A stretch of DNA of 54,182 bases, from the NCBI GenBank assembly GCA_903861715.1, contig CAIOVI010000037.1, positions 1 to 54,182 on the forward strand, in the 5' to 3' direction. A program made the position numbers and the translations under genes. A model generated the notes under the pieces. The model was not told where the DNA came from and did no database searches. It saw nothing but the letters and a program-made list of their open reading frames with translations. Of the stretch, positions 1 to 54,182 are shown piece after piece. Numbering within the stretch: position 1 is the stretch's first letter; each line of letters begins with the position of its first letter. Origin of the DNA: an uncultured bacterium. GTDB taxonomy: Bacteria > Patescibacteriota > Minisyncoccia > Moranbacterales > GWC2-37-73.

Positions 1-3000
1 TAAAATATAACGCTTGTGCATAACTTGCAGAATAAAACCTTCCAGCATTGTCTACATTAAACTTGCTCGCACCACCCACCTGCAAATCCATCAAATTCCC
101 TGTGTACCCACTCACTTCATCGACTGCAATCGAGGTTCCGTTTGCCGAACCGGCGAATTTGCCGGCGGTTGAACCGTCGAACGCTCCGCCTCCAATTGAG
201 AGCGTTCCATAATTAACCGAGGCTGTCGGAGCGCCGGAGACACTGAGTTTTCCGTAGGGCGTAGAGGTGCCGATGCCGACGTTGCCGTTCGTATTTATAT
301 ACATTGAATAAGCACCGGTAGTTCCAACGGAACCCTGATAGAATCCAATTCCTGCTTTACTATAGTCATCAAAAATTAACTTTTGACCACCAGACCACAG
401 ATAATTTCCACTTGAAGGACCCGCTACTTGCGTGCCGCCGTCTTTAACGGTCCCAAAGATAATTCCATCAGTGTATGCGCTCAGTTTGTTATCGCCCACA
501 AAGAATAGCGAATTATTTGCGGCAGCATCATAGGCTGCAAACACATAGCCGTTCTGAGAACTTGAAACTTGGAGCTTTCCGTAAGTATCGGCAACAGTAT
601 TGCCAATCACAGTAGTCCCGTTAACCTGCAAAGCCGCCCCCGGACTCGTCGTCCCGATTCCGACATTGCCGTTGCCCAAAACAGCCAAGCGAGAACCGCC
701 GGTCAGGGTGTAGGCCACACTAGTGTTGGCGTTGGTGATGGCAGCCACAGTCATGGAGGTGTCAGATCCAATAGCTGAAATTGCAACAGTTTGTCCGCCA
801 ACGGTCACCGTGTCTCCAACTTTGAAAGTGTTGGTGAATTGCGTTCCCACACCCGTAAGCGTTGTGCCACCCGCCGTGTTGGAAACTGTGCCAGGCCCCG
901 TGGTTGGTTGCGTGACCTGGAGAAGTCCTGCTGGCGCAGTGGTGCCAATGCCGACGTTGCCTTGATAATCTATAGTGACCTTTTCACTCGTCCCAGTATA
1001 AAAACGATACCCTCCTCCGTTTGCAGCACCAGTTTGAAACCAAATATCATATTTAGAATTTCTTAAAGCCCCTATCCCTTGTCCGAAGAAATTAGTAGGT
1101 GCACTATTAAATCCCAACAAAGCCCCCGTGCTAATACCAGCAATCGGGTCGGCAGTGACCACGTTTAATAGAGACAAATACCCGTTTGTGGTTGCTACAT
1201 TCCCAGAAGTGGGATTATAACCAATATTCACTAAAGGAATACTATTGGCAACATTATATCCAACGCTTAATAAATTACTCGGACTCGTCGTCCCGATCCC
1301 CACATTCCCCGCCGCCACAATGAGTCCATAGTTATTGGTTCCGCCTGAAGCATTGAGATAAAGTCCGACGTTGGTGCCAGAACCAGTGTGGGTGTTTGAA
1401 ATCTGCGCCCCATAGGTTGAAATAGCCGCCGTGGCATTGGCTCCGGTGGTCAGAATGTTGAGCGCCGTTTGCGAAGCGCCAGCTGCGGTGCCAGAAACTT
1501 GCAGATCCATGAGGTCTCCGGTGGTGAGGGTTGAAGAAGCGCCGTAAAAACCAGTTCCCGTGGTGAGCGAATTGGCCGAAAGATTGAGAGCGGCTCCTGT
1601 GGTGATGCCAGTAGCATTGGCCGAAACAATTGAAAGCGTGCCACCAGGCGTGGCGTTGCCAATTCCAATTCTCCCATTCGTGCTATCCACATTCAAAAGA
1701 GTTGTCCCAGCCGAATTGGTGAGATTAAGAGCGCTCGTGCCAGCTGCCAGCATCCAGGCTTGGGCTTGATTGAGAGCCACGCCGCCAGCTGCGTCCAAGA
1801 CAATTTTTCCAGCGTTGAAAGTTTGCAAAGTCAAATAACTGGAACCAAAAGTTTCACCAGCCGAAATGGCAACTGGTCCAGCCGAATGAATGGTGGCAGA
1901 AGTTGCGTTGGTGAAAGTCAAATCATAAGCCATGGAAACATCGCCCACCGCCATGAAGGAAGTTGGATTGTTGAAAGTTGAAGCCGCTTCAGAAATGGTC
2001 ACGATGTCAGAGCCGTTGGCATTGAGATTGAGCAAATTGCCCGTGCCATCCGTGCGAATGGAAAGTCCGCCAGCCGAGCTGCCAGGGTTGAGGTTGTAAA
2101 TTCTGGCCAGATAGTCATTGGTGGATTTGGAAACATCCAACAAATATTGTGGGCTTGTATTGCCCAGCCCCAAGCGACTGTTTGTTCCATCATAGAAAAA
2201 ATTGGAATTGTCTTGCGCCATGTTGCCAGAAGCGTTGGCATAAAGCACCGAGCCGGCCGTGACCGAAGCAATGTTGCCGCCAATGGCCATCCCACCAGCG
2301 CCGGCTGAAATGGAAGTCCAAGCGCCGGTGGAATTTCTATATTCAATAATTCCCCCATTGTCACGCATGCCATAACCGCCTGCACCCGCCGTGGCTCCCC
2401 AGTTGAGATAGGAAGACGCAGTCAAATTCAAATTGCCAAAAAGTTTGGTCAGTGTGGTGGAAGCATTGCCGATGACGGTGGTGTTGGCGCCAAGTCCAAC
2501 TGCGCCATAGCCAATCACAATCGAATTAGGATCACTATTGGTAGCGCCCCTGGAACCAGCTCCGAGATAAATGGAATTTTCTGGATCAGTCATGGCAGTG
2601 ACTCCATCAGCTTGGAATTGTCCAGCTTGATAACCAAATGCCACATTGTTGGAACCAATTGTGTTGGCAAAAAGAGCATTGCTGCCAAAAGTGCTGTTGT
2701 AATTTCCGGTGGTGTTGCCAGCCGAAGCGCCAGCGCCAACCGCTGAGTTATAAGCTCCATTTGTGAGCGCCGAAAGTGTCGTGACTCCCAAGCCAGTGTT
2801 GAAGGAGGCCTGCGTGCCAGTTCCTGACATCGTGAAATTGCCAGCGCTGGTGCCGGCAAAAAAATTGCTGCCGCTGGTTCCGCTAGCCGCAAAATTGTGA
2901 ATAAAACGATTGACGCCTTTGTAAATCACGCCCGTGGTGGCAGTGGTGGTGTCGACCATGGCCAAAGACCCCGTCAGAGAAAGTTGCTGCGCAGCCGAGG

Positions 3001-6000
3001 TGGTGCCAAGTCCGATGTTGCCATTATCAAGCGCCACGATGCCCAGCGTGCCAGTGGCACTTTGGGTTTGAAAAGCAATGCCAGTGCCGGTGCCAGCGCC
3101 ACGCACATCCAATCTGCCAGCTGGCACAATTGTGCCAAGTCCCAGCCTAGAGTTGGCATCATCCCAGAAAAAATTGGTGTTGCTTTGATTGTAAGCTCCG
3201 GAATTTCCAGCAAAAACCACTGAGCCTTTGGTGAAGCGAGTTGGCGAACCAGTGCCACCATAAATCGGATCGATCACGGCTCCATTCCAAGTTCCATTGG
3301 CAATGGTGCCGGTGCGAACAATGTCAGAAAGATTGCCAGAAGTGATGACGGTGCCAGAAGCATCAGGCAAGAAATAGGTGCGTGCAGCAGTCAGATCGTT
3401 GATGGTGAGTTGTCCCCTGCCTTGCGGATCATAAAACCAAAGTGAAGTGCCAGCTGCGCCAGTGGCGGAAAAAGCATCTCCCGTCAAAGCGTTGCCGACT
3501 GAAGTGATGTCGCCGATGCCACCAGAACCAGCTGAACTCCACGCAAAATTGCTGCTAGCCGAATTATAAATCAACACTTGCCCTTCTGCGCCTGCATTTG
3601 AGGTGCTCAGATCAACTGGCAAAATAGTGCCATTGGTGATTTCGCTTGAGTCAATCGATTGACCCAACAGTGAAACTTCCCCTGAAGCATCCGGAAAAGT
3701 GATGGCACGATTGGCCGTTGGATCAGTGGTGTGTAGGGTGGTTTTATTTTGATCAATCGTAGCTCCCTGCAAGGTGATGTCACCCGTGGAAACGTCAAAG
3801 AAAAAAGCTGAATCCGTGGTGCTATTGCCACCCAGCGCCATGTCGCTAGTAATTGAATTGAGATAGGTGTAGCTGCCAGCATCCGTCCATTTGGAAGCGC
3901 CTGCCCCACCCGTGTTGGAAATCCAAACAAAGCCAGTTGAAATTGGATCGTAGGATAGAATGTAACCAGCCGAAGGACCATTGGTTGCAGCTAGATTGCC
4001 TGATTTGATGGTGGCACTGGCAATTTTGTTGCCAGTGATTGCGCTAGCGCCGATTGAAAAAACTCCTGCCGCAGTGATGGAAGCGTCGCCAGAAAGAGAA
4101 ACAAAAGCTGGAGTCAAGGTTCCATTGGAAACAAGCAACTGACCAGCCGAGATCGGAGCAGTGGCGGTGATAGCACTAGTGCCGTTGCCCAACAAAACGC
4201 CGTGCGGAGTAAAGACCCCCGCTCCGGTGCCACCACTGGCGATTGGCAAAAGTCCAACCACCGCCGAAGTCAAATCCACGGTCGTCCCCAAGGTGGAAGA
4301 AATGGTAATCATTGCTGAATCATTGTTGATGGCAATACCTTGACCCGCCATGAGCGTTCCCAAAGTGTAGCCACTGCCATTGCCAATCAGCAGGGCTCCG
4401 AAACCAGCGACCGTTCCATCCAGCCCGGTTCCCCCGTGCGCCACCGAAAGAGTCGGCGAAATGCTCCAGGTGCCCGAAGAAATGGTTGGCACTCCGCTTA
4501 AAGCATGCGTGTCCAATCCTGTCCCGCCAAGGTTTGCAGCCAGGGTTGAAGTGATATTCCACGCCCCTAAAGCAACAGTTGCCACTCCTGTTAAGGCGGA
4601 CGTATTCAGCCCCGTCCCACCATAAGCAGCGCCAATAGCGGCGCCATGCCAAGTGCCATTCGTGATAGTTGCTAGCTGAGTAATGTCGGGGAAATTGCCA
4701 GTCGTGATGATGGTGCCCGATGCATCTGGCAAAGTGTAGGTGCGAGGATTAGAAAGCGGTGCCAGTGTAAGTTGGCCCCGCCCGTGAGAATCATAAAACC
4801 AAAGCGAAGAACCTTGCGTGGAAGTTGCGGTAAAAGCGTCGTTGGAAATCACATCGCCGATTGAAGTAATATCGCCAATTCCACCTGAACCGATAGCCAC
4901 GGAACCAAAACCGCCAGTCGCATTATCATACACAATCACCTCACCATCTCTCGGCGCACCAGTCACTCCCGTGAAATTAAGGTCGGCTCCCAAAATCGTG
5001 CCGTTGGTAATTTCGCCCGTTTCAATTGTCTGACCCAAAGCAGAAAGTTCGCCGCTAACATTTGGCAAAGTCAGCGTGCGGTTGGCCGTTGGATCAACCA
5101 AGGTAAATGTTGTGCGATATTCATCAATCGTTGCTCCTTGAAAAATGATGCTATTGGAAGCTGCATCAAAGAACAGCGGCGCATCGATGGCTGAAGAAGA
5201 ACCAAGCGCCAAACCATTGGTTGTCTTGGAAAGATAGGTGTAAGCGCCAGTATCCGTCCACTTGGAAGCGCCCGAGCCGCCCGTGTTGGAAATCCAAGTA
5301 AAGCGCCCCAAGGAATCATATGTCAGAATATAGCCAGCAGTCGGATCATTAGTAACACTAAGATTATTTTCCTTAATTGTGTTATCAGCAATTTTCAAGC
5401 TATCAATTGCTCCAGTTCCAATGGTGATGGCGCCCGTAGCCGCAAGCGTTGCGTCGCCGCCAAGCGTTGCGAAAAATGGAAGGCCGCTAGCATTTGCGAG
5501 CAAAAGTTGTCCGCTCGTGCCAGCAGCTGAAGCTGCCACCGCGCTCGTGCCATTGCCGAAAAGCACCCCGTTAGTTGTCAGCGTGCTAGTGCCAGTGCCA
5601 CCGTTGACCACCGGCAAAATTCCCTCCACTTCCGAAGCAAGGTCAACCGAAGTGCCCAAAGTTGATGCGATCGAAATGGCTCCTGACGTATTCGCAATCG
5701 AAATGCCTAAACCAGGAGTCAGAGTCGCCAAGGTATAGCCCGAGCCGTTGCCAATCAGCAGCGCTCCGAAACCTGCCCCCGAACCGTCCAATCCAGTGCC
5801 ACCATAGTGAGTGGAAATGTTGCTTCCCTGCCAAACCCCAGTCGTAATGGTGCCAAGACTTCCCCAAGTCGAGAGTGCCACATTTTCCACGTTGCTCAAA
5901 CCAAGATCAGCTTTGGTCAAAGTTTGCCAGTTGACATCAATGCCATCGGAACGCAACACCTTGCCAGTGTCGCCGATTGGCAAGCGTCTCCACAAAGGAG

Positions 6001-7075
6001 TTGAGCCTTGTCCCACAATGAGGTCGCCCCTTTGAACCGAAGAAGCTTCCGTGTCAGGGTGCATCGAAGAAAGCAAGTTATGCTGACTGCCCGTGGTGCA
6101 AAGTTCCCAATAGGGAACGTTGTCTCTAACCTTCAGGCAATATCCTTCCGTGCCAATCGGCAAGGCAGCGAGCGCATTTTGCGCACTAGCAAAAAGCAGG
6201 TCGCCAGGATTGAAAGACGCCAGCCCCAAACCTCCCCGCCCAACTGGCAGAATCCCTGACACAAGTTTATCAGTGCTAAATTGCGAAGCCGTAGTTAAAA
6301 CCTGATCAAAAACAGAACCGTTGTTGGAAAGTTTCCAAACTCGCTCAGTTGCATCGAAGCGCAAAGTTGGCTTGGCGCTGTCATTTGAAACCGCCAAGTC
6401 AAAATTGGTCGAACCAACTGAAGTGCCTGAACCCACATTGAAAATAGTTTGGTCAGTGCCAGTGTCAGTGTTTTGATTGTGCAAACGAGAGTCGCTGCCC
6501 GTGATGAGTTGGCCAGTGCCAGTGCCAGTTGGCAACATCGCAACGTCAATTTGTCCGCCCGCTCCCAACATTGGAATGTCGCCCGCTTGATTGCCAATAG
6601 TTTTGCCTTGCAAATAAACTGAGTTGATGGCTGCTGGCACCGAACCAATTTTTTTGCGCGGAGCCATTTCGCCATCATTGCCAATCATCACTCCCAAATA
6701 ATAATCACCATTACTGAAAGTCAAAGAAACTGGCAAAGGAGTGGTGCTGCCCAAATAAGTGCTGATGAGTCCATTGGTGATGCTGATTTTTTGAGTTTCT
6801 GACCACACCTGCGAAGCTTTGTCGGAGTTGGATGGATACGGATCAAAATTTTGACGATCAGTAGTGTAAATCGCAAAACGCACATCATAATCACCATTAG
6901 CCAAGGCGGTTTTATCCCTATTGAGGACATAAGCAGAAATTGGAATTTGAGCGTTGGTTTGATTGACTTTGGTTTGCGCTTGAGCCGAAACAAAATTAGT
7001 CAAAAAAGCCAAGCCAAAAAACACCAAGCCAACACTTGCTGAAAGCATTATTTTAATTTTGTTTTTGATGTTCAT
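1..7075 (-). CDS. Giant secreted tail-fibre-like surface protein (3' end outside window)
   Basis: Reading the minus strand from the ATG at 7075, the frame stays open to base 1 (2358 codons, no stop), so the gene is partial. Residues 1-33 form a signal peptide (Lys-rich start, hydrophobic core, VSAQA cleavage site). Next come an Ig-like domain, two ~400-residue homologous units (about 424-822 and 879-1277), a stretch of AVG/AFG-type head repeats (about 1438-1487, ending AFGYQAG), then widely spaced copies of a NVGIGTTSP...L.V motif (residues about 1306-2280). In known proteins this motif belongs to phage tail-fibre and adhesin-like proteins ending in an S74 intramolecular chaperone; I expect such a C-terminus outside the window. 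The composition is rich in Gly, Thr, Ser and Ala and poor in Cys. Likely an exported adhesin or appendage; its target is unknown. No strong ribosome-binding site precedes the ATG. Confidence 0.85.
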   Translation of the reverse strand, partial: MNIKNKIKIMLSASVGLVFFGLAFLTNFVSAQAQTKVNQTNAQIPISAYVLNRDKTALANGDYDVRFAIYTTDRQNFDPYPSNSDKASQVWSETQKISITNGLISTYLGSTTPLPVSLTFSNGDYYLGVMIGNDGEMAPRKKIGSVPAAINSVYLQGKTIGNQAGDIPMLGAGGQIDVAMLPTGTGTGQLITGSDSRLHNQNTDTGTDQTIFNVGSGTSVGSTNFDLAVSNDSAKPTLRFDATERVWKLSNNGSVFDQVLTTASQFSTDKLVSGILPVGRGGLGLASFNPGDLLFASAQNALAALPIGTEGYCLKVRDNVPYWELCTTGSQHNLLSSMHPDTEASSVQRGDLIVGQGSTPLWRRLPIGDTGKVLRSDGIDVNWQTLTKADLGLSNVENVALSTWGSLGTITTGVWQGSNISTHYGGTGLDGSGAGFGALLIGNGSGYTLATLTPGLGISIANTSGAISIASTLGTSVDLASEVEGILPVVNGGTGTSTLTTNGVLFGNGTSAVAASAAGTSGQLLLANASGLPFFATLGGDATLAATGAITIGTGAIDSLKIADNTIKENNLSVTNDPTAGYILTYDSLGRFTWISNTGGSGASKWTDTGAYTYLSKTTNGLALGSSSAIDAPLFFDAASNSIIFQGATIDEYRTTFTLVDPTANRTLTLPNVSGELSALGQTIETGEITNGTILGADLNFTGVTGAPRDGEVIVYDNATGGFGSVAIGSGGIGDITSIGDVISNDAFTATSTQGSSLWFYDSHGRGQLTLAPLSNPRTYTLPDASGTIITTGNFPDITQLATITNGTWHGAAIGAAYGGTGLNTSALTGVATVALGAWNITSTLAANLGGTGLDTHALSGVPTISSGTWSISPTLSVAHGGTGLDGTVAGFGALLIGNGSGYTLGTLMAGQGIAINNDSAMITISSTLGTTVDLTSAVVGLLPIASGGTGAGVFTPHGVLLGNGTSAITATAPISAGQLLVSNGTLTPAFVSLSGDASITAAGVFSIGASAITGNKIASATIKSGNLAATNGPSAGYILSYDPISTGFVWISNTGGAGASKWTDAGSYTYLNSITSDMALGGNSTTDSAFFFDVSTGDITLQGATIDQNKTTLHTTDPTANRAITFPDASGEVSLLGQSIDSSEITNGTILPVDLSTSNAGAEGQVLIYNSASSNFAWSSAGSGGIGDITSVGNALTGDAFSATGAAGTSLWFYDPQGRGQLTINDLTAARTYFLPDASGTVITSGNLSDIVRTGTIANGTWNGAVIDPIYGGTGSPTRFTKGSVVFAGNSGAYNQSNTNFFWDDANSRLGLGTIVPAGRLDVRGAGTGTGIAFQTQSATGTLGIVALDNGNIGLGTTSAAQQLSLTGSLAMVDTTTATTGVIYKGVNRFIHNFAASGTSGSNFFAGTSAGNFTMSGTGTQASFNTGLGVTTLSALTNGAYNSAVGAGASAGNTTGNYNSTFGSNALFANTIGSNNVAFGYQAGQFQADGVTAMTDPENSIYLGAGSRGATNSDPNSIVIGYGAVGLGANTTVIGNASTTLTKLFGNLNLTASSYLNWGATAGAGGYGMRDNGGIIEYRNSTGAWTSISAGAGGMAIGGNIASVTAGSVLYANASGNMAQDNSNFFYDGTNSRLGLGNTSPQYLLDVSKSTNDYLARIYNLNPGSSAGGLSIRTDGTGNLLNLNANGSDIVTISEAASTFNNPTSFMAVGDVSMAYDLTFTNATSATIHSAGPVAISAGETFGSSYLTLQTFNAGKIVLDAAGGVALNQAQAWMLAAGTSALNLTNSAGTTLLNVDSTNGRIGIGNATPGGTLSIVSANATGITTGAALNLSANSLTTGTGFYGASSTLTTGDLMDLQVSGTAAGASQTALNILTTGANATAAISTYGAQISNTHTGSGTNVGLYLNASGGTNNYGLIVAAGNVGIGTTSPSNLLSVGYNVANSIPLVNIGYNPTSGNVATTNGYLSLLNVVTADPIAGISTGALLGFNSAPTNFFGQGIGALRNSKYDIWFQTGAANGGGYRFYTGTSEKVTIDYQGNVGIGTTAPAGLLQVTQPTTGPGTVSNTAGGTTLTGVGTQFTNTFKVGDTVTVGGQTVAISAIGSDTSMTVAAITNANTSVAYTLTGGSRLAVLGNGNVGIGTTSPGAALQVNGTTVIGNTVADTYGKLQVSSSQNGYVFAAYDAAANNSLFFVGDNKLSAYTDGIIFGTVKDGGTQVAGPSSGNYLWSGGQKLIFDDYSKAGIGFYQGSVGTTGAYSMYINTNGNVGIGTSTPYGKLSVSGAPTASVNYGTLSIGGGAFDGSTAGKFAGSANGTSIAVDEVSGYTGNLMDLQVGGASKFNVDNAGRFYSASYAQALYF
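3246..4440 (-). repeat. Internal ~400-residue duplication, unit 2
   Basis: Codons 879-1277 of the giant gene. It is collinear with unit 1 over its whole length, with only small insertions or deletions, and differs at many residues, so the duplication is old rather than an assembly artefact. Confidence 0.85.
4610..5806 (-). repeat. Internal ~400-residue duplication, unit 1
   Basis: Codons 424-822 of the giant gene. The unit starts at YGGTGLDG and runs through GALLIGNGSGYTL, AGYIL.YD, WISNTGG.GASKWTD, QGATID, DPTANR, GQ.I...EITNGTI and SLWFYD..GRGQLT to the next GGTG. Unit 2 keeps the same order of motifs. Between the units lie three short GGTGL repeats of about 26 residues. Confidence 0.85.
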
Positions 7076-7266
7076 CACCCTGATAATTTTTCGGCAATTA
7101 AAAGCTTTTTTTGCTTCTTAGCCAACCTTCTTTTACTTCCAAAGTATAGCATGATTTTGACTTTTTTTGTAGTGGAAATTTGGGCGTTTTTTTGACGCAA
7201 CTGTGGATAACTTTTTGGAGCTTGTTTTGAAGTCCCAACCTCCCTAAAATCCACAACCAAGCAAAC

Positions 7267-7295
7267 AAAAAAAGCATTCCGAAAAATGCTTTTTT
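7267..7295. terminator. Bidirectional intrinsic terminator after gyrB
   Basis: A-tract, stem AGCATT/AATGCT, short loop, T-tract. It lies 30 bases beyond the gyrB stop and before the giant gene, so it probably ends gyrB transcription. The same AAAAAGCAT...ATGCTTTTT design recurs at 10792 and 20571. Confidence 0.75.
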
Positions 7296-7325
7296 CAAAT
7301 CCCCAAAATCCCAAACTGCCCAATT

Positions 7326-9425
<2,100 letters not shown>

Positions 9426-9459
9426 CTAATTTTTAATTTAAAATTTTAAATTTTTAATC

Positions 9460-9489
9460 TCAGCCCAAGGCTGATCCGCCTAGGGCGGA
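9460..9489. repeat. Paired-hairpin palindromic repeat (TCCGCC family)
   Basis: Two adjacent 15-base hairpins: TCAGCC-CAA-GGCTGA and TCCGCC-TAG-GGCGGA. The copy at 51198 has the same 15+15 layout with TCCGCC/GGCGGA in both hairpins, so the first hairpin here differs by a compensated base pair. It lies upstream of gyrB in an otherwise AT-rich 188-base spacer made of AAATTT-type words. Confidence 0.7.
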
Positions 9490-9605
9490 AATTTCTCAAA
9501 TGAATAAACTTTCTAACATTTAATCATTTAGGATTTCATTTTAAATTAAAAATTTCAAATTTCAAATTAATTATCTCCCTAAAAAAATTAAACTCCCAAA
9601 TCACC

Positions 9606-9986
9606 CTAACTCCCATTCCTAGTCAAGAAATAAAGTTCAATAAGGAATATTCCTGCCACGCTGAGCGCTCCATCCCACCAGGTCAAAACTCGATATTGCT
9701 GCAAGAAAAGCAAGCCTACAAACAGCAGCGCCAACAAAGCGCCTTGGCGGAAGCTGGTGCCGATATACATCATGGCTGCGTCTTCATCTTTTTGCCAGTG
9801 GTGCCAAATCCAAATGAGCAGCAATGCGAAAGTGCTTGCCAGCAGCAGAAAAAAACTGACATAAAAAAGCAGCCAACCTGGCGCTCCCGATTTTTCAGGA
9901 TCAATATGCGTCAAAACCAGCCCCCAAGCAATCAAGGTAACTGCCCAGCTGATTCTCATTCCCCACAGATATGCTTTTAAGGTCAT
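9606..9986 (-). CDS. Small integral membrane protein, four predicted helices
   Basis: 126 residues from the ATG at 9986; a TTG at 10016 would add ten residues but has no better upstream signal. Four hydrophobic segments are visible at about residues 8-28, 36-60, 78-97 and 100-118. A charged loop (HHWQKDEDAAMM) lies between the second and third. No catalytic motif is seen and I do not recognise the family. It stands alone between gyrB and the divergent tRNA cluster. Confidence 0.7.
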   Translation of the reverse strand: MTLKAYLWGMRISWAVTLIAWGLVLTHIDPEKSGAPGWLLFYVSFFLLLASTFALLLIWIWHHWQKDEDAAMMYIGTSFRQGALLALLFVGLLFLQQYRVLTWWDGALSVAGIFLIELYFLTRNGS

Positions 9987-10016
9987 GTTTTTCTTGCCCA
10001 ACCAATACCAAATCAA

Positions 10017-10085
10017 TTTAATTCATACTAGGTAGGCGTTGGAGGCTTAGCCTCCTTGCAACTGGTAGCAATATTTAATTCAGTA
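10017..10085. repeat. Divergent copy of a dispersed hairpin repeat
   Basis: It has the same order of parts as the copies at 15181 and 22470: TTAATTCAT, a spacer, a hairpin (here GGAGGC-TTA-GCCTCC instead of a GGGAC/GTCCC stem), TTGC, GTAGCA, and TTTAATTC. The stem differs in both arms while staying paired. Confidence 0.5.
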
Positions 10086-10192
10086 TAATTTGCTCTTTAA
10101 ACGGTTGGGTGTTTTTTTGTTTTTTCTTACTTATCCATTATAGCTGGAAAAACTCCGAAAGGCAAGCAAAAAAATCAAGAAAGCGGCTTTAA

Positions 10193-10220
10193 TTGACATA
10201 ATTTCAAAAACCCGTATAAT
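10193..10220 (+). promoter_or_regulatory. Sigma70-type promoter of the tRNA cluster
   Basis: TTGACA at 10193-10198, 16 bases, TATAAT at 10215-10220: both hexamers match consensus. Transcription should begin near 10227 and run through the 33-base repeats, the truncated tRNA copy and the three tRNAs to the terminator at 10792. Confidence 0.8.
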
Positions 10221-10234
10221 AAGGAATGTTATCG

Positions 10235-10315
10235 CAATTTTACGTAGCGTGCTACGTGATTGTGAAACAATTTTACGTAGCGTGCTACGTGATTGTGAAA
10301 CAATTTTACGTAGCG
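10235..10315 (+). repeat. 33-base tandem repeat in the tRNA leader
   Basis: Two full units (10235-10267, 10268-10300) and a third cut off at 10315. Each unit begins CAATTTTACGTAGCG. In units 1 and 2 this is followed by TGCTACGTGATTGTGAAA, which folds back on it; in unit 3 it runs straight into the truncated tRNA copy. Each unit therefore repeats the tRNA leader plus the first four tRNA bases (AGCG). Confidence 0.85.
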
Positions 10316-10353
10316 GGATGGAGCAGTCTGGCAGCTCTCCGCCGGTTGGCGGA
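10312..10353 (+). repeat. Truncated 5' copy of tRNA-iMet capped by a hairpin
   Basis: 10312-10337 is identical to the first 26 bases of the intact initiator tRNA (10390), ending at the D-stem. It is followed directly by the palindrome TCCGCC-GGTT-GGCGGA (10338-10353) and 36 bases of spacer. It lacks the anticodon and T arms, so it is not a functional tRNA. Confidence 0.85.
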
Positions 10354-10389
10354 TCAAACTACAGTCAGGAAATTAGGTTTTAAAAATAT

Positions 10390-10463
10390 AGCGGGATGGA
10401 GCAGTCTGGCAGCTCGCGTGGCTCATAACCACGAGGTCGTAGGTTCGAATCCTACTCCCGCAA
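10390..10463 (+). tRNA. Initiator tRNA-Met (CAU)
   Basis: 74 bases with anticodon loop CTCATAA. Initiator features are an unpaired A1/A72 end and the A11:U24 D-stem pair. The T arm is GTAGG-TTCGAAT-CCTAC. The anticodon stem is CGTGG/CCACG, so only two of the three G:C pairs typical of initiators are present (position 29:41 is U:A). The 3' end is not followed by an encoded CCA. Confidence 0.9.
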
Positions 10464-10566
10464 CAAATCATAGAACATGAAACAAGAAACATGGAACATA
10501 AAAATGCAAAAAATATGTTTTTTTGTTTTTGCTCCATGCTCCATGTTTTGTGCTTTATGAAATCTT

Positions 10567-10640
10567 GGCAGGGTAGCTCAGTTGGTTAGAGCACAGCCTT
10601 CATAAGGCTGGGGTCGCGAGTCCGAGTCTCGCCCCTGCTA
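10567..10640 (+). tRNA. tRNA-Met (CAU), elongator
   Basis: 74 bases. Acceptor GGCAGGG/CCCTGCT (first pair G:U), D arm GCTCAGTTGGTTAGAGC, anticodon stem-loop CAGCC-TTCATAA-GGCTG, T loop TCCGAGT. The overall pattern matches elongator Met. A tRNA-Ile2 read with lysidine at CAU is possible and cannot be excluded by eye. No encoded CCA. Confidence 0.85.
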
Positions 10641-10710
10641 CATTCAATAATTTCAAATTTCAAATTTCAAATTTCAAATTATTGAGTCGCTTTGCGACGA
10701 AAAGTTATTT
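10641..10710 (+). repeat. Palindromic AATTTC spacer between tRNAs
   Basis: Four tandem AATTTCAA-type units framed by CAATAATTT and AAATTATTG, followed by the small hairpin GTCGC-TTT-GCGAC. It lies between tRNA-Met and tRNA-Asp and may guide processing of the joint transcript. Confidence 0.5.
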
Positions 10711-10784
10711 GGGGGCGTAGCTCAGTTGGTTAGAGCGTCTGCCTGTCACGCAGAAGGTCACCGGTTCGAGCCCGGCCGTCCCCG
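10711..10784 (+). tRNA. tRNA-Asp (GUC)
   Basis: 74 bases. Acceptor GGGGGCG/CGTCCCC, anticodon stem-loop TCTGC-CTGTCAC-GCAGA, discriminator G73 as expected for Asp. The outermost T-stem pair is an A:C mismatch. No encoded CCA. Confidence 0.93.
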
Positions 10785-10791
10785 CACCAAC

Positions 10792-10824
10792 AAAAAAGCA
10801 TTCATTTTTCATGAATGCTTTTTT
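10792..10824. terminator. Bidirectional terminator between tRNA cluster and GH130 gene
   Basis: AAAAAAGCATTCAT, 5-base loop, ATGAATGCTTTTTT. The stem is a perfect 14 bp with A and T tracts on both sides. It separates the plus-strand tRNAs from the converging minus-strand gene that ends at 10843. Confidence 0.85.
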
Positions 10825-10842
10825 GATTGCGGTGATACCCAG

Positions 10843-12738
10843 CTAAACGTCCAACGCCTCCAGAATTTCTGCCAGACTGGCGGTGGCCACGCCGACGACA
10901 CTGTCGCCGCCGCCATAATACATGAAAATTTTGTCTGCTCGGTTTATGATGCCGCAAGGAAAAACCACTTTGGAAACTTGACCATTTTTTTCATAATCAG
11001 TTTCGGGTTCAAAAATAAAGTCCGTGCTTCTGGCCAGCACGACCGTTGGATCTTTCAAGGCAAGCAGCAACACTCCGACGCGATAGGTGCTGTTGTCAGA
11101 AACTCCGTGATAAAAAAGCAGCCAGCCTTTTTTGGTTTTGATTGGTGGCGCCGCAATGCCAACTTTTTGACTGTCCCACATGCCAATGCGCGGCCCCACA
11201 ATCGGCGTGAAACTTTCCACGTGCTCCCTTTCAAAATTTTCCGCTTTGACTGGATCAAGACAAATGTGATTGTGCGCTCGATGAAAAACGAAATGTCGTC
11301 CTTTGATTTTTTCTGGAAAAAGACAGGCATCTTTGTTGTCGATGCCAACCGGGGTGATGATGGTTGGCTGCGTCCAATTTTGCCACTGCCTTTTTGCAAA
11401 ATCTTTCAAGCTGATGCTTGCCGCAGCCACCACTGGCGGATTGACTCCATCATAAGCCGTGTAAAACAGATGCAAAGTATCTTCAATTTGAGTGAGGCGT
11501 GGGTCTTCGCAGCCCGAGTTTCCAGGATGCGATTTCATTTCAAAAGCTTCCCGAGGCCCATAAATAGGGCCTTCTAGCCTTTCCAAAATATCTTTGCCAT
11601 TTTTTGAAATCGCTAAACCCATCACCGAAGTGTCCTCGGAGCCCATTGCCCGATAAACAATGTAAATTTTGCCTTTCAGCTCAACCGCCGCTGGATTAAA
11701 CACCGCCTTGTTTTCCCAAGCGTGATTTTCAAGGGGCAGCAAAATTGGATTTTGCTGACTGCGAGTAAAAACTGGCTGCCTTTTGATGCTCCTTAGCAAA
11801 TCTTCCAAATTGACACTAGCCCGACAACAAGTCGTGTCGGTGGCGCCATAATAAATGAAAAGTTTTTTGCCAGCCACAAAAGCCCCCGATGGAAAAATGA
11901 CATTCGGCACTTGGCCAAATTCCTCATAAGTTTCTTCTGGCACCAGCAGTGGTCCAGAAGTTCTGGCCACAACTTTCGTCGGATCTTTCAAATCCAGCAG
12001 CAGCGCTTCGATTCCAAAAATTTTGTTGTCACTAAAATAATTTTGAATGTGAGAATAAATCAAAAGCCAACCATCTTTCGTTTTGATTGGAGCTGAACCT
12101 ATCTCGACGTGATCGCTCTCACCTCTGCGCAAAACAATGCGATGACTTTCAATTTCACGGTGCCACTTTTCCCAATAAGCTGGCGACCAAATTTCTTCCA
12201 AACTGTCAAACTCTGCCAAGGCCGTGATGACTGGCGGAGCGTCTGTGTGAGCACTGAGCATGGCCACATATTTTCCGTTTATTTTTTCCGGAAAAAGCAC
12301 CATAGCTTTAGCATTAAAAGGGGTGACCAGGTGCTTGCTGATAATTTTTTTGAAATCCTTGGTCGTGGCCACTGCAATCTTGATGCCCTCAGCGGCGAAA
12401 GGAAAAACTGAAAGCGCAGTGTAAAAAATGTAGTAAGTGTCATCAATTTTGGTCACGCGAGGATCTTCACAGCCAAACTGCTCCCATTCATATTCAGGAA
12501 AAATGAACTGCTTGCGTTTTTCATAGTGATGACCGTCCTTACTTTGAACATGGCCCACGGAAGAAATTCGCAGTTCTTTTTTGTGAACATACTGCGTGTC
12601 AGACTCGGCTCGATAAAGGGCATGAATTTTATTTTTGTCTTGAATCGGACACCAGTTGAAGGCGGCAAAAGATTCCCAAGAATGATCCAGTACTGGTTTC
12701 AGCAAAGGATTGTGAGTTGATTTTCTGACAACAAACAT
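10843..12738 (-). CDS. Double-domain GH130 beta-mannoside phosphorylase-type protein
   Basis: 631 residues forming two consecutive five-bladed beta-propeller domains of glycoside hydrolase family 130 (about 1-310 and 311-631); typical members have one domain. Both halves keep the active-site signature (FGCEDPRVT and SGCEDPRLT), a LFPEKI.G..V segment, and a late YYG..D block, so both may be active. GH130 enzymes phosphorolyse beta-mannosides to mannose-1-phosphate, or hydrolyse beta-1,2-mannosides. No signal peptide, so cytoplasmic. It lies 58 bases downstream of a second GH130-type gene and near a mannose-6-phosphate-isomerase-type cupin. TATTAT ends only 7 bases before the ATG, suggesting a leaderless mRNA. 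The exact substrate cannot be read from sequence. Confidence 0.85.
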   Translation of the reverse strand: MFVVRKSTHNPLLKPVLDHSWESFAAFNWCPIQDKNKIHALYRAESDTQYVHKKELRISSVGHVQSKDGHHYEKRKQFIFPEYEWEQFGCEDPRVTKIDDTYYIFYTALSVFPFAAEGIKIAVATTKDFKKIISKHLVTPFNAKAMVLFPEKINGKYVAMLSAHTDAPPVITALAEFDSLEEIWSPAYWEKWHREIESHRIVLRRGESDHVEIGSAPIKTKDGWLLIYSHIQNYFSDNKIFGIEALLLDLKDPTKVVARTSGPLLVPEETYEEFGQVPNVIFPSGAFVAGKKLFIYYGATDTTCCRASVNLEDLLRSIKRQPVFTRSQQNPILLPLENHAWENKAVFNPAAVELKGKIYIVYRAMGSEDTSVMGLAISKNGKDILERLEGPIYGPREAFEMKSHPGNSGCEDPRLTQIEDTLHLFYTAYDGVNPPVVAAASISLKDFAKRQWQNWTQPTIITPVGIDNKDACLFPEKIKGRHFVFHRAHNHICLDPVKAENFEREHVESFTPIVGPRIGMWDSQKVGIAAPPIKTKKGWLLFYHGVSDNSTYRVGVLLLALKDPTVVLARSTDFIFEPETDYEKNGQVSKVVFPCGIINRADKIFMYYGGGDSVVGVATASLAEILEALDV

Positions 12739-12795
12739 ATTTGTGATAATATTTACGATTTAAATTTGCAAAAAATTTGCAAACAGGTTTAAGCC

Positions 12796-14637
12796 CTAGC
12801 CTTGCAACTGCTGCAGAACTTCCTCGCCGGCAACTTCCTCTCCAGCAACTTCCCCTGAAGCAATCAAACCTTCCAAGAACTCATCCAGTTTTTCCGTCGC
12901 CACGCAAACCACACTATCAGCTCCGCCATAATAAACAAAAAGAGTCTCGTCTTTAATGGCAGCTCCGCAAACATAAACCACCCCAGCTTTGGCTCCGTGA
13001 TTTTCATAGTGGGCAGTTGGTTCCAAAATTGGATAAGTGCAGCGATGCAAAATTTTCGTCGGATCTTGATAATCCAAAATCAGCGCCCCAACTTTATATT
13101 TATCTGGGTCGCGCTTGTCCATTGCGTGATACAAAAGTAGCCAACCATATTTAGTCAAAAGTGGCGGCGCGCCAGCTCCTCTGACAACGTTATCCCAACG
13201 ATGTTCATCAAGCCCTGGTTTTTTCAAACTCTCAATCGTGATTTCTTCACCGTCCAAATCATCGACATATTCAATGGAAATTTTCGGTGTGATGCTGTGC
13301 AAAATTGCATATTTGCCGTTGATTTTCTCGGGAAAAATCATCCAATTTTTTTGAATTTCTCCCGCCCTGGAAATCAACTTTGGTTTTTTCCATTTCCAAT
13401 CTTTGCTCAAAAAATCCTGCACCTTGATGGAAGTCAAGGCAACTCCTGGTGGATTGCAACCATCAAAAAAAACATAGGTCACGAAAATTCTTTTGCCAAT
13501 TTGAGTTGCCCGAGGATCTTCGCAGCCAGCCCAACTGCCGCCTGAAACATAGGGAGAAGCAGTGGAGGGACTTTGTTGAATTCTCAAATTTTCTGCCAAC
13601 GAAAAAACTGGTTGGTCCAATCGTTCGCTGATGGAAATTCCATCCTGAGAGTTGGCATAGCCCAAAACCGAAATCCCATTTTCTCCAATTGCCCGATAGA
13701 GCAAATGAATCTTGCCCTCCAGGCACAAGGCCGCTGGATTGAAAGTGGCATCTTTCTCCCAGCTGTTGGCTGGCTCTGGTTTAAGGATAGGATTGCTAGC
13801 GTGTCTTTTTAGTTGCCTGGCTTTTTCACTTGGCACCAAACCAGAAGAAGCCAAATTAATTGTTTTGACAAAAAATTCATTTTCAAAAGATGACCAATAT
13901 ATTTGCAAGGACTGCTTGACCAAGGCGCAACCCAAAAAACGCACGTCATATTTTTTCTTGGCCACAGATTCTTCCCACAGTGGGAGCTGCGATCTCCAAA
14001 TAGGCGCATAGGGTTTGTCCAAGGAAAACAAAGCGCAACCAATCTTTATTTCATAGTTGCTTTTTTTGTCGACTCTAGCATCATACAAAACCAAAATCCC
14101 GCGCGGCACAATCACTGTGCCAATGACATGCAAGGCGGCGCCCTCATCAAAAAAAGCCTCTGCTCTTTTCGGCAACAAGGATCCCGTTTTGTGCCAATGC
14201 ACCAAGTTGTCTGAAGCGGCCACCTGCAACGACTCGCCGCCAAAATAGGTCAGGAAGTTTTTCTTATATTTAAAGTTTGAAACAATCGGAAACAGAGCCG
14301 CCACGTCAGAAGTTTCAGCTGTAATTTTGAAATTGAGCAAGTCACTTGATTGAGCAATCAGGATTTGCTTTTCCCCTTTGCTCGTTTGCGAAAAGATGAG
14401 ATTAGCCTGATTTCCATAAGCAAAAAAGGAAAGTTGCCCACAATCAAACAGGCTCTTTTTTTGGCCGTCTTCATCAGTGAGATGCAGCTCATATTTGTTG
14501 CCAAAGGTCAGCCCATCTTCACTTTGCGACAAAAATATTCTTGTCTCACTAGGAGTCTTAACTCCATAAACAAACATCACCTTCTTCCCGTGAGGCACGA
14601 CTGAAAAAGGATAAAATGTAGCCTTCGCTGTTTTCAT
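12796..14637 (-). CDS. GH130-type protein with degenerate N-terminal propeller
   Basis: 613 residues. The C-terminal half (about 280-595) is a good GH130 domain: NPILKPEP..SWE, AGCEDPRATQIG, IFPEKINGKYAI, FVYYGGADSVV. The N-terminal half has a propeller-like rhythm, but where the EDPR motif should be it reads LFDCGQLSFF, so it has probably lost catalysis and may serve structure or binding. The tail has a short repeated acidic motif (GEVAGEEVAGEEV). No signal peptide. It is probably cotranscribed with the double-domain gene downstream. Function by family: beta-mannoside phosphorolysis or hydrolysis. Confidence 0.8.
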   Translation of the reverse strand: MKTAKATFYPFSVVPHGKKVMFVYGVKTPSETRIFLSQSEDGLTFGNKYELHLTDEDGQKKSLFDCGQLSFFAYGNQANLIFSQTSKGEKQILIAQSSDLLNFKITAETSDVAALFPIVSNFKYKKNFLTYFGGESLQVAASDNLVHWHKTGSLLPKRAEAFFDEGAALHVIGTVIVPRGILVLYDARVDKKSNYEIKIGCALFSLDKPYAPIWRSQLPLWEESVAKKKYDVRFLGCALVKQSLQIYWSSFENEFFVKTINLASSGLVPSEKARQLKRHASNPILKPEPANSWEKDATFNPAALCLEGKIHLLYRAIGENGISVLGYANSQDGISISERLDQPVFSLAENLRIQQSPSTASPYVSGGSWAGCEDPRATQIGKRIFVTYVFFDGCNPPGVALTSIKVQDFLSKDWKWKKPKLISRAGEIQKNWMIFPEKINGKYAILHSITPKISIEYVDDLDGEEITIESLKKPGLDEHRWDNVVRGAGAPPLLTKYGWLLLYHAMDKRDPDKYKVGALILDYQDPTKILHRCTYPILEPTAHYENHGAKAGVVYVCGAAIKDETLFVYYGGADSVVCVATEKLDEFLEGLIASGEVAGEEVAGEEVLQQLQG

Positions 14638-14753
14638 TTTTATTTTTTTTATTTATATCAAACCAACTTAACCAGCAAGCAAAAAACTGAAAAAAACTCC
14701 TTCCCCGCATAGGTCAACTTTTTCTTCGAGACAGTATTTCAGTTAACCCATCG

Positions 14754-15098
14754 CTACAACTTCCGACCGTAAGCATCCTCTATTCTGAGTATATCACTTT
14801 CTTCAAAATCTCCAAAGGCAATTTCCAAAATTTCCACTTTTTCTGTCTGCGCCTCCAGACGATGAACCGTTTTTTGCGGAATGAAAAATTCATCTCCAGC
14901 TTTTGCCTTTTGAATTTCTGCTCCCACGGTGACCAGCGGATCGCCCAAAAGAACCACCCAAAATTCACTGCGCTTCTGATGAGATTGCAAACTCAAACTC
15001 TGACCACTTTCGACACTTATCAGCTTGATGGTTGAATTTTCATTCTCCGTAAACTGACGAAACTGACCCCACGGCCTTTGATCATTTTTGATGTTCAT
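14754..15098 (-). CDS. Cupin, mannose-6-phosphate isomerase type II-like
   Basis: 114 residues, a single cupin fold. It has RPWGQFRQF near the start, the metal-site segment SLQSHQKRSEFWVVLLG, and the C-terminal EILEIAFGDFEESDILRIEDAYGR that marks the isomerase domain of ManC/type II phosphomannose isomerases. It would interconvert mannose-6-P and fructose-6-P. The stand-alone form lacks the GDP-mannose pyrophosphorylase half. Its place beside two GH130 genes suggests that mannose released from mannosides is fed into glycolysis, or that nucleotide-mannose is made. The start is the first ATG; no strong ribosome-binding site. Confidence 0.8.
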   Translation of the reverse strand: MNIKNDQRPWGQFRQFTENENSTIKLISVESGQSLSLQSHQKRSEFWVVLLGDPLVTVGAEIQKAKAGDEFFIPQKTVHRLEAQTEKVEILEIAFGDFEESDILRIEDAYGRKL

Positions 15099-15180
15099 TT
15101 TTTTGTTTTAAAAGTTGCTTAATTTCAATACGCCCGCAAATCAAACTTTCTGTCAAAAAAGAATTGGAAAAATACCTTAT

Positions 15181-15280
15181 ACCAACTTAATTTAATTCAT
15201 TCCGCCTTGTAAGCGACCAAGTCCCCCATTGGGGATTTAGTCCCTTTGCGTGCAGTAGCACTAATTTAGTTAATTCGATA
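15181..15280. repeat. Dispersed hairpin repeat abutting a stop codon
   Basis: Shares with 22470-22557 the blocks CCAACTTAATTTAATTCATT, CTTGTAAG, a GGGGATTTAGTCCC hairpin region, TTTGCGTG, GTAGCACTA and TTTAGTTAATTCGATAT. Both copies end exactly at the stop codon of the neighbouring minus-strand gene. Confidence 0.75.
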
Positions 15281-15814
15281 TTACTGCAAAAATTCCAAGT
15301 ATCGTAAGAAGTTTTCATAAACTTCCAGCGCATTTTGAGTGGTTTGGCGATCAACTTCAAAATCAGTTTCGTGCACGATGCGATTGCGAAGTTTGTGGAC
15401 TTCGGAAAGAGTTTCGCGATGATCATCCAAATGCATCTCACTGACCTGCTCAAGTTTTTGAGTCATATTTTCGCCGCGAAAACCAACCCCAGCCAAAAGT
15501 TCCTCCACCAGGGCGTCCGCTTCAATAATAGCCACTTTGTATTGGGAAACATTTTCGCTCTTGAGTCTGTCTTTGATTTTGTCCCAACGTTTTTGCATTT
15601 TGTTTTTTGATATCAGCGGAATATCCGACCCTTTGGTTCCGACTCGCAGATCCCATGTGATGTCCCTAAGCACCAAAAGCAAGACGATGTCGGCAAAAAC
15701 CACCACCACATAAATCGCAATCAAAATTTTGAATACCAAAAACAGCGGTGAATAATAAAGGCCCACCACACCCGAAGTCAAATTGTCCACAAAAGTTATT
15801 GCACCGTAATCCAT
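15281..15814 (-). CDS. Membrane-anchored protein with HEPN-like RNRIVH motif
   Basis: 177 residues. An N-terminal hydrophobic stretch (about 23-50, perhaps two short helices) is followed by a basic linker and an all-helical cytoplasmic domain (about 75-177). The latter contains EADALVEELL and LRNRIVHETDF. RNRIVH fits the R-x4-H signature of HEPN-fold proteins, many of which are RNases or nucleotide-transfer partners. I cannot confirm the fold by eye. It lies just upstream of the mannoside genes and downstream of gatA, apart from both by structured spacers. Confidence 0.65.
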   Translation of the reverse strand: MDYGAITFVDNLTSGVVGLYYSPLFLVFKILIAIYVVVVFADIVLLLVLRDITWDLRVGTKGSDIPLISKNKMQKRWDKIKDRLKSENVSQYKVAIIEADALVEELLAGVGFRGENMTQKLEQVSEMHLDDHRETLSEVHKLRNRIVHETDFEVDRQTTQNALEVYENFLRYLEFLQ

Positions 15815-15894
15815 ATTTTTTAGCCAAGGACTTTATCCGTCTTATCGGTCTTATTCGTCCTATGATTTTTGTCTTATTTTTATTATCTAGCAAA

Positions 15895-16015
15895 GTGAGC
15901 GAAATGAAAGTAATCTTTCATTTCCGAACGAGCGACGATAACAAAAGGTTAATACCTCACCGATTTTATCGGTGTGATCCCGAAGGGTACAGGGCTTGCC
16001 CTGGGGTATTAATAC
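15895..16015. other. Cluster of four hairpins between gatA and the HEPN-like gene
   Basis: In order on the plus strand: GAAATGAAAG-TAAT-CTTTCATTTC, CACCGAT-TTT-ATCGGTG, CAGGGC-TT-GCCCTG and the 14-base palindrome GGGTATTAATACCC with a T-run. An outer pairing of TTAATACC with GGTATTAA is also possible. It lies directly past the gatA stop; termination or a processing site is the likely role. Confidence 0.55.
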
Positions 16016-16019
16016 CCTT

Positions 16020-17519
16020 TTATTGATTTATTTCAAACGTATGCGCAGCATTGAGAATGCCTTCTTCATCAAACCACTGCCCAATCAATTGTCCGCCCAC
16101 TGGAAGTCCCCCAGCTGGTGGATTGCCCTCTTTCACAACCCTGCCAATCGGAAAAGAAATTGCTGGCAGCCCGGCCAAATTCACAGAAATCGTAAAGATG
16201 TCTGAAAGATACATCTTGATTGGATCCTCGCTTTTCTCACCAAATTTGAAAGCCACTTCCGGAGAGGTTGGACAATAAATCAAATCCACTTTTTCATAAG
16301 CTTTTTCAAAATCCCGGCGAATGAGCGCCCGCACTTTTTGAGCTTTGAGATAATAAGCATCATAGTAACCAGCGCTCAAGGCATACGTTCCCAACATGAT
16401 GCGACGTTTGATCTCATCCCCAAAACCAATTTTGCGCGTGTCCAAATAAGTCTCCAACAAATTTTTTGAAGATTTTGGCAAATTTTCGTTTCTGCCCAAT
16501 TCGCTTTCTTGATTCGCCTTTAATTCGTTTTCCAATTCAGATATTCGCAGCCCAAATTTAATTCCATCAAATTTCGCCAAGTTGGAACTGACCTCACTGG
16601 TCATCAAAATATAGTAAACTGGCAAGGCATACTGACTGTGAGGCAAACTAATTGTTTCGATTTTGGCTCCCAAGGTTTTGAATTTTTCTACTGATTTTTG
16701 AAAAATTTCCAAAATTTCTCCTTCCAAATTTTCCACGTATTCTTTCGGCACGCCAATAATCTTGCCAGCAATGTCACCAGTCAAAAAGTCTTCATATTTT
16801 TTGTCGCCACTTTGCGCGCTGGTTGCATCCAGTGGGTCTTGCCCAGCCAGGGCGCTCAGCACAATCGCTGCATCTTCGACAGTTTTCGTGAAGGGTCCAA
16901 TTTGATCAAGACTTGAAGCCATCGCCATAGCTCCAAATCTGGAAACTCGACCATAAGTAGGCTTGAGTCCCACCACGCCGCAAAAAGAAGCAGGTTGCCT
17001 GATTGAACCGCCTGTATCAGTGCCCAAAGACCAAACCGCCTCGCCAGCTGCCACCGCCGCTGCGCTGCCACCCGAAGATCCGCCCGGCACCCGAGTTGTG
17101 TCCACTGGATTTTTCGTCAATTGATAGGCACTGGTTTCCGTGGAAGATCCCATCGCAAACTCGTCCTGATTAGTTTTACCTAAAATTATCGCCCCATTTT
17201 CCTTGAGCTTTCTGATCACAGTTGCATCATAGGGCGCGACATAATTGTCCAAAATTTTTGAACCAGCCGTAGCGCGCACGCCTTCCACCAAAATCAAATC
17301 CTTAATCGCCCCAGGAATGCCTGCCAACAAATTTATTTCTTCGCCTTGGGCAATTTTTTCATCCACCAGCTTGGCCTGCGCCAAAGCCAGCTCTCTTGTC
17401 AAAGTCAAATAAGCTCCAATTTCTCCATCTTTTTCCTCAATCACGTCAAAATACTGCTCCGCCAATTGAGTGGCCGTGATTTCTTTGCCTATTAATTTAT
17501 TGTGAAGATCCCTAATCAT
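16020..17519 (-). CDS. gatA: Glu-tRNA(Gln)/Asp-tRNA(Asn) amidotransferase subunit A
   Basis: 499 residues, full length. It is the amidase subunit of the GatCAB complex, which turns Glu-tRNA(Gln) and/or Asp-tRNA(Asn) into the amidated form. The Lys-Ser-Ser catalytic triad is visible: Lys73 (PGAIKDLI), Ser148 (VPGGSSGGSAAAV) and Ser172 (GTDTGGSIRQPA). The amidase signature continues through VVGLKPTYGRVSR and SLDQIGPF. gatC is directly upstream in the same direction (75-base gap). gatB is not in this window. Confidence 0.96.
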   Translation of the reverse strand: MIRDLHNKLIGKEITATQLAEQYFDVIEEKDGEIGAYLTLTRELALAQAKLVDEKIAQGEEINLLAGIPGAIKDLILVEGVRATAGSKILDNYVAPYDATVIRKLKENGAIILGKTNQDEFAMGSSTETSAYQLTKNPVDTTRVPGGSSGGSAAAVAAGEAVWSLGTDTGGSIRQPASFCGVVGLKPTYGRVSRFGAMAMASSLDQIGPFTKTVEDAAIVLSALAGQDPLDATSAQSGDKKYEDFLTGDIAGKIIGVPKEYVENLEGEILEIFQKSVEKFKTLGAKIETISLPHSQYALPVYYILMTSEVSSNLAKFDGIKFGLRISELENELKANQESELGRNENLPKSSKNLLETYLDTRKIGFGDEIKRRIMLGTYALSAGYYDAYYLKAQKVRALIRRDFEKAYEKVDLIYCPTSPEVAFKFGEKSEDPIKMYLSDIFTISVNLAGLPAISFPIGRVVKEGNPPAGGLPVGGQLIGQWFDEEGILNAAHTFEINQ

Positions 17520-17594
17520 AAATAAAAAAAATTAAAAAATTTTATCCGCCTTATCAGTCCTATTTCCCCAAAACACCCTAATCCCCCTAAAAAC

Positions 17595-17882
17595 CTATAA
17601 AACCGACTTAACCTTCACATATCCATCCTTTTGCTCTGGCGCATTTTGCATGATTGCTTGTTTTCCAAGGTCGCCAAAATCAACTTGCCTGTCTGTGCGA
17701 AAAACATTTTCCATGCCTGTGATGTGCCCAATCGGCTCAATTCCGTCAACATTCACTTCGTCCAACTTTTTGAAATAATCCAAAATTTCAGACAAGTCAT
17801 GTTGATACTTTTCCACATCTTTTTCGCTGACTCCAATTCTGGCCAGCGTGGCAATGTGCAAAATTTCTTCTTTAGTTAACAT
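17595..17882 (-). CDS. gatC: Glu-tRNA(Gln)/Asp-tRNA(Asn) amidotransferase subunit C
   Basis: 95 residues, normal size. LTKEEILHIATLARIGVSE at the start, YQHDLSEILDYFKKLDEVNVDGIEP in the middle and LRTDR-type (VFRTDRQVDFG) later are typical of GatC, the belt-like subunit that stabilises the GatA-GatB pair. The C-terminal PEQKDGYVKVKSVL is also typical. It precedes gatA in the same transcript direction. Confidence 0.94.
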   Translation of the reverse strand: MLTKEEILHIATLARIGVSEKDVEKYQHDLSEILDYFKKLDEVNVDGIEPIGHITGMENVFRTDRQVDFGDLGKQAIMQNAPEQKDGYVKVKSVL

Positions 17883-17902
17883 AAATTTTTGAAAAAAATA
17901 AT

Positions 17903-20568
<2,666 letters not shown>

Positions 20569-20570
20569 TC

Positions 20571-20597
20571 AAAAAAAGCATCCAAAAATGCTTTTTA
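20571..20597. terminator. Terminator between pilW-like gene and ligA
   Basis: AAAAAGCAT, CCAAAA, ATGCTTTTT. Lies 37 bases past the stop of the minor pilin at 20634 and upstream of ligA. Same design as at 7267 and 10792. Confidence 0.7.
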
Positions 20598-20633
20598 AAA
20601 GAAGTAAGCTGCTGTCTATTCCAAGCTTTAAAC

Positions 20634-21194
20634 TCAGTTTGGCTTGTAGTTTCGCAGCGAAACTGCCATTTGAATTTGCATCGGTGCCGAAGTTTGTGTG
20701 TCATCCTTAATAGTCAAAGCAATTATGACAAAACCAAGTGTTGTTGGAGTTGAAGGCACCACCTTAAAAGAAGCACTTTGCACATCCGCTGCCGTCAAAT
20801 CCTGCGCTCCACCCATTGAAGTAAAAGCACATTTATCCACTGTCCCCTGTCCAGCTTCAGTGCTATAGCTGGCCTGCATTTTCTTTCCCACTGAATCCCA
20901 AGAATATTTCAAACACTTTGCTTGGGAAAAGTCATAAACCTGCAGGATATTTGTTCCTTCAGCTTTAACATCACTAACTCTAATTGTCTTAGCCATCAGG
21001 TTCATGGCAAACTGGCCGCCTTCAACCCCTTGCAAAGTTTTTTTGCTTTCCGTGTAATTTTTCAAAAAAGAAGAAAAAACTCCAGACACCAAAACCGACA
21101 ACAATGAAAAAAGCAACACCGCAATCAGCGTTTCGATCAGCGTGAAGCCCTTTGAATTTTTTTTCGGCTGCTGCATTTTTTTGGATAGTGACAT
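20634..21194 (-). CDS. Type IV minor pilin, PilW/GspJ-like
   Basis: 186 residues. A basic leader ends in KNSKGFTLIETLIAVLLF, where prepilin peptidase would cut after Gly, with Glu at +5 and a long hydrophobic helix. The rest is a soluble pilin head. It is third in a run of minor pilin genes (fimT-like, pilV-like, this one) downstream of the prepilin peptidase gene, the order seen in minor pilin operons that prime pilus assembly. Only 10 bases separate it from the pilV-like gene. The stop is UGA. Confidence 0.85.
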   Translation of the reverse strand: MSLSKKMQQPKKNSKGFTLIETLIAVLLFSLLSVLVSGVFSSFLKNYTESKKTLQGVEGGQFAMNLMAKTIRVSDVKAEGTNILQVYDFSQAKCLKYSWDSVGKKMQASYSTEAGQGTVDKCAFTSMGGAQDLTAADVQSASFKVVPSTPTTLGFVIIALTIKDDTQTSAPMQIQMAVSLRNYKPN

Positions 21195-21204
21195 AAAAAT
21201 AGAT

Positions 21205-21762
21205 TTAATAGGAAATAACCAGGGTTGCGGTCACACACTTGTTTGAAATAGTGCAACTGGCTGGAAAACCACCACTACCGTCCCAGGAAACCGTGCTAGT
21301 GATTGTTCTTTGCCCAGCAACAGCACCGTTTATATCAACTCTTCTGCTAAACTTAGTTGTTTGCGCACTAACAGTGTGCGAATAAAAGCCATTTGCATCT
21401 AAATACAACTGATACGCTCCCCCGGCTGACACAAATCTGATGGCAGCTGGAGAAACAGCAACATTCGCATCAATTCGATAACTGCTATAGTTGCTGCCAT
21501 TGACCAACACGCCATTATCATTCAAATTCTTGACCAACTCAAGACTCTCTTGCACCAGCTGGGCTGCAATAACTTGATTTTTGGCTGTCATGGAAACTCT
21601 GATGCTTGAAGTCATAATGGAAACAACACTAAGAATGCCAAAAGAAAAAACCAGCAAAGTGAACAAAACCTCAACCAAAGAAAAACCCTTTGCTCGCCTT
21701 AAGCCAGTCAAAGTTTTTTCTTTTTTGAATTTTTTTTTCAGTTTCAAATTCTTCACAACCAT
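21205..21762 (-). CDS. Type IV minor pilin, PilV-like
   Basis: 185 residues. A Lys-rich leader of about 26 residues, then KGFSLVEVLFTLLVFSFGILSV, the prepilin cleavage motif and N-terminal helix. The segment VIAAQLVQESLELVKNLND resembles PilV/GspI proteins, in which the helix is followed by a region with AQ...E..R/K. Two cysteines near the C-terminus (CTISNKC) may form a disulfide. It lies between the fimT-like and pilW-like genes and is probably cotranscribed. Confidence 0.83.
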   Translation of the reverse strand: MVVKNLKLKKKFKKEKTLTGLRRAKGFSLVEVLFTLLVFSFGILSVVSIMTSSIRVSMTAKNQVIAAQLVQESLELVKNLNDNGVLVNGSNYSSYRIDANVAVSPAAIRFVSAGGAYQLYLDANGFYSHTVSAQTTKFSRRVDINGAVAGQRTITSTVSWDGSGGFPASCTISNKCVTATLVISY

Positions 21763-21812
21763 TTTAATGATTCTTATGACAAATTATTTCTAGTCGACTG
21801 CTAAACTAGCTG

Positions 21813-22457
21813 CTAGGGGCACCCGGTTTTCTTGGCATAAATATTAGCTGCGCCCGTAACTGAGCCGTCAACCGTTCCTCCCACGGAGACACAAACATAA
21901 TAATCATCAGTTCCTGTTGAAAGTTTTATAAAGCCAGAGCTTGCATCCCCACGAGGTGAAAAGAAACTGATGCCAGCAGTTGGCGTAAAGGTGGCTGTGA
22001 CGTTGCTCCGGTCTCGGTTGGAAGTCAAAAATCCCCCAATTTGATAATTGATTGTCGGCGTAGCATTGGCCATATCAGCGCAAGTCCGATAAGCAAAAAG
22101 ATATTTTTTGGGATTAACAGGCTCAATTGAGGCCATATTGGAAGGATAAAAAGTGAGCATGCAAACAGCCGAACCCCCTATCAGCCTGCCATTGATAGCG
22201 TCATTCTGTAAAGCTCTAATATTTGCCACAACTTGCAAGGCCGCAACTTCAGCTTCACTATTGCTCTTGCGGCTACCGAGATTGACAAACAAGGCTGCGC
22301 TCATGATAGCGATAATAACGATCACAATCAAAAGTTCCAGCAAGGAAAAGCCGCGCCTAGTATTCAAGCCGATATTTTTTGCTCTTTGATCTAGTTGAAT
22401 TTTGAAATCGCTCCTTCCAACTAAATTTTGTTTTTGTTTTTTTTGTTTGATTGCCAT
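21813..22457 (-). CDS. Type IV minor pilin, GspH/FimT-like
   Basis: 214 residues from the ATG at 22457 (a TTG at 22469 would add four). The leader is unusually long (about 35 residues, Lys/Gln-rich) before RRGFSLLELLIVIVIIAIMS, the prepilin processing site. It then resembles GspH/FimT, with a soluble beta-rich domain and paired cysteines. It is first of the three minor pilin genes. Confidence 0.83.
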   Translation of the reverse strand: MAIKQKKQKQNLVGRSDFKIQLDQRAKNIGLNTRRGFSLLELLIVIVIIAIMSAALFVNLGSRKSNSEAEVAALQVVANIRALQNDAINGRLIGGSAVCMLTFYPSNMASIEPVNPKKYLFAYRTCADMANATPTINYQIGGFLTSNRDRSNVTATFTPTAGISFFSPRGDASSGFIKLSTGTDDYYVCVSVGGTVDGSVTGAANIYAKKTGCP

Positions 22458-22469
22458 AAGAGATACCAA

Positions 22470-22557
22470 CTATACCAACTTAACTTAATTCATTTCACCC
22501 TGTAAGGGACTAAGTCCCTTTGCGTGAAGTAGCACTAGTTTAGTTAATTCGATATAA
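22470..22557. repeat. Dispersed hairpin repeat, second full copy
   Basis: Blocks: CCAACTTAACTTAATTCATT, CCTGTAAG, hairpin AGGGACT-AAG-TCCCT, TTGCGTG, GTAGCACTA, TTTAGTTAATTCGATAT. It ends next to the pilD stop codon (22558-22560), as the 15181 copy ends next to the stop at 15281. Confidence 0.75.
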
Positions 22558-23358
22558 CTAACCCAGAAGCAAGAAATAACTTTGCAATTGAGGAAAAATT
22601 TGGGGCAGCAGAATCACTAGGAAAACGCCACTAATCAAAAAGGGCGCAAAGGGAACTTGACTTTTCAAACTTTTGCTGCCAAAAGCAATGAGCAGCACGC
22701 TCACAAAAGCTCCGATCACAAAGGAAAGCAGGAGCGCTCCCAAAATATTCGGCCAACCGACAACCAAACCTGCCAAAAAACCTAAATAAGCATCACCCCA
22801 GCCCATCCAAGTTTCCTTGGAATAGCCTGCCAGGGCTGCAAAGAAACCGCCCGCCACCAAGCCGCCCAAAATTCCAGCCGCAATTTTCAAATCAAAAATA
22901 GAACTTGCTAAGGCAAAATTTTGCCAATCTGTGAAAACAAAATAAACCAAACTCACGCCAACCCCCAACCACAAAATGAGCATGGGGATTTCCATATATT
23001 TGAAATCATACACAAAAATGATTAACAAGATGGCAAAAATAATCAAATAAAAGGCCACCAGTGGCCAAGTTGAAAAATCAAGGGCATCAAAAAAATAGCT
23101 GCCTACCAAGGCGAAAAGCACCCCCGTGGAAGCCTCCACGACTGGATATTGCCAAGAAATTTTTTCGCCACAATCCCGACAGCGCGCACTGAGCAAAATA
23201 AAACTCAGCACTGGCACATTGTCAAACCAACGAACTTGCTTTTTGCAATGCGGACAATGACTGCGCTCCAATAAAGATTCCACCACATTAAGACGATACA
23301 CCACCGCATTGAGAAAACTGCCAATGATCAGTCCGAAAATCAAAAAAATAATCCACAT
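22558..23358 (-). CDS. pilD: Prepilin peptidase / leader peptidase
   Basis: 266 residues, integral membrane aspartic protease of the A24 family. GSFLNAVVYRL at 13-23 and two CxxC pairs (Cys35/38, Cys60/63) form the zinc-bound methyltransferase-type domain. Catalytic Asp118 (VYDFKYMEIP) and Asp189 (GWGDAYLG) are both present. About seven to eight transmembrane helices follow. It would cleave and N-methylate all the pilins of this window. It lies just upstream of the minor pilin genes in the same direction. Confidence 0.95.
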   Translation of the reverse strand: MWIIFLIFGLIIGSFLNAVVYRLNVVESLLERSHCPHCKKQVRWFDNVPVLSFILLSARCRDCGEKISWQYPVVEASTGVLFALVGSYFFDALDFSTWPLVAFYLIIFAILLIIFVYDFKYMEIPMLILWLGVGVSLVYFVFTDWQNFALASSIFDLKIAAGILGGLVAGGFFAALAGYSKETWMGWGDAYLGFLAGLVVGWPNILGALLLSFVIGAFVSVLLIAFGSKSLKSQVPFAPFLISGVFLVILLPQIFPQLQSYFLLLG

Positions 23359-23546
23359 AAGGTTTTTGGTTTTAAAAAAATTTTAAAATCACCAACTAGC
23401 TCATTAAACCTATTTCATTTTATCACATTCAGCCAAAAAGCAACAGAGAAAAATTTAAGGTTATGCACAAGCATATAGCCATGGTTAAAAAATGCTAACT
23501 TAGTTTCTAAAAACCATAACTTGCGCATGACCTAAGGTTTACAAAA

Positions 23547-24800
23547 CTATTTTAGAACGTATTTCTTTACCAAATACCATTGACCCAAAAAATCCAAACC
23601 AAAATTAACTGAAAACAGAATCACCACCATTTCCAGGCTAAAAAGTTGCCAATGGGCAACTAACAAAATAGCTAGTATTAATAATGCGCTTCTAAGGATT
23701 AAAAGTGCCAGTGCCAAATTTAGCGAGGTCAAAGAATGCATCAACACCACTGGCTCATAAACAAAGGCCATAAAATAAAAACAACCATAAACCGCAAACA
23801 AAAACTGCAACCATAAATTTGACGGATATTGTGAGCCATAAAGCTTAAGGCCTAAAAATAAACTTCCTAGCAAAGAAAAAAGCAAAGGAAGTAAGCTAAA
23901 ATTAATTAATTTGTTTAATTTAGCATAAATAAGGCTTTTTTGCTTACTTTTTGCAATTAAGGGTAATGACACGTTATTAGCAACAGAAACCAACACTCCC
24001 ACAATTGTCAAAGAAAGCGTATAGTGAACAGAAAAAATTCCCAAGGCATGACTACCAAGATATTTATTTACCACTAATTTATCTCCCATAAAAATAACGC
24101 CGCTAAAGCTCATGTAGGCAAGCATTTTACTATTGAAAGATAAAACTTTTTTAACTACTTGCCAGGAAAATTTCCCAGACCGCCAAAATGGATATACGAG
24201 GGGTAATGCTAAAAAAATACTCAAAACATGGGCTGCAGCAATAGCCAAAATTAAGAACTCAAATTTGGCTGCCTGCGTCCAATAAAGTAAGCCTCCAAAC
24301 AAAGTCAGCGCGACCAAGGCTTCGATGATTTTTATTTTGGCTTGCAACTTGAATTTGCCCAAAGCTCGCAGAAAGCTATCCAGTAAAAGCCTTAGAGCTA
24401 CAATAACTGCGTAAATCAACGTGTAAGCAAAAAGTTGTTCATCCAACGAAAGCATCCCCATTAAAATTCTTCTAATTTGAAAAACCAGGGAAGCCACCAA
24501 TAAAATCACCGCCAATGCAATCAATGTGATAGTGACAATATGATCAGCTTGCTCTTTTTGATTTTTTGCTCCAGAAACCAAGCGCAAACTAGAAGTATCC
24601 AGCGAAAACAACATCCAAATGTTGGCAACTTGAGCAATGACTAATATAATACTAGCCTTGCCAAATTCTGTGGGGCCAAGTACCTTGCCAGCGATTACAT
24701 AAAGCACGAAAAGGGTTAGGCTACCAATCATTACGCCCAAAAAAGAATGCGCAAAATGCCATTGCACTTGCGTAAAATCAAATAGCTTCTTTTTTTCCAT
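23547..24800 (-). CDS. Polysaccharide/lipid-linked glycan flippase (MOP superfamily, Wzx-like)
   Basis: 417 residues with about 12 hydrophobic segments. The start (LGVMIGSLTLFVLYVIAGKVLGPTEFGKASIIL) fits the N-terminal Polysacc_synt domain, where a conserved G.EE/FG motif follows helix 1. It likely moves lipid-linked oligosaccharides across the membrane. It lies at the end of a run of glycosyltransferase genes. The 188 bases upstream of pilD and beyond its stop hold an imperfect inverted repeat (GGTTATGCACAAG ... CTTGCGCATGACC). Confidence 0.85.
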   Translation of the reverse strand: MEKKKLFDFTQVQWHFAHSFLGVMIGSLTLFVLYVIAGKVLGPTEFGKASIILVIAQVANIWMLFSLDTSSLRLVSGAKNQKEQADHIVTITLIALAVILLVASLVFQIRRILMGMLSLDEQLFAYTLIYAVIVALRLLLDSFLRALGKFKLQAKIKIIEALVALTLFGGLLYWTQAAKFEFLILAIAAAHVLSIFLALPLVYPFWRSGKFSWQVVKKVLSFNSKMLAYMSFSGVIFMGDKLVVNKYLGSHALGIFSVHYTLSLTIVGVLVSVANNVSLPLIAKSKQKSLIYAKLNKLINFSLLPLLFSLLGSLFLGLKLYGSQYPSNLWLQFLFAVYGCFYFMAFVYEPVVLMHSLTSLNLALALLILRSALLILAILLVAHWQLFSLEMVVILFSVNFGLDFLGQWYLVKKYVLK

Positions 24801-24841
24801 AAGGATAAACCAAGTGTAAAATAATAAGAAACTTAGAAATC

Positions 24842-25573
24842 TTAGCTTTTACGACAAACTGCCACCAGATATTCATATTCATAGCGAGCATTGACTTTTT
24901 CAATCTGATAATTTCCAAGATCATCCCGAAAAATTTTCCAGAACTTTTTGAGATTTGTCCAAACATAACCATTGATCCGAAAAATTTTGCGAATTTTGTT
25001 TTCAAAAGCCAGTTGCGTTAAGCTTAGTTTATTGAAACCATACATTTGAACCTGCTCAAATTCTGTTTGCAATAAAGCGCTGAATTCAGTTTGAGTATAT
25101 TCCCTGATATGAAATTTATTCCAGGGCTTGCTATCCAAGCCAATGCCAGGATTAGTGACTGTCCGATTGGGAGTCGAGCAAACAAAAACTCCGTCATTTT
25201 TCAAAACCCTCCTCGCCTCCCTTAAAAATTCTTCGGCCTGATCGATGTGTTCAATTGTTTCCAAAGAAATGAAGACGTCCGTAAATTCATTTTCCACTGG
25301 CAAGTCATTACCATCAGCAACTGAGAAGCTCCCTTGTTTTGCTTTTTGATTATTACTATGCGCCAAGGCTATTGCCGCTGGCGAAACATCAAAACCCAGC
25401 AATTGCATTGCCCCTTTTTCCAAAAAAATACTTGCTCCAATTCCAGCTCCGCAAGCACAATCCACCACTATTTTGCCCGCTACAAAATTAGCCGCAAACA
25501 AATACCTGGTCAAATGTTCATTCCAAAGCCATAAAGGGAAAATTTTACTCATTCTTTCTGTGCCTATTCGCAT
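24842..25573 (-). CDS. SAM-dependent methyltransferase (class I)
   Basis: 243 residues. Motif I is VVDCACGAGIGASIFLE, the acidic end of beta 2 is LGFDVSPAAI, and a DVFISLETIEHID segment and LKNDGVFVCSTPN follow, the usual Methyltransf_11 order. The acceptor is unknown; the place between glycosyltransferases and a flippase suggests a sugar or lipid-linked glycan. TTGCAT-17-TATAAT ends 9 bases before the ATG. Confidence 0.85.
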   Translation of the reverse strand: MRIGTERMSKIFPLWLWNEHLTRYLFAANFVAGKIVVDCACGAGIGASIFLEKGAMQLLGFDVSPAAIALAHSNNQKAKQGSFSVADGNDLPVENEFTDVFISLETIEHIDQAEEFLREARRVLKNDGVFVCSTPNRTVTNPGIGLDSKPWNKFHIREYTQTEFSALLQTEFEQVQMYGFNKLSLTQLAFENKIRKIFRINGYVWTNLKKFWKIFRDDLGNYQIEKVNARYEYEYLVAVCRKS

Positions 25574-25582
25574 ATATTTAAT

Positions 25583-25611
25583 ATTATATTGAATTAAAAA
25601 ATCAAATGCAA
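25583..25611 (-). promoter_or_regulatory. Promoter of the methyltransferase gene
   Basis: On the minus strand TTGCAT (25611-25606), 17 bases, TATAAT (25588-25583). The ATG follows after 9 bases, so the mRNA would have almost no leader. This also implies the gene starts a new transcript within the glycan cluster. Confidence 0.7.
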
Positions 25612-25666
25612 TTTATGATTTTGGATGTAAAAAATAAATTGGAATTTTTAGAAAAATAGCTTAGGA

Positions 25667-26695
25667 TTATTGATATAGCGAATCAAAAAAAGTCAGCCCG
25701 AACTTTGAAAACCAACTTTCAATTTTTTGCTTAGAAACCTTGGTATTTTTCTTTATTAGTCTTCTTTTTTTCAACATAGCAGGTAGTTGCCGAAACACGT
25801 CCAGCCATCCTTTGCCGCAAGCTCTTAGCATTTTAAAGGGGCCTATTTGCTTGTGAATTTTACCAGCTGGACCTTTCGCTTGAAAAATCCCAGCCAACAA
25901 AAAAACATAGCGCAGAAAAGTCAGCGTCAAAGCTCTGAGAAAAAAAATGCCCTGATAATTTTTCAGCATAATAAAAAAAATATTGCGATTGGTGTGAAAA
26001 GCCACAAATTCAGAATAAGCTCCAGCGGTGGCGCTTTTCAGGTGATACACCACTGCCCTTGGCGCATAGCTGCACTTCCAGCCTCGCAGCCTTGCGCGCC
26101 AACCCAAATCCAACTCTTCAAAATAAAAGCCGAATGTTTCATCCAAATATTGCCCATCTTCTTGAACATCTTCCAGCAATTCTTTGGTGTAGAGGGCTGC
26201 TGCTCCTGCTGGACAAAAAACTTCAGCTCTTTCGCCAAACAATTCAACTGCTTGTTCAAAACCCCTGTTTTTGGCCAAGCCGTCTGGAGTGATCACCAGC
26301 CCGCAAGAATCCAAAACATTCTTGCGTTTCAAGAATGGGATTTGAGCTGCCACCATGCCTATTTTTTCAGTTTGGTTTAGCTCGCCAACCATCGCCGTCA
26401 AAAAATCTGGCTCAACCTCAGTGTCATTGTTAAGCAGCAAAATTGCCTCGCATCCAAGCTCCCAAGCTTTTTTAATGCCAACGTTGTTAGCTTTGCAAAA
26501 ACCTGAATTGTGGCCCATTGGCAGCCAACTAACCTGAGGAAATTTTTCACTCGCCATTTCCCAGGAGCCATCGCTTGAACCATTGTCCACCACCAAAGTT
26601 TCAAAGTTAGCATAGGAAACTTTTTCCAAAGATTTGAGACAATTTTCCAACAAATCTTTTTTATTGTAACTGACAATAATAATTCCAATTTTCAT
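25667..26695 (-). CDS. Family 2 glycosyltransferase
   Basis: 342 residues from the ATG at 26695 (a TTG at 26707 adds four). GT-A fold: IIIVSYNKKDLLENCLKSL, VVDNGSSDGS, LLNNDTEVEPDF (DxD-like metal site as NDT), FYFEELDLGWRARLRGWK, typical of rhamnosyl- or N-acetylglucosaminyl-type GT2 enzymes. A C-terminal amphipathic or hydrophobic stretch (about 245-275) may attach it to the membrane. It is closely related to the next gene upstream (26768-27805), so these are paralogues. Donor and acceptor unknown. Confidence 0.88.
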   Translation of the reverse strand: MKIGIIIVSYNKKDLLENCLKSLEKVSYANFETLVVDNGSSDGSWEMASEKFPQVSWLPMGHNSGFCKANNVGIKKAWELGCEAILLLNNDTEVEPDFLTAMVGELNQTEKIGMVAAQIPFLKRKNVLDSCGLVITPDGLAKNRGFEQAVELFGERAEVFCPAGAAALYTKELLEDVQEDGQYLDETFGFYFEELDLGWRARLRGWKCSYAPRAVVYHLKSATAGAYSEFVAFHTNRNIFFIMLKNYQGIFFLRALTLTFLRYVFLLAGIFQAKGPAGKIHKQIGPFKMLRACGKGWLDVFRQLPAMLKKRRLIKKNTKVSKQKIESWFSKFGLTFFDSLYQ

Positions 26696-26767
26696 TTGTT
26701 TATTCAAAAAAAATAATGCCTCCTTAATGATTTAAAATTCACAACTATTTTTCCATAAAACCATTTT

Positions 26768-27805
26768 TTATATCTTATAAATAGAATCAAAAAATGGAAT
26801 TCCTAATTCTTTAAACCATCTTTTTACTTCAAGCCTCGTTACTTTTTTATTTTTTTGAATATAACTTCTTTTTTCAAACATTCGTCTGATTTTTTTCATA
26901 GCATCGATATGACTGCTCAAGAATATTTTTACTAACTTTCCGCCGCCATTTTTGTCTTTAACTTTTTTGCCAACACCTTTGCCGAAAAAAATTCCCAGAA
27001 ATAAAAACACATCTCTCAAAAATGCAAGCAAAAAAGCCCTTGCAACATAAAAAAATGAAGGATAATTTTTTATTATGTTAAAAGTAATATTTCTGCTTGA
27101 GTAATAAGCAAAAAAATCAGAATAAGCACCCCCAGTTCCACTTTTTTTGTGATAAACAATAGCCTTGGGTGCAAAAAAGCACTTCCAGCCCTTCAAGCGA
27201 GCTCTCCAGCCTAAATCCAATTCTTCATAACAAAATTCGAAATCCTCGTCAAAATATTCCCCATCTTGCTTAATATCTTCAAGCAACTCTTTGCTATAAA
27301 AAGTTGCTGCTCCAGTTGGACAAAAAACTTCTTGCTGGAAATCTCCAAATTCTTTTGCTTTTCCAGCATTAAGATTTTTGCCAAGACCATCTGGAGTTAT
27401 CAAAAAGCCATTTGCATCTATGATTTGAGGTGAATCAAGTAGTCTGATGTTAGTAGAAATCATTCCGATTTTTTCCGAATTATTAAACGAAAGCATAACT
27501 CCCCTTAAAAAAAAGCTATCAACCACCGTATCATTATTCAAAATCACAACTGCATCACACCCCAAGCTAAAAGCTTTTTTTATTCCCAGATTGTTTCCCT
27601 TACAAAATCCAGAATTATATCCCACTTCAACCAAAAAAACTTTCTCAAATTTTTTTCTGACCAAATCAATTGAGCCATCACTAGAACCATTGTCAACCAC
27701 TATTATATCAAAATTTTCATATTCCAAATCAAACAAGGAAAGCAAGCACCTTTCCAACAACTCTTTCTTATTATAATTTAATACGACAACGCCAATGTGA
27801 CACAT
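26768..27805 (-). CDS. Family 2 glycosyltransferase, paralogue of the 25667 gene
   Basis: 345 residues. Same motif order as its neighbour: VVVLNYNKKELLERCLLSL, VVDNGSSDGSIDLV, ILNNDTVVDSFF, FCYEELDLGWRARLKGWK. Codon use is visibly richer in A and T than in the neighbour (many AAA, TTT, ATT), which may mean a different origin or age. It probably adds a different sugar in the same glycan. Confidence 0.88.
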   Translation of the reverse strand: MCHIGVVVLNYNKKELLERCLLSLFDLEYENFDIIVVDNGSSDGSIDLVRKKFEKVFLVEVGYNSGFCKGNNLGIKKAFSLGCDAVVILNNDTVVDSFFLRGVMLSFNNSEKIGMISTNIRLLDSPQIIDANGFLITPDGLGKNLNAGKAKEFGDFQQEVFCPTGAATFYSKELLEDIKQDGEYFDEDFEFCYEELDLGWRARLKGWKCFFAPKAIVYHKKSGTGGAYSDFFAYYSSRNITFNIIKNYPSFFYVARAFLLAFLRDVFLFLGIFFGKGVGKKVKDKNGGGKLVKIFLSSHIDAMKKIRRMFEKRSYIQKNKKVTRLEVKRWFKELGIPFFDSIYKI

Positions 27806-27829
27806 ACATAATAACTCAATTAATAAAGT

Positions 27830-29008
27830 CTACACTTTCTTTATTCTCAAAATACTATAAAAAAATCCAAAAAATATTGTCTGCAGTCCCAACACCATTA
27901 ACGTAACAGCTATGATCATTTTTCTCACTTCAAAAAAAGTAGCAACACCTAAATTATTTCTTCTCATCCAAAGGTAATAAACATACCCCAAGAGAGAAAA
28001 ACCTATTAAGAAAATTATTAACCCAATCAAAATCATCGTTTCAAGTTTAATATATTTTGAAAGAAATTTGACTATTTTATCATTTTTTTCATCTTCAAAT
28101 TTCTCAGAATAGGCATACATTTTTGTAAAGAAGGCTAAATTGATAATTTGATAACCAATGAGCATCATCATACTTCCCAAAAACATATAATTATAGTCAA
28201 AGAAAAATCCAAAAATGACAACCGGACCTATCGTCAAAGGTGCGATTATTATTGTCCCAAGAAAAAAGAGCACTGCGCCTGGAAAAAGGAACAAGAAGGT
28301 CGGACTATAAAGCAACATAAACCGCAGATGTCTCCATCCATCTTTAAAGGTCCTTAGCTTCGACTCCCCCATTCTTAATCTATAATTAATAGGCAGTTCG
28401 GCGATTTTAAGTTGCGCTTTCCCTGCGTTTATAATCATTTCTGAAGCAAATTCCATCCCAGTTGTTTGCAAAAAAAGTTTTTGATAAGCTTCCCTAGTAA
28501 AAGCTCGCATTCCACAGTGCGCATCTTTAACCTCTATCTTGAACAAAAAATTCAGCAACCAAGTTAAAAAAGGACTTCCAATATAACGATGCAACCAGGG
28601 CATTGCACCCTTCCCTTGAGCGATATCCCCATTTAAACGATTGCCTATAACAAAATCATTTCCTTCTTTCAACTTTTCTAAAAATTTTGAAATTTCAAAA
28701 AAATCATACGTATCGTCAGCGTCGGCCATAATTAGAAAATCTCCCTTGGCCGCAGCAAAGCCTTTCAAATAAGCGCTCCCGTATCCACGCCTCGACTCTT
28801 CAATTAACCTGGCTTGGCTTTTAAGAATTATTTCCTTAGATCTATCACTTGAACCATTATCCACAACCACGACCTCCCCTGCAATCCCTTGCTCAGAAAA
28901 TATCTGAAAACACTTTTCAATACAGATGCCTACACTAGCTTCCTCATTCAAACAAGGTAAAATCACCGAGACCACTACTTTTAATTCGTCCTCTTTTTTA
29001 TCAAGCAT
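27830..29008 (-). CDS. GT2 polyprenyl-phosphate glycosyltransferase with membrane domain
   Basis: 392 residues. The N-terminal GT2 domain (about 10-240) resembles dolichyl/polyprenyl-phosphate mannosyl- or glucosyltransferases: VILPCLNEEASVG, VVDNGSSDRSKEI, GYGSAYLKGF, MADADDTYDF (DxD), HCGMRAFTREAY. The C-terminal part has about four transmembrane helices (around 235-280, 280-300, 325-350, 360-385). It would make a polyprenyl-phosphate sugar used by GT-C enzymes such as the two proteins encoded just upstream. AT-rich like the preceding GT2 gene. Confidence 0.88.
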   Translation of the reverse strand: MLDKKEDELKVVVSVILPCLNEEASVGICIEKCFQIFSEQGIAGEVVVVDNGSSDRSKEIILKSQARLIEESRRGYGSAYLKGFAAAKGDFLIMADADDTYDFFEISKFLEKLKEGNDFVIGNRLNGDIAQGKGAMPWLHRYIGSPFLTWLLNFLFKIEVKDAHCGMRAFTREAYQKLFLQTTGMEFASEMIINAGKAQLKIAELPINYRLRMGESKLRTFKDGWRHLRFMLLYSPTFLFLFPGAVLFFLGTIIIAPLTIGPVVIFGFFFDYNYMFLGSMMMLIGYQIINLAFFTKMYAYSEKFEDEKNDKIVKFLSKYIKLETMILIGLIIFLIGFSLLGYVYYLWMRRNNLGVATFFEVRKMIIAVTLMVLGLQTIFFGFFYSILRIKKV

Positions 29009-29071
29009 AGGCTGGGCAGATGTAAAAAATTATCCAAAGAAATGCTAAGTCCTCTCCAGAATATGATGAGG

Positions 29072-30754
29072 TTATTTTAATTCATATCCCCGAATGTTCA
29101 CGTCATCTGTTTCGGAGCGCTTTTCAATCTTAGCAATAATCAAGTCTGGATTCAAGTCTAAGACGTTTCCCAGCTCGCCAGAAACAATCACAAAATGTGC
29201 TCCAAAATCATTTTTGATAGACTCAATGATTTTGCGAGAATTTTCTTGTTTCAATTGTTGTTTCTGTGCTTCACTGGCAGTCTTCAGGGTGGCCGTAAAC
29301 TTTTCTTGCGCTGTTGCGCAATCTAGCGGCTGATCGCAATACATCCGATATACCAAGATATTATACCACTTCCAATAAAGTGGCGCATCCCGCCAACGAA
29401 CAATTTCTGGCTCCAGGCCAGTGTTGTAAAAATTTTTCGAATTATAAAAAAACACCACTGGGAAAAAACTCCAGTTGTCCAAAAAAACTTTTTCATTCTC
29501 ATTGGATCTTTCCCCCACCCAAGTTGCCACTTCGCCAATCAAACGATAGTGACCGCCATCCATTTCCCGCTTAATATTCAAAAAGCTACTCAAAGTTGCC
29601 ACCAAGAAAAAAATAGTGAGCCCCCCAAGGAAAACTTTTCTGGGCGTCGCCTGAACAACGATGGCTTTTCTTTTTAGTAAAATTGTCGCCACCGAAGCGG
29701 CCAGAAAAACAACTGCCACAAAATAATAATCAAACAGACGCCCGCTGACTGACATTGAACCCACAAGTGACATCAGCGCAAAAAGAAAAGCGCTAAAAAC
29801 CAAGGTGCCATCTTCTTTGTCTAGTGAAAAAGCTTTTTTTCTTTTAGCGCTCACGTAGCAAAAGATCACTATTCCAAAACAAACTAGCAGTAGTAGCAAA
29901 AAAATTTCTGAAGATTCCAACACTTTAAACAAGTCCACTGGATAAAGTTCGCTGCCACCAATTGCAACCGCTGGACTGTTGGCTTTTTGAATAGCTGTCA
30001 ATTGCACATCAAGCACTTGCCGCAAAAAGCCCAGCAAGTCAAAGGAAATTAATTTAAGGCCCACCAAAAGCGCTACCCCCGCCCCGGGCAAGCTTTTCCA
30101 GGAAAATTTGCTCCCAGCCAAAATTCTGGCCGCTTCAACCAGCAGAGCCATCACGACTGGGAAAAACAAGGTGGCTGGATGCCACACAATTTGCAGCAAG
30201 GAAACAAAAAAGAATTTGAAATATTTTTTTTCTTTGGCAAAATAAAGCTCCAGCATCAAAAAAGCTGGCACCAGCACCAAGGCCCTGCCAACCAACATTC
30301 TCTCGGCGAAGAAAATAACTGAAACCAGTGCCAGAATCCAGAAAGCTGCGCCTTTGAGTTTGAGTTTGCGAAAAACCCAATAAATCGTGCTCACGGATAA
30401 ACTCGCCCAAAAAATATCGCTGATCTTGAGACCCAATTCCAGGTTTTTGAAATAGGTGAAAGGAATAAGCGCCAGATTAAACAAAGTCAAAGGGTAAGCG
30501 AGGCTCTGATTGAGGTTAATTGGAATCCAGCGAAAATTTTGCACCGCTGTCCAGCCTTGCGTTCTGATCAGATAGGCATATTTAAAATGAAAAAAATGAT
30601 CATCTTTAAATAAAAAACCTGGACTGGCTAGATAAACACTGGCGTATAGCAGAAAAACGCTCACAAAAACCAGCCCTGCACCAAGCGAGGGGAACTTTTC
30701 AAAATTTACTCTTAATTTCTCCCAGCTGATTTTGACTTGATCAATTACTGTCAT
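29072..30754 (-). CDS. GT-C-like integral membrane protein, paralogue A
   Basis: 560 residues with about ten to twelve transmembrane helices and a soluble C-terminal domain (about 400-560). The first external loop carries an acidic pair in GFLFKDDHFFHFKYA, as in GT-C glycosyltransferases that use polyprenyl-phosphate sugars; the assignment rests on topology and that motif. It is the same length as the next gene upstream and aligns along its entire length, so it arose by tandem duplication. Confidence 0.75.
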   Translation of the reverse strand: MTVIDQVKISWEKLRVNFEKFPSLGAGLVFVSVFLLYASVYLASPGFLFKDDHFFHFKYAYLIRTQGWTAVQNFRWIPINLNQSLAYPLTLFNLALIPFTYFKNLELGLKISDIFWASLSVSTIYWVFRKLKLKGAAFWILALVSVIFFAERMLVGRALVLVPAFLMLELYFAKEKKYFKFFFVSLLQIVWHPATLFFPVVMALLVEAARILAGSKFSWKSLPGAGVALLVGLKLISFDLLGFLRQVLDVQLTAIQKANSPAVAIGGSELYPVDLFKVLESSEIFLLLLLVCFGIVIFCYVSAKRKKAFSLDKEDGTLVFSAFLFALMSLVGSMSVSGRLFDYYFVAVVFLAASVATILLKRKAIVVQATPRKVFLGGLTIFFLVATLSSFLNIKREMDGGHYRLIGEVATWVGERSNENEKVFLDNWSFFPVVFFYNSKNFYNTGLEPEIVRWRDAPLYWKWYNILVYRMYCDQPLDCATAQEKFTATLKTASEAQKQQLKQENSRKIIESIKNDFGAHFVIVSGELGNVLDLNPDLIIAKIEKRSETDDVNIRGYELK

Positions 30755-30873
30755 GCTATGTGATGTATAAAATTAAATCCCTGCATTCTCTTCGAGAATT
30801 AATTTCTAATCAACCAAAGAATATTCAAAAATCTTTCCTTGCAACCAGCAATAATTGCTACTTTAATCCTTGA

Positions 30874-32556
30874 TCACTTTAACTCATATCCCCGAATATT
30901 TGCGTCATCTATCTCAGAATGCTTTTCAATCTTGTCGACAATCAAGTCTGGATTCAAATCCAAAACATTTCCCAGCTCGCCAGAAATAATCACAAAATGT
31001 GCTCCAAAATCATTTTTGATAGACTCAATAATTTTGCGAGAATTTTCTTTCTGCATTTCTTTTTTTTGTTCCCCATCAGCCACTTTAATTTTTTCTACCA
31101 AGTTTTTTTTCTCCGCCACACAATCCCGCTCCTGATCGCAATACATCCGATAAACAAAGATATTATACCATTTCCAATATAACGCTGGATTGGTCTTATG
31201 TGAACTCTCTGGCTCTAATCCAACGTTATAACTATTTTTCGAATCATAGAAAAAAGCCACTGGGAAAAAACTCCAATTATCCAAGAAAACCCGGTCATTT
31301 TCTTTGGATTTTTCCGCCACCCAAGTCGCCACCTCGCCAGTCAGCCAATAATGACCACCACCAACATCTCGCTTAATATTCAAAAAACTATTCAGGGTCG
31401 CCACCAAGAAAAAAACCGTGAGCCCAGCCAAAATGACTCTTCCGAGCACCGCTTGGACAACAATGGCTTTTCTTTTTGATAAAACCGTAAATACAGATGC
31501 GGCCAAAAAAACAATTGAAACAAAATAATAATCATAGAATCTTCCACTAACCGACATCGCACCAGCAAAAGACATCAACGCAAAAAGAAAAGCGCTATAA
31601 ATTAAAATGCCATCTTCTTCATTCAGAGAATAATCTTTTTTTCTTTTAGCACTCACGTAGCAATAAATCACCACTGCAAAACAAACCAAGATTAGTAATA
31701 AAAAAAATTCAGAAATTGCAAGCATTTTAAATAAATCGACTGGATATAATTCACCGCCACCAATCGCAACTTCATTGCTGCCAACTTTTTTCATCGCTAT
31801 CAGTTGCACATTAAACACTTGTTGTGAAAGCCCCACCAAACTATTGGAAATTAATGCGTTGCCCACTATCAGAGCCGCTGCTGAGCCTGCTAGGTTTTTC
31901 CAAAAAAATTTACTCCCGGCCAAAATTCTGGCCGCTTCAACCAGTAGCGCCATTACCAGCGGAAGAAAAAACGTGGCTGGATGCCAAACAATATGTAGCA
32001 ACGAAACAAAAAAGAACTTGAGATATTTTTTCTCCTTAGTGAAATAGAGTTCTAACATTAAAAAAGCTGGTACCAATACCAAGGCCCTGCCACTTAATAG
32101 TCTCTCGGCAAAGTAAGTGCCTGAAATGAGAAGCAAAATCCAAAAAAAAGCATATCTGAGTTTGAACTTACGCATCACGTAAAAAAAGATACTCAAACTC
32201 GAACTAGCCCAAAAAATATCGCTAATTTTAAGCCCAAATTCAAGATTTTTAAAATAAGTAAACGGAATTAACGCAAGATTAAACAAGGTCAGTAGATAAG
32301 TAACCCTCCCGTTAGGCACAATTGAAATCCATTTGAAATTTCGAACCACCTCCCAACCTTGCGTTCTGATCAAATAGGCATATTTAAAATGAAAAAAATG
32401 ATCGTCCGTAAATAAAATGCCAGAATTATTCAGATAAATGCTAACATAAAGCAAAAACACACCCACAAAAACCAGCCCCGAACCAAGCAAGGGGGACTTC
32501 TCAAAATTTACTCTTAATTTCTCCCAGCTGATTTTGACTTGATCGATTACTGTCAT
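30874..32556 (-). CDS. GT-C-like integral membrane protein, paralogue B
   Basis: 560 residues. It shares the first 20 residues and nearly all helices with paralogue A, including TDDHFFHFKYAYLIR and the C-terminal FGAHFVI.SGELGNVLDLNPDLI. Differences concentrate in the middle and in the Lys-rich segment at about 500. The 5' flanks of both genes share about 30 bases (GCTATGTGATGTATAAAATT and on), so the duplication included the upstream region. The stop is UGA. Confidence 0.75.
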   Translation of the reverse strand: MTVIDQVKISWEKLRVNFEKSPLLGSGLVFVGVFLLYVSIYLNNSGILFTDDHFFHFKYAYLIRTQGWEVVRNFKWISIVPNGRVTYLLTLFNLALIPFTYFKNLEFGLKISDIFWASSSLSIFFYVMRKFKLRYAFFWILLLISGTYFAERLLSGRALVLVPAFLMLELYFTKEKKYLKFFFVSLLHIVWHPATFFLPLVMALLVEAARILAGSKFFWKNLAGSAAALIVGNALISNSLVGLSQQVFNVQLIAMKKVGSNEVAIGGGELYPVDLFKMLAISEFFLLLILVCFAVVIYCYVSAKRKKDYSLNEEDGILIYSAFLFALMSFAGAMSVSGRFYDYYFVSIVFLAASVFTVLSKRKAIVVQAVLGRVILAGLTVFFLVATLNSFLNIKRDVGGGHYWLTGEVATWVAEKSKENDRVFLDNWSFFPVAFFYDSKNSYNVGLEPESSHKTNPALYWKWYNIFVYRMYCDQERDCVAEKKNLVEKIKVADGEQKKEMQKENSRKIIESIKNDFGAHFVIISGELGNVLDLNPDLIVDKIEKHSEIDDANIRGYELK

Positions 32557-32645
32557 GCTATGTGATGTATAAAATTAAATCCCTGAAATCTCCTCAAGGA
32601 TTAACTCTGACCATTGTATATTTAAACGCTATCCTTGAACACATG

Positions 32646-33026
32646 TTAAATGCAAGAACCCAGGGCTGCATTGCAAGTTATCGTTTTTCCGCCACAAACC
32701 CCCGTAAAAATGTTAGTTCCAGCGACTGAAGTAAAAGAAGTGCAAGATGAGCCAAGCACTGGCCACTTAGCATTCGTCATTAAAGTATCATTGCAGATAT
32801 TTCCATTAACAGCATAATCCGTATTAGTGCTATTACCACTAATGCATAAAACCATATGGGTCAGCACACTTCGCATAGTTGTCCTGCCGGTTTGCTCTTT
32901 TGCCCGATCAGCATTAAAAGTAGTGTTGACCAAGATTGCAGCCGCCAAAATCCCAATGATTGCAAGCACAATCAAAATTTCAATCAAAGTGAAACCCTGT
33001 CCAGAAGACAGGCGAGATTTTTGCAT
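32646..33026 (-). CDS. Type IV pilin
   Basis: 126 residues. Short leader then GQGFTLIEILIVLAIIGILA, the class III signal. The head is small and has Cys pairs near the end (VCGGKTITCNAALGSCI). It shares that C-terminal pattern with the next two genes upstream, so all three are one duplicated family, with this copy the most diverged. Confidence 0.88.
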   Translation of the reverse strand: MQKSRLSSGQGFTLIEILIVLAIIGILAAAILVNTTFNADRAKEQTGRTTMRSVLTHMVLCISGNSTNTDYAVNGNICNDTLMTNAKWPVLGSSCTSFTSVAGTNIFTGVCGGKTITCNAALGSCI

Positions 33027-33155
33027 ATTTTTTACTGTTCAAATTTCAAATATTATTTTTGGAAATCAGCCGCCACTGAAAAACATTTTCTGCAAACAGA
33101 TCTGCTTAACTGCAGCAGCGTTATTTAAAAAAATTCCTAATTTCAAATTAAAATT

Positions 33156-33563
33156 TTAGATGCAAGAACCCAGTGCAGCATCACAGTTGATGGAAACTCC
33201 TCCGCAAGTTCCACTGAGTTTATTGGAATTCGCTGTGAAGTTGCCTCCGCAGCCAGTTGGTTGAGCTGGCCATTTGGCATCCGTGATAGCTGTGCTAGAA
33301 CAAATACTATTGCCTGCGCCATAAGCCTGCACGGTTCCGGCGCCACCTACACACAAAACCATGTAGGTCAGCGCACTTCGCATGGTTGAGCGACCAGCTT
33401 GTTCTTGAGCTTTGGTTCGAGCACTGCTGGTGCTGACCAAAATCACTCCAGCCAAAATTCCAATGATGGCAATCACGATCAAAAGTTCAATCAAAGTGAA
33501 ACCTTTTGAGATTTTAAAAAAATCTCTCCCAACCGACAACTGATTAGAACTATTTTTATTCAT
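33156..33563 (-). CDS. Type IV pilin, tandem copy 2
   Basis: 135 residues from the ATG at 33563; a GTG at 33593 and an ATG at 33584 in frame would lengthen it, but a leader before KGFTLIELLIVIAIIG of about 23 residues is already long. The N-terminal 60 residues and the last 17 (GGVSINCDAALGSCI) are the same as in the 33850 gene; the middle differs. Confidence 0.88.
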   Translation of the reverse strand: MNKNSSNQLSVGRDFFKISKGFTLIELLIVIAIIGILAGVILVSTSSARTKAQEQAGRSTMRSALTYMVLCVGGAGTVQAYGAGNSICSSTAITDAKWPAQPTGCGGNFTANSNKLSGTCGGVSINCDAALGSCI

Positions 33564-33849
33564 ATTCAAGTTATAATACCCCATCAGCCTCACCTAAAAC
33601 GATTAGCTCAAAAAGATCAAGCCTCCCTAGGATCAACGCTGGCTTAATGGATTACGTATGTTTTAAAAACTCACAAAAAAATTTGAGAAATTCAAACCGC
33701 TATGGGACAACTATTGCCAAAATCCTACTCTGAAACACTTGCTTAAAAAGTTTTTCAAAATTTGTTAAAGTTTTGGCAATAGCCTTTCCACATAAAATAT
33801 AGCATCTAAAAATACTATATTAAAAATACAAAAAAGCGTCAGCTTAAAC

Positions 33850-34224
33850 CTAGATGCAAGAACCCAGTGCAGCATCACAGTTGATGGAAACTCCTCCGCA
33901 ATTTCCACTAAGTTTATTAGAAGAAACACTGAAGCTACCTGAGCAGCCAGCTGGTTGGGCTGGCCATCTGGCATCCGTGATGTTTGCATCAGAGCAGATA
34001 GCGGTATTTGAAGAATAATTACCCACAGTTCCGCCACCACCCACACACAAAACCATGTAGGTCAAGGCACTTCGCATAGTTGAGCGACCAGCTTGTTCTT
34101 GAGCCTTGGTTCGAGCACTGCTGGTGCTGACCAAAATCACTCCAGCCAAAATTCCAATGATTGCAATCACGATCAAAAGTTCAATCAATGTGAAACCTTT
34201 TTTCATATTTTTCATATTTTTCAT
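33850..34224 (-). CDS. Type IV pilin, tandem copy 3
   Basis: 124 residues if it starts at 34224. The leader MKNMKNMKKG comes from three 9-base ATATTTTTC repeats, giving three in-frame ATGs (34224, 34215, 34206) and an uncertain start. From KGFTLIELLI to the middle of the head it is nearly identical to the 33156 gene, then differs at VGGGGTVGNYSSNT and rejoins. A major or alternative pilin subunit. Confidence 0.88.
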   Translation of the reverse strand: MKNMKNMKKGFTLIELLIVIAIIGILAGVILVSTSSARTKAQEQAGRSTMRSALTYMVLCVGGGGTVGNYSSNTAICSDANITDARWPAQPAGCSGSFSVSSNKLSGNCGGVSINCDAALGSCI

Positions 34225-34350
34225 ATTTACTTAAAAATTACTTTTTTTAAATTAATTACATCGACCTTTCTGTTTTGTAATTGTTTATATCTAAACTTTC
34301 CATTTTTATCTTAGCACATTTTTCCAAAATTGGCACTCAATTATTGTTTT

Positions 34351-34441
34351 CTGTATCTTGTATCTTGTATCTTGTTCCCTGCTGCATGTTCTATGTTCTA
34401 TGTTCTATGTTCTATGTTCTATTTTCCCTTGCTCCATGTTT
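34351..34441. repeat. TGTATCTTG and ATGTTCT tandem words
   Basis: Three TGTATCT units followed by about five CTATGTT units, between two pilin genes. Related words in the opposite sense occur at 10475-10560 and inside ligA (20171-20225). Confidence 0.7.
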
Positions 34442-34461
34442 CACGTTATGCTTTCCACGAC

Positions 34462-34878
34462 CTAGTTGCAATCATTCGTCGCATAACTGCAAGTTATGGT
34501 TGTCTGCCCAGTCTTGGCTGCCGTAAAAGTATAAGTCAGAATTTGAGCATTGGTCGCTGCCGCTGCCGTCACTGTGTAGCCTGTTTTAGTGTTGACATCT
34601 GGCCACTTGACCGTGTGACTAGCATCATTGCAAATTGTGCTAGCAGTGTTGTAAGCATTGACTGAAAAACCATCGTCCTGGCAAGTCGCCAACTCTGGCA
34701 AAACACTCGCCATAGTGGTGATCGCCGAGGCCCGTTTGGATTTTTCCACTCCACCCTGCGTGCTGACCAACACAATCCCAGCCAAAATGCCAATGATAGT
34801 AATCACAATCATCAATTCCACCAAGGTGAAACCTCTTTTAGTCTCAAGGGTTGTTTTAATTTTGTTTTCTTTTTTCAT
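34462..34878 (-). CDS. Type IV pilin (longer head)
   Basis: 138 residues from the ATG at 34878; an upstream in-frame extension to 34962 would put 28 extra residues before the leader and crosses a TATAAT, so I reject it. The leader is KRGFTLVELMIVITIIGILA. The head is Ala/Thr-rich, with one Cys pair near the end (TITCSYATNDCN). It lies next to pilC and is the least similar of the four pilins. Confidence 0.87.
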   Translation of the reverse strand: MKKENKIKTTLETKRGFTLVELMIVITIIGILAGIVLVSTQGGVEKSKRASAITTMASVLPELATCQDDGFSVNAYNTASTICNDASHTVKWPDVNTKTGYTVTAAAATNAQILTYTFTAAKTGQTTITCSYATNDCN

Positions 34879-34971
34879 AGGACAATTATAGCACAAAAGT
34901 CGTTTTTGATTCAAGACCACTAGGAAATTAATTACGAAAAACCTATTTATAAACTGGAGCACCTTTTCATC

Positions 34972-36180
34972 TTACATCATTGAAGAAAGATTGTATATTG
35001 GCATCAAAATCGCAAATACCAAAACCGCAACGCCAATGCCCAAGAAGGTAATCAGGATAGGCTCCAGCATAGTTGAAAGATTGCGGGTGATACTATCCGT
35101 TTCCTTCCCATAAAAAACTGCAATGTGTTTCAAAACTTCACTGATTTTGCCGGAATCCTCTCCGATCTTAATCATCTGGGAAACGATCGGTGGAAAAATT
35201 GGTGACCGCGCAAAAACGCTACTCATGGTGCCACCTTTTTTAACCTCGTCAGCTGCCCTCAGAATAACACTCTCATAGGCCGTGCTATTAACAACCCCAC
35301 TGATGATTACCAATGCTCGCACAATTGGAATGCCGCCGGACAAGAGCACGGCTAAATTTTCAGCAAAGCGAGCCAGGTAAACGTATTTAAAAACATTGCC
35401 CACGATTGGAATTTTCATTTTAATAAAGTCCCATTCTCTTTTGCCATCTTCGCTGCGCATATAATACATCGTGCCAAAAACCAGACCCAGAATCAAAAAC
35501 AAGACTCCCCACCAATACTGACTCATAAAATCACCCACACTCATCAGGATCTTCGTATACCAAGGGACTTCAACTCCCAAATCCTTGAAAACCGCTGTTA
35601 ATTTTGGCAGCACCACCACAGAAACCACGAAACCGATAACCACCGCTGCCGACAAAACGAAACCTGGATAAAAAAGTGCTCCTTTGATTTTGGAAGTCAA
35701 ATCATAATTTTTTTCAGCGTTATCGGCCAAAAAAGAAATCGAACGTTCCAAATTTCCTGAGAGTTCTCCCGCTTGAATCATACTAATGGCCAACGGTTCA
35801 AAAACATCTGGATGCTTCGACATAGCTTCTGAAAGAGTCATGCCGTCCTCCACGTCATCAACCATATCCCAAATGATCGTTCGCAAATAAACATTTTCTG
35901 TTTGATCGGCCACCGCTCGCATGGAATAAACAATGGCGACTTTCGCTTCAATTAAAGTTGCCATCTGCCTGAAGAAGACAGATACTTCGCGCAAACTAAT
36001 CCCTTCCCAAAGATGCTGCAAATCCTTGAGAAGTTCGGGGGTTTTCTTTTCTTGCTCAATCGAAATAGGCACGAATCCCTTGGCCTGGAGCGTTGCTGCA
36101 GCAGCGTCCTTATTTATTGCCTCAATATGGCCTTCCCTCAAATCTCCAGTCGAACTTTTTGCCTGAAAATAAAATTTCAT
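34972..36180 (-). CDS. pilC: Type IV pilus platform protein PilC/GspF
   Basis: 402 residues, full length. Two T2SSF domains (about 65-190 and 270-395): each has an E...L..G..L..A pattern (DVEDGMTLSEAMSKHPDVF; LSGGIPIVRAL), and hydrophobic helices lie at about 170-190, 220-240 and 375-398. FKDLGVEVPWYTKIL is typical. The inner-membrane platform connects PilB/PilT with the growing pilus. It lies between pilT and the pilins in the operon. Confidence 0.95.
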   Translation of the reverse strand: MKFYFQAKSSTGDLREGHIEAINKDAAAATLQAKGFVPISIEQEKKTPELLKDLQHLWEGISLREVSVFFRQMATLIEAKVAIVYSMRAVADQTENVYLRTIIWDMVDDVEDGMTLSEAMSKHPDVFEPLAISMIQAGELSGNLERSISFLADNAEKNYDLTSKIKGALFYPGFVLSAAVVIGFVVSVVVLPKLTAVFKDLGVEVPWYTKILMSVGDFMSQYWWGVLFLILGLVFGTMYYMRSEDGKREWDFIKMKIPIVGNVFKYVYLARFAENLAVLLSGGIPIVRALVIISGVVNSTAYESVILRAADEVKKGGTMSSVFARSPIFPPIVSQMIKIGEDSGKISEVLKHIAVFYGKETDSITRNLSTMLEPILITFLGIGVAVLVFAILMPIYNLSSMM

Positions 36181-36274
36181 AACATTAAAATTGATTATTT
36201 TTTAGTTACCCTTCCGTCCTGAGAGAGTTTAACTCTCGTATGAGAGTACAGCTCCCAAGCGCCAATTTTAAATT

Positions 36275-37360
36275 TTATCTATTATTGCCACTAATCAGCA
36301 TCTGCAGATATTCTCGATTGCTGGAGTATAGCAAAGCATCATCCACTGAAATCAGCCCTCTTTGCACCAGATCGGCCAAAGATTTGTCCAAAGAAATCAT
36401 GCCATCCCGCAAACTAGTTTCAATGACTGAATCAATCTGATAAGTTTTGTTTTCTCTAATAAGATTTTCAACTGCATGATTGTTGATCATGATTTCCAAG
36501 GCAGGAATTCGTCCGCCGCCAACTTTTGACAACAAGCGCTGCGAAACCACTCCCAACAGCACGCTGGCCAACTGCGATCTGATTTGATTTTGCTGATGAG
36601 CTGGAAAAACATCAATGATTCGATCGATTGTTTGCGAAGTGTCATTAGTATGCAAAGTGGCTAAAATCAAATGTCCTGTTTCAGCCGCTGTCATGGCCGT
36701 GCTAATAGTGTCCAAATCTCGCAACTCGCCAATCAGCACCACATTGGCGTCTTCCCTGAAAACACTGCGCAGACCAGATTGAAATGATTTTGTGTCTTTG
36801 CCAACTTCGCGTTGATTGATGATGCAGCGATCTTGTTCATAAACATATTCAATCGGATCTTCCACCGTCACAATGTGTTTGTCCTGATTGTGATTAATAA
36901 AATCAATCAAAGCAGCAAGCGTGGTCGATTTTCCGTGTCCAACTGGACCCGTAATCAACAGCAACCCTTGCAACTTATGCGTAAATTCATAAAGCGCTGG
37001 AGGGAGATTCAATTCCTCCAAAGTCTTGATTCGACCAGCAACCAAGCGCATTGCCACACTCACATTGCCTTTTTGAAAGAAAACGTTTGTTCGAAATCTG
37101 GCTTTTTCTTCAAAATTATAGGAAAAATCCACCTGACCATCGGCAATCAATCTTTTTTTATTTTCTTCGCTCATCAAGCCATCGCTCAAGGCCTGGGTAT
37201 CCTCGACCGACAAGATGCTTTCCTGGGTCAAGGGATAAAGTTTTCCATCCAAGCGGATAGTCGGATATCGCCCAACCACCAAATGCAAATCAGAAGCATT
37301 TTGCTGTGCGACCAATCGTAAAAGGTTTTTGATTCTTTGTTCACTGTGCAAGGTTGTCAT
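36275..37360 (-). CDS. pilT: Type IV pilus retraction ATPase PilT
   Basis: 361 residues. PilT/VirB11-type ATPase: NASDLHLVVGRYPTIRLDG at the start, Walker A GPVGHGKST (138-146; most PilT have GPTGSGKST), ASP box VEDPIEY, Walker B VVLIGELRDLDTI, His box ILATLHTND. AIRNLIRE-type C-terminal (AVENLIRENKTYQIDS) typical of PilT. It powers pilus retraction and DNA uptake. Confidence 0.95.
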   Translation of the reverse strand: MTTLHSEQRIKNLLRLVAQQNASDLHLVVGRYPTIRLDGKLYPLTQESILSVEDTQALSDGLMSEENKKRLIADGQVDFSYNFEEKARFRTNVFFQKGNVSVAMRLVAGRIKTLEELNLPPALYEFTHKLQGLLLITGPVGHGKSTTLAALIDFINHNQDKHIVTVEDPIEYVYEQDRCIINQREVGKDTKSFQSGLRSVFREDANVVLIGELRDLDTISTAMTAAETGHLILATLHTNDTSQTIDRIIDVFPAHQQNQIRSQLASVLLGVVSQRLLSKVGGGRIPALEIMINNHAVENLIRENKTYQIDSVIETSLRDGMISLDKSLADLVQRGLISVDDALLYSSNREYLQMLISGNNR

Positions 37361-37533
37361 TTTTATTTTTCTTTTTAAAACTATTTTAATTTAAAAATTC
37401 TCTTTAGCCTTGACCCAACTTTCATGCTGGAGTTTTTTACGAGCAAATGAAATTTGGGATATTCCTTTAATTCATTTGAAACATTCGCAGGCTAATTCGA
37501 ATTATTCGCATCGTAATTATATTATACTAATTT

Positions 37534-37920
37534 TTACATTTTCAGCAAAGTTCTCACTTTGGCCACAACCTCTGAAGGGGTGAAATGCGATTTAATCAAA
37601 TAATCATTCGCACCTTCCTCCACTGCCTTCTCGACTTTTTCTTTTTCAGAAATATTCGTGAGCATAATAATGGGAATGTCTTTCAAGTTTTGATTGTTTT
37701 TTATTTTCTGCAGAACTTCCATTCCATCCATGTAGGGCATAATAATGTCCAGCAAAATAGCGTCTGGCAGAAAAGTTTCCATTTTTTCAAGCGCAACAAC
37801 TCCATTTTCAGCCATCACAACTTCAAAACCCTCCTGCTCAAATTTTATTTGGTAAATATCCCGAATAAAAACATCATCTTCGATAATTAAAAGCTTTTTT
37901 TTGTTTTCGACATTTTCCAT
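37534..37920 (-). CDS. Single-domain response regulator (CheY/PilH-like)
   Basis: 128 residues, a receiver domain without output domain. Acidic pocket IIEDD, phospho-acceptor Asp58 (ILLDIIMPYMDG), Thr88 and Lys110 (YLIKSH). AAGGAT just before the ATG may be its ribosome-binding site. It lies between pilB and pilT, so it probably modulates pilus extension or retraction, as PilG/PilH do. No histidine kinase is next to it. Confidence 0.9.
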   Translation of the reverse strand: MENVENKKKLLIIEDDVFIRDIYQIKFEQEGFEVVMAENGVVALEKMETFLPDAILLDIIMPYMDGMEVLQKIKNNQNLKDIPIIMLTNISEKEKVEKAVEEGANDYLIKSHFTPSEVVAKVRTLLKM

Positions 37921-38003
37921 ATCCTTGGTAAATCTTGAAATCTAAAATTAATTTTTTGAGAATTAATTAAAAATTAAAAATTAAAAATTAAAAATTTTCG
38001 ACA

Positions 38004-39713
38004 TTAGGCTTCATCCACTTCTCCTCCCACGCTTCGGCTGCCTTCAGTCACTCTTTCAACTTCAGAAAAGGTGGTCATGCCCGCAATCACTTTCAAGATT
38101 CCATCTTGTTTGATTGTTATCATGCCCTTGTTTTTTGCGTAATCTTTAATTTCTTGCTCATTTCCATTATTTCCTGAAATGATCTCCTTGATGCCATCAT
38201 CAATATCAAGAGCTTCAAAAATTGCCGTTCTGCCCTTGTAGCCAGTTTTGGCGCATTCCTCACAACCACTTCCTTCAAACAAGGAAACTCCTTTGCTGAG
38301 ATCAACTCCATATCTAGCAATATCCTCTTGGGATACTCCTTCAATTTCTTGCAAAATGTAATCCCGCACCGCTTCGGAGACCTTAACTTCATGCTTACAT
38401 TTATCACAAATTCTTCTAACTAGTCGCTGCGCAGCCACCACTCGCAAAGAAGAAGCCAGCAAAAAAGCCTCGATGTTCATGTCTACAAGCCTAGGAATAG
38501 CCCCAATAGAACTGTTGGTGTGGAGGGTTGAGAGCACTAAATGTCCAGTCAAAGCAGCGTGAATTGTCAATTCAGCCGTTTCGTTGTCTCGAATTTCACC
38601 CACCATAATCACATTCGGATCTTGACGCAAGATTGAGCGCAGACCGCTAGCGAAAGTATATCCAATTTCTGGATTTATCTGACTTTGATTAACCCCCACC
38701 ATAGAATATTCCACTGGATCTTCCAAGGTAATAATATTTCGATCTTCCTTATTTAAAACGCCCAAACAAGAATACAATGTCGTTGATTTTCCAGAGCCCG
38801 TAGGACCAGTTATTAAAATAATTCCAAAAGGTTCATTGATATTTTTAATTAGCACGTCTCCGCCTTTTCCAATAATCCCCATGTTCTCAAGACTGGCCAA
38901 TTTGCTATCTTTGTCCAAAATTCGCATCACCAGTTTTTCCCCATCCATAATGGGCAGGGTTGAAACTCGGAAATCAATTGGGTGACCATTTTCAACCACG
39001 TTAAAACGACCGTCCTGAGGCTTTCTTTTTTCATCGATTTTCAAATTAGCCAAAATTTTTATTCTCGAAACGACTGCCTTGCCAACTTCTTTGGGAACTG
39101 AGAGCGAGGAATGCAGCAGTCCATCCACTCTGAATCTCACCCGATATTCTTTTTCAAATGGCTCAACGTGAATATCACTAGCCTTACCATCAATTGCGTG
39201 CCTGATAATCACACTCAAAAGTTTCGTCACTGGTGCTGATTGCACATCGTTGTCACCACGGCTGCCATCTCCATCCAAAAAATTGTTTTCGCTATCTCCA
39301 AACTCATCTTCCTTCAGAGAATCAACTGCTTCCTCAATTGCTTTCTCCGCTCCCCCAGCGTATTGCACCAAAATATCTTGAAAAATTTTCTCCGAAATCA
39401 AATAAACTTCAAATTTTAACTGAGTTTTTTCGGAAATAAATCGCAAAACATTCAAAGCATTAATATTCTGTGGGTCGACTATTCCGACTTTGACAAGCTT
39501 GTCTTTCTTCTCGAAAGCAACCATCTGATTTCCCCTGGCAACATCTTCGGGAATGATATTAAGCACATTAATAAAAACTGGCACACTTTTGTCCAAATAT
39601 GGCATATTTAATTTCTTGGCATTTTCAGCCAAAATCGCTTCCGGATCAGTTTCCGCAACTGCCTGCTCCATTGAAGTTATTTTTTTGTCGCTATCATCAA
39701 CCGAAGTATCCAT
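38004..39713 (-). CDS. pilB: Type IV pilus extension ATPase PilB
   Basis: 569 residues. N-terminal MshEN/GspE_N domain (about 30-130), then the ATPase core: ASDIHVEPFE, Walker A GPTGSGKST (303-311), LEDPVEY, Walker B VIMVGEIRDNETAEL, LSTLHTN. A tetra-cysteine zinc site lies near the C-terminus (CDKCKHEVK ... CEECAKTGYKGR). It drives pilus assembly. Acidic linker at about 132-155. Confidence 0.95.
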   Translation of the reverse strand: MDTSVDDSDKKITSMEQAVAETDPEAILAENAKKLNMPYLDKSVPVFINVLNIIPEDVARGNQMVAFEKKDKLVKVGIVDPQNINALNVLRFISEKTQLKFEVYLISEKIFQDILVQYAGGAEKAIEEAVDSLKEDEFGDSENNFLDGDGSRGDNDVQSAPVTKLLSVIIRHAIDGKASDIHVEPFEKEYRVRFRVDGLLHSSLSVPKEVGKAVVSRIKILANLKIDEKRKPQDGRFNVVENGHPIDFRVSTLPIMDGEKLVMRILDKDSKLASLENMGIIGKGGDVLIKNINEPFGIILITGPTGSGKSTTLYSCLGVLNKEDRNIITLEDPVEYSMVGVNQSQINPEIGYTFASGLRSILRQDPNVIMVGEIRDNETAELTIHAALTGHLVLSTLHTNSSIGAIPRLVDMNIEAFLLASSLRVVAAQRLVRRICDKCKHEVKVSEAVRDYILQEIEGVSQEDIARYGVDLSKGVSLFEGSGCEECAKTGYKGRTAIFEALDIDDGIKEIISGNNGNEQEIKDYAKNKGMITIKQDGILKVIAGMTTFSEVERVTEGSRSVGGEVDEA

Positions 39714-39774
39714 AAAATAAATACACTCTTAAAAAAATCACCAAACCAAACTAAGAACAGCTGCGAGCTCTAAA

Positions 39775-40518
39775 CTAAGGCAAAAATGGGTTGCTGCTGC
39801 CTGAAACTATGCCTTCCATGCTAACCTTGGGCGTGCTGTTGGAAGTATAATCTTTTAACTTCTGAATAGTCGCATTGTCAATACTAGAATTAAAATTAGC
39901 CAATTTTTTGTCATCCGCTTTCACTTGTTTCAAATATCCAAAATCAACCACCAACTTGGACACAATTGTAACTGCGCTTTGAGTTGCAGCTGGATCACTG
40001 CTTGAATTTTTTTCCACCGTAGAAATGCTCAAGGACTTCACGGTGTTTAAAAGTGACATCCGCTGAACAGCGTCAAAGAATGTTTTCAGTTTGTTATAAT
40101 CACCCTCGGCTGTGATTGTTAGTTGGATATTCTGCAAAGCATCGCTGGTCTTAACGTCTGCTGGGCTAACGGGAACAATGACTCCTGGGGCTGGCGACGG
40201 GCTACTGACAATTTCAAGGTTGTTCAAAAATACGCCAGAGTTTGAGGCAATGTAATTCACATCTCCAATGATTTTTTCTTCCATCTTATTGCTAGGAAGA
40301 TAATTAAGCACCAACGCACTGCCATCATCTGTTTGAATTTTGGAGCTCAATGTCTCTAGGGCGCTTTTCTTGCTTTCAACATTCTGCAAGATTTGTTGAT
40401 TCAAATTATAATCATCCCTGGCAGCTTGCAGAGAAGAAATTTCAGGTCTGATATAGGCCCAAAAAACAATCGCAGCAAGAATCAAAATTACAGGCAGAAA
40501 AAAATATTTCAATCTCAT
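39775..40518 (-). CDS. pilO: Type IV pilus assembly protein PilO-like
   Basis: 247 residues from the ATG at 40518; an upstream TTG (40611) adds 31 residues that look like untranslated sequence. One N-terminal helix (LKYFFLPVILILAAIVFWAY), a coiled-coil segment, then a ferredoxin-like domain with LTITAEGDYNKLKTFFDAV. It is identified by this topology and by its place after pilM and pilN. It forms the inner-membrane alignment complex. Confidence 0.85.
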   Translation of the reverse strand: MRLKYFFLPVILILAAIVFWAYIRPEISSLQAARDDYNLNQQILQNVESKKSALETLSSKIQTDDGSALVLNYLPSNKMEEKIIGDVNYIASNSGVFLNNLEIVSSPSPAPGVIVPVSPADVKTSDALQNIQLTITAEGDYNKLKTFFDAVQRMSLLNTVKSLSISTVEKNSSSDPAATQSAVTIVSKLVVDFGYLKQVKADDKKLANFNSSIDNATIQKLKDYTSNSTPKVSMEGIVSGSSNPFLP

Positions 40519-40644
40519 TTTTTTATTTTCTACTATTTTGTTACCTTGAACAAAAAAATAATAGACTTGGATTATTAAAATTTTATATTTTAAGCTGAGC
40601 CACGCTAACAACTTTTTTGACTTTGCTGTTTGCGATAAACTCCT

Positions 40645-41163
40645 TTATTTAATGCTAAGCTCAATATCACACTTGATGCCTTTTTCATCCCTAACCAAAC
40701 CCTTAACTCCAACGCCTGAAACAAAATCAGCCTGCTTAAAGTTGAAAATTTGCTTAGAGACACTGCTGAAATCATTCGCCCTGAAGCTTATGTCTATTTT
40801 CTTATCCGCATCCCCATAAGAAGAAAAAACAACTCCCGGGATCACTGCCTTTGCGACCTTATCCAGGGTGCTTGTAGCTTCAACCTTAGAAGCGAGATTG
40901 TCTTTTATCTGCTTAACTCTGAATTGCAAGTCAATCACATCATCCACGCTTTTGCTGCCATTCAGAGAAGCCCCTGTCGACAAAATTTGTTCCCGCAATT
41001 TAGCATTTTTTTGATTAAAAAAATTAGAGCCCACTTTTAAACCAATATAAGAAAGAAGAATGATGGAAAAAACAATTGCAAACACCACCAAGCCAAAATT
41101 AAGCTTGCCAGTATTATTAATTAATTCTTCTCGTTGATCTTGCTGAAGATTGATTGTAGTCAT
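40645..41163 (-). CDS. pilN: Type IV pilus assembly protein PilN-like
   Basis: 172 residues. The short cytoplasmic N-terminus MTTINLQQDQREE corresponds to the INLLP-type motif that binds PilM. A single helix follows (about 24-44), then coiled coil and a small periplasmic domain. The order pilM-pilN-pilO-pilB supports the call. Confidence 0.85.
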   Translation of the reverse strand: MTTINLQQDQREELINNTGKLNFGLVVFAIVFSIILLSYIGLKVGSNFFNQKNAKLREQILSTGASLNGSKSVDDVIDLQFRVKQIKDNLASKVEATSTLDKVAKAVIPGVVFSSYGDADKKIDISFRANDFSSVSKQIFNFKQADFVSGVGVKGLVRDEKGIKCDIELSIK

Positions 41164-41279
41164 ATTTGTAAAATAAATTCCTAATTAACTCGAATTTAAA
41201 CTCGAATGATCGCGAATAAAAAAAGTATCAGAGAAAATTAGTGAAATAATTAATGTTAATGAATGATTTATATCATTTA

Positions 41280-42407
41280 TTATTTTCTTTTATAATCATC
41301 AACTCCACGCAGTGCCAAACCGATAGCCACCGAAAAAGAAGCTCCCAATTCTTTCACAAAAGGCGCAACTTCATTTTTGACGGTTATGCCCCGCCAAGGA
41401 TTGCCTATCTGGACTTTCTCACCCAGCGCTTGTGCGAAATATTCAACCACGCCCTTCATTTTTGAAGTTCCACCTGAAATAATCAAGGCCTCAATCTCAG
41501 CCTTGCTATTCTTTTCTTTGTAAGCAACGATGATGCGACGCAATTCGCCCACAATCAAATCCAGCACCGGAACAATAATGGCACTTTCCTTGCTGTTGAG
41601 AATATCCTTTTCTCCTTTTTTGAAAATCTCCGCCCTGGCTTTTGAAACATTCATGCCGTCAATGATAGCTGAAGTGATTTCATCCCCACCAGCATCGATA
41701 TTACGGTTAGCGCAAATAACGCCCTTCTCAACTAAGATAATGTTAGTCGCCCGAGAACCGATGTCTACCACCAAAATAGTTCCGCTGCTGTCACCGACGA
41801 GTGAACGAGCAATGGAAAAAGTTTCCAGTTCTATGGCGCTGACTTCCAGCCCAACTCCCGAAACCAAGCGATCACAATGTTCGATATCCTTTTTAGGGGC
41901 AGCGACCAAAAGCACCTTAATTTTTCCAGCTGGATTATTTTTTGAATCACCTTTTAATTTAAGCTTGGCCATGATTCCATCTTGCTCTGGAAGTTTGACA
42001 TTTGTGGACTCTCTTTCGATAACCTCCCAACTCATGGCCACCTCATCAAGAGCGCTCGGGATATATTTATGGGCTTCAAATTGAATGGCCTTTGCCAATT
42101 CTGCTTCTGGCATGTCAGGCAGTTCAATGATGGTCACTAACCCACTAAAGCCAGGGATGGAAACGAAGGTCGAGGCAGGCTTAACTTTCATTTTGACAAT
42201 CAATTTTTTTAAAGATTCATTTAGCGTCTGCTCTACGGAGGTTGTTTTGAGATTATTATTAAAATTTTCCAAATTCAAACTAACAAACCCATAATTTTCT
42301 AAGCGAGTTTGCTGGTTGGTGTATGAAAGCTCGACCACCTTAATCGAAGACGTTCCAAAATCAACTCCAATAAAATGATTTTTATTTGTTTTAAACAGTT
42401 CAAACAT
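41280..42407 (-). CDS. pilM: Type IV pilus assembly ATPase-fold protein PilM
   Basis: 375 residues, actin-like fold: GVDFGTSSIKVVELS (phosphate 1), VVDIGSRATNIILVEKG (phosphate 2), AGGDEITSAI, ALIISGGTSKMKGV (adenosine). It is the cytoplasmic partner of PilN and opens the pilus operon. A minus-strand TTGATA-17-TAACAT lies in the 77-base divergent space shared with comF. Confidence 0.95.
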   Translation of the reverse strand: MFELFKTNKNHFIGVDFGTSSIKVVELSYTNQQTRLENYGFVSLNLENFNNNLKTTSVEQTLNESLKKLIVKMKVKPASTFVSIPGFSGLVTIIELPDMPEAELAKAIQFEAHKYIPSALDEVAMSWEVIERESTNVKLPEQDGIMAKLKLKGDSKNNPAGKIKVLLVAAPKKDIEHCDRLVSGVGLEVSAIELETFSIARSLVGDSSGTILVVDIGSRATNIILVEKGVICANRNIDAGGDEITSAIIDGMNVSKARAEIFKKGEKDILNSKESAIIVPVLDLIVGELRRIIVAYKEKNSKAEIEALIISGGTSKMKGVVEYFAQALGEKVQIGNPWRGITVKNEVAPFVKELGASFSVAIGLALRGVDDYKRK

Positions 42408-42484
42408 ATTTATTTTTATGTTATCCTAAAGCATATCAACTATCAAAATAATAACACATATCCCAAAAGTCAACAAGTAAAAAA

Positions 42485-43240
42485 ATGAAAAAACTGTGGA
42501 TAAAAATTATTTTCAGCCTAAGAAAAATAAGACTAGCCGTGCTTGATGTTTTTTTCCCCATCAGTTGCCTTGGCTGTGGGACTCCAGACAATTGGCTCTG
42601 TGAAAGTTGCCAGCGAAAAATAAAGAGGCGTGATCAGCAGCTTTGCCCAGTTTGCGAAAAAAACATCACCCCTGATGGTCAAGTCTGTTTTGCTTGCAAA
42701 AAGAAAACTTCTTTGACGGGTCTGCTAGTTGCAACAAGCTATCAGCAACCTCTGATTTCAAAAACTGTCCATCTCTTCAAATATCGTTTTCTCGCAGAGC
42801 TTGCAAGGCCGCTAGCTGAGTTAATTTTGCAAGCAATTCAAACTTGTGAATTGCCCTTGCCAGAACTCATTATCCCGATTCCTCTCCACCCCCGCAGACT
42901 CCGCTGGCGAGGTTTCAACCAAGCAACGCTGCTAACCGAGGAGATGGCTGACAAACTTTTGCCAGATGCAAAACTAGAAATTTCAACTGACACCCTGATT
43001 CGCCAGCGTTACACCCTGCCCCAAATGACCCTCAAAGACCATCGCCAACGCAACGCCAATATTCAAAATGCTTTTGTCGTCACCGATGCTGCAAAAATAA
43101 AAAACAAAAGGATCCTGCTGATTGATGACATCACCACCACTGGTTCTACAATTTTTGAATGCGCCCGCGTCCTCAAAAAAGCCGGGGCCAAAGAAATCTA
43201 CGGCGCCGTTATCGCCCGGCAAGAATACAAGCAAAAATAA
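42485..43240 (+). CDS. comF: ComF family phosphoribosyltransferase-fold protein
   Basis: 251 residues. N-terminal zinc region with four CxxC-like pairs (Cys28/31, 39/42, 54/57, 68/71), then a PRTase fold with PIPLHPRRLRWRGFNQ and the PRPP-binding loop ILLIDDITTTGST. ComF family proteins are needed for natural transformation in several bacteria. It is transcribed divergently from pilM, so uptake pilus and ComF share a regulatory space here. Confidence 0.93.
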   Translation: MKKLWIKIIFSLRKIRLAVLDVFFPISCLGCGTPDNWLCESCQRKIKRRDQQLCPVCEKNITPDGQVCFACKKKTSLTGLLVATSYQQPLISKTVHLFKYRFLAELARPLAELILQAIQTCELPLPELIIPIPLHPRRLRWRGFNQATLLTEEMADKLLPDAKLEISTDTLIRQRYTLPQMTLKDHRQRNANIQNAFVVTDAAKIKNKRILLIDDITTTGSTIFECARVLKKAGAKEIYGAVIARQEYKQK

Positions 43241-43305
43241 TTACCTCCACCCCAACATCCCTAACCGCTCAAACTTTCCCACCCAACTTTCCCACTTCTT
43301 GCTTT

Positions 43306-43339
43306 GTGTCATAATCCCACGGCCGACGTCAGATGACAC
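43306..43339. repeat. GTGTC...GACAC palindromic repeat, copy 1
   Basis: GTGTCAT ... CGGCCG ... ATGACAC, an imperfect palindrome between comF and the CYTH gene (both genes converge here). Near-identical to copy 2 at 44062. Confidence 0.7.
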
Positions 43340-43406
43340 TTTTTTCTTTCTTCTTTTCTCTCCTTATTTCCCCTTGTATTTCAATAATTTGGCAAAATTT
43401 TTTCTT

Positions 43407-44024
43407 TTATGTTTCAGCTTCCACAATTCCCGCCTCCACCAAAGCTGCAAAGTGCTTTGGTTTTTTCTGAAAAAGATATTCCGCTACTTTGCCCCGAATG
43501 TTTTCAGCCTTGAGCTGATTTTTTTTGGCAAAATTTTCAATTTTCTCGGTGGCCTGAAAGGTCTCAGTTTTATTTTCAACCAACAACTCCACTTCAGCAA
43601 CTTGATAACAAAAATCTTGCTCACCTGGCAAGTCAGAAGTTGCCACATCTAAATCAATTGCAAGACCTTCTTTTTGATATTTTCTGCGAGTTGTCTTGAG
43701 TCGGCAAAAAATTTCATAGCCAAAGGCCTTGATGTCAGTTTCAAAATCCAACACTGGCGCCACCGCAAAAATTTCCCTGATTTTTTCAGCGCCCGAAATT
43801 TCTTGAAACTGAGTAGTCTGCAATTTCTCCCCTTGAAGGACGGGCAATTTTAATTGAAATTCTTTATCTCTTTTTCTCAGCCAAATATTATTTTTCGAGA
43901 GCGTAAAATCCTCGGTGTCAAAGTAGGCATCCGTGAAAGTTTTTTCACCGACAAAAATTGCGCCCGCCAACAAGCTTTCTTTTTCTGCTTCATCTAATTT
44001 AAATTTCCTTTCAACCTCAATCAT
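43407..44024 (-). CDS. CYTH domain phosphatase (class IV adenylate cyclase/ThTPase-like)
   Basis: 205 residues. The signature ExExK is MIEVERKF, followed by the paired TDAYFDTEDFTLSKNNIWLRKRD, then KTTRRKYQ, IDLDVA and VAEVELLVE with alternating charged residues of the tunnel fold. YFDT...L.....WLR.R points to thiamine-triphosphatase-like or tripolyphosphatase activity rather than cyclase, but substrate cannot be set by eye. Palindromic repeats lie on both sides. Confidence 0.88.
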   Translation of the reverse strand: MIEVERKFKLDEAEKESLLAGAIFVGEKTFTDAYFDTEDFTLSKNNIWLRKRDKEFQLKLPVLQGEKLQTTQFQEISGAEKIREIFAVAPVLDFETDIKAFGYEIFCRLKTTRRKYQKEGLAIDLDVATSDLPGEQDFCYQVAEVELLVENKTETFQATEKIENFAKKNQLKAENIRGKVAEYLFQKKPKHFAALVEAGIVEAET

Positions 44025-44061
44025 AATATTTTTATCCCCCCCCTTTTTTTATTCCCCCACT

Positions 44062-44095
44062 GTGTCCTGATTCCACGGCCGACGCCAGATGACAC
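44062..44095. repeat. GTGTC...GACAC palindromic repeat, copy 2
   Basis: Differs from copy 1 at only about four bases over 34. It stands between the CYTH and MFS genes, whose spacers also share C/T-rich filler (TTCCCCTTATT). Confidence 0.7.
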
Positions 44096-44174
44096 ATTAT
44101 TTCTTTTCCTCTTATTCCCCTTATTTCTCTCTAGTTCCCTTCCTCCCCTCATTCCCCTTATTCCCTTTCTTTTT

Positions 44175-45374
44175 TCACCCCATCACTTCGACTTTTTCCA
44201 GCTGCGAGATTTTTTCATTCTCGCAACATTGCTTAGCTAGCCCAAAAGCCACCATCAGCAAAACTGCACTGAGCAAAAACGGCCAATGCAAATTCCTGAC
44301 AAACAAAACCCCACCAACAAGCGGTCCGACAATCATCGAGACTGACAAAATCGAAGACATGATTCCCATCACTTCCCCTCGACGATTGGCTCCGCCAGCC
44401 TTGGCAATAGCGCTCGAAAGCACCACCCGCAAAGTTGATTGAGAAAAGGTAATCAAAATTACACCGAAAATAAAAACAATTGGACTCTTAAAATCCATCA
44501 AGAGAAAGCTTCCCGCCATAACTGGAAAGAACCAAACTTCCAATTGTTTTTCCGTGAAATATTTGAGCCAAATGTTTTTCAGAAAAACAGTTTGGTTGAA
44601 AACCAAAATAATTCCCATGCCAGCAAAAATATAGCCTATCACCCAAGCCGACCAACCGAAAAGTTCTTTCACAAAAAGCGAGAAAATTCCGTTCATGAGA
44701 GCAAAGGCAGTCCCATAAAGAAAAAAAGAAAAATATCTCAAACTCAAAGTTTTATCTTTGGCAGCTCGAAGCAGTGGCAAAAAGGGATTGATTTCAATTT
44801 TCTTTTCAGAAACTGTTCTGTTGTGATGAGTTTCTGGCAAAAAGAACCAAGCGCCAACCATGTTAAGCAGCGCCAAGACTCCCACAAACCAAAAGGGGAA
44901 AGCTGGAGAAATAGCACTAAGCATCGCACCCAAAAATGGCCCGATGATAAATCCAATGCCAAAAACTGCCCCAATGATTCCCAAATTTGATGTTCGTTCT
45001 TTGTCATCCTTGGCAATATCCACCAAATAACTTTGAGCAATCGGAAAATTTCCAGCTGCTGCTCCATCAATGATGCGCCCCAAAAACAAAACCCAGACCG
45101 CATTGGCCCCGGCAAACACAAACCAACCCAAAGCTGTGCTGGCAATGCTCAAAATCAAAACCGGTCTTCTGCCAATGCGATCTGAAAGTGCTCCCAAAAA
45201 TGGCCCGCTCACAAAAGAAAAAAGCGCAAAAACTGAAAAAAGCAACGTCACCACAAAAGAAGAAACCCCAAAACTCTCCACATAAAAAGGCAAAACCGGA
45301 ATAATAATCCCAATTCCCAAGACATCAATAAACACCGTCGCCATTATAATCAACTTATCTTTTTGAATTTTCAT
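44175..45374 (-). CDS. MFS efflux transporter (TetA/DHA1-like)
   Basis: 399 residues with 12 hydrophobic segments. Motif A is GALSDRIGRRPVLI after helix 2; helix 1 has FIDVLGIGIIIPVLPFYV, typical of TetA-like drug/proton antiporters; motif C-like GPFLGAMLS lies in helix 5. The substrate is unknown. It is downstream of murI and the cyclodipeptide synthase gene, so export of a cyclodipeptide product is possible but only inferred from position. The stop is UGA. Confidence 0.88.
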   Translation of the reverse strand: MKIQKDKLIIMATVFIDVLGIGIIIPVLPFYVESFGVSSFVVTLLFSVFALFSFVSGPFLGALSDRIGRRPVLILSIASTALGWFVFAGANAVWVLFLGRIIDGAAAGNFPIAQSYLVDIAKDDKERTSNLGIIGAVFGIGFIIGPFLGAMLSAISPAFPFWFVGVLALLNMVGAWFFLPETHHNRTVSEKKIEINPFLPLLRAAKDKTLSLRYFSFFLYGTAFALMNGIFSLFVKELFGWSAWVIGYIFAGMGIILVFNQTVFLKNIWLKYFTEKQLEVWFFPVMAGSFLLMDFKSPIVFIFGVILITFSQSTLRVVLSSAIAKAGGANRRGEVMGIMSSILSVSMIVGPLVGGVLFVRNLHWPFLLSAVLLMVAFGLAKQCCENEKISQLEKVEVMG

Positions 45375-45486
45375 TTATTTTAAATTTTGACTAATTTATT
45401 ACAGAAATCCTATCCAAGCTTAACACACTCCAAAAATCAAACCAAACCCCAGCAAAGAACTACCAAAACAAAAAAACTCTCTCAAC

Positions 45487-45530
45487 AAAGTGTGACAGAA
45501 GTCTGCGGTCGCAGACTTCTGTCACACTTT
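45487..45530. repeat. Long palindromic terminator-like repeat, copy 1
   Basis: AAGTGTGACAGAAGTCTGC, GGTC, then the exact reverse complement and TTT. A perfect stem of 19 bp flanked by A and T tracts, between murI and the MFS gene. Likely a bidirectional terminator. Confidence 0.9.
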
Positions 45531-45571
45531 TATTTTCTAATTAGCAAAACAGTAAAAAGTTTATTAATCAT

Positions 45572-46369
45572 TTAACTCAACGAAATAACAAACAAGTCAA
45601 TTTTCTCACCATAAAATAATTCCGCCAACGCTTGGACATGTGGTGAATTTTCAGTCGTTAAAAATATTTTCTTTCCCCCTTCCTTTAACTTATCTTTAAA
45701 TTCAGGATGCCGATCGAGATACTCTTTTAGTTTTTTTGCGACAATTTCTCCTTGAGAAAATATTTTAATCCCATCTGGAAGATATTTACGAAAAGTTTTT
45801 TCGACTATTGCATAATGCGTGCACCCCAAAATTATAGCATCCATTGAAATACTTTTTTCGAAAAGCTCTTGCGCATATTCCTGAACAACGCTATCAAGTT
45901 GTTCAAAATTTCCAGCCTCAATAATCGGTACCAGCAAAGGACAAGCTTGTTGGAAAACCTTCGCCTGCGGATTAAACTTTGAAATTTCAGCCAAATAAGC
46001 ACACGAGGAAACAGTTGCCTCGGTTGCAAAAATTCCAACATTTCTCGTCCCAATCATTTCTTCCGCAGTCGGAATAATTATTCCCAAAACTTTTTTGCCA
46101 GGATGTTTATCTGGAAGATATTCCTGCTGCAATCTTCTCAATGCCATAGTTGAGGATGTGTTACAGGCTAAAATGATAAGATTAGCTCCTCGCCGAAACA
46201 ACTCCTCAACACCCTGACAGGTATATTGATAAATTTTTTCTTGAGAAAGATTCCCATAAGGAGTTCGAGCATTATCACCCAAATAAATATAGGAATAATT
46301 CGGCAAAGCCTTTTCCACTTCCTTTAAAATAGTCAGGCCTCCAAAGCCAGAATCAAAAAATCCAATCAT
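45572..46369 (-). CDS. murI: Glutamate racemase
   Basis: 265 residues, normal length. It makes D-glutamate for peptidoglycan. FFDSGFGGLTIL (Asp6) at the start, catalytic Cys69 (LACNTSS) and Cys183 (ILGCTHYAIVE), both present. Next to it lie the cyclodipeptide synthase fusion (upstream) and the MFS gene (downstream), separated by palindromic repeats. TATAAA ends about 7 bases before the ATG, a possible leaderless start. Confidence 0.95.
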   Translation of the reverse strand: MIGFFDSGFGGLTILKEVEKALPNYSYIYLGDNARTPYGNLSQEKIYQYTCQGVEELFRRGANLIILACNTSSTMALRRLQQEYLPDKHPGKKVLGIIIPTAEEMIGTRNVGIFATEATVSSCAYLAEISKFNPQAKVFQQACPLLVPIIEAGNFEQLDSVVQEYAQELFEKSISMDAIILGCTHYAIVEKTFRKYLPDGIKIFSQGEIVAKKLKEYLDRHPEFKDKLKEGGKKIFLTTENSPHVQALAELFYGEKIDLFVISLS

Positions 46370-46411
46370 AATAAAATTTATAAATATTTATCCCAAATAA
46401 ACATACCCTCA

Positions 46412-46455
46412 AAAAGTGTGACACATCTCTGCGGTCGCAGACTTCTGTCACACTT
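46412..46455. repeat. Long palindromic repeat, copy 2
   Basis: Same family as 45487. The left arm reads GTGTGACACATCTCTGC, so the middle of the stem has mismatches; the loop is GGTC. Between the cyclodipeptide synthase stop and murI. Confidence 0.88.
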
Positions 46456-46457
46456 TA

Positions 46458-47885
46458 TTATTCCATTATAAGGGCATCCGAACTTTCGGTGTATTTCTTT
46501 ATAAGGGTTGTGATTGTTCCATTTTGTTTCAAAATATTTAGCTCAGTATCCAAGAAATCTTTTAGTCTCTTTTCGCCTAATTTAAAAATGAAAGGATTTT
46601 CGTAAACCCTAATTGGCTTTGCTGGAATTGGCACCAATTCAACCGCTGAATTTTTGTTAAAACTTTCAACAATACAAGGTTCCGTAAATGTAAAATCTGC
46701 TTTATCCTCAGCCACAAATTTTAGAGCTCCCATCACGCTGTCCAATTGCGGAATTCCGACTTGTCGATTGTTTGGAAAGTCAGCTTTCACAATTGAATCC
46801 GTGATGTCATTTTCAATCACGGCCACCCGAATATTTTTATCACCACGAATTTCTTCAATGGTTTTTCCATAGTCAGCGCGAACCCAGGCAAAAGCTGGGC
46901 TTTTATATAGTGACATTGAAAAATCAGCCTTTACCTTTCGCTCTGGCGTCGGCCAAGCAGTGCTGCCAAACATATCAAATCGATTGCTTTCCAAACCTTC
47001 AATAATCACCCCATAACCAACCTCTTCAGTCCAACGAACTTGCCAACTATATTTTTCAGAAATCAAAGAAATAATCTCAAAAAATATTCCCGAGAAAGCA
47101 TTGCGCTCTTCATTATGAATAAAAGCTGGCGGATAATTGATAAAACCAACTCGCAAGATTTTTGTTTTTTCTATCCTATCCAAAACATCCGCAAAACTCT
47201 CATCTTCCTGATCATCCTCCAGCCCCCAGATTGGGTTATATGTTTCATACGGATTTTCAATCAGCAGAAAATCTAGTTGATTCCTAACTATATCGTCGAA
47301 TTTTCCAGAAACATAGCTTTCGTAAACCTCCCAATTTTTATGATAAACATAAACAGCCTTTTGAGTTTTGAGAAATTGCGGCGCGAATTCCAAAAATGCC
47401 AACTCTGAAAGCAGATAGTGAACAGCTATGTCAGTTGATTTTTCCAAATCTTCAATCTTTCGTTCGCCACCTTCTAAAACTTTTCGCGTTGTCAAACTCG
47501 CGACAGCGTGAAATTTTTTATTATTTTTATATAGGTCCAAAACCTGCGCGTATTTCTCCTTATAGTCAGGATTATTTTCAACTTCACCCTCCCAATCAAT
47601 AATTCTCACAATATCATTCAAATAGCCTAACTCCTTTGCTACCTTCAAAACCCTATTTTTCAAAGCATTTCCTTTTGGAATTGCTTTATCTCTGCGCGCT
47701 CGATTTTCTGGATAACCAAAAGCCACATAAGTTGAAATGGCAGGAATGTCAGCCACCAAAATGGCTACTCTGCCAAACCGTTCCACAATGGTCTTCAAAA
47801 GATAACTAATTTCCTCATCTTTAAAATAGCTATTCCCAGGACTCATTCCAATGATATGATAGACTTTTTGGTCAATATTCGACAT
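46458..47885 (-). CDS. Cyclodipeptide synthase fused to SBP_bac_3-like domain
   Basis: 475 residues. Residues 1 to about 218 match tRNA-dependent cyclodipeptide synthases (AlbC type): IIGMSPGNSYF with the catalytic Ser15 and Asn18, KGNALKNRVLKV, and HYLLSELAFLEFAP with Tyr157 and Glu161, spaced as Tyr178/Glu182 of AlbC. CDPSs link two aminoacyl-tRNAs into a diketopiperazine. Residues about 243-470 look like a family 3 amino-acid-binding protein (LRVGFINYPPAF, GIFFEIISLISEKYSW, GLESNRFDMFGSTAWPTPERK, ADFTFTEPC). No signal peptide or helix separates them, so the binding domain should be cytoplasmic, perhaps an amino-acid or product sensor. TATAAT lies 8 bases before the ATG. I know no such fusion; it needs a database search. 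Confidence 0.85.
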   Translation of the reverse strand: MSNIDQKVYHIIGMSPGNSYFKDEEISYLLKTIVERFGRVAILVADIPAISTYVAFGYPENRARRDKAIPKGNALKNRVLKVAKELGYLNDIVRIIDWEGEVENNPDYKEKYAQVLDLYKNNKKFHAVASLTTRKVLEGGERKIEDLEKSTDIAVHYLLSELAFLEFAPQFLKTQKAVYVYHKNWEVYESYVSGKFDDIVRNQLDFLLIENPYETYNPIWGLEDDQEDESFADVLDRIEKTKILRVGFINYPPAFIHNEERNAFSGIFFEIISLISEKYSWQVRWTEEVGYGVIIEGLESNRFDMFGSTAWPTPERKVKADFSMSLYKSPAFAWVRADYGKTIEEIRGDKNIRVAVIENDITDSIVKADFPNNRQVGIPQLDSVMGALKFVAEDKADFTFTEPCIVESFNKNSAVELVPIPAKPIRVYENPFIFKLGEKRLKDFLDTELNILKQNGTITTLIKKYTESSDALIME

Positions 47886-47950
47886 ACGGCTAAATTATAC
47901 AATTTAAGATATTTCCTCTTTTTATCCTACCAGACAAATTTTAATTTTAG

Positions 47951-47994
47951 AAGTGTGACACATCTCTGCGACCGCAGACTTCTGTCACACTTTT
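47951..47994. repeat. Long palindromic repeat, copy 3
   Basis: Shares the ACATCTCTGC left arm with copy 2, but its loop is GACC, the reverse complement of GGTC in the other copies. Between the PaaX-like gene and the cyclodipeptide synthase fusion gene. Confidence 0.88.
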
Positions 47995-48008
47995 TTTGGA
48001 AAATAATT

Positions 48009-48605
48009 TCATTTATTTCCACCCTTTTTATCAATTTTTGAATAATCAAAAATTTTGTCAACTAAAAGATAATTCACAAATTTATTCATCTTTCTTTTTT
48101 GAATTTCAACGATTATGTCTTCTGTTAAAGAAAACTTACTAATGAAAACACTTTCTTGTAGCTGCTCATATTGCAGAAGATAAAGTTCCCCTCGCAACCA
48201 ATTCCGATCTGCTCTATTTTTTTCCGGAATATCAAAAATTACAAGTCGATATTTTCCATCCCATTTTTTTGCTAAAACTTTTCTGCGCAAACCAATACTT
48301 TCAAACAATTTTATTCCCCTTACACTTAGCGAAAAGATACTGCCTTTCTTTTTCACAATTCCCTGTGCGATCAATCTTTCCAGATTTTTTCTGATTGTAT
48401 TTTTGCTGATTTTCTTATTTTCGAAACCAGTTTCAAATCCAAACAACATTCTTGTTGGTTTTGTGAAGGAATATTTTGGAGAGAAAAATGACTGCGAAGT
48501 CGCCTCGCCTAATTCCCAAAGAGTGGCACAAATATAGTCATTAACCGCTGGTACGCTTTTAAGGATGTGCTTCTGAGCCTGTTTAAGAAAAGTTTTGCTA
48601 GCCAT
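48009..48605 (-). CDS. PaaX-like regulator with Cas2-like C-terminal domain
   Basis: 198 residues. N-terminal winged helix (SKNTIRKNLERLIAQGIVKKKGSIFSLSVRGIKLFE), then KWDGKYRLVIFDIPEKNRADRNWLRGELYLLQYEQLQESVFIS in two parts, the fold shared by the PaaX C-terminal domain and Cas2. No CRISPR array or cas genes are here, so a Cas2 role is unlikely. It is immediately upstream of the cyclodipeptide synthase fusion in the same direction and may regulate it. Confidence 0.78.
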   Translation of the reverse strand: MASKTFLKQAQKHILKSVPAVNDYICATLWELGEATSQSFFSPKYSFTKPTRMLFGFETGFENKKISKNTIRKNLERLIAQGIVKKKGSIFSLSVRGIKLFESIGLRRKVLAKKWDGKYRLVIFDIPEKNRADRNWLRGELYLLQYEQLQESVFISKFSLTEDIIVEIQKRKMNKFVNYLLVDKIFDYSKIDKKGGNK

Positions 48606-48667
48606 ATTTTTAAATTAAAATATTAAGCATGGATTTATTTTAATTTTACCAAATATTTTTTGATTTT

Positions 48668-48713
48668 AAAAGTGTGACAGAAGTCTGCGGTCGCAGACTT
48701 CTGTCACACTTTT
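48668..48713. repeat. Long palindromic repeat, copy 4
   Basis: Identical stem and loop to copy 1 (AAGTGTGACAGAAGTCTGC, GGTC) with flanking A and T tracts. Between the GHKL gene and the PaaX-like gene. Confidence 0.9.
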
Positions 48714-48740
48714 TTCAATTCTCAGTTTTTTTATTTCTCG

Positions 48741-49250
48741 CTACATCCTTTCGCCAAAATTTCTGTTTGAGTGATAAGCTTGCTCCTCTTCCTCAACTGG
48801 CGTGATGTGATATTTAACAATGGTGAGTTTTGAGCCAACATACAGGTCACTATCGTCGGTTTCCTCAACCATATTGCGAAAGTTTTTTTCGTATTTTCGG
48901 CCTTTTGACTCAACCGTGAAAACGTCGAAATATTCAATTGATTCTTTCATGCCATAGTCGCCTTTCACATTTAAATTGATTTCTTTTTCGCCGCTGCCCA
49001 AATCATCAATCACAATTTTCACTTTTTCGCTGTCAAAAATGGCCGTGACTTTTCCATCACCTTTTCCATCGCTCAAAGAATTTTTCACGAGCTCAACCAA
49101 ATAGTTCCCAATCGCATAAAGTTTGCCAGGAGTCGCTGGCGATTTCGCTTCTTTTGAAATCTCTTTCCACCAAGCTCCAACAATGCTAGCGATGTTTCCT
49201 GCTTGCACTGCTTTGATTTCCAAACTTCTCTCGAAAATTTCTTCGGTCAT
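48741..49250 (-). CDS. GHKL (histidine kinase-like) ATPase-fold protein
   Basis: 169 residues. The N box is NYLVELVKNSLSDGKG and the G1 box is VKIVIDDLGSG; a helical segment of about 45 residues precedes. There is no phospho-acceptor His domain, so it resembles anti-sigma kinases or a stand-alone ATPase module. Partner unknown. First of the four palindrome-spaced genes on this strand. Confidence 0.7.
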   Translation of the reverse strand: MTEEIFERSLEIKAVQAGNIASIVGAWWKEISKEAKSPATPGKLYAIGNYLVELVKNSLSDGKGDGKVTAIFDSEKVKIVIDDLGSGEKEINLNVKGDYGMKESIEYFDVFTVESKGRKYEKNFRNMVEETDDSDLYVGSKLTIVKYHITPVEEEEQAYHSNRNFGERM

Positions 49251-49358
49251 ATTAATTGTTGTTATTGTTATTTATCAACCTTACATATTTTCATTATATC
49301 GCACTTTCAAGGTAAGCAAAACAACAGCAAAAGTAAAGAAAAATGGACCGCAAAATGC

Positions 49359-49387
49359 TTGACAGCTAAGCTGGAAAGGCATAAACT
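49359..49387 (+). promoter_or_regulatory. Promoter of the 93-residue gene
   Basis: TTGACA (49359-49364), 17 bases, TAAACT (49382-49387). Start of transcription expected near 49394, leaving a leader of about 50 bases. Confidence 0.7.
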
Positions 49388-49445
49388 ATTATGAAGTTTA
49401 TTTAAGGTTAAAAGTTAGTCTAATTTAGAACATTTAAAACATGGG

Positions 49446-49727
49446 ATGATTATGAAAACTCTAAAAGGAACACTTTCGAAAACGGGGGTTTTGAGGAAAA
49501 ATCTCCAAAAGATAAAAAACTATGCCGTCAATGGTGGTGACGCATATGAAATAGGAATTCTACTTTCGCTTATTCTGCAAGACGATGATGAATATGTACC
49601 CTTTTGGGCAAAAGGATATGTTGACAAATATGTAATAAACAAACTTCCAGACGAACAACAGACAGAGGAGCTAAGACAATCAGAAGCTCAGAAACTCATT
49701 GAAAAACTTTCAGCAATGCTGGAATAA
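49446..49727 (+). CDS. Small protein of unknown function
   Basis: 93 residues (or 91 from the second ATG at 49452). Predicted helical and soluble, with a basic first third (MKTLKGTLSKTGVLRKNLQKI) and acidic C-terminus (KLPDEQQTEELRQSEAQ). I recognise no family. It has its own promoter and a strong terminator and is the only plus-strand gene between 43240 and 51253, so it is an independent unit. Confidence 0.75.
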   Translation: MIMKTLKGTLSKTGVLRKNLQKIKNYAVNGGDAYEIGILLSLILQDDDEYVPFWAKGYVDKYVINKLPDEQQTEELRQSEAQKLIEKLSAMLE

Positions 49728-49747
49728 AAACTTCAAGACATTACGTT

Positions 49748-49797
49748 TAGCATCAGGACTATGGCAACATTGCCATGTTACAGTCCTGATGCTTTTT
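49748..49797 (+). terminator. Intrinsic terminator after the 93-residue gene
   Basis: AGCATCAGGACT pairs with AGTCCTGATGCT, with an inner hairpin ATGGCA-ACAT-TGCCAT, followed by six T. The stop codon of the converging MazG-like gene begins inside the T-run. Confidence 0.9.
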
Positions 49798-50162
49798 TAT
49801 TTCCTCCCCAGTCTTCCATTTGTTTTGTAGCCATCATCAGAAGACCAAACAAGAAACAACCTTTTCTCAAAGCCACCTTTCTTTTCAAAATTTTTCTGTT
49901 GCTGTTTGGCAATTTCTGCTGAAGTAATTTTTTTCAGTTTTAAAATTTCTTCAATCACATCCAGAACATCAGCAATTTCCTCAATAAACTGGCTTTTGTT
50001 TTTAGCTTGCAAAAGTTCACTGCTCTCTTCCCCAGCTTTTTTCAAAAGCTCTTTCAAAAAATCAACTTTTGAAAGTTTGCGAGTTTCAAGCTCGCTTCCC
50101 CGATTAATTATCTTTTCCGGAATTTTGTCCCGTATCAATTTTCGATAATAGATTTTTTTCAT
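49797..50162 (-). CDS. MazG-like nucleoside triphosphate pyrophosphohydrolase
   Basis: 121 residues. YRKLIRDKIPEKIINRG opens many all-alpha NTP-PPase (HisE/MazG-like) proteins. The metal-binding carboxylates appear as KAGEESSELL and EEIADVLDVIEEI. A housecleaning role on non-canonical nucleotides is likely. A nitroreductase gene lies 12 bases upstream in the same direction. Confidence 0.85.
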   Translation of the reverse strand: MKKIYYRKLIRDKIPEKIINRGSELETRKLSKVDFLKELLKKAGEESSELLQAKNKSQFIEEIADVLDVIEEILKLKKITSAEIAKQQQKNFEKKGGFEKRLFLVWSSDDGYKTNGRLGRK

Positions 50163-50174
50163 AGTCTTAAATTT

Positions 50175-50666
50175 TTACCACTTTTCCTGATGAATTTTCT
50201 CAATTTTAAACTCTTCGTCGCTGTGCTCGGGTTTTTCCTCGGCAGGAAAACCGATTGGAATGATATCAATCATACGAAAATTTTTGGGCACGCCAAGGAT
50301 TTCTTTGACTTTTTCTTCCCAGACTGGCGTCAGATTTTTCCAAACACTGCCAAGCCCAAGCTCGGCAGCTTGCAAAAAAATATTTTCGGAAACGATGGAA
50401 AGATCCTGCACTGGCAAAACAGATTGATCGGTGGCGACCGGCGCAATCAGCACCGGCGCGGTTTTGATGTAGTCCTGATCAATAACTTCAAAAACTGCTT
50501 CCTTGATTTTTTGATCTCTGATCACAATAAACTCAACCGCACTTCTGCCCATCGCGCTCGGTGCAAATTGCCCAGCTTTGATAATCTCATTTATCATCTC
50601 ATCTGAAACCGAATCACTTTTGTAAGTTCGAAAGCTCCGACGTTTTTTGATTGCGTTGATAATCAT
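50175..50666 (-). CDS. Nitroreductase family FMN oxidoreductase
   Basis: 163 residues, at the short end for this family. Starts IINAIKKRRSFRTYKSDSV (RRS.R FMN-phosphate site), APSAMGRSAVEFIVI, then LQAAELGLGSVWKNLTPVW and IIPIGFPAEEKPE. Substrate unknown. Probably cotranscribed with the MazG-like gene. Confidence 0.9.
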   Translation of the reverse strand: MIINAIKKRRSFRTYKSDSVSDEMINEIIKAGQFAPSAMGRSAVEFIVIRDQKIKEAVFEVIDQDYIKTAPVLIAPVATDQSVLPVQDLSIVSENIFLQAAELGLGSVWKNLTPVWEEKVKEILGVPKNFRMIDIIPIGFPAEEKPEHSDEEFKIEKIHQEKW

Positions 50667-50810
50667 AAAGTTTTTAGGTTATTGTTAGGTATTTTCATTA
50701 TAACCCACTTTGGAACTCAAACAAGGCACCCATCGTAAAGCCACCCCGAAGCTGACTCTTGATATTTATAAAATTATCTGTTAATCTAAATTTTGTAAAT
50801 GAGTGATTTT

Positions 50811-51036
50811 GGAGAAGTGACTGAGAGGGTCGGATGCGAGTGTGCGAGCATCAGACGGGTTTCAAAAGAAACCCTGGCGGCCCGAAGTCCACAAATTTTT
50901 GAATTTACAAAGTAAATAGATATGGAGAAGTGACTGAGAGGGTCGGATGCGAGTGTGCGAGCATCAGACGGGTTTCAAAAGAAACCCGGGCGGCCCGAAG
51001 TCCACAAATTTTTGAATTTACGAAGTAAATAGATAT
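50811..51036 (+). repeat. Two 113-base units, each led by a tRNA-Ser(GCU) 5' fragment
   Basis: Unit a 50811-50923 and unit b 50924-51036 differ at only a few bases. Each starts with the first 18 bases of the tRNA at 51037 (GGAGAAGTGACTGAGAGG), ending at the D-loop GG. Then come a 9-bp stem (GTCGGATGC with GCATCAGAC), the hairpin GGGTTTC-AAAA-GAAACCC, a segment CCCGAAGTCCAC resembling the tRNA continuation, and an AAATTTTTGAATTT hairpin. No open reading frame and no anticodon arm. Confidence 0.9.
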
Positions 51037-51123
51037 GGAGAAGTGACTGAGAGGCCGAAAGTACCTCACTGCTAACGAGGCAGGGCTTAACCGCCCTCGA
51101 GGGTTCGAATCCCTCCTTCTCCT
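51037..51123 (+). tRNA. tRNA-Ser (GCU)
   Basis: 87 bases with a long variable arm (GGGCTTAACCGCCCT). Acceptor GGAGAAG/CTTCTCC, anticodon loop CTGCTAA, T arm GAGGG-TTCGAAT-CCCTC. The discriminator would be U73 rather than G73. The next three bases are CCA, the only possible encoded CCA in the window. Confidence 0.92.
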
Positions 51124-51185
51124 CCAAAAAACCAGGCTTTAATTTCGAGGCCCTCAGTTTTTTGTATTTTTGAAAAAAATAAATT

Positions 51186-51233
51186 GGAAGCATGGCCTCC
51201 GCCCAAGGCGGATCCGCCTTGGGCGGAGAGTGG
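51186..51233 (+). repeat. tRNA-Ser(UGA) 5' fragment split by a paired-hairpin palindrome
   Basis: 51186-51197 equals tRNA bases 1-12 (GGAAGCATGGCC) and 51228-51233 equals bases 13-19 (GAGTGG). Between them lies the 30-base palindrome 51198-51227 (TCCGCC-CAA-GGCGGA, then TCCGCC-TTG-GGCGGA). The insertion point is between tRNA nucleotides 12 and 13. Confidence 0.9.
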
Positions 51234-51252
51234 TTATTATTTCTTGTGGCTT

Positions 51253-51501
51253 ATGTACTACGTATATATTCTAAAAAGTAAGAAAAATAGCAAATTGTAT
51301 AAAGGATTTACTGCGGATTTACGTAGAAGAGTTGTGGAGCATAATTCTGGAAATTCTGAGTTTACAAAAAATAATAGGCCATGGAAACTTGTTTATTATG
51401 AAGCGTTTGTGAATGAAAAAGATGCAAGAAGAGAAGAAAAATTTGTAAAATCTGGAAAGGGGAGAGAAAGAATAAAATATTTATTTGAAAATCTAGAATA
51501 A
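51253..51501 (+). CDS. GIY-YIG nuclease domain protein inside a tRNA-fragment cassette
   Basis: 82 residues from the ATG at 51253. An upstream frame to 51184 only translates the tRNA fragment and palindrome. It is a stand-alone GIY-YIG domain: MYYVYILKSKKNSKLYKGF (first and second Tyr strands), LRRRVVEHN (catalytic Arg), FVNEKDARREEKFVKSG (catalytic Glu). Such small domains cut DNA in homing endonucleases and repair enzymes. It is flanked by direct repeats (ATAAATTGGAAGCATGGCC, 51182 and 51499), and the stop codon lies inside the second repeat. This placement suggests it is the enzyme of a tRNA-gene-targeting element. Confidence 0.88.
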   Translation: MYYVYILKSKKNSKLYKGFTADLRRRVVEHNSGNSEFTKNNRPWKLVYYEAFVNEKDARREEKFVKSGKGRERIKYLFENLE

Positions 51502-51504
51502 ATT

Positions 51505-51615
51505 GGAAGCATGGCCGAGTGGGTCAAATGCGAAAAAAGAGCATTTGACGGGTTTCAAAAGAAACCCAGGAACCCGAGGTCATTCAAATTTTTGCATTTT
51601 TGAAAAAAATATTAA
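51505..51615 (+). repeat. 111-base unit led by a tRNA-Ser(UGA) 5' fragment
   Basis: Starts with the first 18 bases of tRNA-Ser(UGA). Then a perfect 9-bp stem GTCAAATGC/GCATTTGAC, the same hairpin GGGTTTC-AAAA-GAAACCC as at 50811, CCCGAGGTC, and an AAATTTTTGCATTT segment. The first stem differs from the 50811 units at two pairs, one G:C to A:T and one mismatch to A:T, so pairing is kept. Confidence 0.88.
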
Positions 51616-51700
51616 GGAAGCATGGCCGAGTGGTTGAAGGCAACAGTCTTGAAAACTGTCATGGGGAGACCCATCGTGAGTTCGAATCTCACTGCTTCCT
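51616..51700 (+). tRNA. tRNA-Ser (UGA)
   Basis: 85 bases. Acceptor GGAAGCA/TGCTTCC, anticodon stem-loop ACAGT-CTTGAAA-ACTGT, variable arm ATGGGGAGACCCAT, T arm GTGAG-TTCGAAT-CTCAC. Discriminator U73, as in the other Ser tRNA here. No encoded CCA. Confidence 0.93.
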
Positions 51701-51708
51701 CAAAAAAT

Positions 51709-51730
51709 AAACACCTTTTGGTGTTTTTTT
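51709..51730 (+). terminator. Terminator after tRNA-Ser (UGA)
   Basis: AACACC-TTTT-GGTGTT followed by a T-run, nine bases beyond the tRNA. Confidence 0.85.
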
Positions 51731-51806
51731 GCTTACTTGAAAAAATTTTGAACAACCCAAGGTTTATGCTAAAGTTAAGTCAGTAAAAGTAACAACGAAA
51801 AAACCT

Positions 51807-52400
51807 ATGCCAGTTGACTTGCGACAATTTATTGAAAAACCAAAAGAAGACGGTCGGCGCATCCCACCATATTCGCCACCTCAAACCCCAAAGGAAAATT
51901 TTCGAGAACAGGAAACTGAAAATGCCGAAGAACCTCGAGGTGAAATTCTGCACCAGTGGCAAGCGCCAGAATTTGAAGTTTATGAAAAATCCAATCGCTG
52001 GTATCTTTTGGCAGGAGCTTTCTTGCTGGCCATCATCACCTATGCGATGTTTACCAATGGCCCAATTATGGCCATTACTTTCATTCTGATTGGCATCGTC
52101 GGCTATATCCACCTGCAAAAAGAGCCCCGCCTTGTGACTTTCACCATCACCAACGAAGGAATCATCGCCGACAAAGACATGTATCTTTTTGAAAACATTC
52201 ATTCTTTCTGGGTTTTTTATGAACCCCATCATATGGAACTGATCAGTCTGCACACCAAAGCCGCCATGCTCCCCTTTGTGCACATTCCCTTGGAAAACGA
52301 AGACCCAGTGCACCTGCGTGAGATGTTGCTTCCTTTCATTCCCGAAATCAAACAAGAGCCCAGCTTCGTCGACACCCTCGAAAGAATTTTGCATATCTAG
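51807..52400 (+). CDS. Conserved membrane protein of unknown function
   Basis: 197 residues. Pro/Glu-rich cytoplasmic N-terminus (about 1-55), two adjacent transmembrane helices (about 66-82 and 87-104), then a soluble beta-rich domain (LVTFTITNEGIIADKDMYLFENIHSFWV read in parts). This layout resembles bacterial PH-like membrane proteins. I do not recognise a specific family. A longer antisense frame (51780-52409, minus) covers it, but this strand has the coherent membrane topology. Confidence 0.75.
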   Translation: MPVDLRQFIEKPKEDGRRIPPYSPPQTPKENFREQETENAEEPRGEILHQWQAPEFEVYEKSNRWYLLAGAFLLAIITYAMFTNGPIMAITFILIGIVGYIHLQKEPRLVTFTITNEGIIADKDMYLFENIHSFWVFYEPHHMELISLHTKAAMLPFVHIPLENEDPVHLREMLLPFIPEIKQEPSFVDTLERILHI

Positions 52401-52612
52401 GTCATACAATCATACAAACATGCAAACATACAAACAAAATGCTCAAATATTTCCATGATTAAACGCTTACATGTTTAAATGTTTAGATGTTTAGATGTTT
52501 AGATGTTTAGATGTTTAGATGCTTAAATGTTCGTATGTTTAAATGATTACATGTTCGTATGTTTAAATGTTTAGATGCTTAGATGATTACATTTTTATAT
52601 GTTTAAATGATA
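52401..52612. repeat. ATGTTTAGA simple-sequence array
   Basis: Imprecise 9-base words (ATGTTTAGA, ATGTTTAAA, ATGTTCGTA, ATGATTACA), after a run of CATACAAA words. No gene is visible in this 320-base space besides the tRNA-Arg fragment at its end. Confidence 0.8.
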
Positions 52613-52673
52613 TTGCCTTTACTTTTTCAGTTAATCCTATATACTAAATTTCGTAGTAAAAAATAGCCATTTT

Positions 52674-52713
52674 ATCCTTGTAGCTTCCGCCCAAGGCGGA
52701 CAGGCAGTGGATA
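52674..52713 (+). repeat. tRNA-Arg 5' fragment split by a palindrome
   Basis: ATCCTTGTAGCT (near-copy of tRNA bases 1-12), then TCCGCC-CAA-GGCGGA plus CAGG (52686-52704), then CAGTGGATA (tRNA bases 13-21). The break is again between tRNA nucleotides 12 and 13. Nine bases later the intact tRNA begins. Confidence 0.87.
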
Positions 52714-52722
52714 AAATTTAAT

Positions 52723-52795
52723 GTCCTTGTAGCTCAGTGGATAGAGCGTCTGGTTGCGGTCCAGAAGGTCGCAGGTTCGATTCTTGCCAAGGACA
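52723..52795 (+). tRNA. tRNA-Arg (GCG)
   Basis: 73 bases. Acceptor GTCCTTG/CAAGGAC, D arm with A20 (AGTGGATAGAG, an Arg identity element), anticodon stem-loop TCTGG-TTGCGGT-CCAGA giving anticodon GCG, T arm GCAGG-TTCGATT-CTTGC. Most bacteria read CGN with an ACG (inosine) anticodon instead. No encoded CCA. Confidence 0.88.
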
Positions 52796-52803
52796 CAAAG
52801 ATA

Positions 52804-52825
52804 GCCCGCCGAAAGGTGGGTTTTT
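52804..52825 (+). terminator. Terminator after tRNA-Arg
   Basis: CCCGCC-GAAA-GGTGGG and five T, nine bases past the tRNA end. The outer bases CACAAA/TTTGTG extend the hairpin. Confidence 0.85.
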
Positions 52826-52863
52826 GTGTGCTTGGAGTGAGTGAATGATTTCACTCACGTCAG

Positions 52864-52960
52864 GAATCGAACGCCGGAGCAATTTTTGTCAGCAGACAAA
52901 AATGCGAGGCGGTGGCCAGACAAATTTTTGCGACGGCAAAAATTTAGTCGCGGCCGATTC
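52864..52960. repeat. Palindrome-rich insert with GAATCG/CGATTC ends
   Basis: Lies between the two copies of the tRNA-Arg 3' end. Its ends GAATCG (52864) and CGATTC (52955) are inverted repeats matching the T-loop sequence of the tRNA. Inside are GCAATTTTTGTC-AGCA-GACAAAAATGC and GAC-AAATTTTTGC-GACG-GCAAAAATTT-GTC hairpins. No coding frame. Confidence 0.8.
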
Positions 52961-53041
52961 TTGCCAAGGACACAAAGATAGCCCGCCGAAAGGCGGGTTT
53001 TTGTGTGCCTGGAGTGAGTGAAAGATTTCACTCACTCCAGG
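52955..53041 (+). repeat. Duplicated tRNA-Arg 3' end with its terminator
   Basis: CGATTCTTGCCAAGGACACA and the following terminator hairpin repeat the sequence from 52778, at a distance of 177 bases, with only a few changes. The copy ends with a perfect palindrome CCTGGAGTGAGTGAA...TTCACTCACTCCAGG (53008-53041); in the first copy the right arm of this palindrome is broken. Confidence 0.9.
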
Positions 53042-53132
53042 ATTAGACATTCATAGATTTTGTAAATTTGTAGCCAATTTGTATATTTGTAGGATTATTG
53101 ATTTTTCTCCACTTTTAGGGCAAAATGAAGAT

Positions 53133-53579
53133 ATGGGCACTATTGCATTCAACAAAAGAGCAAATTTTGACTACGAGCTATCGGATCATTTCGAGGCTGG
53201 TTTAGTGTTGACTGGGGCCGAGGTTAAATCGGTCAAAAACGGCCATTTGAGCCTCAAAGGAAGCTTTGTGACCCTCCACGAAGGCGAACTGCTTTTGACC
53301 AATGCCAACATCCCGCCCTACCCTTTTGCCAAGGTCTCCCTGAGTTATGACCCGACCCGCTCGCGCAAACTTTTGGTGCACAAAGCGCAAATCCGCTCAC
53401 TGATTGGCAAATTGCACACCAAAGGCTTGACATTAGTGCCTCTCCGTGTGTATACTAAGAAACGACTCATCAAGTTGGAATTCGCTCTAGGTCGCGGAAA
53501 AAAGGCCTTTGATAAAAGATCGGATATTGCAAAAAAAGAGTCAAAAAGAAACATAGAGCGAGCGCTCAAAAATGCTTAG
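53133..53579 (+). CDS. smpB: SsrA-binding protein SmpB
   Basis: 148 residues from the ATG at 53133, preceded by GAAGAT; an upstream frame from 53079 adds 18 untypical residues. FNKRANFDYELSDHFEAGLVLTGAEVKS (in parts), SLKGSFV, NANIPPY, YDPTRSRKLLVHK and GKKAFDKR with the basic tail KKESKRNIERALK are all SmpB hallmarks. It binds tmRNA and brings it to stalled ribosomes. The tmRNA gene follows 198 bases downstream. Confidence 0.96.
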   Translation: MGTIAFNKRANFDYELSDHFEAGLVLTGAEVKSVKNGHLSLKGSFVTLHEGELLLTNANIPPYPFAKVSLSYDPTRSRKLLVHKAQIRSLIGKLHTKGLTLVPLRVYTKKRLIKLEFALGRGKKAFDKRSDIAKKESKRNIERALKNA

Positions 53580-53777
53580 GCGTTTTTGAGAATTTGAAAT
53601 TTAAAATTTAAAATTTGAAATGATTTAATATTAAAACATTTTATCATTAAAATTTGATTAAAAATTTGAAATTTAAAATTAAAAATTCCCGCAACTGAAA
53701 AATCACAAAATTGTTTTACTTTTAAAAAATATAATTTGACACTCCCAGCCCTCTACTCTCTTTGAGTGTTGCGGGTT

Positions 53778-54180
53778 GGGGTTGTTTAGTTTCGACAGGT
53801 TGTACTTTTCAAAATATGCAAGTCGATCACCGCTGCTGTCATCGTAAAAAGTGTGGCGAAGATATAAGTGCAAACTTCATATCAAAGGCGAAAGCTACAT
53901 TTGCGCAAGCATTTGCTAGTTTCTCTCCTGTTTTAGCTTAGGCTGAAACCATCGAACTGCTGATTTCTCATACGCAGAGCTCGGTGTCAATCATGAGGAT
54001 AGCTTGATGCGGTTTTTCAGACGCAACAAGCAAAACAACTCTGAAAACGAAATGCGTGGGTTTTGTTTGTTTCCTACTGCGCAACTTCGTATCCCGATTC
54101 GTCGGGGGTGAAACAAACTAAACTTGTAGAGGATTTTGAAATGAATGATTTGGACATGGGTGCAATTCCCATCAACTCCA
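53778..54180 (+). ncRNA. ssrA: tmRNA (transfer-messenger RNA)
   Basis: About 403 bases. The 5' end GGGGTTG pairs with CAACTCC near 54173-54179; TTTAGTTTCGACAGG follows at the 5' side and GGACATGGGTGCAATTCCCATC forms the T arm at the 3' side (read in two parts). The tag frame runs 53870-53941: it starts ANFISKAKAT, ends FSPVLA and stops with TAG, 23 codons in all. It has typical pseudoknot-like G/C segments after the tag. The bases after the discriminator A are CA, then the window ends, so an encoded CCA cannot be judged. Confidence 0.93.
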
Positions 54181-54182
54181 CA

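Follow-up and report, generated by a model that had tools for sequence, protein, structure and literature searches.

The gene described here encodes a cyclodipeptide synthase (CDPS) joined in frame to a C-terminal domain of the SBP_bac_3 family of solute-binding proteins (SBPs). It lies in 54,182 nucleotides of DNA from an uncultured Moranbacterales bacterium, and this whole stretch is referred to below as the window. Profile matches and residue alignments confirmed the assignment of the N-terminal half as an NYH-type cyclodipeptide synthase with an intact active site. The C-terminal domain is of a kind that usually takes up nutrients outside the cell; judging from its sequence, its probable role in the fusion is to control the enzyme in response to a small molecule. 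The chances appear about even that the protein is a cytoplasmic CDPS whose activity is gated when a ligand binds to its SBP domain. More tentatively, we propose that it may be the first ligand-gated CDPS, one that would draw on charged tRNAs and carry a cytoplasmic Venus-flytrap sensor derived from an ABC-transporter binding protein, so that its output would follow an amino acid or a similar solute in a bacterium whose genome is very small.

The fusion comprises an intact CDPS and a solute-binding domain

The open reading frame runs on the minus strand from an ATG at position 47885 to a stop codon at 46458-46460, and the plus-strand frames of the same interval hold 16, 24 and 21 stop codons (Table 1). 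The sequence-only reading had given these coordinates correctly and had left the strand unstated. In domain searches each half matched its own Pfam family and solved structures of that family. The N-terminal half matched PF16715 (CDPS; E 1.5e-28, 100.5 bits against a cut-off of 27, aa 10-195) and the NCBIfam model TIGR04539 (tRNA_cyclodipep; E 1.4e-35, 122.9 bits against a cut-off of 45). The C-terminal half matched PF00497 (SBP_bac_3; Pfam E 1.1e-16, 61.3 bits against a cut-off of 26.4, aa 244-466), as did the same region of both relatives described below. The CDPS signature GMSPGNSYF (aa 13-21) with Tyr157 and Glu161, and the SBP_bac_3-like nature of the second half, were thus read correctly from the sequence. 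The lack of an export signal had also been claimed, and a hydropathy scan agreed, with no hydrophobic segment at the N-terminus. The maximum 19-residue hydropathy of the fusion (1.59) falls inside the CDPS core, not at the N-terminus, compared with 1.9-2.4 at aa 5-8 in related exported SBPs; the N-terminus of the fusion is therefore less hydrophobic than theirs and an export signal is not evident. By this measure, both domains of the fusion appear to be cytoplasmic. AlphaFold models had mean pLDDT values of 41 (the fusion with one relative, the viral CDPS L029) and 37 (the SBP half alone), which are too poor for a judgement of the fold.

Table 1. Features of the fusion gene and its surroundings in the window
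Feature	Position	Strand	Remarks
MFS transporter, possible exporter	44175..45374	-	also in congener G002, without the fusion
Palindrome copies, 38 bp, two further	45490-45527, 48672-48709		intergenic
Glutamate racemase-like gene (Asp_Glu_race), downstream neighbour	45572..46369	-	palindrome between; probably a separate unit
Palindrome copy, 38 bp, hairpin	46416..46453	.	directly after the fusion stop codon
Fusion gene CDPS-SBP_bac_3	46458..47885	-	475 aa; full length kept in L005 and L006
SBP_bac_3 domain, aa 244-466	46488..47156	-	Y251, Y291, W311, R316, D360, I361 and E402 invariant in the three fusions
Inter-domain linker, aa 198-235	47181..47294	-	fusion-specific motif DFLL-x-ENP-x-ET
CDPS domain	47298..47861	-	profile match in whole-genome search; Pfam aa 10-195
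Palindrome copy, 38 bp	47953..47990	.	67 bp upstream of the fusion start codon
PaaX/Cas2-like winged-helix regulator, upstream neighbour	48009..48605	-	7 members in the source genome; in congeners without the fusion

Alignment to YvmC, other solved CDPSs and fetched CDPSs showed that the NYH signature, for which we take N40 and H203 to be the AlbC numbering, is complete in the fusion (N18, Y181 and H182). The catalytic residues S15, Y157, E161 and Y181 are all present and are identical across the three fusions found; their AlbC equivalents, S37, Y178, E182 and Y202, are almost strictly conserved in active CDPSs (PMC7566563). The solved CDPSs are only weakly similar to the fusion (best phmmer E 7.6e-11), and the characterised CDPS from Parcubacteria, CDPS 90 (cHP/cHE), is of the XYP type and not NYH (PMC5816076). 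The closest standalone CDPS found was L015, from genome G482 of the same class, with 42% identity. In a tree of the CDPS half the three fusions and L015 grouped together with support of 92/90, and the support for the three fusions as a sole group was just 75/66.

In G482 a single glycyl-tRNA synthetase gene was found, and the L015 CDPS begins ~2 bp after it (the two genes lie at L015:1438-2079 and 2085-3422), which suggests that they are co-transcribed; the CDPS product perhaps contains glycine. In a viral sequence (IMGVR_UViG_3300049926_000093, L029:2932-5184) a CDPS is followed by two proteins, one like a PAS-histidine kinase and one like a receiver, and the locus adjoins SSB and apparent phage recombination genes. 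A Legionella lytica plasmid carries a CDPS plus a response regulator, and on Streptomyces mirabilis plasmid pI (L025:1929-4579) a CDPS is flanked by ArsR/metal-responsive regulators on one side and a heavy-metal P-type ATPase gene on the other.

The fusion gene is bounded by palindromes

A 38-bp palindrome, GTGTGACA-N4-TCTGCG-NN-CGCAGA-N4-TGTCACAC, is present in each of four successive intergenic gaps around the fusion gene, where none is expected by chance. The source genome (G000) has 11 copies and three of four congeners have 3 to 7; none was detected in five genomes tested outside the genus. The predicted RNA hairpin is strong (-24 to -36 kcal/mol) and two copies were flagged as terminator-like; the palindrome could be a mobile or uptake-linked repeat. 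Since its copies flank the gene and divide it from the neighbours, the fusion is probably transcribed alone. A TATAAT lies ~8 bases before the ATG (47886-47900), no Shine-Dalgarno sequence is found close by, and the transcript may be leaderless, going by these motifs.

An operon with the racemase and MFS genes was considered and is unlikely, as terminator-like palindromes stand between the genes and as MFS and PaaX genes in G002, and PaaX and racemase genes in G001, occur without the fusion. A link of the fusion to the PaaX and CYTH genes, both of which lie no more than 9 kb from it in the relative G056, was rejected because these two genes are also near each other in G001 and G002, which lack the fusion. 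In four genomes from two families (G001:C45, G002:C3, G000:C37 and G056:C12), with or without the fusion, the PaaX/Cas2-like regulator and CYTH genes were found within ~5 kb of each other. In G056 a methyltransferase gene lies ~220 bp upstream of the fusion, and in the other relative, G063, the fusion is at a contig end. No neighbour is common to all three fusions, which suggests that the fusion is a self-contained unit.

The fusion is absent from the syntenic locus of the congeners G001, G002 and G003. One syntenic locus contains a glutamate racemase in G000 and in G001 (L031:5707-6501). In G002 and G003 (L032:5150-7672; L033:4940-7495) it contains a protein of 840-851 aa with N-terminal GGGKDS-type and C-terminal Mur ligase domains, perhaps a MurL-MurD2 fusion. 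Alternative D-glutamate routes may have been swapped near palindrome copies.

The SBP half retains binding-type residues in its pocket

In amino-acid SBPs an Arg holds the ligand carboxylate and an Asp or Glu holds the amine; further elements are a Ser/Thr close to this Arg and the GTT loop of lobe 2. Sequence alignment placed R316 at the carboxylate-Arg position and E402 at the amine-Asp position, both invariant in the fusions, and Y251 and Y291 on aromatic pocket positions. W311 replaces the usual Ser/Thr (the S72 position), and the lobe 2 GTT loop reads NDI or GDI (D360-I361). The sequence-only reading had called this domain amino-acid-binding, a description that holds for R316 and E402 and fails at the Ser/Thr and the GTT loop. 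An amino acid may be the ligand, although the contact positions that usually carry Thr and GTT are altered. The three fusions have the same residue at six of the eight canonical pocket positions, compared with 79 of 231 positions (34%) in the domain, a modest difference (hypergeometric p 0.02) for positions chosen by the analyst and mapped by sequence alignment. The variable positions are S308/T309, which are A/P in G063. By this conservation, the pocket looks used.

The best curated SBP match in NCBIfam was the ectoine-binding protein EhuB (TIGR02995), and this identity was rejected since the score of 42 bits is far under the cut-off of 190.9. As a lead only, Y291, W311 and R316 align to the aromatic-aromatic-Arg set near the ectoine site of EhuB, using what we take to be its ectoine-contact residues.

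The best PDB matches of the SBP half were ancestral cyclohexadienyl dehydratases (CDTs). This raises the alternative that the SBP half is a tailoring enzyme, turned catalytic in the manner of CDT and modifying the cyclodipeptide or its substrate. Chorismate mutase-CDT fusions are a case of an SBP-derived enzyme joined to another enzyme (PMC10520331), and the described C-terminal fusions of CDPSs include tailoring enzymes, namely methyltransferase and P450, which favours catalysis over sensing and counts against gating (PMC5816076). However, the top match, AncCDT-1, is a non-catalytic arginine binder (PMC7683729). The active site of PaCDT comprises nine residues, including Glu173, Asn128, Thr132 and Asn133 (PMC10520331). 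In the fusion the position of the general acid Glu173 is Ile405 (Leu in the two relatives), that of Asn128 is Ile357, and those of Thr132/Asn133 are Ile361/Thr362, and the identity as a cyclohexadienyl dehydratase was rejected. The retention of the binding-type R316 and the acidic E402 also argues against a tailoring role, which we regard as unlikely.

A second alternative is that the SBP half captures or hands over the cyclodipeptide product, either limiting feedback or toxicity or passing it to an exporter. With W311 and D360 instead of Thr and GTT the pocket departs from that of a plain amino-acid binder. In addition, the source genome has an MFS transporter gene downstream of the fusion, and CDPSs often have MFS efflux genes nearby (PMC5767969). 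However, the downstream MFS gene is separated from the fusion by palindromes and is also found in G002 without it, and the invariant R316 and E402 bind a free carboxylate and a free amine, neither of which is present in a cyclodipeptide backbone. Product capture is given little weight, slightly less than tailoring.

The nearest SBP relatives within the phylum (L002 from the source genome itself, L003, L004 and L007) are of the exported ABC-transporter type and share 29-33% identity with the fused domain. The gene for the L002 protein stands between genes for a TrmB-type regulator and for a permease and ATPase. SBPs of this kind are rare in the phylum, with a match at E <= 1e-12 in the source genome only among a sample of 286 genomes. 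In the SBP tree the fused domains formed one clade (100/99), and the fusions together with the same-phylum transporter SBPs were split from two proteobacterial SBPs (97/95). Because the fused SBPs form one clade beside exported SBPs of the same phylum, the tree is most simply explained by a single fusion in which the signal peptide was lost. The fused domain itself does not have the hallmarks of an ABC-transporter binding protein: it has no N-terminal hydrophobic segment, and no ABC-type transporter genes adjoin the fusion.

Distribution and divergence of the fusion

All 128 genomes of the order were searched, and the fusion was found in three (G000, G056 and G063). The G056 and G063 proteins, from another family of the order, are 58% and 52% identical to the source fusion over their full length. 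Three overlapping samples were also searched. Those from the class (383 genomes) and the phylum (379 genomes) contained no further fusion and yielded five standalone CDPSs, and the third, 55 genomes from one other class, added nothing to these. The sole match in a scan of genome contigs, L008 from Flavobacterium, falls in an adenylate kinase-like ORF and was discarded as a false positive. No relative was found in viral sequences, whether the query was the fusion, the SBP set or an SBP motif, and PADLOC returned nothing for the fusion. Genome sizes across the phylum are 0.5-1.4 Mb.

The linker of the source fusion is 67% identical to that of G056 and 46% to that of G063; its ENP-x-ET segment is invariant in the three fusions and is missing from L015 in the alignment. 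For the pairs G000-G056, G000-G063 and G056-G063, identity is 68%, 64% and 63% in the CDPS half and 51%, 43% and 47% in the SBP half, so the SBP half changes faster (43-51% versus 63-68%). In both halves third codon positions differ in 0.59-0.72 of codons and second positions in 0.19-0.34; positions 1 and 2 change less than position 3, indicating constraint in both.

The faster divergence of the SBP half would fit a domain with a purely passive role, stabilising or dimerising the enzyme without binding any ligand, as would the activity that the CDPS half of the P450 fusion CDPS 71 shows in isolation (PMC5816076). However, codon positions 1 and 2 are clearly constrained in the SBP half and its pocket positions are kept above the rest of the domain (p 0.02), and a passive role seems less probable again than product capture. 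Because two pocket positions vary and the SBP half diverges faster, the ligands may differ among the species, as far as the sequences indicate. Lysyl-tRNA synthetase identity is 72% between G063 and G056 and 64% between G063 and G000. Compared with these values, the identities of the fusion do not closely track the species order, and the fusion has likely departed from it through horizontal transfer, on this comparison of identities.

An artefact of assembly or gene prediction joining two genes can be practically dismissed: the source is a draft genome of 63 contigs, but a single palindrome stands at either side of the gene, and full-length, in-frame counterparts with a conserved linker are present in G056 and G063, two genomes of other genera. 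The sequence-only reading had named an artefact not seen in relatives as a refuting outcome.

Discussion

The reading that we favour is a cytoplasmic CDPS gated by its C-terminal domain. The SBP domain would derive from a binding protein of an ABC transporter in the same lineage and would have lost the export signal. As in the CDPS family generally, the N-terminal half would transfer the aminoacyl group of an aminoacyl-tRNA to Ser15, a second aminoacyl-tRNA would supply the second residue, and the dipeptide would then be cyclised. The C-terminal half, of the type II periplasmic-binding-protein (Venus-flytrap) kind, would close on a small zwitterionic ligand in the cytosol, either an amino acid or a compound related to one. 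Closure would pass via the conserved linker to turn CDPS activity up or down, and the cyclodipeptide output would track the ligand level. Against gating, the gene neighbourhood is not common to the three fusions, and residues differ at two of the eight pocket positions.

If the sensor reading is true, the fusion is a compact natural link between the level of a solute and the use of charged tRNAs, and it could be a template for switchable cyclodipeptide production. In a lineage about whose small molecules almost nothing is known, it would also be an example of a secondary-metabolite enzyme whose regulation can be seen. To our knowledge, SBP-family domains have rarely been described as cytosolic sensors fused to a biosynthetic enzyme.

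The fusion resembles the NYH CDPSs AlbC, YvmC and Rv2275 in its profile match, in the equivalents of S37, Y178, E182 and Y202, and in the N and H of NYH; it differs from them in the added C-terminal SBP_bac_3 domain and in coming from a lineage with few described CDPSs. CDPSs with C-terminal methyltransferase, P450 and unspecified 'ABC-transporter domains' have been described (Canu et al. 2018, PMC5816076). Like the fusion, these have an N-terminal NYH CDPS and one extra C-terminal domain; in the fusion, the extra domain is of a solute-binding protein family. A literature search, with most subscription journals outside its coverage, found no paper on a CDPS with a solute-binding domain and none reporting that a fused domain controls a CDPS allosterically. 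The sequence-only reading, which had known of no described CDPS with this domain, was thus matched by the search, with the qualification that the 'ABC-transporter domains', whose ABC-transporter part is unspecified, could include the CDPS-SBP architecture (PMC5816076).

The transporter SBPs L002, L003, L004 and L007 share the family and, at pocket positions, a W and an acidic residue with the fused domain. In contrast to it, they carry a hydrophobic segment at the N-terminus and are encoded beside permease or ATPase genes. PaCDT and the chorismate mutase-CDT proteins share the SBP family and the joining of an SBP-derived domain to another enzyme, whereas the catalytic Glu173 and Asn128 of PaCDT are missing in the fusion. 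A precedent for sensing is RmcA, in which SBP_bac_3 senses L-arginine and controls enzymatic output (PMC8846402). Sensor domains of the RmcA type likewise have a binding domain and an enzyme in one chain, but they sense from the periplasm across the membrane, whereas both domains of the fusion appear to be cytoplasmic.

What the first reader, a model, noticed from the sequence alone, without database searches (positions are those of the whole stretch)
50811..51123. Tandem structured modules led by tRNA-Ser(GCU) 5' fragments
Two 113-base units stand head-to-tail before the intact tRNA. Each begins with its first 18 bases (to the D-loop GG), then a 9-bp stem, the hairpin GGGTTTC-AAAA-GAAACCC and a CCCGAAGTCC segment resembling the tRNA continuation (GCCGAAAGTACC). 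So each unit looks like a tRNA gene with an insertion in its D-loop and a decayed 3' part. The D-stem strand GACT in the fragment can pair with AGTC after the insert.
Basis: partly seen in the sequence, partly recalled or inferred. Interest (0 to 1): 0.85.

Follow-up and report, generated by a model that had tools for sequence, protein, structure and literature searches.

The report
RNA-structured inserts in tRNA-Ser leaders
Just in front of certain tRNA genes, many tiny uncultured bacteria carry a short folded insert that starts with a copy of that same tRNA's beginning and folds together with it; it looks like a previously undescribed miniature mobile element that invades tRNA genes without destroying them.

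Summary
Each unit is an 18-nt copy of the tRNA 5' end (to the D-loop GG) plus a body: stem P2, hairpin P3, a 3' segment, CAGUUUUUUG and often hairpin P4. A covariance model of the body alone, with no tRNA sequence in it, finds about 80 copies across Patescibacteria. Nearly all lie directly upstream of tRNA-Ser, tRNA-Leu or tRNA-Cys, led by that tRNA's own 5' fragment. P2 covaries. The 3' segment pairs with the tRNA fragment (P1) and tracks it across tRNAs (z about 10). There is no Rfam match. Occupied and empty sites, and horizontal co-transfer with a tRNA-Cys gene, argue for a small ORF-less mobile element that enters the tRNA D-arm and restores the gene by bringing or duplicating its 5' end. 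Homing-nuclease genes (GIY-YIG, LAGLIDADG) stand at the same place in sister genomes and leave similar tRNA remnants. What moves it is unknown, and it may also act on the pre-tRNA it sits in.

The parts
50759..50787 (+). probable promoter TTGATA-17-TAATCT upstream of unit 1; the module lies between it and the tRNA
   Evidence: read in the sequence and by comparison with G003 (TTGATA-17-TAATCT) and with the module-less G013 (TTGATA-17-TACTAT directly before tRNA-Ser(GCU)); the strict consensus scan does not list it
50811..50828 (+). unit 1: copy of tRNA-Ser(GCU) nt 1-18, ends at D-loop GG
   Evidence: 18/18 identical to 51037-51054
50829..50856 (+). unit 1: P2 stem-loop GTCGGATGC / GCATCAGAC
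   Evidence: covaries in 18 units
50857..50874 (+). unit 1: P3 hairpin GGGTTTC-AAAA-GAAACCC
50875..50892 (+). unit 1: 3' segment (P1 strand) TGGCGGCCCGAAGTCCAC; AGTC pairs with GACT of the fragment, with GA opposite GA
   Evidence: permutation test of fragment x 3' segment over 72 units
50896..50900 (+). unit 1: U-tract of the conserved CAGUUUUUUG box
   Evidence: T-run at the expected place in 71 of 74 units
50904..50916 (+). unit 1: P4-like hairpin TTTAC-AAA-GTAAA between U-tract and next copy
   Evidence: sequence; elsewhere CGAGGCNNNGCCGAG
50924..51036 (+). unit 2, second copy of the whole unit
51037..51126 (+). intact tRNA-Ser(GCU)
   Evidence: ARAGORN, Rfam
51148..51185 (+). remnant of the 3' end of another unit (CGAGGCCCTCAGTTTTTTG + AT hairpin), before the Ser(UGA) fragment
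   Evidence: read, compared with units
51186..51233 (+). tRNA-Ser(UGA) 5' fragment GGAAGCATGGCC..GAGTGG split by a 30-nt palindrome (51198-51227)
   Evidence: same arrangement in G001 and G002
51253..51501 (+). small GIY-YIG nuclease ORF (about 82 aa from an ATG) between two Ser(UGA) 5' fragments
   Evidence: PF01541, E 6.9e-15; relatives
51505..51615 (+). unit 3: Ser(UGA) 5' fragment (51505-51522) + P2 + P3 + 3' segment + U-tract + AT hairpin
   Evidence: CM hit 51523-51594, E 1.3e-20 (a sequence the model was built from)
51616..51701 (+). intact tRNA-Ser(UGA)

Best explanation
The units are copies of a small (about 75-nt body, 110-120 nt with its tRNA part), protein-free, RNA-structured mobile element of Patescibacteria that lives in the 5' arm of tRNA-Ser, tRNA-Leu and tRNA-Cys genes, directly after a GTGG-like motif (the D-loop GG, or position 10). 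An insertion leaves the resident tRNA 5' end upstream as a fragment and brings or duplicates a leader plus tRNA 5' end downstream, so an intact tRNA gene is rebuilt and the element ends up in its transcribed leader. In the RNA the body closes on the tRNA fragment as a three-way junction (P1 fragment:3' segment, P2, P3) followed by a U-tract and P4. Units expand and contract by recombination between the direct repeats. Shown here: anatomy, tRNA link, P1 and P2 covariation, empty and occupied sites, and horizontal replacement of tRNA-Cys together with the element. Inferred: that entry is by break repair as in homing, possibly in trans from the GIY-YIG or LAGLIDADG nucleases found at the same sites, and that P1 makes the stay harmless or guides the site.
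For: Body-only model R1 (no tRNA columns) hits 13/18 family, 27/128 order, 26/383 class and 10/379 phylum genomes. Of 74 units, 68 have a tRNA within 140 nt downstream on the same strand: Ser 53, Cys 8, Leu 6, other 1; 32 fragments match without mismatch. P1: own fragment x own 3' segment summed -831.5 kcal against -635 +- 19 permuted, 0 of 5000 as low; a GA dinucleotide stands opposite the D-loop GA in 30 of 40 D-loop-type units with a matching segment. P2 and P3: 97.6% of cells paired, 7 pairs with two-sided change. Mobility: in genus g5, G008 and G014 share the upstream terminator and promoter with empty G015 and G017, but their tRNA-Cys with element is 100% identical to that of another genus (G000, G003) and only 77-90% to the empty congeners. 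Units cluster by tRNA, not by genome (0.741 against 0.643), while upstream flanks are near random (0.32 against 0.27; element 0.64-0.78). At the Ser(UGA) site sisters carry module only (G003), GIY-YIG only (G001, G002), both (G000) or LAGLIDADG (G017).
Against: No moving enzyme is identified and no copy was caught jumping. The P2, P3 and P1 conservation would also fit selection for a host function. tRNA-Cys transfer is the one clear case of horizontal co-transfer. Direct-repeat length varies (about 28-39 nt) because arrays have changed, so the exact target duplication is not fixed. No rise of copy number within a genome was seen: units do not resemble others of the same genome more than background.
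Confidence: 0.52

Rival explanations
1. Host cis-regulatory leader RNA: the element is kept because it controls the pre-tRNA. The 3' segment can pair either with the upstream fragment (tRNA free to fold) or with the identical 5' end of the real tRNA (fragment then captures the tRNA's 3' half), a switch or attenuator acting on maturation or transcription (U-tract).
For: It lies between promoter and tRNA; compensated structure is conserved across families; U-tract in 71 of 74; predicted folds put the fragment on the tRNA 3' acceptor strand with mean probability 0.82 and the real acceptor stem at 0.21.
Against: Patchy: absent from most genomes, and from sisters of genomes with up to five copies. 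Precise loss leaves a normal tRNA. The fold preference persists with shuffled bodies (0.25) and depends on parameters (0.31 with Turner 1999), so it is not specific. A 3-5 nt gap between P1 and the U-tract is poor for an intrinsic terminator.
Confidence: 0.25
2. Scar of homing-nuclease invasions: nuclease genes inserted in tRNA genes leave 5' remnants, hairpins then settle in the remnant's loops, and the module is just such a hairpin that neutralises the competing remnant.
For: Small GIY-YIG ORFs often end 2-12 nt before an intact tRNA (Glu, Ser, Cys, Gly, Leu, Lys and others), and several follow a 5' half of the same tRNA broken by a palindrome in the D- or anticodon loop.
Against: Those remnants carry unrelated palindromes without P3 or the 3' segment. 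The module has one conserved architecture across the phylum and only at Ser, Leu and Cys. Equilibrium folding gives no clear protective effect.
Confidence: 0.13
3. An intron: the stretch from the fragment's GG to the tRNA's GG is removed from the RNA, joining fragment and tRNA body to the same tRNA sequence; P1 acts like an intron guide on the 5' exon.
For: Insertion at one exact point after GG with pairing to the 5' flank. In L063 the element interrupts a tRNA with no copy of the 5' end, and folds allow it.
Against: No group I or other intron model matches. The tRNA interrupted in L063 has a broken acceptor stem and an intact substitute next to it. An intact tRNA is otherwise present, so splicing is not needed.
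Confidence: 0.05
4. Ordinary tandem duplication of the tRNA 5' region, or an assembly artefact, with no special element.
For: Two units in tandem in one contig of a 63-contig assembly.
Against: Same body in many independent assemblies and families, with covariation.
Confidence: 0.02

Closest known systems
Mobile ORFs of fungal mitochondria (mORFs: LAGLIDADG or GIY-YIG gene inserted in atp6, atp9, cox2 or nad3 with a carried, duplicated gene end; PMC3630166)
   Same: An insertion splits a resident gene, brings a replacement for the displaced gene part and leaves the native part as a remnant; co-replacement by donor sequence, as seen here for tRNA-Cys.
   Different: Here the displaced part is the 5' end of a tRNA, and the element has no ORF and a conserved RNA fold. 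The GIY-YIG copies beside tRNAs in these genomes are the nearer match to mORFs.
SegB and related tRNA-linked GIY-YIG homing nucleases of T-even phages (PMC13096335, PMC2988022)
   Same: GIY-YIG nucleases that cut inside tRNA genes and go with amplification of tRNA regions.
   Different: Phage nuclease genes, no structured ORF-less partner described; the link to our module is by location only.
rtT RNA of the E. coli tyrT operon (named from memory; no paper found in the library; no Rfam hit in the window)
   Same: Tandem units that contain a piece of the neighbouring tRNA.
   Different: rtT repeats carry the tRNA 3' end and lie downstream; no homology found.
Group I introns in bacterial tRNA genes (PMC3984707)
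   Same: Sit in tRNA genes, pair with the 5' flank, patchy and site-specific.
   Different: No catalytic core, about 75 nt, in the D-arm, tRNA 5' end duplicated.
REP/MITE-type palindromic elements
   Same: Short, hairpin-rich, ORF-less.
   Different: Fixed target in three tRNA families, tRNA fragment as part of the fold; a RAYT-type transposase was not looked for.

Membership tests
Group I intron | conserved catalytic core recognised by the family model | tested here: not met
   no intron match at gathering threshold in the window or at E<=5 on 50750-51750
Group I intron | interrupts a functional gene and is spliced out | not testable with these tools
   no RNA data; an intact tRNA stands downstream, so splicing would not be needed
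mORF-type homing insertion | encodes its own endonuclease | tested here: not met
   units have no room for a gene; GIY-YIG ORFs are adjacent only at some loci
mORF-type homing insertion | brings a replacement for the displaced gene part; donor-like sequence at occupied sites | tested here: met
   5' fragment upstream plus rebuilt tRNA; tRNA-Cys 100% identical across genera when occupied, 77-90% to empty congeners
rtT RNA (RF00391, accession from memory) | match to the family model | tested here: not met
   no such hit
Intrinsic transcription attenuator | GC-rich stem directly followed by a U-tract | tested here: inconclusive
   U-tract in 71/74 but 3-5 nt after P1; no module site in the terminator scan on the + strand
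T-box leader | match to the T-box model, upstream of aminoacylation or amino-acid genes | tested here: not met
   no Rfam hit; located before tRNA genes
Integrase-type tRNA insertion (att site in tRNA) | integrase gene and duplicated tRNA 3' end | tested here: not met
   it is the 5' end that is duplicated; the element is about 110 nt with no gene
REP/RAYT element | cognate Y1 transposase in the genome | not tested
   no search for RAYT proteins was made

The most novel reading that the evidence does not exclude
The 3' segment is an RNA guide: the element's RNA recognises its target by pairing with the tRNA-gene sequence just upstream of the insertion point (P1), and a protein supplied in trans inserts it there. 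That would make it a miniature RNA-guided, tRNA-specific mobile element, or in host service an RNA switch that pairs with either of two identical tRNA 5' ends to set tRNA-Ser, tRNA-Leu and tRNA-Cys output.
Probability: 0.15. Interest if true: 0.93.

Novelty: new variant of a known kind. Interest (0 to 1): 0.76.

Why it matters
It is a widespread structured RNA of Patescibacteria absent from Rfam. It stands in the leader of essential tRNA genes and uses the tRNA's own 5' end as one strand of its fold. It points to a continuing invasion of tRNA genes by tiny elements and homing nucleases in reduced genomes, with tRNA genes replaced across genera, which bears on how these bacteria evolve and on tRNA phylogenies. 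It offers testable questions on mobility without a gene and on control of pre-tRNA folding.

Tried and rejected
Assembly artefact: rejected, many genomes. Known RNA family: none found. Protection of the tRNA from its own 5' remnant: folding of 65 leader-tRNA transcripts gave no consistent benefit of the body over shuffled bodies (Turner 2004: 0.21 against 0.25; Turner 1999: 0.31 against 0.25, p 0.11), so neither supported nor excluded. Which copy P1' follows when fragment and tRNA differ: 12 against 8, p 0.44, undecided. Active spread within a genome: units cluster by tRNA, not genome. Virus carriage: exact 20-mer not in viral contigs. Hairpins with a TTGC loop found by the first pattern are unrelated. 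Literature searches found no report of this element.

Full report
CHECK. Window 50811-51036 holds two 113-nt units before tRNA-Ser(GCU) and a third, 51505-51615, before tRNA-Ser(UGA). Each begins with the exact 18-nt 5' end of the tRNA that follows it, so the fragment differs between units 1/2 and unit 3. The three hairpins are the only sites of the pattern GACGGGTTTCAAAAGAAACCC with up to 3 mismatches in the 1.28-Mb genome. The genome has further, diverged units before tRNA-Cys (C38) and tRNA-Ser(GGA) (C27).

DISTRIBUTION. I aligned 18 bodies without their tRNA part and built covariance model R1. It finds units in 13 of 18 genomes of the family, 27 of 128 of the order, and, with stricter filters, 26 of 383 of the class and 10 of 379 of the phylum. 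Of 74 units examined, 68 have a tRNA within 140 nt downstream on the same strand: Ser 53 (all four anticodons seen), Cys 8, Leu 6, one other (an orphan Leu-like fragment before tRNA-Thr). Most of the other six are accounted for by a contig end, an N-run, an intervening GIY-YIG gene, or a broken tRNA; L199 remains unclear. Five further hits also precede Leu or Ser. Since R1 contains no tRNA sequence, this link is not built in. An exact 20-mer search of 84,980 species genomes gave eight records, all Moranbacteria/Parcubacteria or unnamed Patescibacteria.

ANATOMY. Order: tRNA nt 1-18 (or 1-10 in Leu and some Ser), P2 stem-loop, P3 hairpin, GG-rich linker, 3' segment, CAGUUUUUUG, often P4 (CGAGGCNNNGCCGAG or an AT hairpin), short leader, intact tRNA. 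P2 and P3 pair in 97.6% of cells, with two-sided changes at 7 of 16 pairs. The 3' segment is complementary to the end of the fragment (P1). Summed duplex energy of own pairs is -831.5 kcal/mol against -635 +- 19 for permuted pairs, none of 5000 as low. P1 usually contains GA opposite the D-loop GA (30 of 40 D-loop-type units with a matching segment), sometimes perfect pairing (L084, L194, L202, L206). Relatedness inflates such counts, but fragments from different tRNAs and families (D-stem ACU, GCU, GCC, UCC, UCU, CCC, CCA, CCG, CCU) each have their own matching segment. Ser(GGA) units of the family lack P1 and instead pair CAAAAATTCAAA with a downstream TTTGAATTTTTG (read by eye).

LOCATION IN THE TRANSCRIPT. 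For tRNA-Ser(GCU) the module-less G013 has TTGATA-17-TACTAT directly before the tRNA; G000 and G003 have TTGATA-17-TAATCT before the first fragment. For tRNA-Cys, empty G015 and G017 and occupied G008 and G014 share terminator, promoter-like sequence and leader up to the fragment. So the unit should be transcribed with the tRNA (inferred; no RNA data).

MOBILITY. (a) Patchy presence. (b) In G008 and G014 the tRNA-Cys downstream of the unit is identical to that of another genus (G000, G003) and 77-90% identical to empty congeners, while the upstream flank is native: tRNA and element were replaced together. (c) Module-free G004 keeps GCCGAGAAAATTTAAA, the right end of the unit, in its leader, as after deletion between repeats (inferred). 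(d) Ser(UGA) shows module only, GIY-YIG only, both, or a LAGLIDADG ORF in sister genomes. (e) In L063 the unit lies in the D-loop of a broken second tRNA-Ser; in the Ser(GGA) locus of G000 it lies in the D-loop of an outer 'ghost' tRNA whose halves flank a complete inner tRNA. (f) Units cluster by tRNA across genomes, not within genomes, as expected for site-specific homing or vertical descent, not for free transposition. Upstream flanks are near random between genera while the element is 64-78% identical.

LINK TO HOMING NUCLEASES. The 18 genomes hold 83 GIY-YIG matches. Of 74 examined, 33 lie within 300 nt of a tRNA; many end 2-12 nt before an intact tRNA and several follow a 5' half of it broken by a palindrome. 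These resemble fungal mORFs (PMC3630166); SegB of T-even phages cuts tRNA genes (PMC13096335). That they mobilise the module in trans is inference from shared sites.

MECHANISM. I favour a small structured mobile element entering tRNA D-arms (0.52). The main rival is a kept regulatory leader (0.25), because P1' can pair with either of two identical 5' ends. Folding does not decide: at equilibrium the fragment competes for the tRNA 3' half (real acceptor stem 0.21 against 0.95 for the bare tRNA), but shuffled bodies do the same and parameters matter; units where fragment and tRNA differ do not show which copy P1' follows.

KNOWN OR NEW. No Rfam family matches, and the searched papers do not describe it (the library is partial). 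It works like a mORF insertion in gene-part replacement but fails the defining feature of its own nuclease gene; it is not a group I intron, rtT RNA, T-box or integrase island by the tests listed.

Noticed in passing
window 52677-52722 and 52778-53047: tRNA-Arg(GCG) 52723-52796 is also invaded: upstream a tRNA-Arg 5' fragment (TCCTTGTAGCT..CAGTGGATA) split by a palindrome, downstream a 93-nt repeat of its 3' end plus terminator after an insert that begins with antisense T-arm sequence.
   Followed up: partly
L041, L042, L043, L046, L082, L226: A second element type begins with antisense T-arm sequence (GGGATTCGAA..), carries an ATGCGAG..CGAGCAT hairpin like P2 and ends in sense AAATCCC; it lies next to tRNAs and at contig ends.
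   Followed up: partly
L140, L147, L153, L158, L173, L176, L177, L183: Small GIY-YIG ORFs sit between a palindrome-broken 5' half and an intact copy of the same tRNA (Glu, Leu, Ser, Gly).
   Followed up: partly
L107 (G017): An ORF with LAGLIDADG-like motifs (read by eye, not profile-tested) lies just upstream of tRNA-Ser(UGA).
   Followed up: no
L226 (G000 C27), L059-L061: A complete tRNA-Ser(GGA), flanked by inverted repeats CAGTTTCAA/TTGAAACTG, stands inside the two halves of another tRNA-Ser(GGA).
   Followed up: partly
L065 and L079: tRNA-Cys fragment and intact 5' end are swapped alleles between G000 and G001 (GGCGGAGCGG and GGCCGAGTGG).
   Followed up: no
U1 and U3 against L064 and L070: Between sister species P2 is largely rewritten with pairing kept while the rest of the body barely changes; hairpin-templated repair could do this without RNA selection.
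   Followed up: no
L035 (G000 C35): Tandem array of a tRNA 5' part (GGGTACATAGCTCAGTTGGTAGA) interrupted by TCCGCCAACTGGCGGA, with a GIY-YIG ORF among the copies.
   Followed up: no
tRNA-Ser(GCU), genus g1 (L001 and L108): tRNA genes vary strikingly within a genus (75% identity between G000 and G001), suggesting repeated replacement.
   Followed up: partly

Follow-up and report, generated by a model that had tools for sequence, protein, structure and literature searches.

An 82-residue GIY-YIG nuclease gene framed by pieces of a tRNA-Ser(UGA) gene is probably the core of a minimal (~320 bp) mobile element specific for tRNA genes, built on a single-domain nuclease that would act in a homing-like manner by cleaving its target gene. 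It lies in the window, the 54,182-nucleotide stretch of DNA from an uncultured patescibacterium that was analyzed here, and the arrangement is found again at many different tRNA genes, in uncultured Patescibacteria and in some Bacteroidota. The reading as a mobile element draws on the association of nuclease and tRNA genes, their common orientation, exact insertion junctions, protein clades that follow the tRNA isotype, presence and absence at orthologous sites, and transfer between species.

Anatomy of the element

The features of the tRNA-Ser(GCU) and tRNA-Ser(UGA) region of the window are, from left to right:

50811..50828, + strand: tRNA-Ser(GCU) 5' fragment, positions 1-18, first tandem module
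50829..50874, + strand: two-hairpin module without ORF, copy 1 at Ser(GCU)
50924..50941, + strand: tRNA-Ser(GCU) 5' fragment, positions 1-18, second tandem module
50942..50987, + strand: two-hairpin module without ORF, copy 2 at Ser(GCU)
51037..51126, + strand: intact tRNA-Ser(GCU) (ARAGORN)
51159..51522, + strand: island common to the window and the G002 tRNA-Ser(UGA) locus, comprising the mobile unit and the left tRNA fragment (blastn boundaries)
51186..51197, + strand: left copy of the tRNA-Ser(UGA) 5' fragment, positions 1-12, GGAAGCATGGCC (sequence reading)
51198..51227, + strand: two-hairpin palindrome TCCGCC-CAA-GGCGGA TCCGCC-TTG-GGCGGA, exactly between tRNA positions 12/13
51228..51233, + strand: continuation of the left tRNA-Ser(UGA) fragment, GAGTGG, positions 13-18
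51253..51501, + strand: GIY-YIG nuclease CDS, 82 aa (Pfam PF01541, E 3e-15)
51505..51522, + strand: second tRNA-Ser(UGA) 5' fragment, positions 1-18, the right end of the mobile unit
51523..51567, + strand: two-hairpin module without ORF (GTCAAATGC..GCATTTGAC and GGGTTTC-AAAA-GAAACCC), after tRNA position 18
51568..51615, + strand: module tail and duplicated A+T-rich native tRNA upstream region
51616..51701, + strand: intact (rebuilt) tRNA-Ser(UGA) (ARAGORN, Rfam)

This is the order that the original prediction had read from the bare letters, namely a tRNA fragment split by a palindrome, a GIY-YIG gene, the same fragment followed by a two-hairpin module, and the whole tRNA, with direct repeats around the nuclease gene; sequence reading, ARAGORN, and Pfam located every part. 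The direct repeat is ATAAATTGGAAGCATGGCC (51179-51197 and 51498-51516), and its second copy overlaps the GIY-YIG stop codon. The palindrome in the left fragment measures 30 bp and is made of two 15-nt hairpins. Upstream of tRNA-Ser(GCU) stand two tandem modules of the same type as at tRNA-Ser(UGA); the ORF-less modules have target position 18 in common and differ in their hairpin sequences. They are probably products of the same process at both serine tRNAs, and it is plausible that they represent non-autonomous copies of the GIY-YIG element. Some fragment module is found at about 10 of the 36 tRNA genes of the window genome. By the ORF list and Pfam, the GIY-YIG gene is the only notable ORF of the window element and no HUH (Y1) transposase gene accompanies it, which led us to reject a REP/RAYT or IS200/IS605 element.

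Elements of the usual type begin with a tRNA 5' fragment, followed by a hairpin insert, the continuation of the fragment, the GIY-YIG ORF, a gap of 0-10 bp, and the intact tRNA. The hairpin insert is exact in most traceable cases: the first piece of the tRNA ends at position n, the second begins at n+1, and no bases are lost or duplicated. Exact junctions lie at positions 12/13 and 14/15 in Ser, 17/18 in Leu, 14/15 and 20/21 in Asn, 14/15 in Cys, 22/23 in Arg, and 35/36 in Glu elements; the Tyr insert at position 35 and the T-loop cases were seen by eye. A site in the D-arm, as originally predicted, is found in Ser, Leu, Asn, Pro, and Arg elements; in Glu and Tyr elements, and in some of those at Ser and Gln, the site lies in the anticodon loop instead. 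The accompanying idea that insertions rebuild the tRNA 5' end describes the usual type, with its intact tRNA downstream, but not a mirror type (L142, L117, L250), in which the intact tRNA lies upstream and its 3' half is rebuilt as a repeat after the GIY-YIG gene. In several Gln elements, the ORF extends into the tRNA and its stop codon is the tRNA's TAG, so that ORF and tRNA copy form one unit. An exact 323-bp unit in two tandem copies (hairpins, GIY-YIG gene, tRNA positions 1..14) is found at L196, where it runs from the start of the hairpins to tRNA position 14; L263, L141, and L109 hold further copies, in tandem or truncated.

The window protein retains its catalytic residues (Y3/Y5, Y16-x-G18, R26, H30, and E62), and the active-site Y, YxG, R, H, and E are invariant in an alignment of 14 relatives. 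The AF2 model of the 82-residue chain is a compact fold (pLDDT 88.9), to which UPF0213, the branched-DNA nuclease Slx1, and the catalytic domain of I-TevI come closest; the nearest solved sequence and fold is UPF0213 (BH0048, EF2693). Pfam and the AF2 model assign the catalytic domain to residues 1-69, followed by a C-terminal helix only, with no separate DNA-binding domain such as that of I-TevI. A phage origin was considered and rejected, as viral contigs yielded a single weak relative and phage collections nine weak matches of 33-42% identity.

Recurrence beside tRNA genes

The original prediction expected small GIY-YIG genes to be enriched beside tRNA 5' fragments, and a survey bore this out. 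We collected 121 distinct GIY-YIG ORFs with their flanks from 57 related genomes (mostly MAGs), a set that represents the highest-scoring matches rather than a random draw, and took as control 400 kb drawn at random from part of the surveyed genomes. Of the 121 best-scoring genes, 40 (33%) have a tRNA gene within 30 bp, compared with 1.6% of random positions, and the strand is shared with the tRNA throughout (40/40 within 30 bp, 53/53 within 300 bp). A tRNA or tRNA fragment is present in the flanks of 55 of these 121 best-scoring genes and in 28 of 600 random control pieces; the flanks of the other 66 best-scoring genes are free of tRNA, and some are bordered by other hairpin repeats. The window genome (G000) has six GIY-YIG genes, four of them near tRNA genes or fragments. 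Target tRNAs in the survey are those for Ser, Glu, Gln, Pro, Leu, Lys, Ile, Tyr, Trp, Asn, Cys, Ala, Gly, and Thr. The arrangement of GIY-YIG gene and tRNA fragment is far above chance and not a one-off.

On a tree of the 121 proteins, 2 members of a deep clade of 39 are linked to a tRNA, compared with 52 of the remaining 82. The isotype labels require 25 changes on this tree, against a mean of 39.6 when shuffled (range 35-44; minimum 35 of 300). Judged from the protein sequences, enzymes at the same tRNA isotype cluster together, on a tree whose single forks are weak because the alignment is short. A scan of 84,980 GTDB species with the Ser-clade alignment returned 80 loci; among the 16 nearest relatives, 14 are located 0-36 bp before a tRNA-Ser (four isoacceptors), one at a Tyr, and one at a Cys tRNA. 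They are spread over many candidate phyla, with lineage labels that include Colwell-, Falkow-, Giovannoni-, Vogel-, Magasanik-, Dojka-, Portnoy-, and Wolfebacteria. The same structure is present at a tRNA-Arg in an isolate of the Bacteroidota, Luteirhabdus pelagi (L263), and also in a MAG of the Chlorobiota (L242).

Five GIY-YIG genes (L005, L010, L021, L023, L077) that fall in a separate clade lacking tRNA are bordered by direct copies of hairpin repeats, of a CTTTGCGAGGATGTAATCATCC type and a GTCATCCTGAA..TTCAGGAT type, which suggests a pairing of nuclease and repeat that extends beyond tRNA genes. Another GIY-YIG subclade, made up of L073, L025:1426, and their tree neighbors, has a different target family; L073 and L025 are bordered by copies of a GGATCCGGTAGTGAAAATTCGAAATAA-like repeat.

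Proposed mechanism and its substrate

In the mechanism that we favor, the element sits exactly within a tRNA gene, in the D-arm (12/13 to 18 in tRNA-Ser) or, in other isotypes, in the anticodon loop. The nuclease would cleave an uninterrupted tRNA gene, and repair by recombination would then copy the element in, with the flanking tRNA sequences serving as homology arms, as in homing. The right end of the element is a copy of the tRNA 5' part, the old 5' part remaining upstream as a fragment; the mirror type carries the 3' part. Since the element supplies the 5' part, the intact tRNA lies directly downstream and the host retains a working tRNA. The hairpins in the left fragment may shield it from cutting or from recombination with the intact copy. 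Two points weigh on this proposal. First, a plain homing enzyme would be expected to cut its own carrier, as the rebuilt tRNA retains the presumed target; flanking sequence or structure would therefore have to matter, unless the enzyme acts on single strands. Second, the protein lacks a dedicated DNA-binding domain that could account for its isotype specificity.

The hairpins bear on the form of the substrate. A gapless alignment of seventeen 30-nt inserts, taken from Ser, Tyr, and Glu elements, has standard pairs in all 204 of its 204 stem cells. These stems show 36 double changes and neither a one-sided change nor a G-U (G-T) pair; the inserts had been picked by appearance, for which pairing as such is expected and the count of compensating changes is not. 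The lack of G-U pairs suggests that pairing is maintained in DNA rather than in RNA. Complementary (kissing) loops between the two hairpins were tried and rejected, as CAA/TTG fits a few members but CGA/TAG in others does not.

The main rival to homing starts from these features. It holds that the enzyme acts on folded single-stranded DNA, recognizing the cloverleaf or the hairpins that the tRNA strand forms, much as Ssn-type GIY-YIG nucleases recognize their cognate repeats, and that the element spreads via ssDNA uptake or replication and not by double-strand-break homing; we consider this a real possibility, though one that falls short of even chances. The position of the inserts in D, anticodon, and T loops, mostly exact and without deletion or target duplication, speaks for this reading, and the full, compensated, G-T-free pairing of the stems fits a DNA fold. 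Other GIY-YIG genes in these genomes are likewise bordered by hairpin repeats of their own (L005, L010, L021, L023), and UPF0213 and Slx1 as the closest folds point the same way. The two-hairpin unit, however, also occurs in genes away from tRNA, and the hairpins may be independent invaders. A folded single strand could also be the substrate within the homing-like model. In its widest form, which we hold only tentatively, the proposal describes a pervasive class of ~320-bp elements whose single-domain nuclease would recognize the folded single strand of particular tRNA genes, with the cloverleaf serving as the structure recognized, insert exactly at a loop, and carry the tRNA part that keeps the host alive. 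Such elements would be the tRNA branch of wider Patescibacteria GIY-YIG elements, each tied to its own hairpin sequence.

Genomes of this genus carry the two-hairpin unit at 2-7 places each, genes included, which rules out the hairpins as a tRNA-only feature. This dispersal makes the unit possibly an independent small repeat, one that may be used or attracted by the element. A 30-bp unit of this kind lies at window positions 9460-9489 and others at L273, L276, and L269. The dispersed unit also occurs within apparent coding regions, its 30-bp length being divisible by three, and is reminiscent of Rickettsia palindromic elements.

Movement between species and known systems

The orthologous tRNA-Ser(UGA) locus was identified via a conserved neighbor gene and compared between the window genome and four others (G001-G004). 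It is empty in G003, a third species beside those of G000 and G002, holds only the hairpin module in G004, a fourth species, and only the GIY-YIG element in G001 and G002, and contains both in G000, so that the empty site expected in some relatives for an inserted element does exist. A target-site duplication of ~46 bp was rejected as a general rule; it fits the Ser(UGA) hairpin module (G003 versus G004), but the GIY-YIG insertion shows ~20 bp.

The GIY-YIG island spans 365 bp, is 96.2% identical between G000 and G002, another species of the genus, and has sharp edges. In blastn, it begins at window position 51159 and stops at 51522, where the second fragment reaches tRNA position 18, and the surrounding 1.4 kb cannot be aligned except for the tRNA genes. 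The two GIY-YIG genes are 96.7% identical in nucleotide sequence (94% at third positions, 19/21 fourfold sites), whereas for the neighbor gene the figure is 69% (third positions, 46%; fourfold sites, 22/43). In a second case, the tRNA-Pro element L001 shares 526 bp at 98.5% identity with G003 (L001/L095), with flanks that are again unalignable. Islands of high identity in divergent flanks (G000/G002 and L001/L095) indicate recent transfer between species, and on these comparisons the element has spread independently of its flanks, in line with the mobility originally proposed for it.

These islands also bear on the reading that nothing moves here, and that a host nuclease linked to tRNA has acquired flanking repeats through tandem duplication and slippage at tRNA genes. 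Fragments and tandem modules without a GIY-YIG gene do exist in this genome, and some tandem copies are exact. Slippage is nonetheless improbable in view of sharp-edged islands that are 96-98% identical between species beside sequence at ~70%, of the patchy presence at orthologous loci, and of clades that track the tRNA isotype across families and candidate phyla.

Less probable still is a toxin or defense nuclease that acts on tRNA as RNA and for which the fragment would serve as decoy or antitoxin. Proximity to a tRNA on the same strand and a structured fragment RNA would be compatible with such a role, but GIY-YIG enzymes are not known to be other than DNA nucleases, the hairpins are free of G-U pairs, no second partner gene is conserved, and exact integration into tRNA genes together with horizontal transfer requires an account at the level of DNA. 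An ordinary group I intron with a homing enzyme can practically be dismissed: the anticodon loop is its classic site and the window genome does hold such an intron beside a tRNA-Asn 3' part, but Rfam reported three tRNAs and nothing else in the region, with no intron model match at E up to 5, and an intact, uninterrupted tRNA beside the insert makes splicing unnecessary.

The intron in question (RF00028, 57 bits; G000 contig C12, L287:131-398, - strand) lies directly before the tRNA-Asn 3' part, so a conventional tRNA-gene intron is present in the window genome as well. A tRNA-Thr-like gene in the same genome (contig C40:28016-28155, L282) carries a 63-nt anticodon-loop insertion (ARAGORN intron mode, anticodon agt) in which Rfam found no intron; it is possibly a pseudogene or a hairpin insert.

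Returning to the homing-like element, its likeness to known systems is partial. It shares with free-standing GIY-YIG homing endonucleases the catalytic domain, a gene placed beside a site that is uninterrupted in G003 (the putative cleavage target), and spread independent of the flanks, and differs from them in having no separate DNA-binding domain. Integrative elements with attachment sites in tRNA genes likewise insert into the gene and supply the part that is lost, whereas the window element has no integrase, measures ~320 bp, and usually supplies the 5' rather than the 3' part. The Ssn family consists of small, site-specific GIY-YIG nucleases for single-stranded DNA, with cognate structured repeats near the gene (the NTS repeats of Neisseria). 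The window gene is flanked by tRNA fragments and hairpins, but the putative cognate is here the tRNA gene itself, into which the enzyme gene is inserted. UPF0213-like genes of the surveyed genomes appear from the tree to form a separate clade without tRNA association, in contrast to the tRNA setting of the window gene.

In position, the parallel with SegB of phages T4 and T6, a free-standing GIY-YIG homing endonuclease of the tRNA cluster, is striking: its gene is on the tRNA strand and, in T4, stops 5 bp short of tRNA-Arg. The 3' end of T6 segB and the 5' end of the tRNA share microhomology, and tandem amplification is driven by segB (PMC13096335). SegB has 221 residues with a long C-terminal part, compared with 82 in the window protein; a single BLASTP comparison gave only a 17-residue match (E 0.009), with no likeness beyond the core motif. 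No tRNA 5' fragment or hairpin insert was seen upstream of T4 segB, and the SegB system belongs to a phage and does not rebuild the tRNA, whereas the window element is cellular and does. A 2024 study of CPR rRNA insertions described GIY-YIG genes within insertion sequences that fit no group I or group II intron and of which many are located where a stem-loop has its top or its base; it judged these genes to be outside a homing context (PMC11270868). The bacterial group is the same, and structural RNA genes are hit in both cases, but those inserts lie in rRNA (tRNA is not mentioned) and, unlike here, the target gene is not rebuilt (PMC11270868). Our literature search, with most subscription papers beyond its reach, found no work linking GIY-YIG genes and tRNA genes in Patescibacteria, and a widespread tRNA-gene parasite that repairs the gene it enters is apparently undescribed.

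Such an element would explain many orphan GIY-YIG genes of 80-90 residues in Patescibacteria, together with the tRNA debris near their tRNA genes, and would add cellular, isotype-specific, gene-repairing parasites to the known phage tRNA homing enzymes. It would also supply many natural pairs of enzyme and target with which to ask how an 82-residue nuclease achieves specificity. For annotation, ORFs that extend into tRNA genes and tRNA pseudogenes would be parts of elements.

Two further kinds of fragment array were seen. Downstream of tRNA genes (L169, L054, L177) and at L001:1-160 and L006 there are more modules without an ORF: some close with a copy of the tRNA 3' end, and others are inverted and open with the reverse complement of the tRNA T-arm. 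They have hairpins such as ATGCGAG..GCGAGCAT in common. At L002 (G000 contig C35), at least four tandem units of tRNA-Lys fragment and palindrome follow a GIY-YIG gene, and the contig breaks within the array.

Follow-up and report, generated by a model that had tools for sequence, protein, structure and literature searches.

Short palindromes interrupt partial copies of tRNA genes at recurrent positions in the DNA analysed here (the window, 54,182 nucleotides, which is the entire contig C37 of a 1.28-Mb genome), and the main position is the point between tRNA nucleotides 12 and 13 (12|13). Insertion at this point is clean, the same sites recur across genomes, small GIY-YIG nuclease genes are linked to tRNA genes with a constant order of parts, and alleles without the cassette exist. 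The evidence points to a mobile family that has gone unrecognised, best read as a homing-like cassette with a GIY-YIG nuclease that invades tRNA genes and is present both in active form and as remnants. In order along the window, the features concerned are:

10312..10353, plus strand: partial 5' copy of tRNA-fMet (26 nt, 10312-10337) with palindrome TCCGCCGGTTGGCGGA (10338-10353)
10390..10464, plus strand: intact tRNA-fMet, 3' of its interrupted copy (ARAGORN)
50811..51036, plus strand: two tandem class A elements (tRNA-Ser(GCT) nucleotides 1-18 and hairpins), 5' of the intact tRNA-Ser(GCT); related context, outside the palindrome insertion itself
51186..51235, plus strand: partial 5' copy of tRNA-Ser(TGA), nucleotides 1-20, split between nucleotides 12 and 13 (sequence comparison)
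51198..51227, plus strand: 30-bp perfect double hairpin TCCGCCCAAGGCGGA-TCCGCCTTGGGCGGA (sequence, pattern search)
51253..51501, plus strand: small GIY-YIG nuclease ORF, 82 aa, between the interrupted and the intact tRNA-Ser (Pfam PF01541)
51505..51615, plus strand: second partial 5' copy of tRNA-Ser(TGA), nucleotides 1-18, then other hairpins (class A leader element)
51616..51701, plus strand: intact tRNA-Ser(TGA) (ARAGORN)
52675..52713, plus strand: partial 5' copy of tRNA-Arg(GCG), nucleotides 2-21, split between nucleotides 12 and 13 (sequence comparison)
52686..52704, plus strand: 19-bp insertion TCCGCCCAAGGCGGACAGG, a hairpin with a CAGG tail (sequence, pattern search)
52723..52796, plus strand: intact tRNA-Arg(GCG) (ARAGORN)

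The 5' part of the intact tRNA-Arg(GCG) reads GTCCTTGTAGCT|CAGTGGATA, with the 12|13 point marked, and the upstream copy reads TCCTTGTAGCT[TCCGCCCAAGGCGGACAGG]CAGTGGATA, with the insertion in the inner brackets. The left part of the copy stops at nucleotide 12 and the right part restarts at nucleotide 13, no base is lost or duplicated, and the placement is unambiguous. Only 9 bp separate this copy from the start of the intact gene. In genome G002 (L159) the insertion occupies the same site, with CAGA replacing CAGG. The intact tRNA-Ser(TGA) reads GGAAGCATGGCC|GAGTGGTTGAAGG and its upstream copy GGAAGCATGGCC[TCCGCCCAAGGCGGATCCGCCTTGGGCGGA]GAGTGGTT, where the insertion consists of two palindromes head-to-head; the 30-bp double hairpin is identical, and at the same site, in G001 and G002. 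The interruption of the tRNA-Arg and tRNA-Ser(UGA) copies between nucleotides 12 and 13, which was the starting observation of the preliminary description, is thus exact at the level of single bases in both. The fMet copy breaks after nucleotide 26 of the gene called by ARAGORN, a different place from that of Arg and Ser, and there is therefore more than one site.

Directly 3' of the interrupted Ser copy lies the GIY-YIG ORF, which is found at the same position in G001/G002 as in the window. Its product matches Pfam PF01541 (E=3.2e-15), and the nearest solved chains are the UPF0213 proteins 1zg2 and 1ywl. No DNA-recognition module was recognised beside the GIY-YIG domain of this 82-aa protein. 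The genome has about 41 tRNA genes, many of which adjoin short partial copies of themselves, and hairpins are found inside tRNA copies at five loci (Ser, Arg, fMet, Lys and Thr(CGT)). The Lys locus is a tandem array on contig C35 that contains another GIY-YIG ORF, and the Thr(CGT) copy carries a different hairpin, CCAGCCTACCGGCAGGCAGG, located in the T-loop. In a broken tRNA-Thr copy 5' of tRNA-Thr(TGT) (L124), palindrome CCATATCATCCGATATGG occupies both the D-loop and the T-loop positions.

Other structured elements accompany the tRNA genes. Class A elements begin with tRNA nucleotides 1-18 and continue with two hairpins, one variable, in which compensatory changes are seen, and one conserved, GGGTTTCAAAAGAAACCC; throughout the family they precede the genes for tRNA-Ser(GCT), tRNA-Ser(TGA) and tRNA-Cys (50811-51036, 51505-51615, L115:6940-7059, L157) and look like conserved structured leader RNA. 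A class B element 3' of tRNA-Arg (52797-53041) comprises an inverted T-arm copy, inner hairpins and then a direct copy of tRNA nucleotides 56-74, and similar inverted T-arm copies also lie 3' of the Gly, Pro, Tyr, Gln, Lys and Glu tRNAs. At the other end of the window, a minus-strand reading frame with an open end (2-7078, 2359 aa) represents a giant protein truncated at the contig end.

Several more familiar elements were ruled out. Rfam finds no group I intron at the window sites; one is present elsewhere (L115:2005-2196 on contig C38, RF00028, 69.5 bits), apparently in a tRNA anticodon loop. An integrase att site does not fit: it is the tRNA 5' end, not the 3' end, that is duplicated, and the copies have no ORF of integrase size between them. 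A functional tRNA with a D-loop hairpin, as the complete palindromic tRNA-Asn of G122 might appear to be, is ruled out by an intact tRNA-Asn 4.8 kb away. Read by eye, this intact gene adjoins the end of a GIY-YIG-like ORF.

Alleles without the cassette were found both between and within genomes. G003 has neither the Ser cassette nor the interrupted upstream Arg copy (L157), and the Ser cassette is common to G001 and G002 at the same site. In the window's own genome, an identical stretch of 121 nt, made up of 98 nt of upstream flank and nucleotides 1-23 of tRNA-Lys, is found at the end of contig C40 and within C35; past it, C40 continues as the intact tRNA-Lys and C35 as the palindrome and GIY-YIG array. 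These look like coexisting alleles without and with the cassette, though the divergence might stem from the assembly. This arrangement suggests that the original 5' half of the gene survives as the interrupted upstream copy, and that regeneration produced the intact gene downstream.

Scans across genomes were used to locate the breaks. The pattern TAGCT-N(0-16)-TCCGCC-N(3-4)-GGCGGA, which admits breaks from nucleotide 12 to 28 (17 possible points), gave 12 to 13 sites with the 12|13 break in 128 Moranbacterales genomes. A scan of 380 genomes of the phylum, open to the same number of break points, gave 10 exact 12|13 matches, seven of them no more than 350 bp from the same intact tRNA; the break of two apparent outliers, L430 and L436, is at 12|13 as well, and their hairpins are longer and nested. 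In both open scans the tRNA-associated matches fall at 12|13, 17|22 and 23|32 and almost nowhere else. In the 128 genomes, the 12|13 class (TAGCT|hairpin) involves Arg, Thr, Lys, Val and other tRNAs; the 17|22 class (TAGCTCAGTT|hairpin...GTCC|GAGC) involves Thr, Lys, Ala, Val and Ile; and the 23|32 class (...GGTAGA|16-nt hairpin|CTNNNAA) involves Lys, Arg and Asp, with 16 nt replacing 8 nt in the measured cases. A single Asn case breaks at 13|14. When six genomes were scanned for any double hairpin, blind to tRNA sequence, 44 were found, of which eight lie in tRNA copies and six of these eight at 12|13 (chance about 2e-5 for any one of 17 positions).

A further scan for TAGCT|TCCGCC covered 85,000 species genomes. 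Pooled over all scans, the matches listed comprise at least 77 hairpin-interrupted copies, at least 54 of them at 12|13, from at least 24 isoacceptors, and the interrupted copy lies on the 5' side of the intact gene in 76 of 77. Most of this pool was chosen by the 12|13 pattern, and a few of its loci are related or duplicates; statistics were taken only from the unselected scans. Carriers include Kerfeld-, Falkow-, Uhr-, Magasanik- and Kaiserbacteria, Elusimicrobia, Omnitrophota and Flavobacteriales (Bacteroidota), and one is a named, deposited strain, Sediminibacterium goheungense DSM 28323 (L321), whose 12|13 copy precedes tRNA-Met. Single cassettes also break at 14|15, 21-22, 34|35 and 35|36. 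The main site is 12|13, with further sites that recur with particular tRNAs or hairpin types, and the earlier suggestion of one exact site proved too narrow, given the fMet break and the recurrence of 17|22 and 23|32; the three or more recurrent points in the 128 genomes rule out a single universal one.

The palindromes themselves form a much larger family. In the window there are six matches at no more than two mismatches, against 0.08 expected, and none of 100 shuffles reaches six. Pattern searches give about 30 to 40 copies per genome, mostly outside tRNA copies. The hairpin sequences vary (TCCGCC/GGCGGA, TCAGCC/GGCTGA, CCAGCC/GGCTGG, TGCGCC/GGCGCA and others), and what stays constant is the stem length of 6, the loop of 3 or 4 and the pairing; the same site hosts single hairpins as well as 30-bp double hairpins. 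It had been proposed that unrelated flanks in most copies would speak against a preferred site. Such flanks do characterise the family as a whole, and they do not characterise the copies inside tRNA fragments, which cluster at fixed positions. At five loci (L286, L312, L325, L335 and L337) an inverted copy of the interrupted tRNA 5' strand lies 3' of it, and the stub folds as a closed hairpin around the palindrome.

The GIY-YIG genes are strongly associated with tRNA genes. In six genomes, 13 of 30 GIY-YIG loci have a tRNA gene within 400 bp, against about 1.4 expected (p ~3e-10), and about 17 have none within that distance. Nine of the 13 follow one plan, consisting of a tRNA 5' copy, hairpins, a few more tRNA bases, the ORF and the intact tRNA. 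The order of tRNA 5' copy with double hairpin, ORF and intact tRNA is seen for Ser(TGA), Ser(CGA), Ser(GCT), Ser(GGA), Cys, Gln, Glu and Lys. The break in these ORF-bearing cassettes is at 12|13 in Ser(TGA) and Ser(CGA), 14|15 in Cys and Ser(GCT), 21-22 in Gln, 23|32 in Lys, 34|35 in Ser(GGA) and 35|36 in Glu. Elsewhere (L274, contig C8, 21211-21746) a GIY-YIG ORF lies between copies of a repeat with CCGCCCCGGGCGG, with no tRNA nearby, and this is possibly the same type of cassette in another target.

The best-studied GIY-YIG enzyme, I-TevI, has the cleavage motif CNNNG (PMC4065259). The C11-N-N-N-G15 of tRNA fits this motif, and the 12|13 and 14|15 breaks fall inside it; the breaks at 17|22, 21-22, 23|32 and 35|36 do not fit. 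The match is weak evidence, because C11 and G15 are nearly universal in such tRNAs. I-TevI nicks at CN^NN and NNN^G, positions that would presumably correspond to the breaks at 12|13 and, in Cys and Ser(GCT), at 14|15. The preliminary description had gone from the shared break to a site-specific cut. A process that prefers certain sites is strongly supported, by the clustering in the open scans and by the double hairpins at 12|13; the cut itself is plausible because a GIY-YIG nuclease is linked to the copies and the motif fits, but the same pattern of breaks would be expected from structural targeting or from homology-guided copying.

We propose that these are tRNA-gene-invading cassettes of the homing-endonuclease type, with a free-standing GIY-YIG nuclease and a hairpin at the old point of cleavage or entry, and our confidence in this proposal is close to evenly balanced. 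A small nuclease, encoded by the cassette or acting in trans, would open tRNA genes at a small number of conserved positions, the main one of which lies in the first conserved box, T8-R-G-C-N12|N13-A-G15. Repair of the break would install a GC-rich hairpin or 30-bp double hairpin there, and in full cassettes the nuclease ORF would then be added and a complete tRNA gene regenerated downstream. The upstream 5' half, which would keep the native flank and promoter side, would stay permanently interrupted, and the interruption may protect the donor from being cut again. Loss of the ORF from most copies would leave stubs of tRNA nucleotides 1-12, hairpin and nucleotides 13-20, located 20-100 bp 5' of the functional gene.

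This proposal is favoured because the 12|13 break recurs with different hairpins and different tRNAs, because the interrupted copy is so consistently on the 5' side among the matches listed, because the linkage of GIY-YIG genes to tRNA genes exceeds expectation and has a fixed order of parts, because alleles without the cassette exist (G003; C40 against C35), and because there are precedents in SegB (PMC13096335) and in the rRNA-gene insertions of CPR bacteria (PMC11270868). Against it, the Arg and fMet copies in the window and most 12|13 copies elsewhere have no ORF, the nuclease is a single domain of 82 aa with no recognisable DNA-binding module, several break points lie off CNNNG, the model does not account for how the regenerated tRNA gene escapes being cut again, more than half of the GIY-YIG loci have no tRNA gene within 400 bp, and most hairpins lie outside tRNA copies. 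We regard as possible, while leaning against it, the broader claim of a mobile palindrome class that enters a universal DNA box of tRNA genes (nucleotides 12/13) site-specifically, whatever the tRNA identity, with regeneration of the gene, in several phyla, and through a nuclease recognising either the conserved box or the tRNA-gene hairpin.

Transposition could also disperse such hairpins. A transposase-driven palindrome family, REP/RAYT-like or using another form of single-strand transposition, might enter the single-stranded hairpin loops of tRNA genes, with the GIY-YIG ORFs as secondary passengers; the high copy number outside tRNA copies, the breaks in or beside the D, anticodon and T loops and the many interrupted copies with no ORF would all suit it. 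However, the palindromes that belong to the Y1 transposases of the genus are different ones, so that a REP/RAYT origin is unsupported, and no TCCGCC hairpin lies near the single Y1 gene of this genome, where a cognate palindrome would flank the gene. The breaks share no tetranucleotide such as GTAG, and no conserved G(T/G)AG was found at the hairpin feet, which read AGCT, GGCC, AGTT and TAGA. With GIY-YIG linkage far above chance as well, we consider transposition unlikely.

Homology-guided copying, in which one TAGCT-hairpin-CAGTTGG copy spreads by template switching or gene conversion within conserved D-arm bases and the exactness reflects microhomology, would explain why 12|13 hairpins within one genome are often near-identical (Thr and Lys of G084) and why most insertions are flanked by conserved TAGCT and CAGTTGG. 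Yet this homology is only 5-7 nt per side while the acceptor part of the interrupted copies is always the local tRNA's own, Ser has the same break with different flanks (GGCC|GAG), and different genera carry different hairpin sequences at the same site, which makes such copying improbable. A role as functional leader RNAs that start with the tRNA 5' strand has also to be considered, the hairpin position being selected for the way the RNA folds; the duplicate 5' strand might, for instance, be sequestered to leave the real tRNA free to fold. The class A leaders of Ser and Cys tRNAs do keep their hairpins by compensatory changes, and the inverted copies of the 5' strand at the five loci named above agree with sequestration, but most 12|13 copies decay soon after nucleotide 20 with no further structure in common, alleles with no copy at all are viable in the genus, and folding alone would hardly yield one position across phyla; we rate this role as quite improbable. 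Finally, palindromes of a family so common in the genome might have landed independently in decaying tRNA pseudogenes, which the preliminary description had allowed for its two cases. The recurrence of 12|13 in unselected scans, with a chance of about 2e-5 or less, rules this out.

If the proposed cassettes are real, the tRNA genes of Patescibacteria and other phyla are repeatedly struck by a compact mobile system, one which tolerates and repairs the disruption of essential single-copy genes. This would join three puzzles: why these genomes abound in orphan palindromes, what role their numerous small GIY-YIG proteins play, and how the short insertions other than introns in CPR rRNA genes are to be explained. 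Interrupted tRNA copies also confuse tRNA annotation and assembly, and the fixed break point makes a direct biochemical test easy. A full-text search of open-access papers returned no description of fixed-site palindromes in tRNA copies, a weak indication of novelty.

Rickettsia palindromic elements, mitochondrial double-hairpin elements and GC clusters are short, GC-rich palindromes or double hairpins scattered through genes and spacers, and their structure is better conserved than their sequence. The palindromes described here are likewise dispersed with a kept fold, also inside genes (44 double hairpins in six genomes), and the likeness is one of form. In uvrC (L053:632, contig C26) palindrome TCCGCCTTGGGCGGA is apparently in frame, as read by eye, adding SALGG-like residues, an in-frame insertion that resembles those of the Rickettsia elements. 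For all three groups we know of no fixed site in tRNA copies and no linked nuclease. REP/RAYT systems (REPtrons) are also short dispersed bacterial hairpins, but here the Y1 genes have other cognate palindromes and the hairpins have no guide tetranucleotide.

SegB of T-even phages is a free-standing GIY-YIG homing endonuclease that cleaves tRNA genes internally, at a conserved box, and leads to tandem amplification of segments of them (PMC13096335). It is a phage enzyme, whereas the present cassettes lie in a bacterial chromosome, and its motif RAWTSGAAC is T-arm-like rather than D-arm (PMC13096335). The two are alike in that a GIY-YIG enzyme is encoded beside tRNA genes, as at the 13 linked loci, and tandem amplification of tRNA segments may be compared with the Lys array on C35. 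As expected of a SegB-like element, the Ser cassette encodes a catalytic GIY-YIG domain and element-free alleles exist; the Arg copy has no ORF and the window protein no separate DNA-recognition module. SegB is larger than the single-domain ORF of the window cassette, and we know of no hairpin insertion or interrupted 5' copy associated with it.

A study of insertions in the rRNA genes of CPR bacteria, which makes no mention of tRNA, found GIY-YIG ORFs solely in insertions other than introns and placed most insertions at stem-loops, at either the top or the base (PMC11270868). Those insertions lie inside a functional rRNA gene; in the tRNA cassettes, by contrast, the interrupted copy is followed by an intact gene. 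Both occur in the same radiation, target genes for structural RNAs, include non-intron GIY-YIG ORFs and have many short forms with no ORF, and the rRNA-gene insertions are likely to be the rRNA counterpart of the tRNA cassettes.
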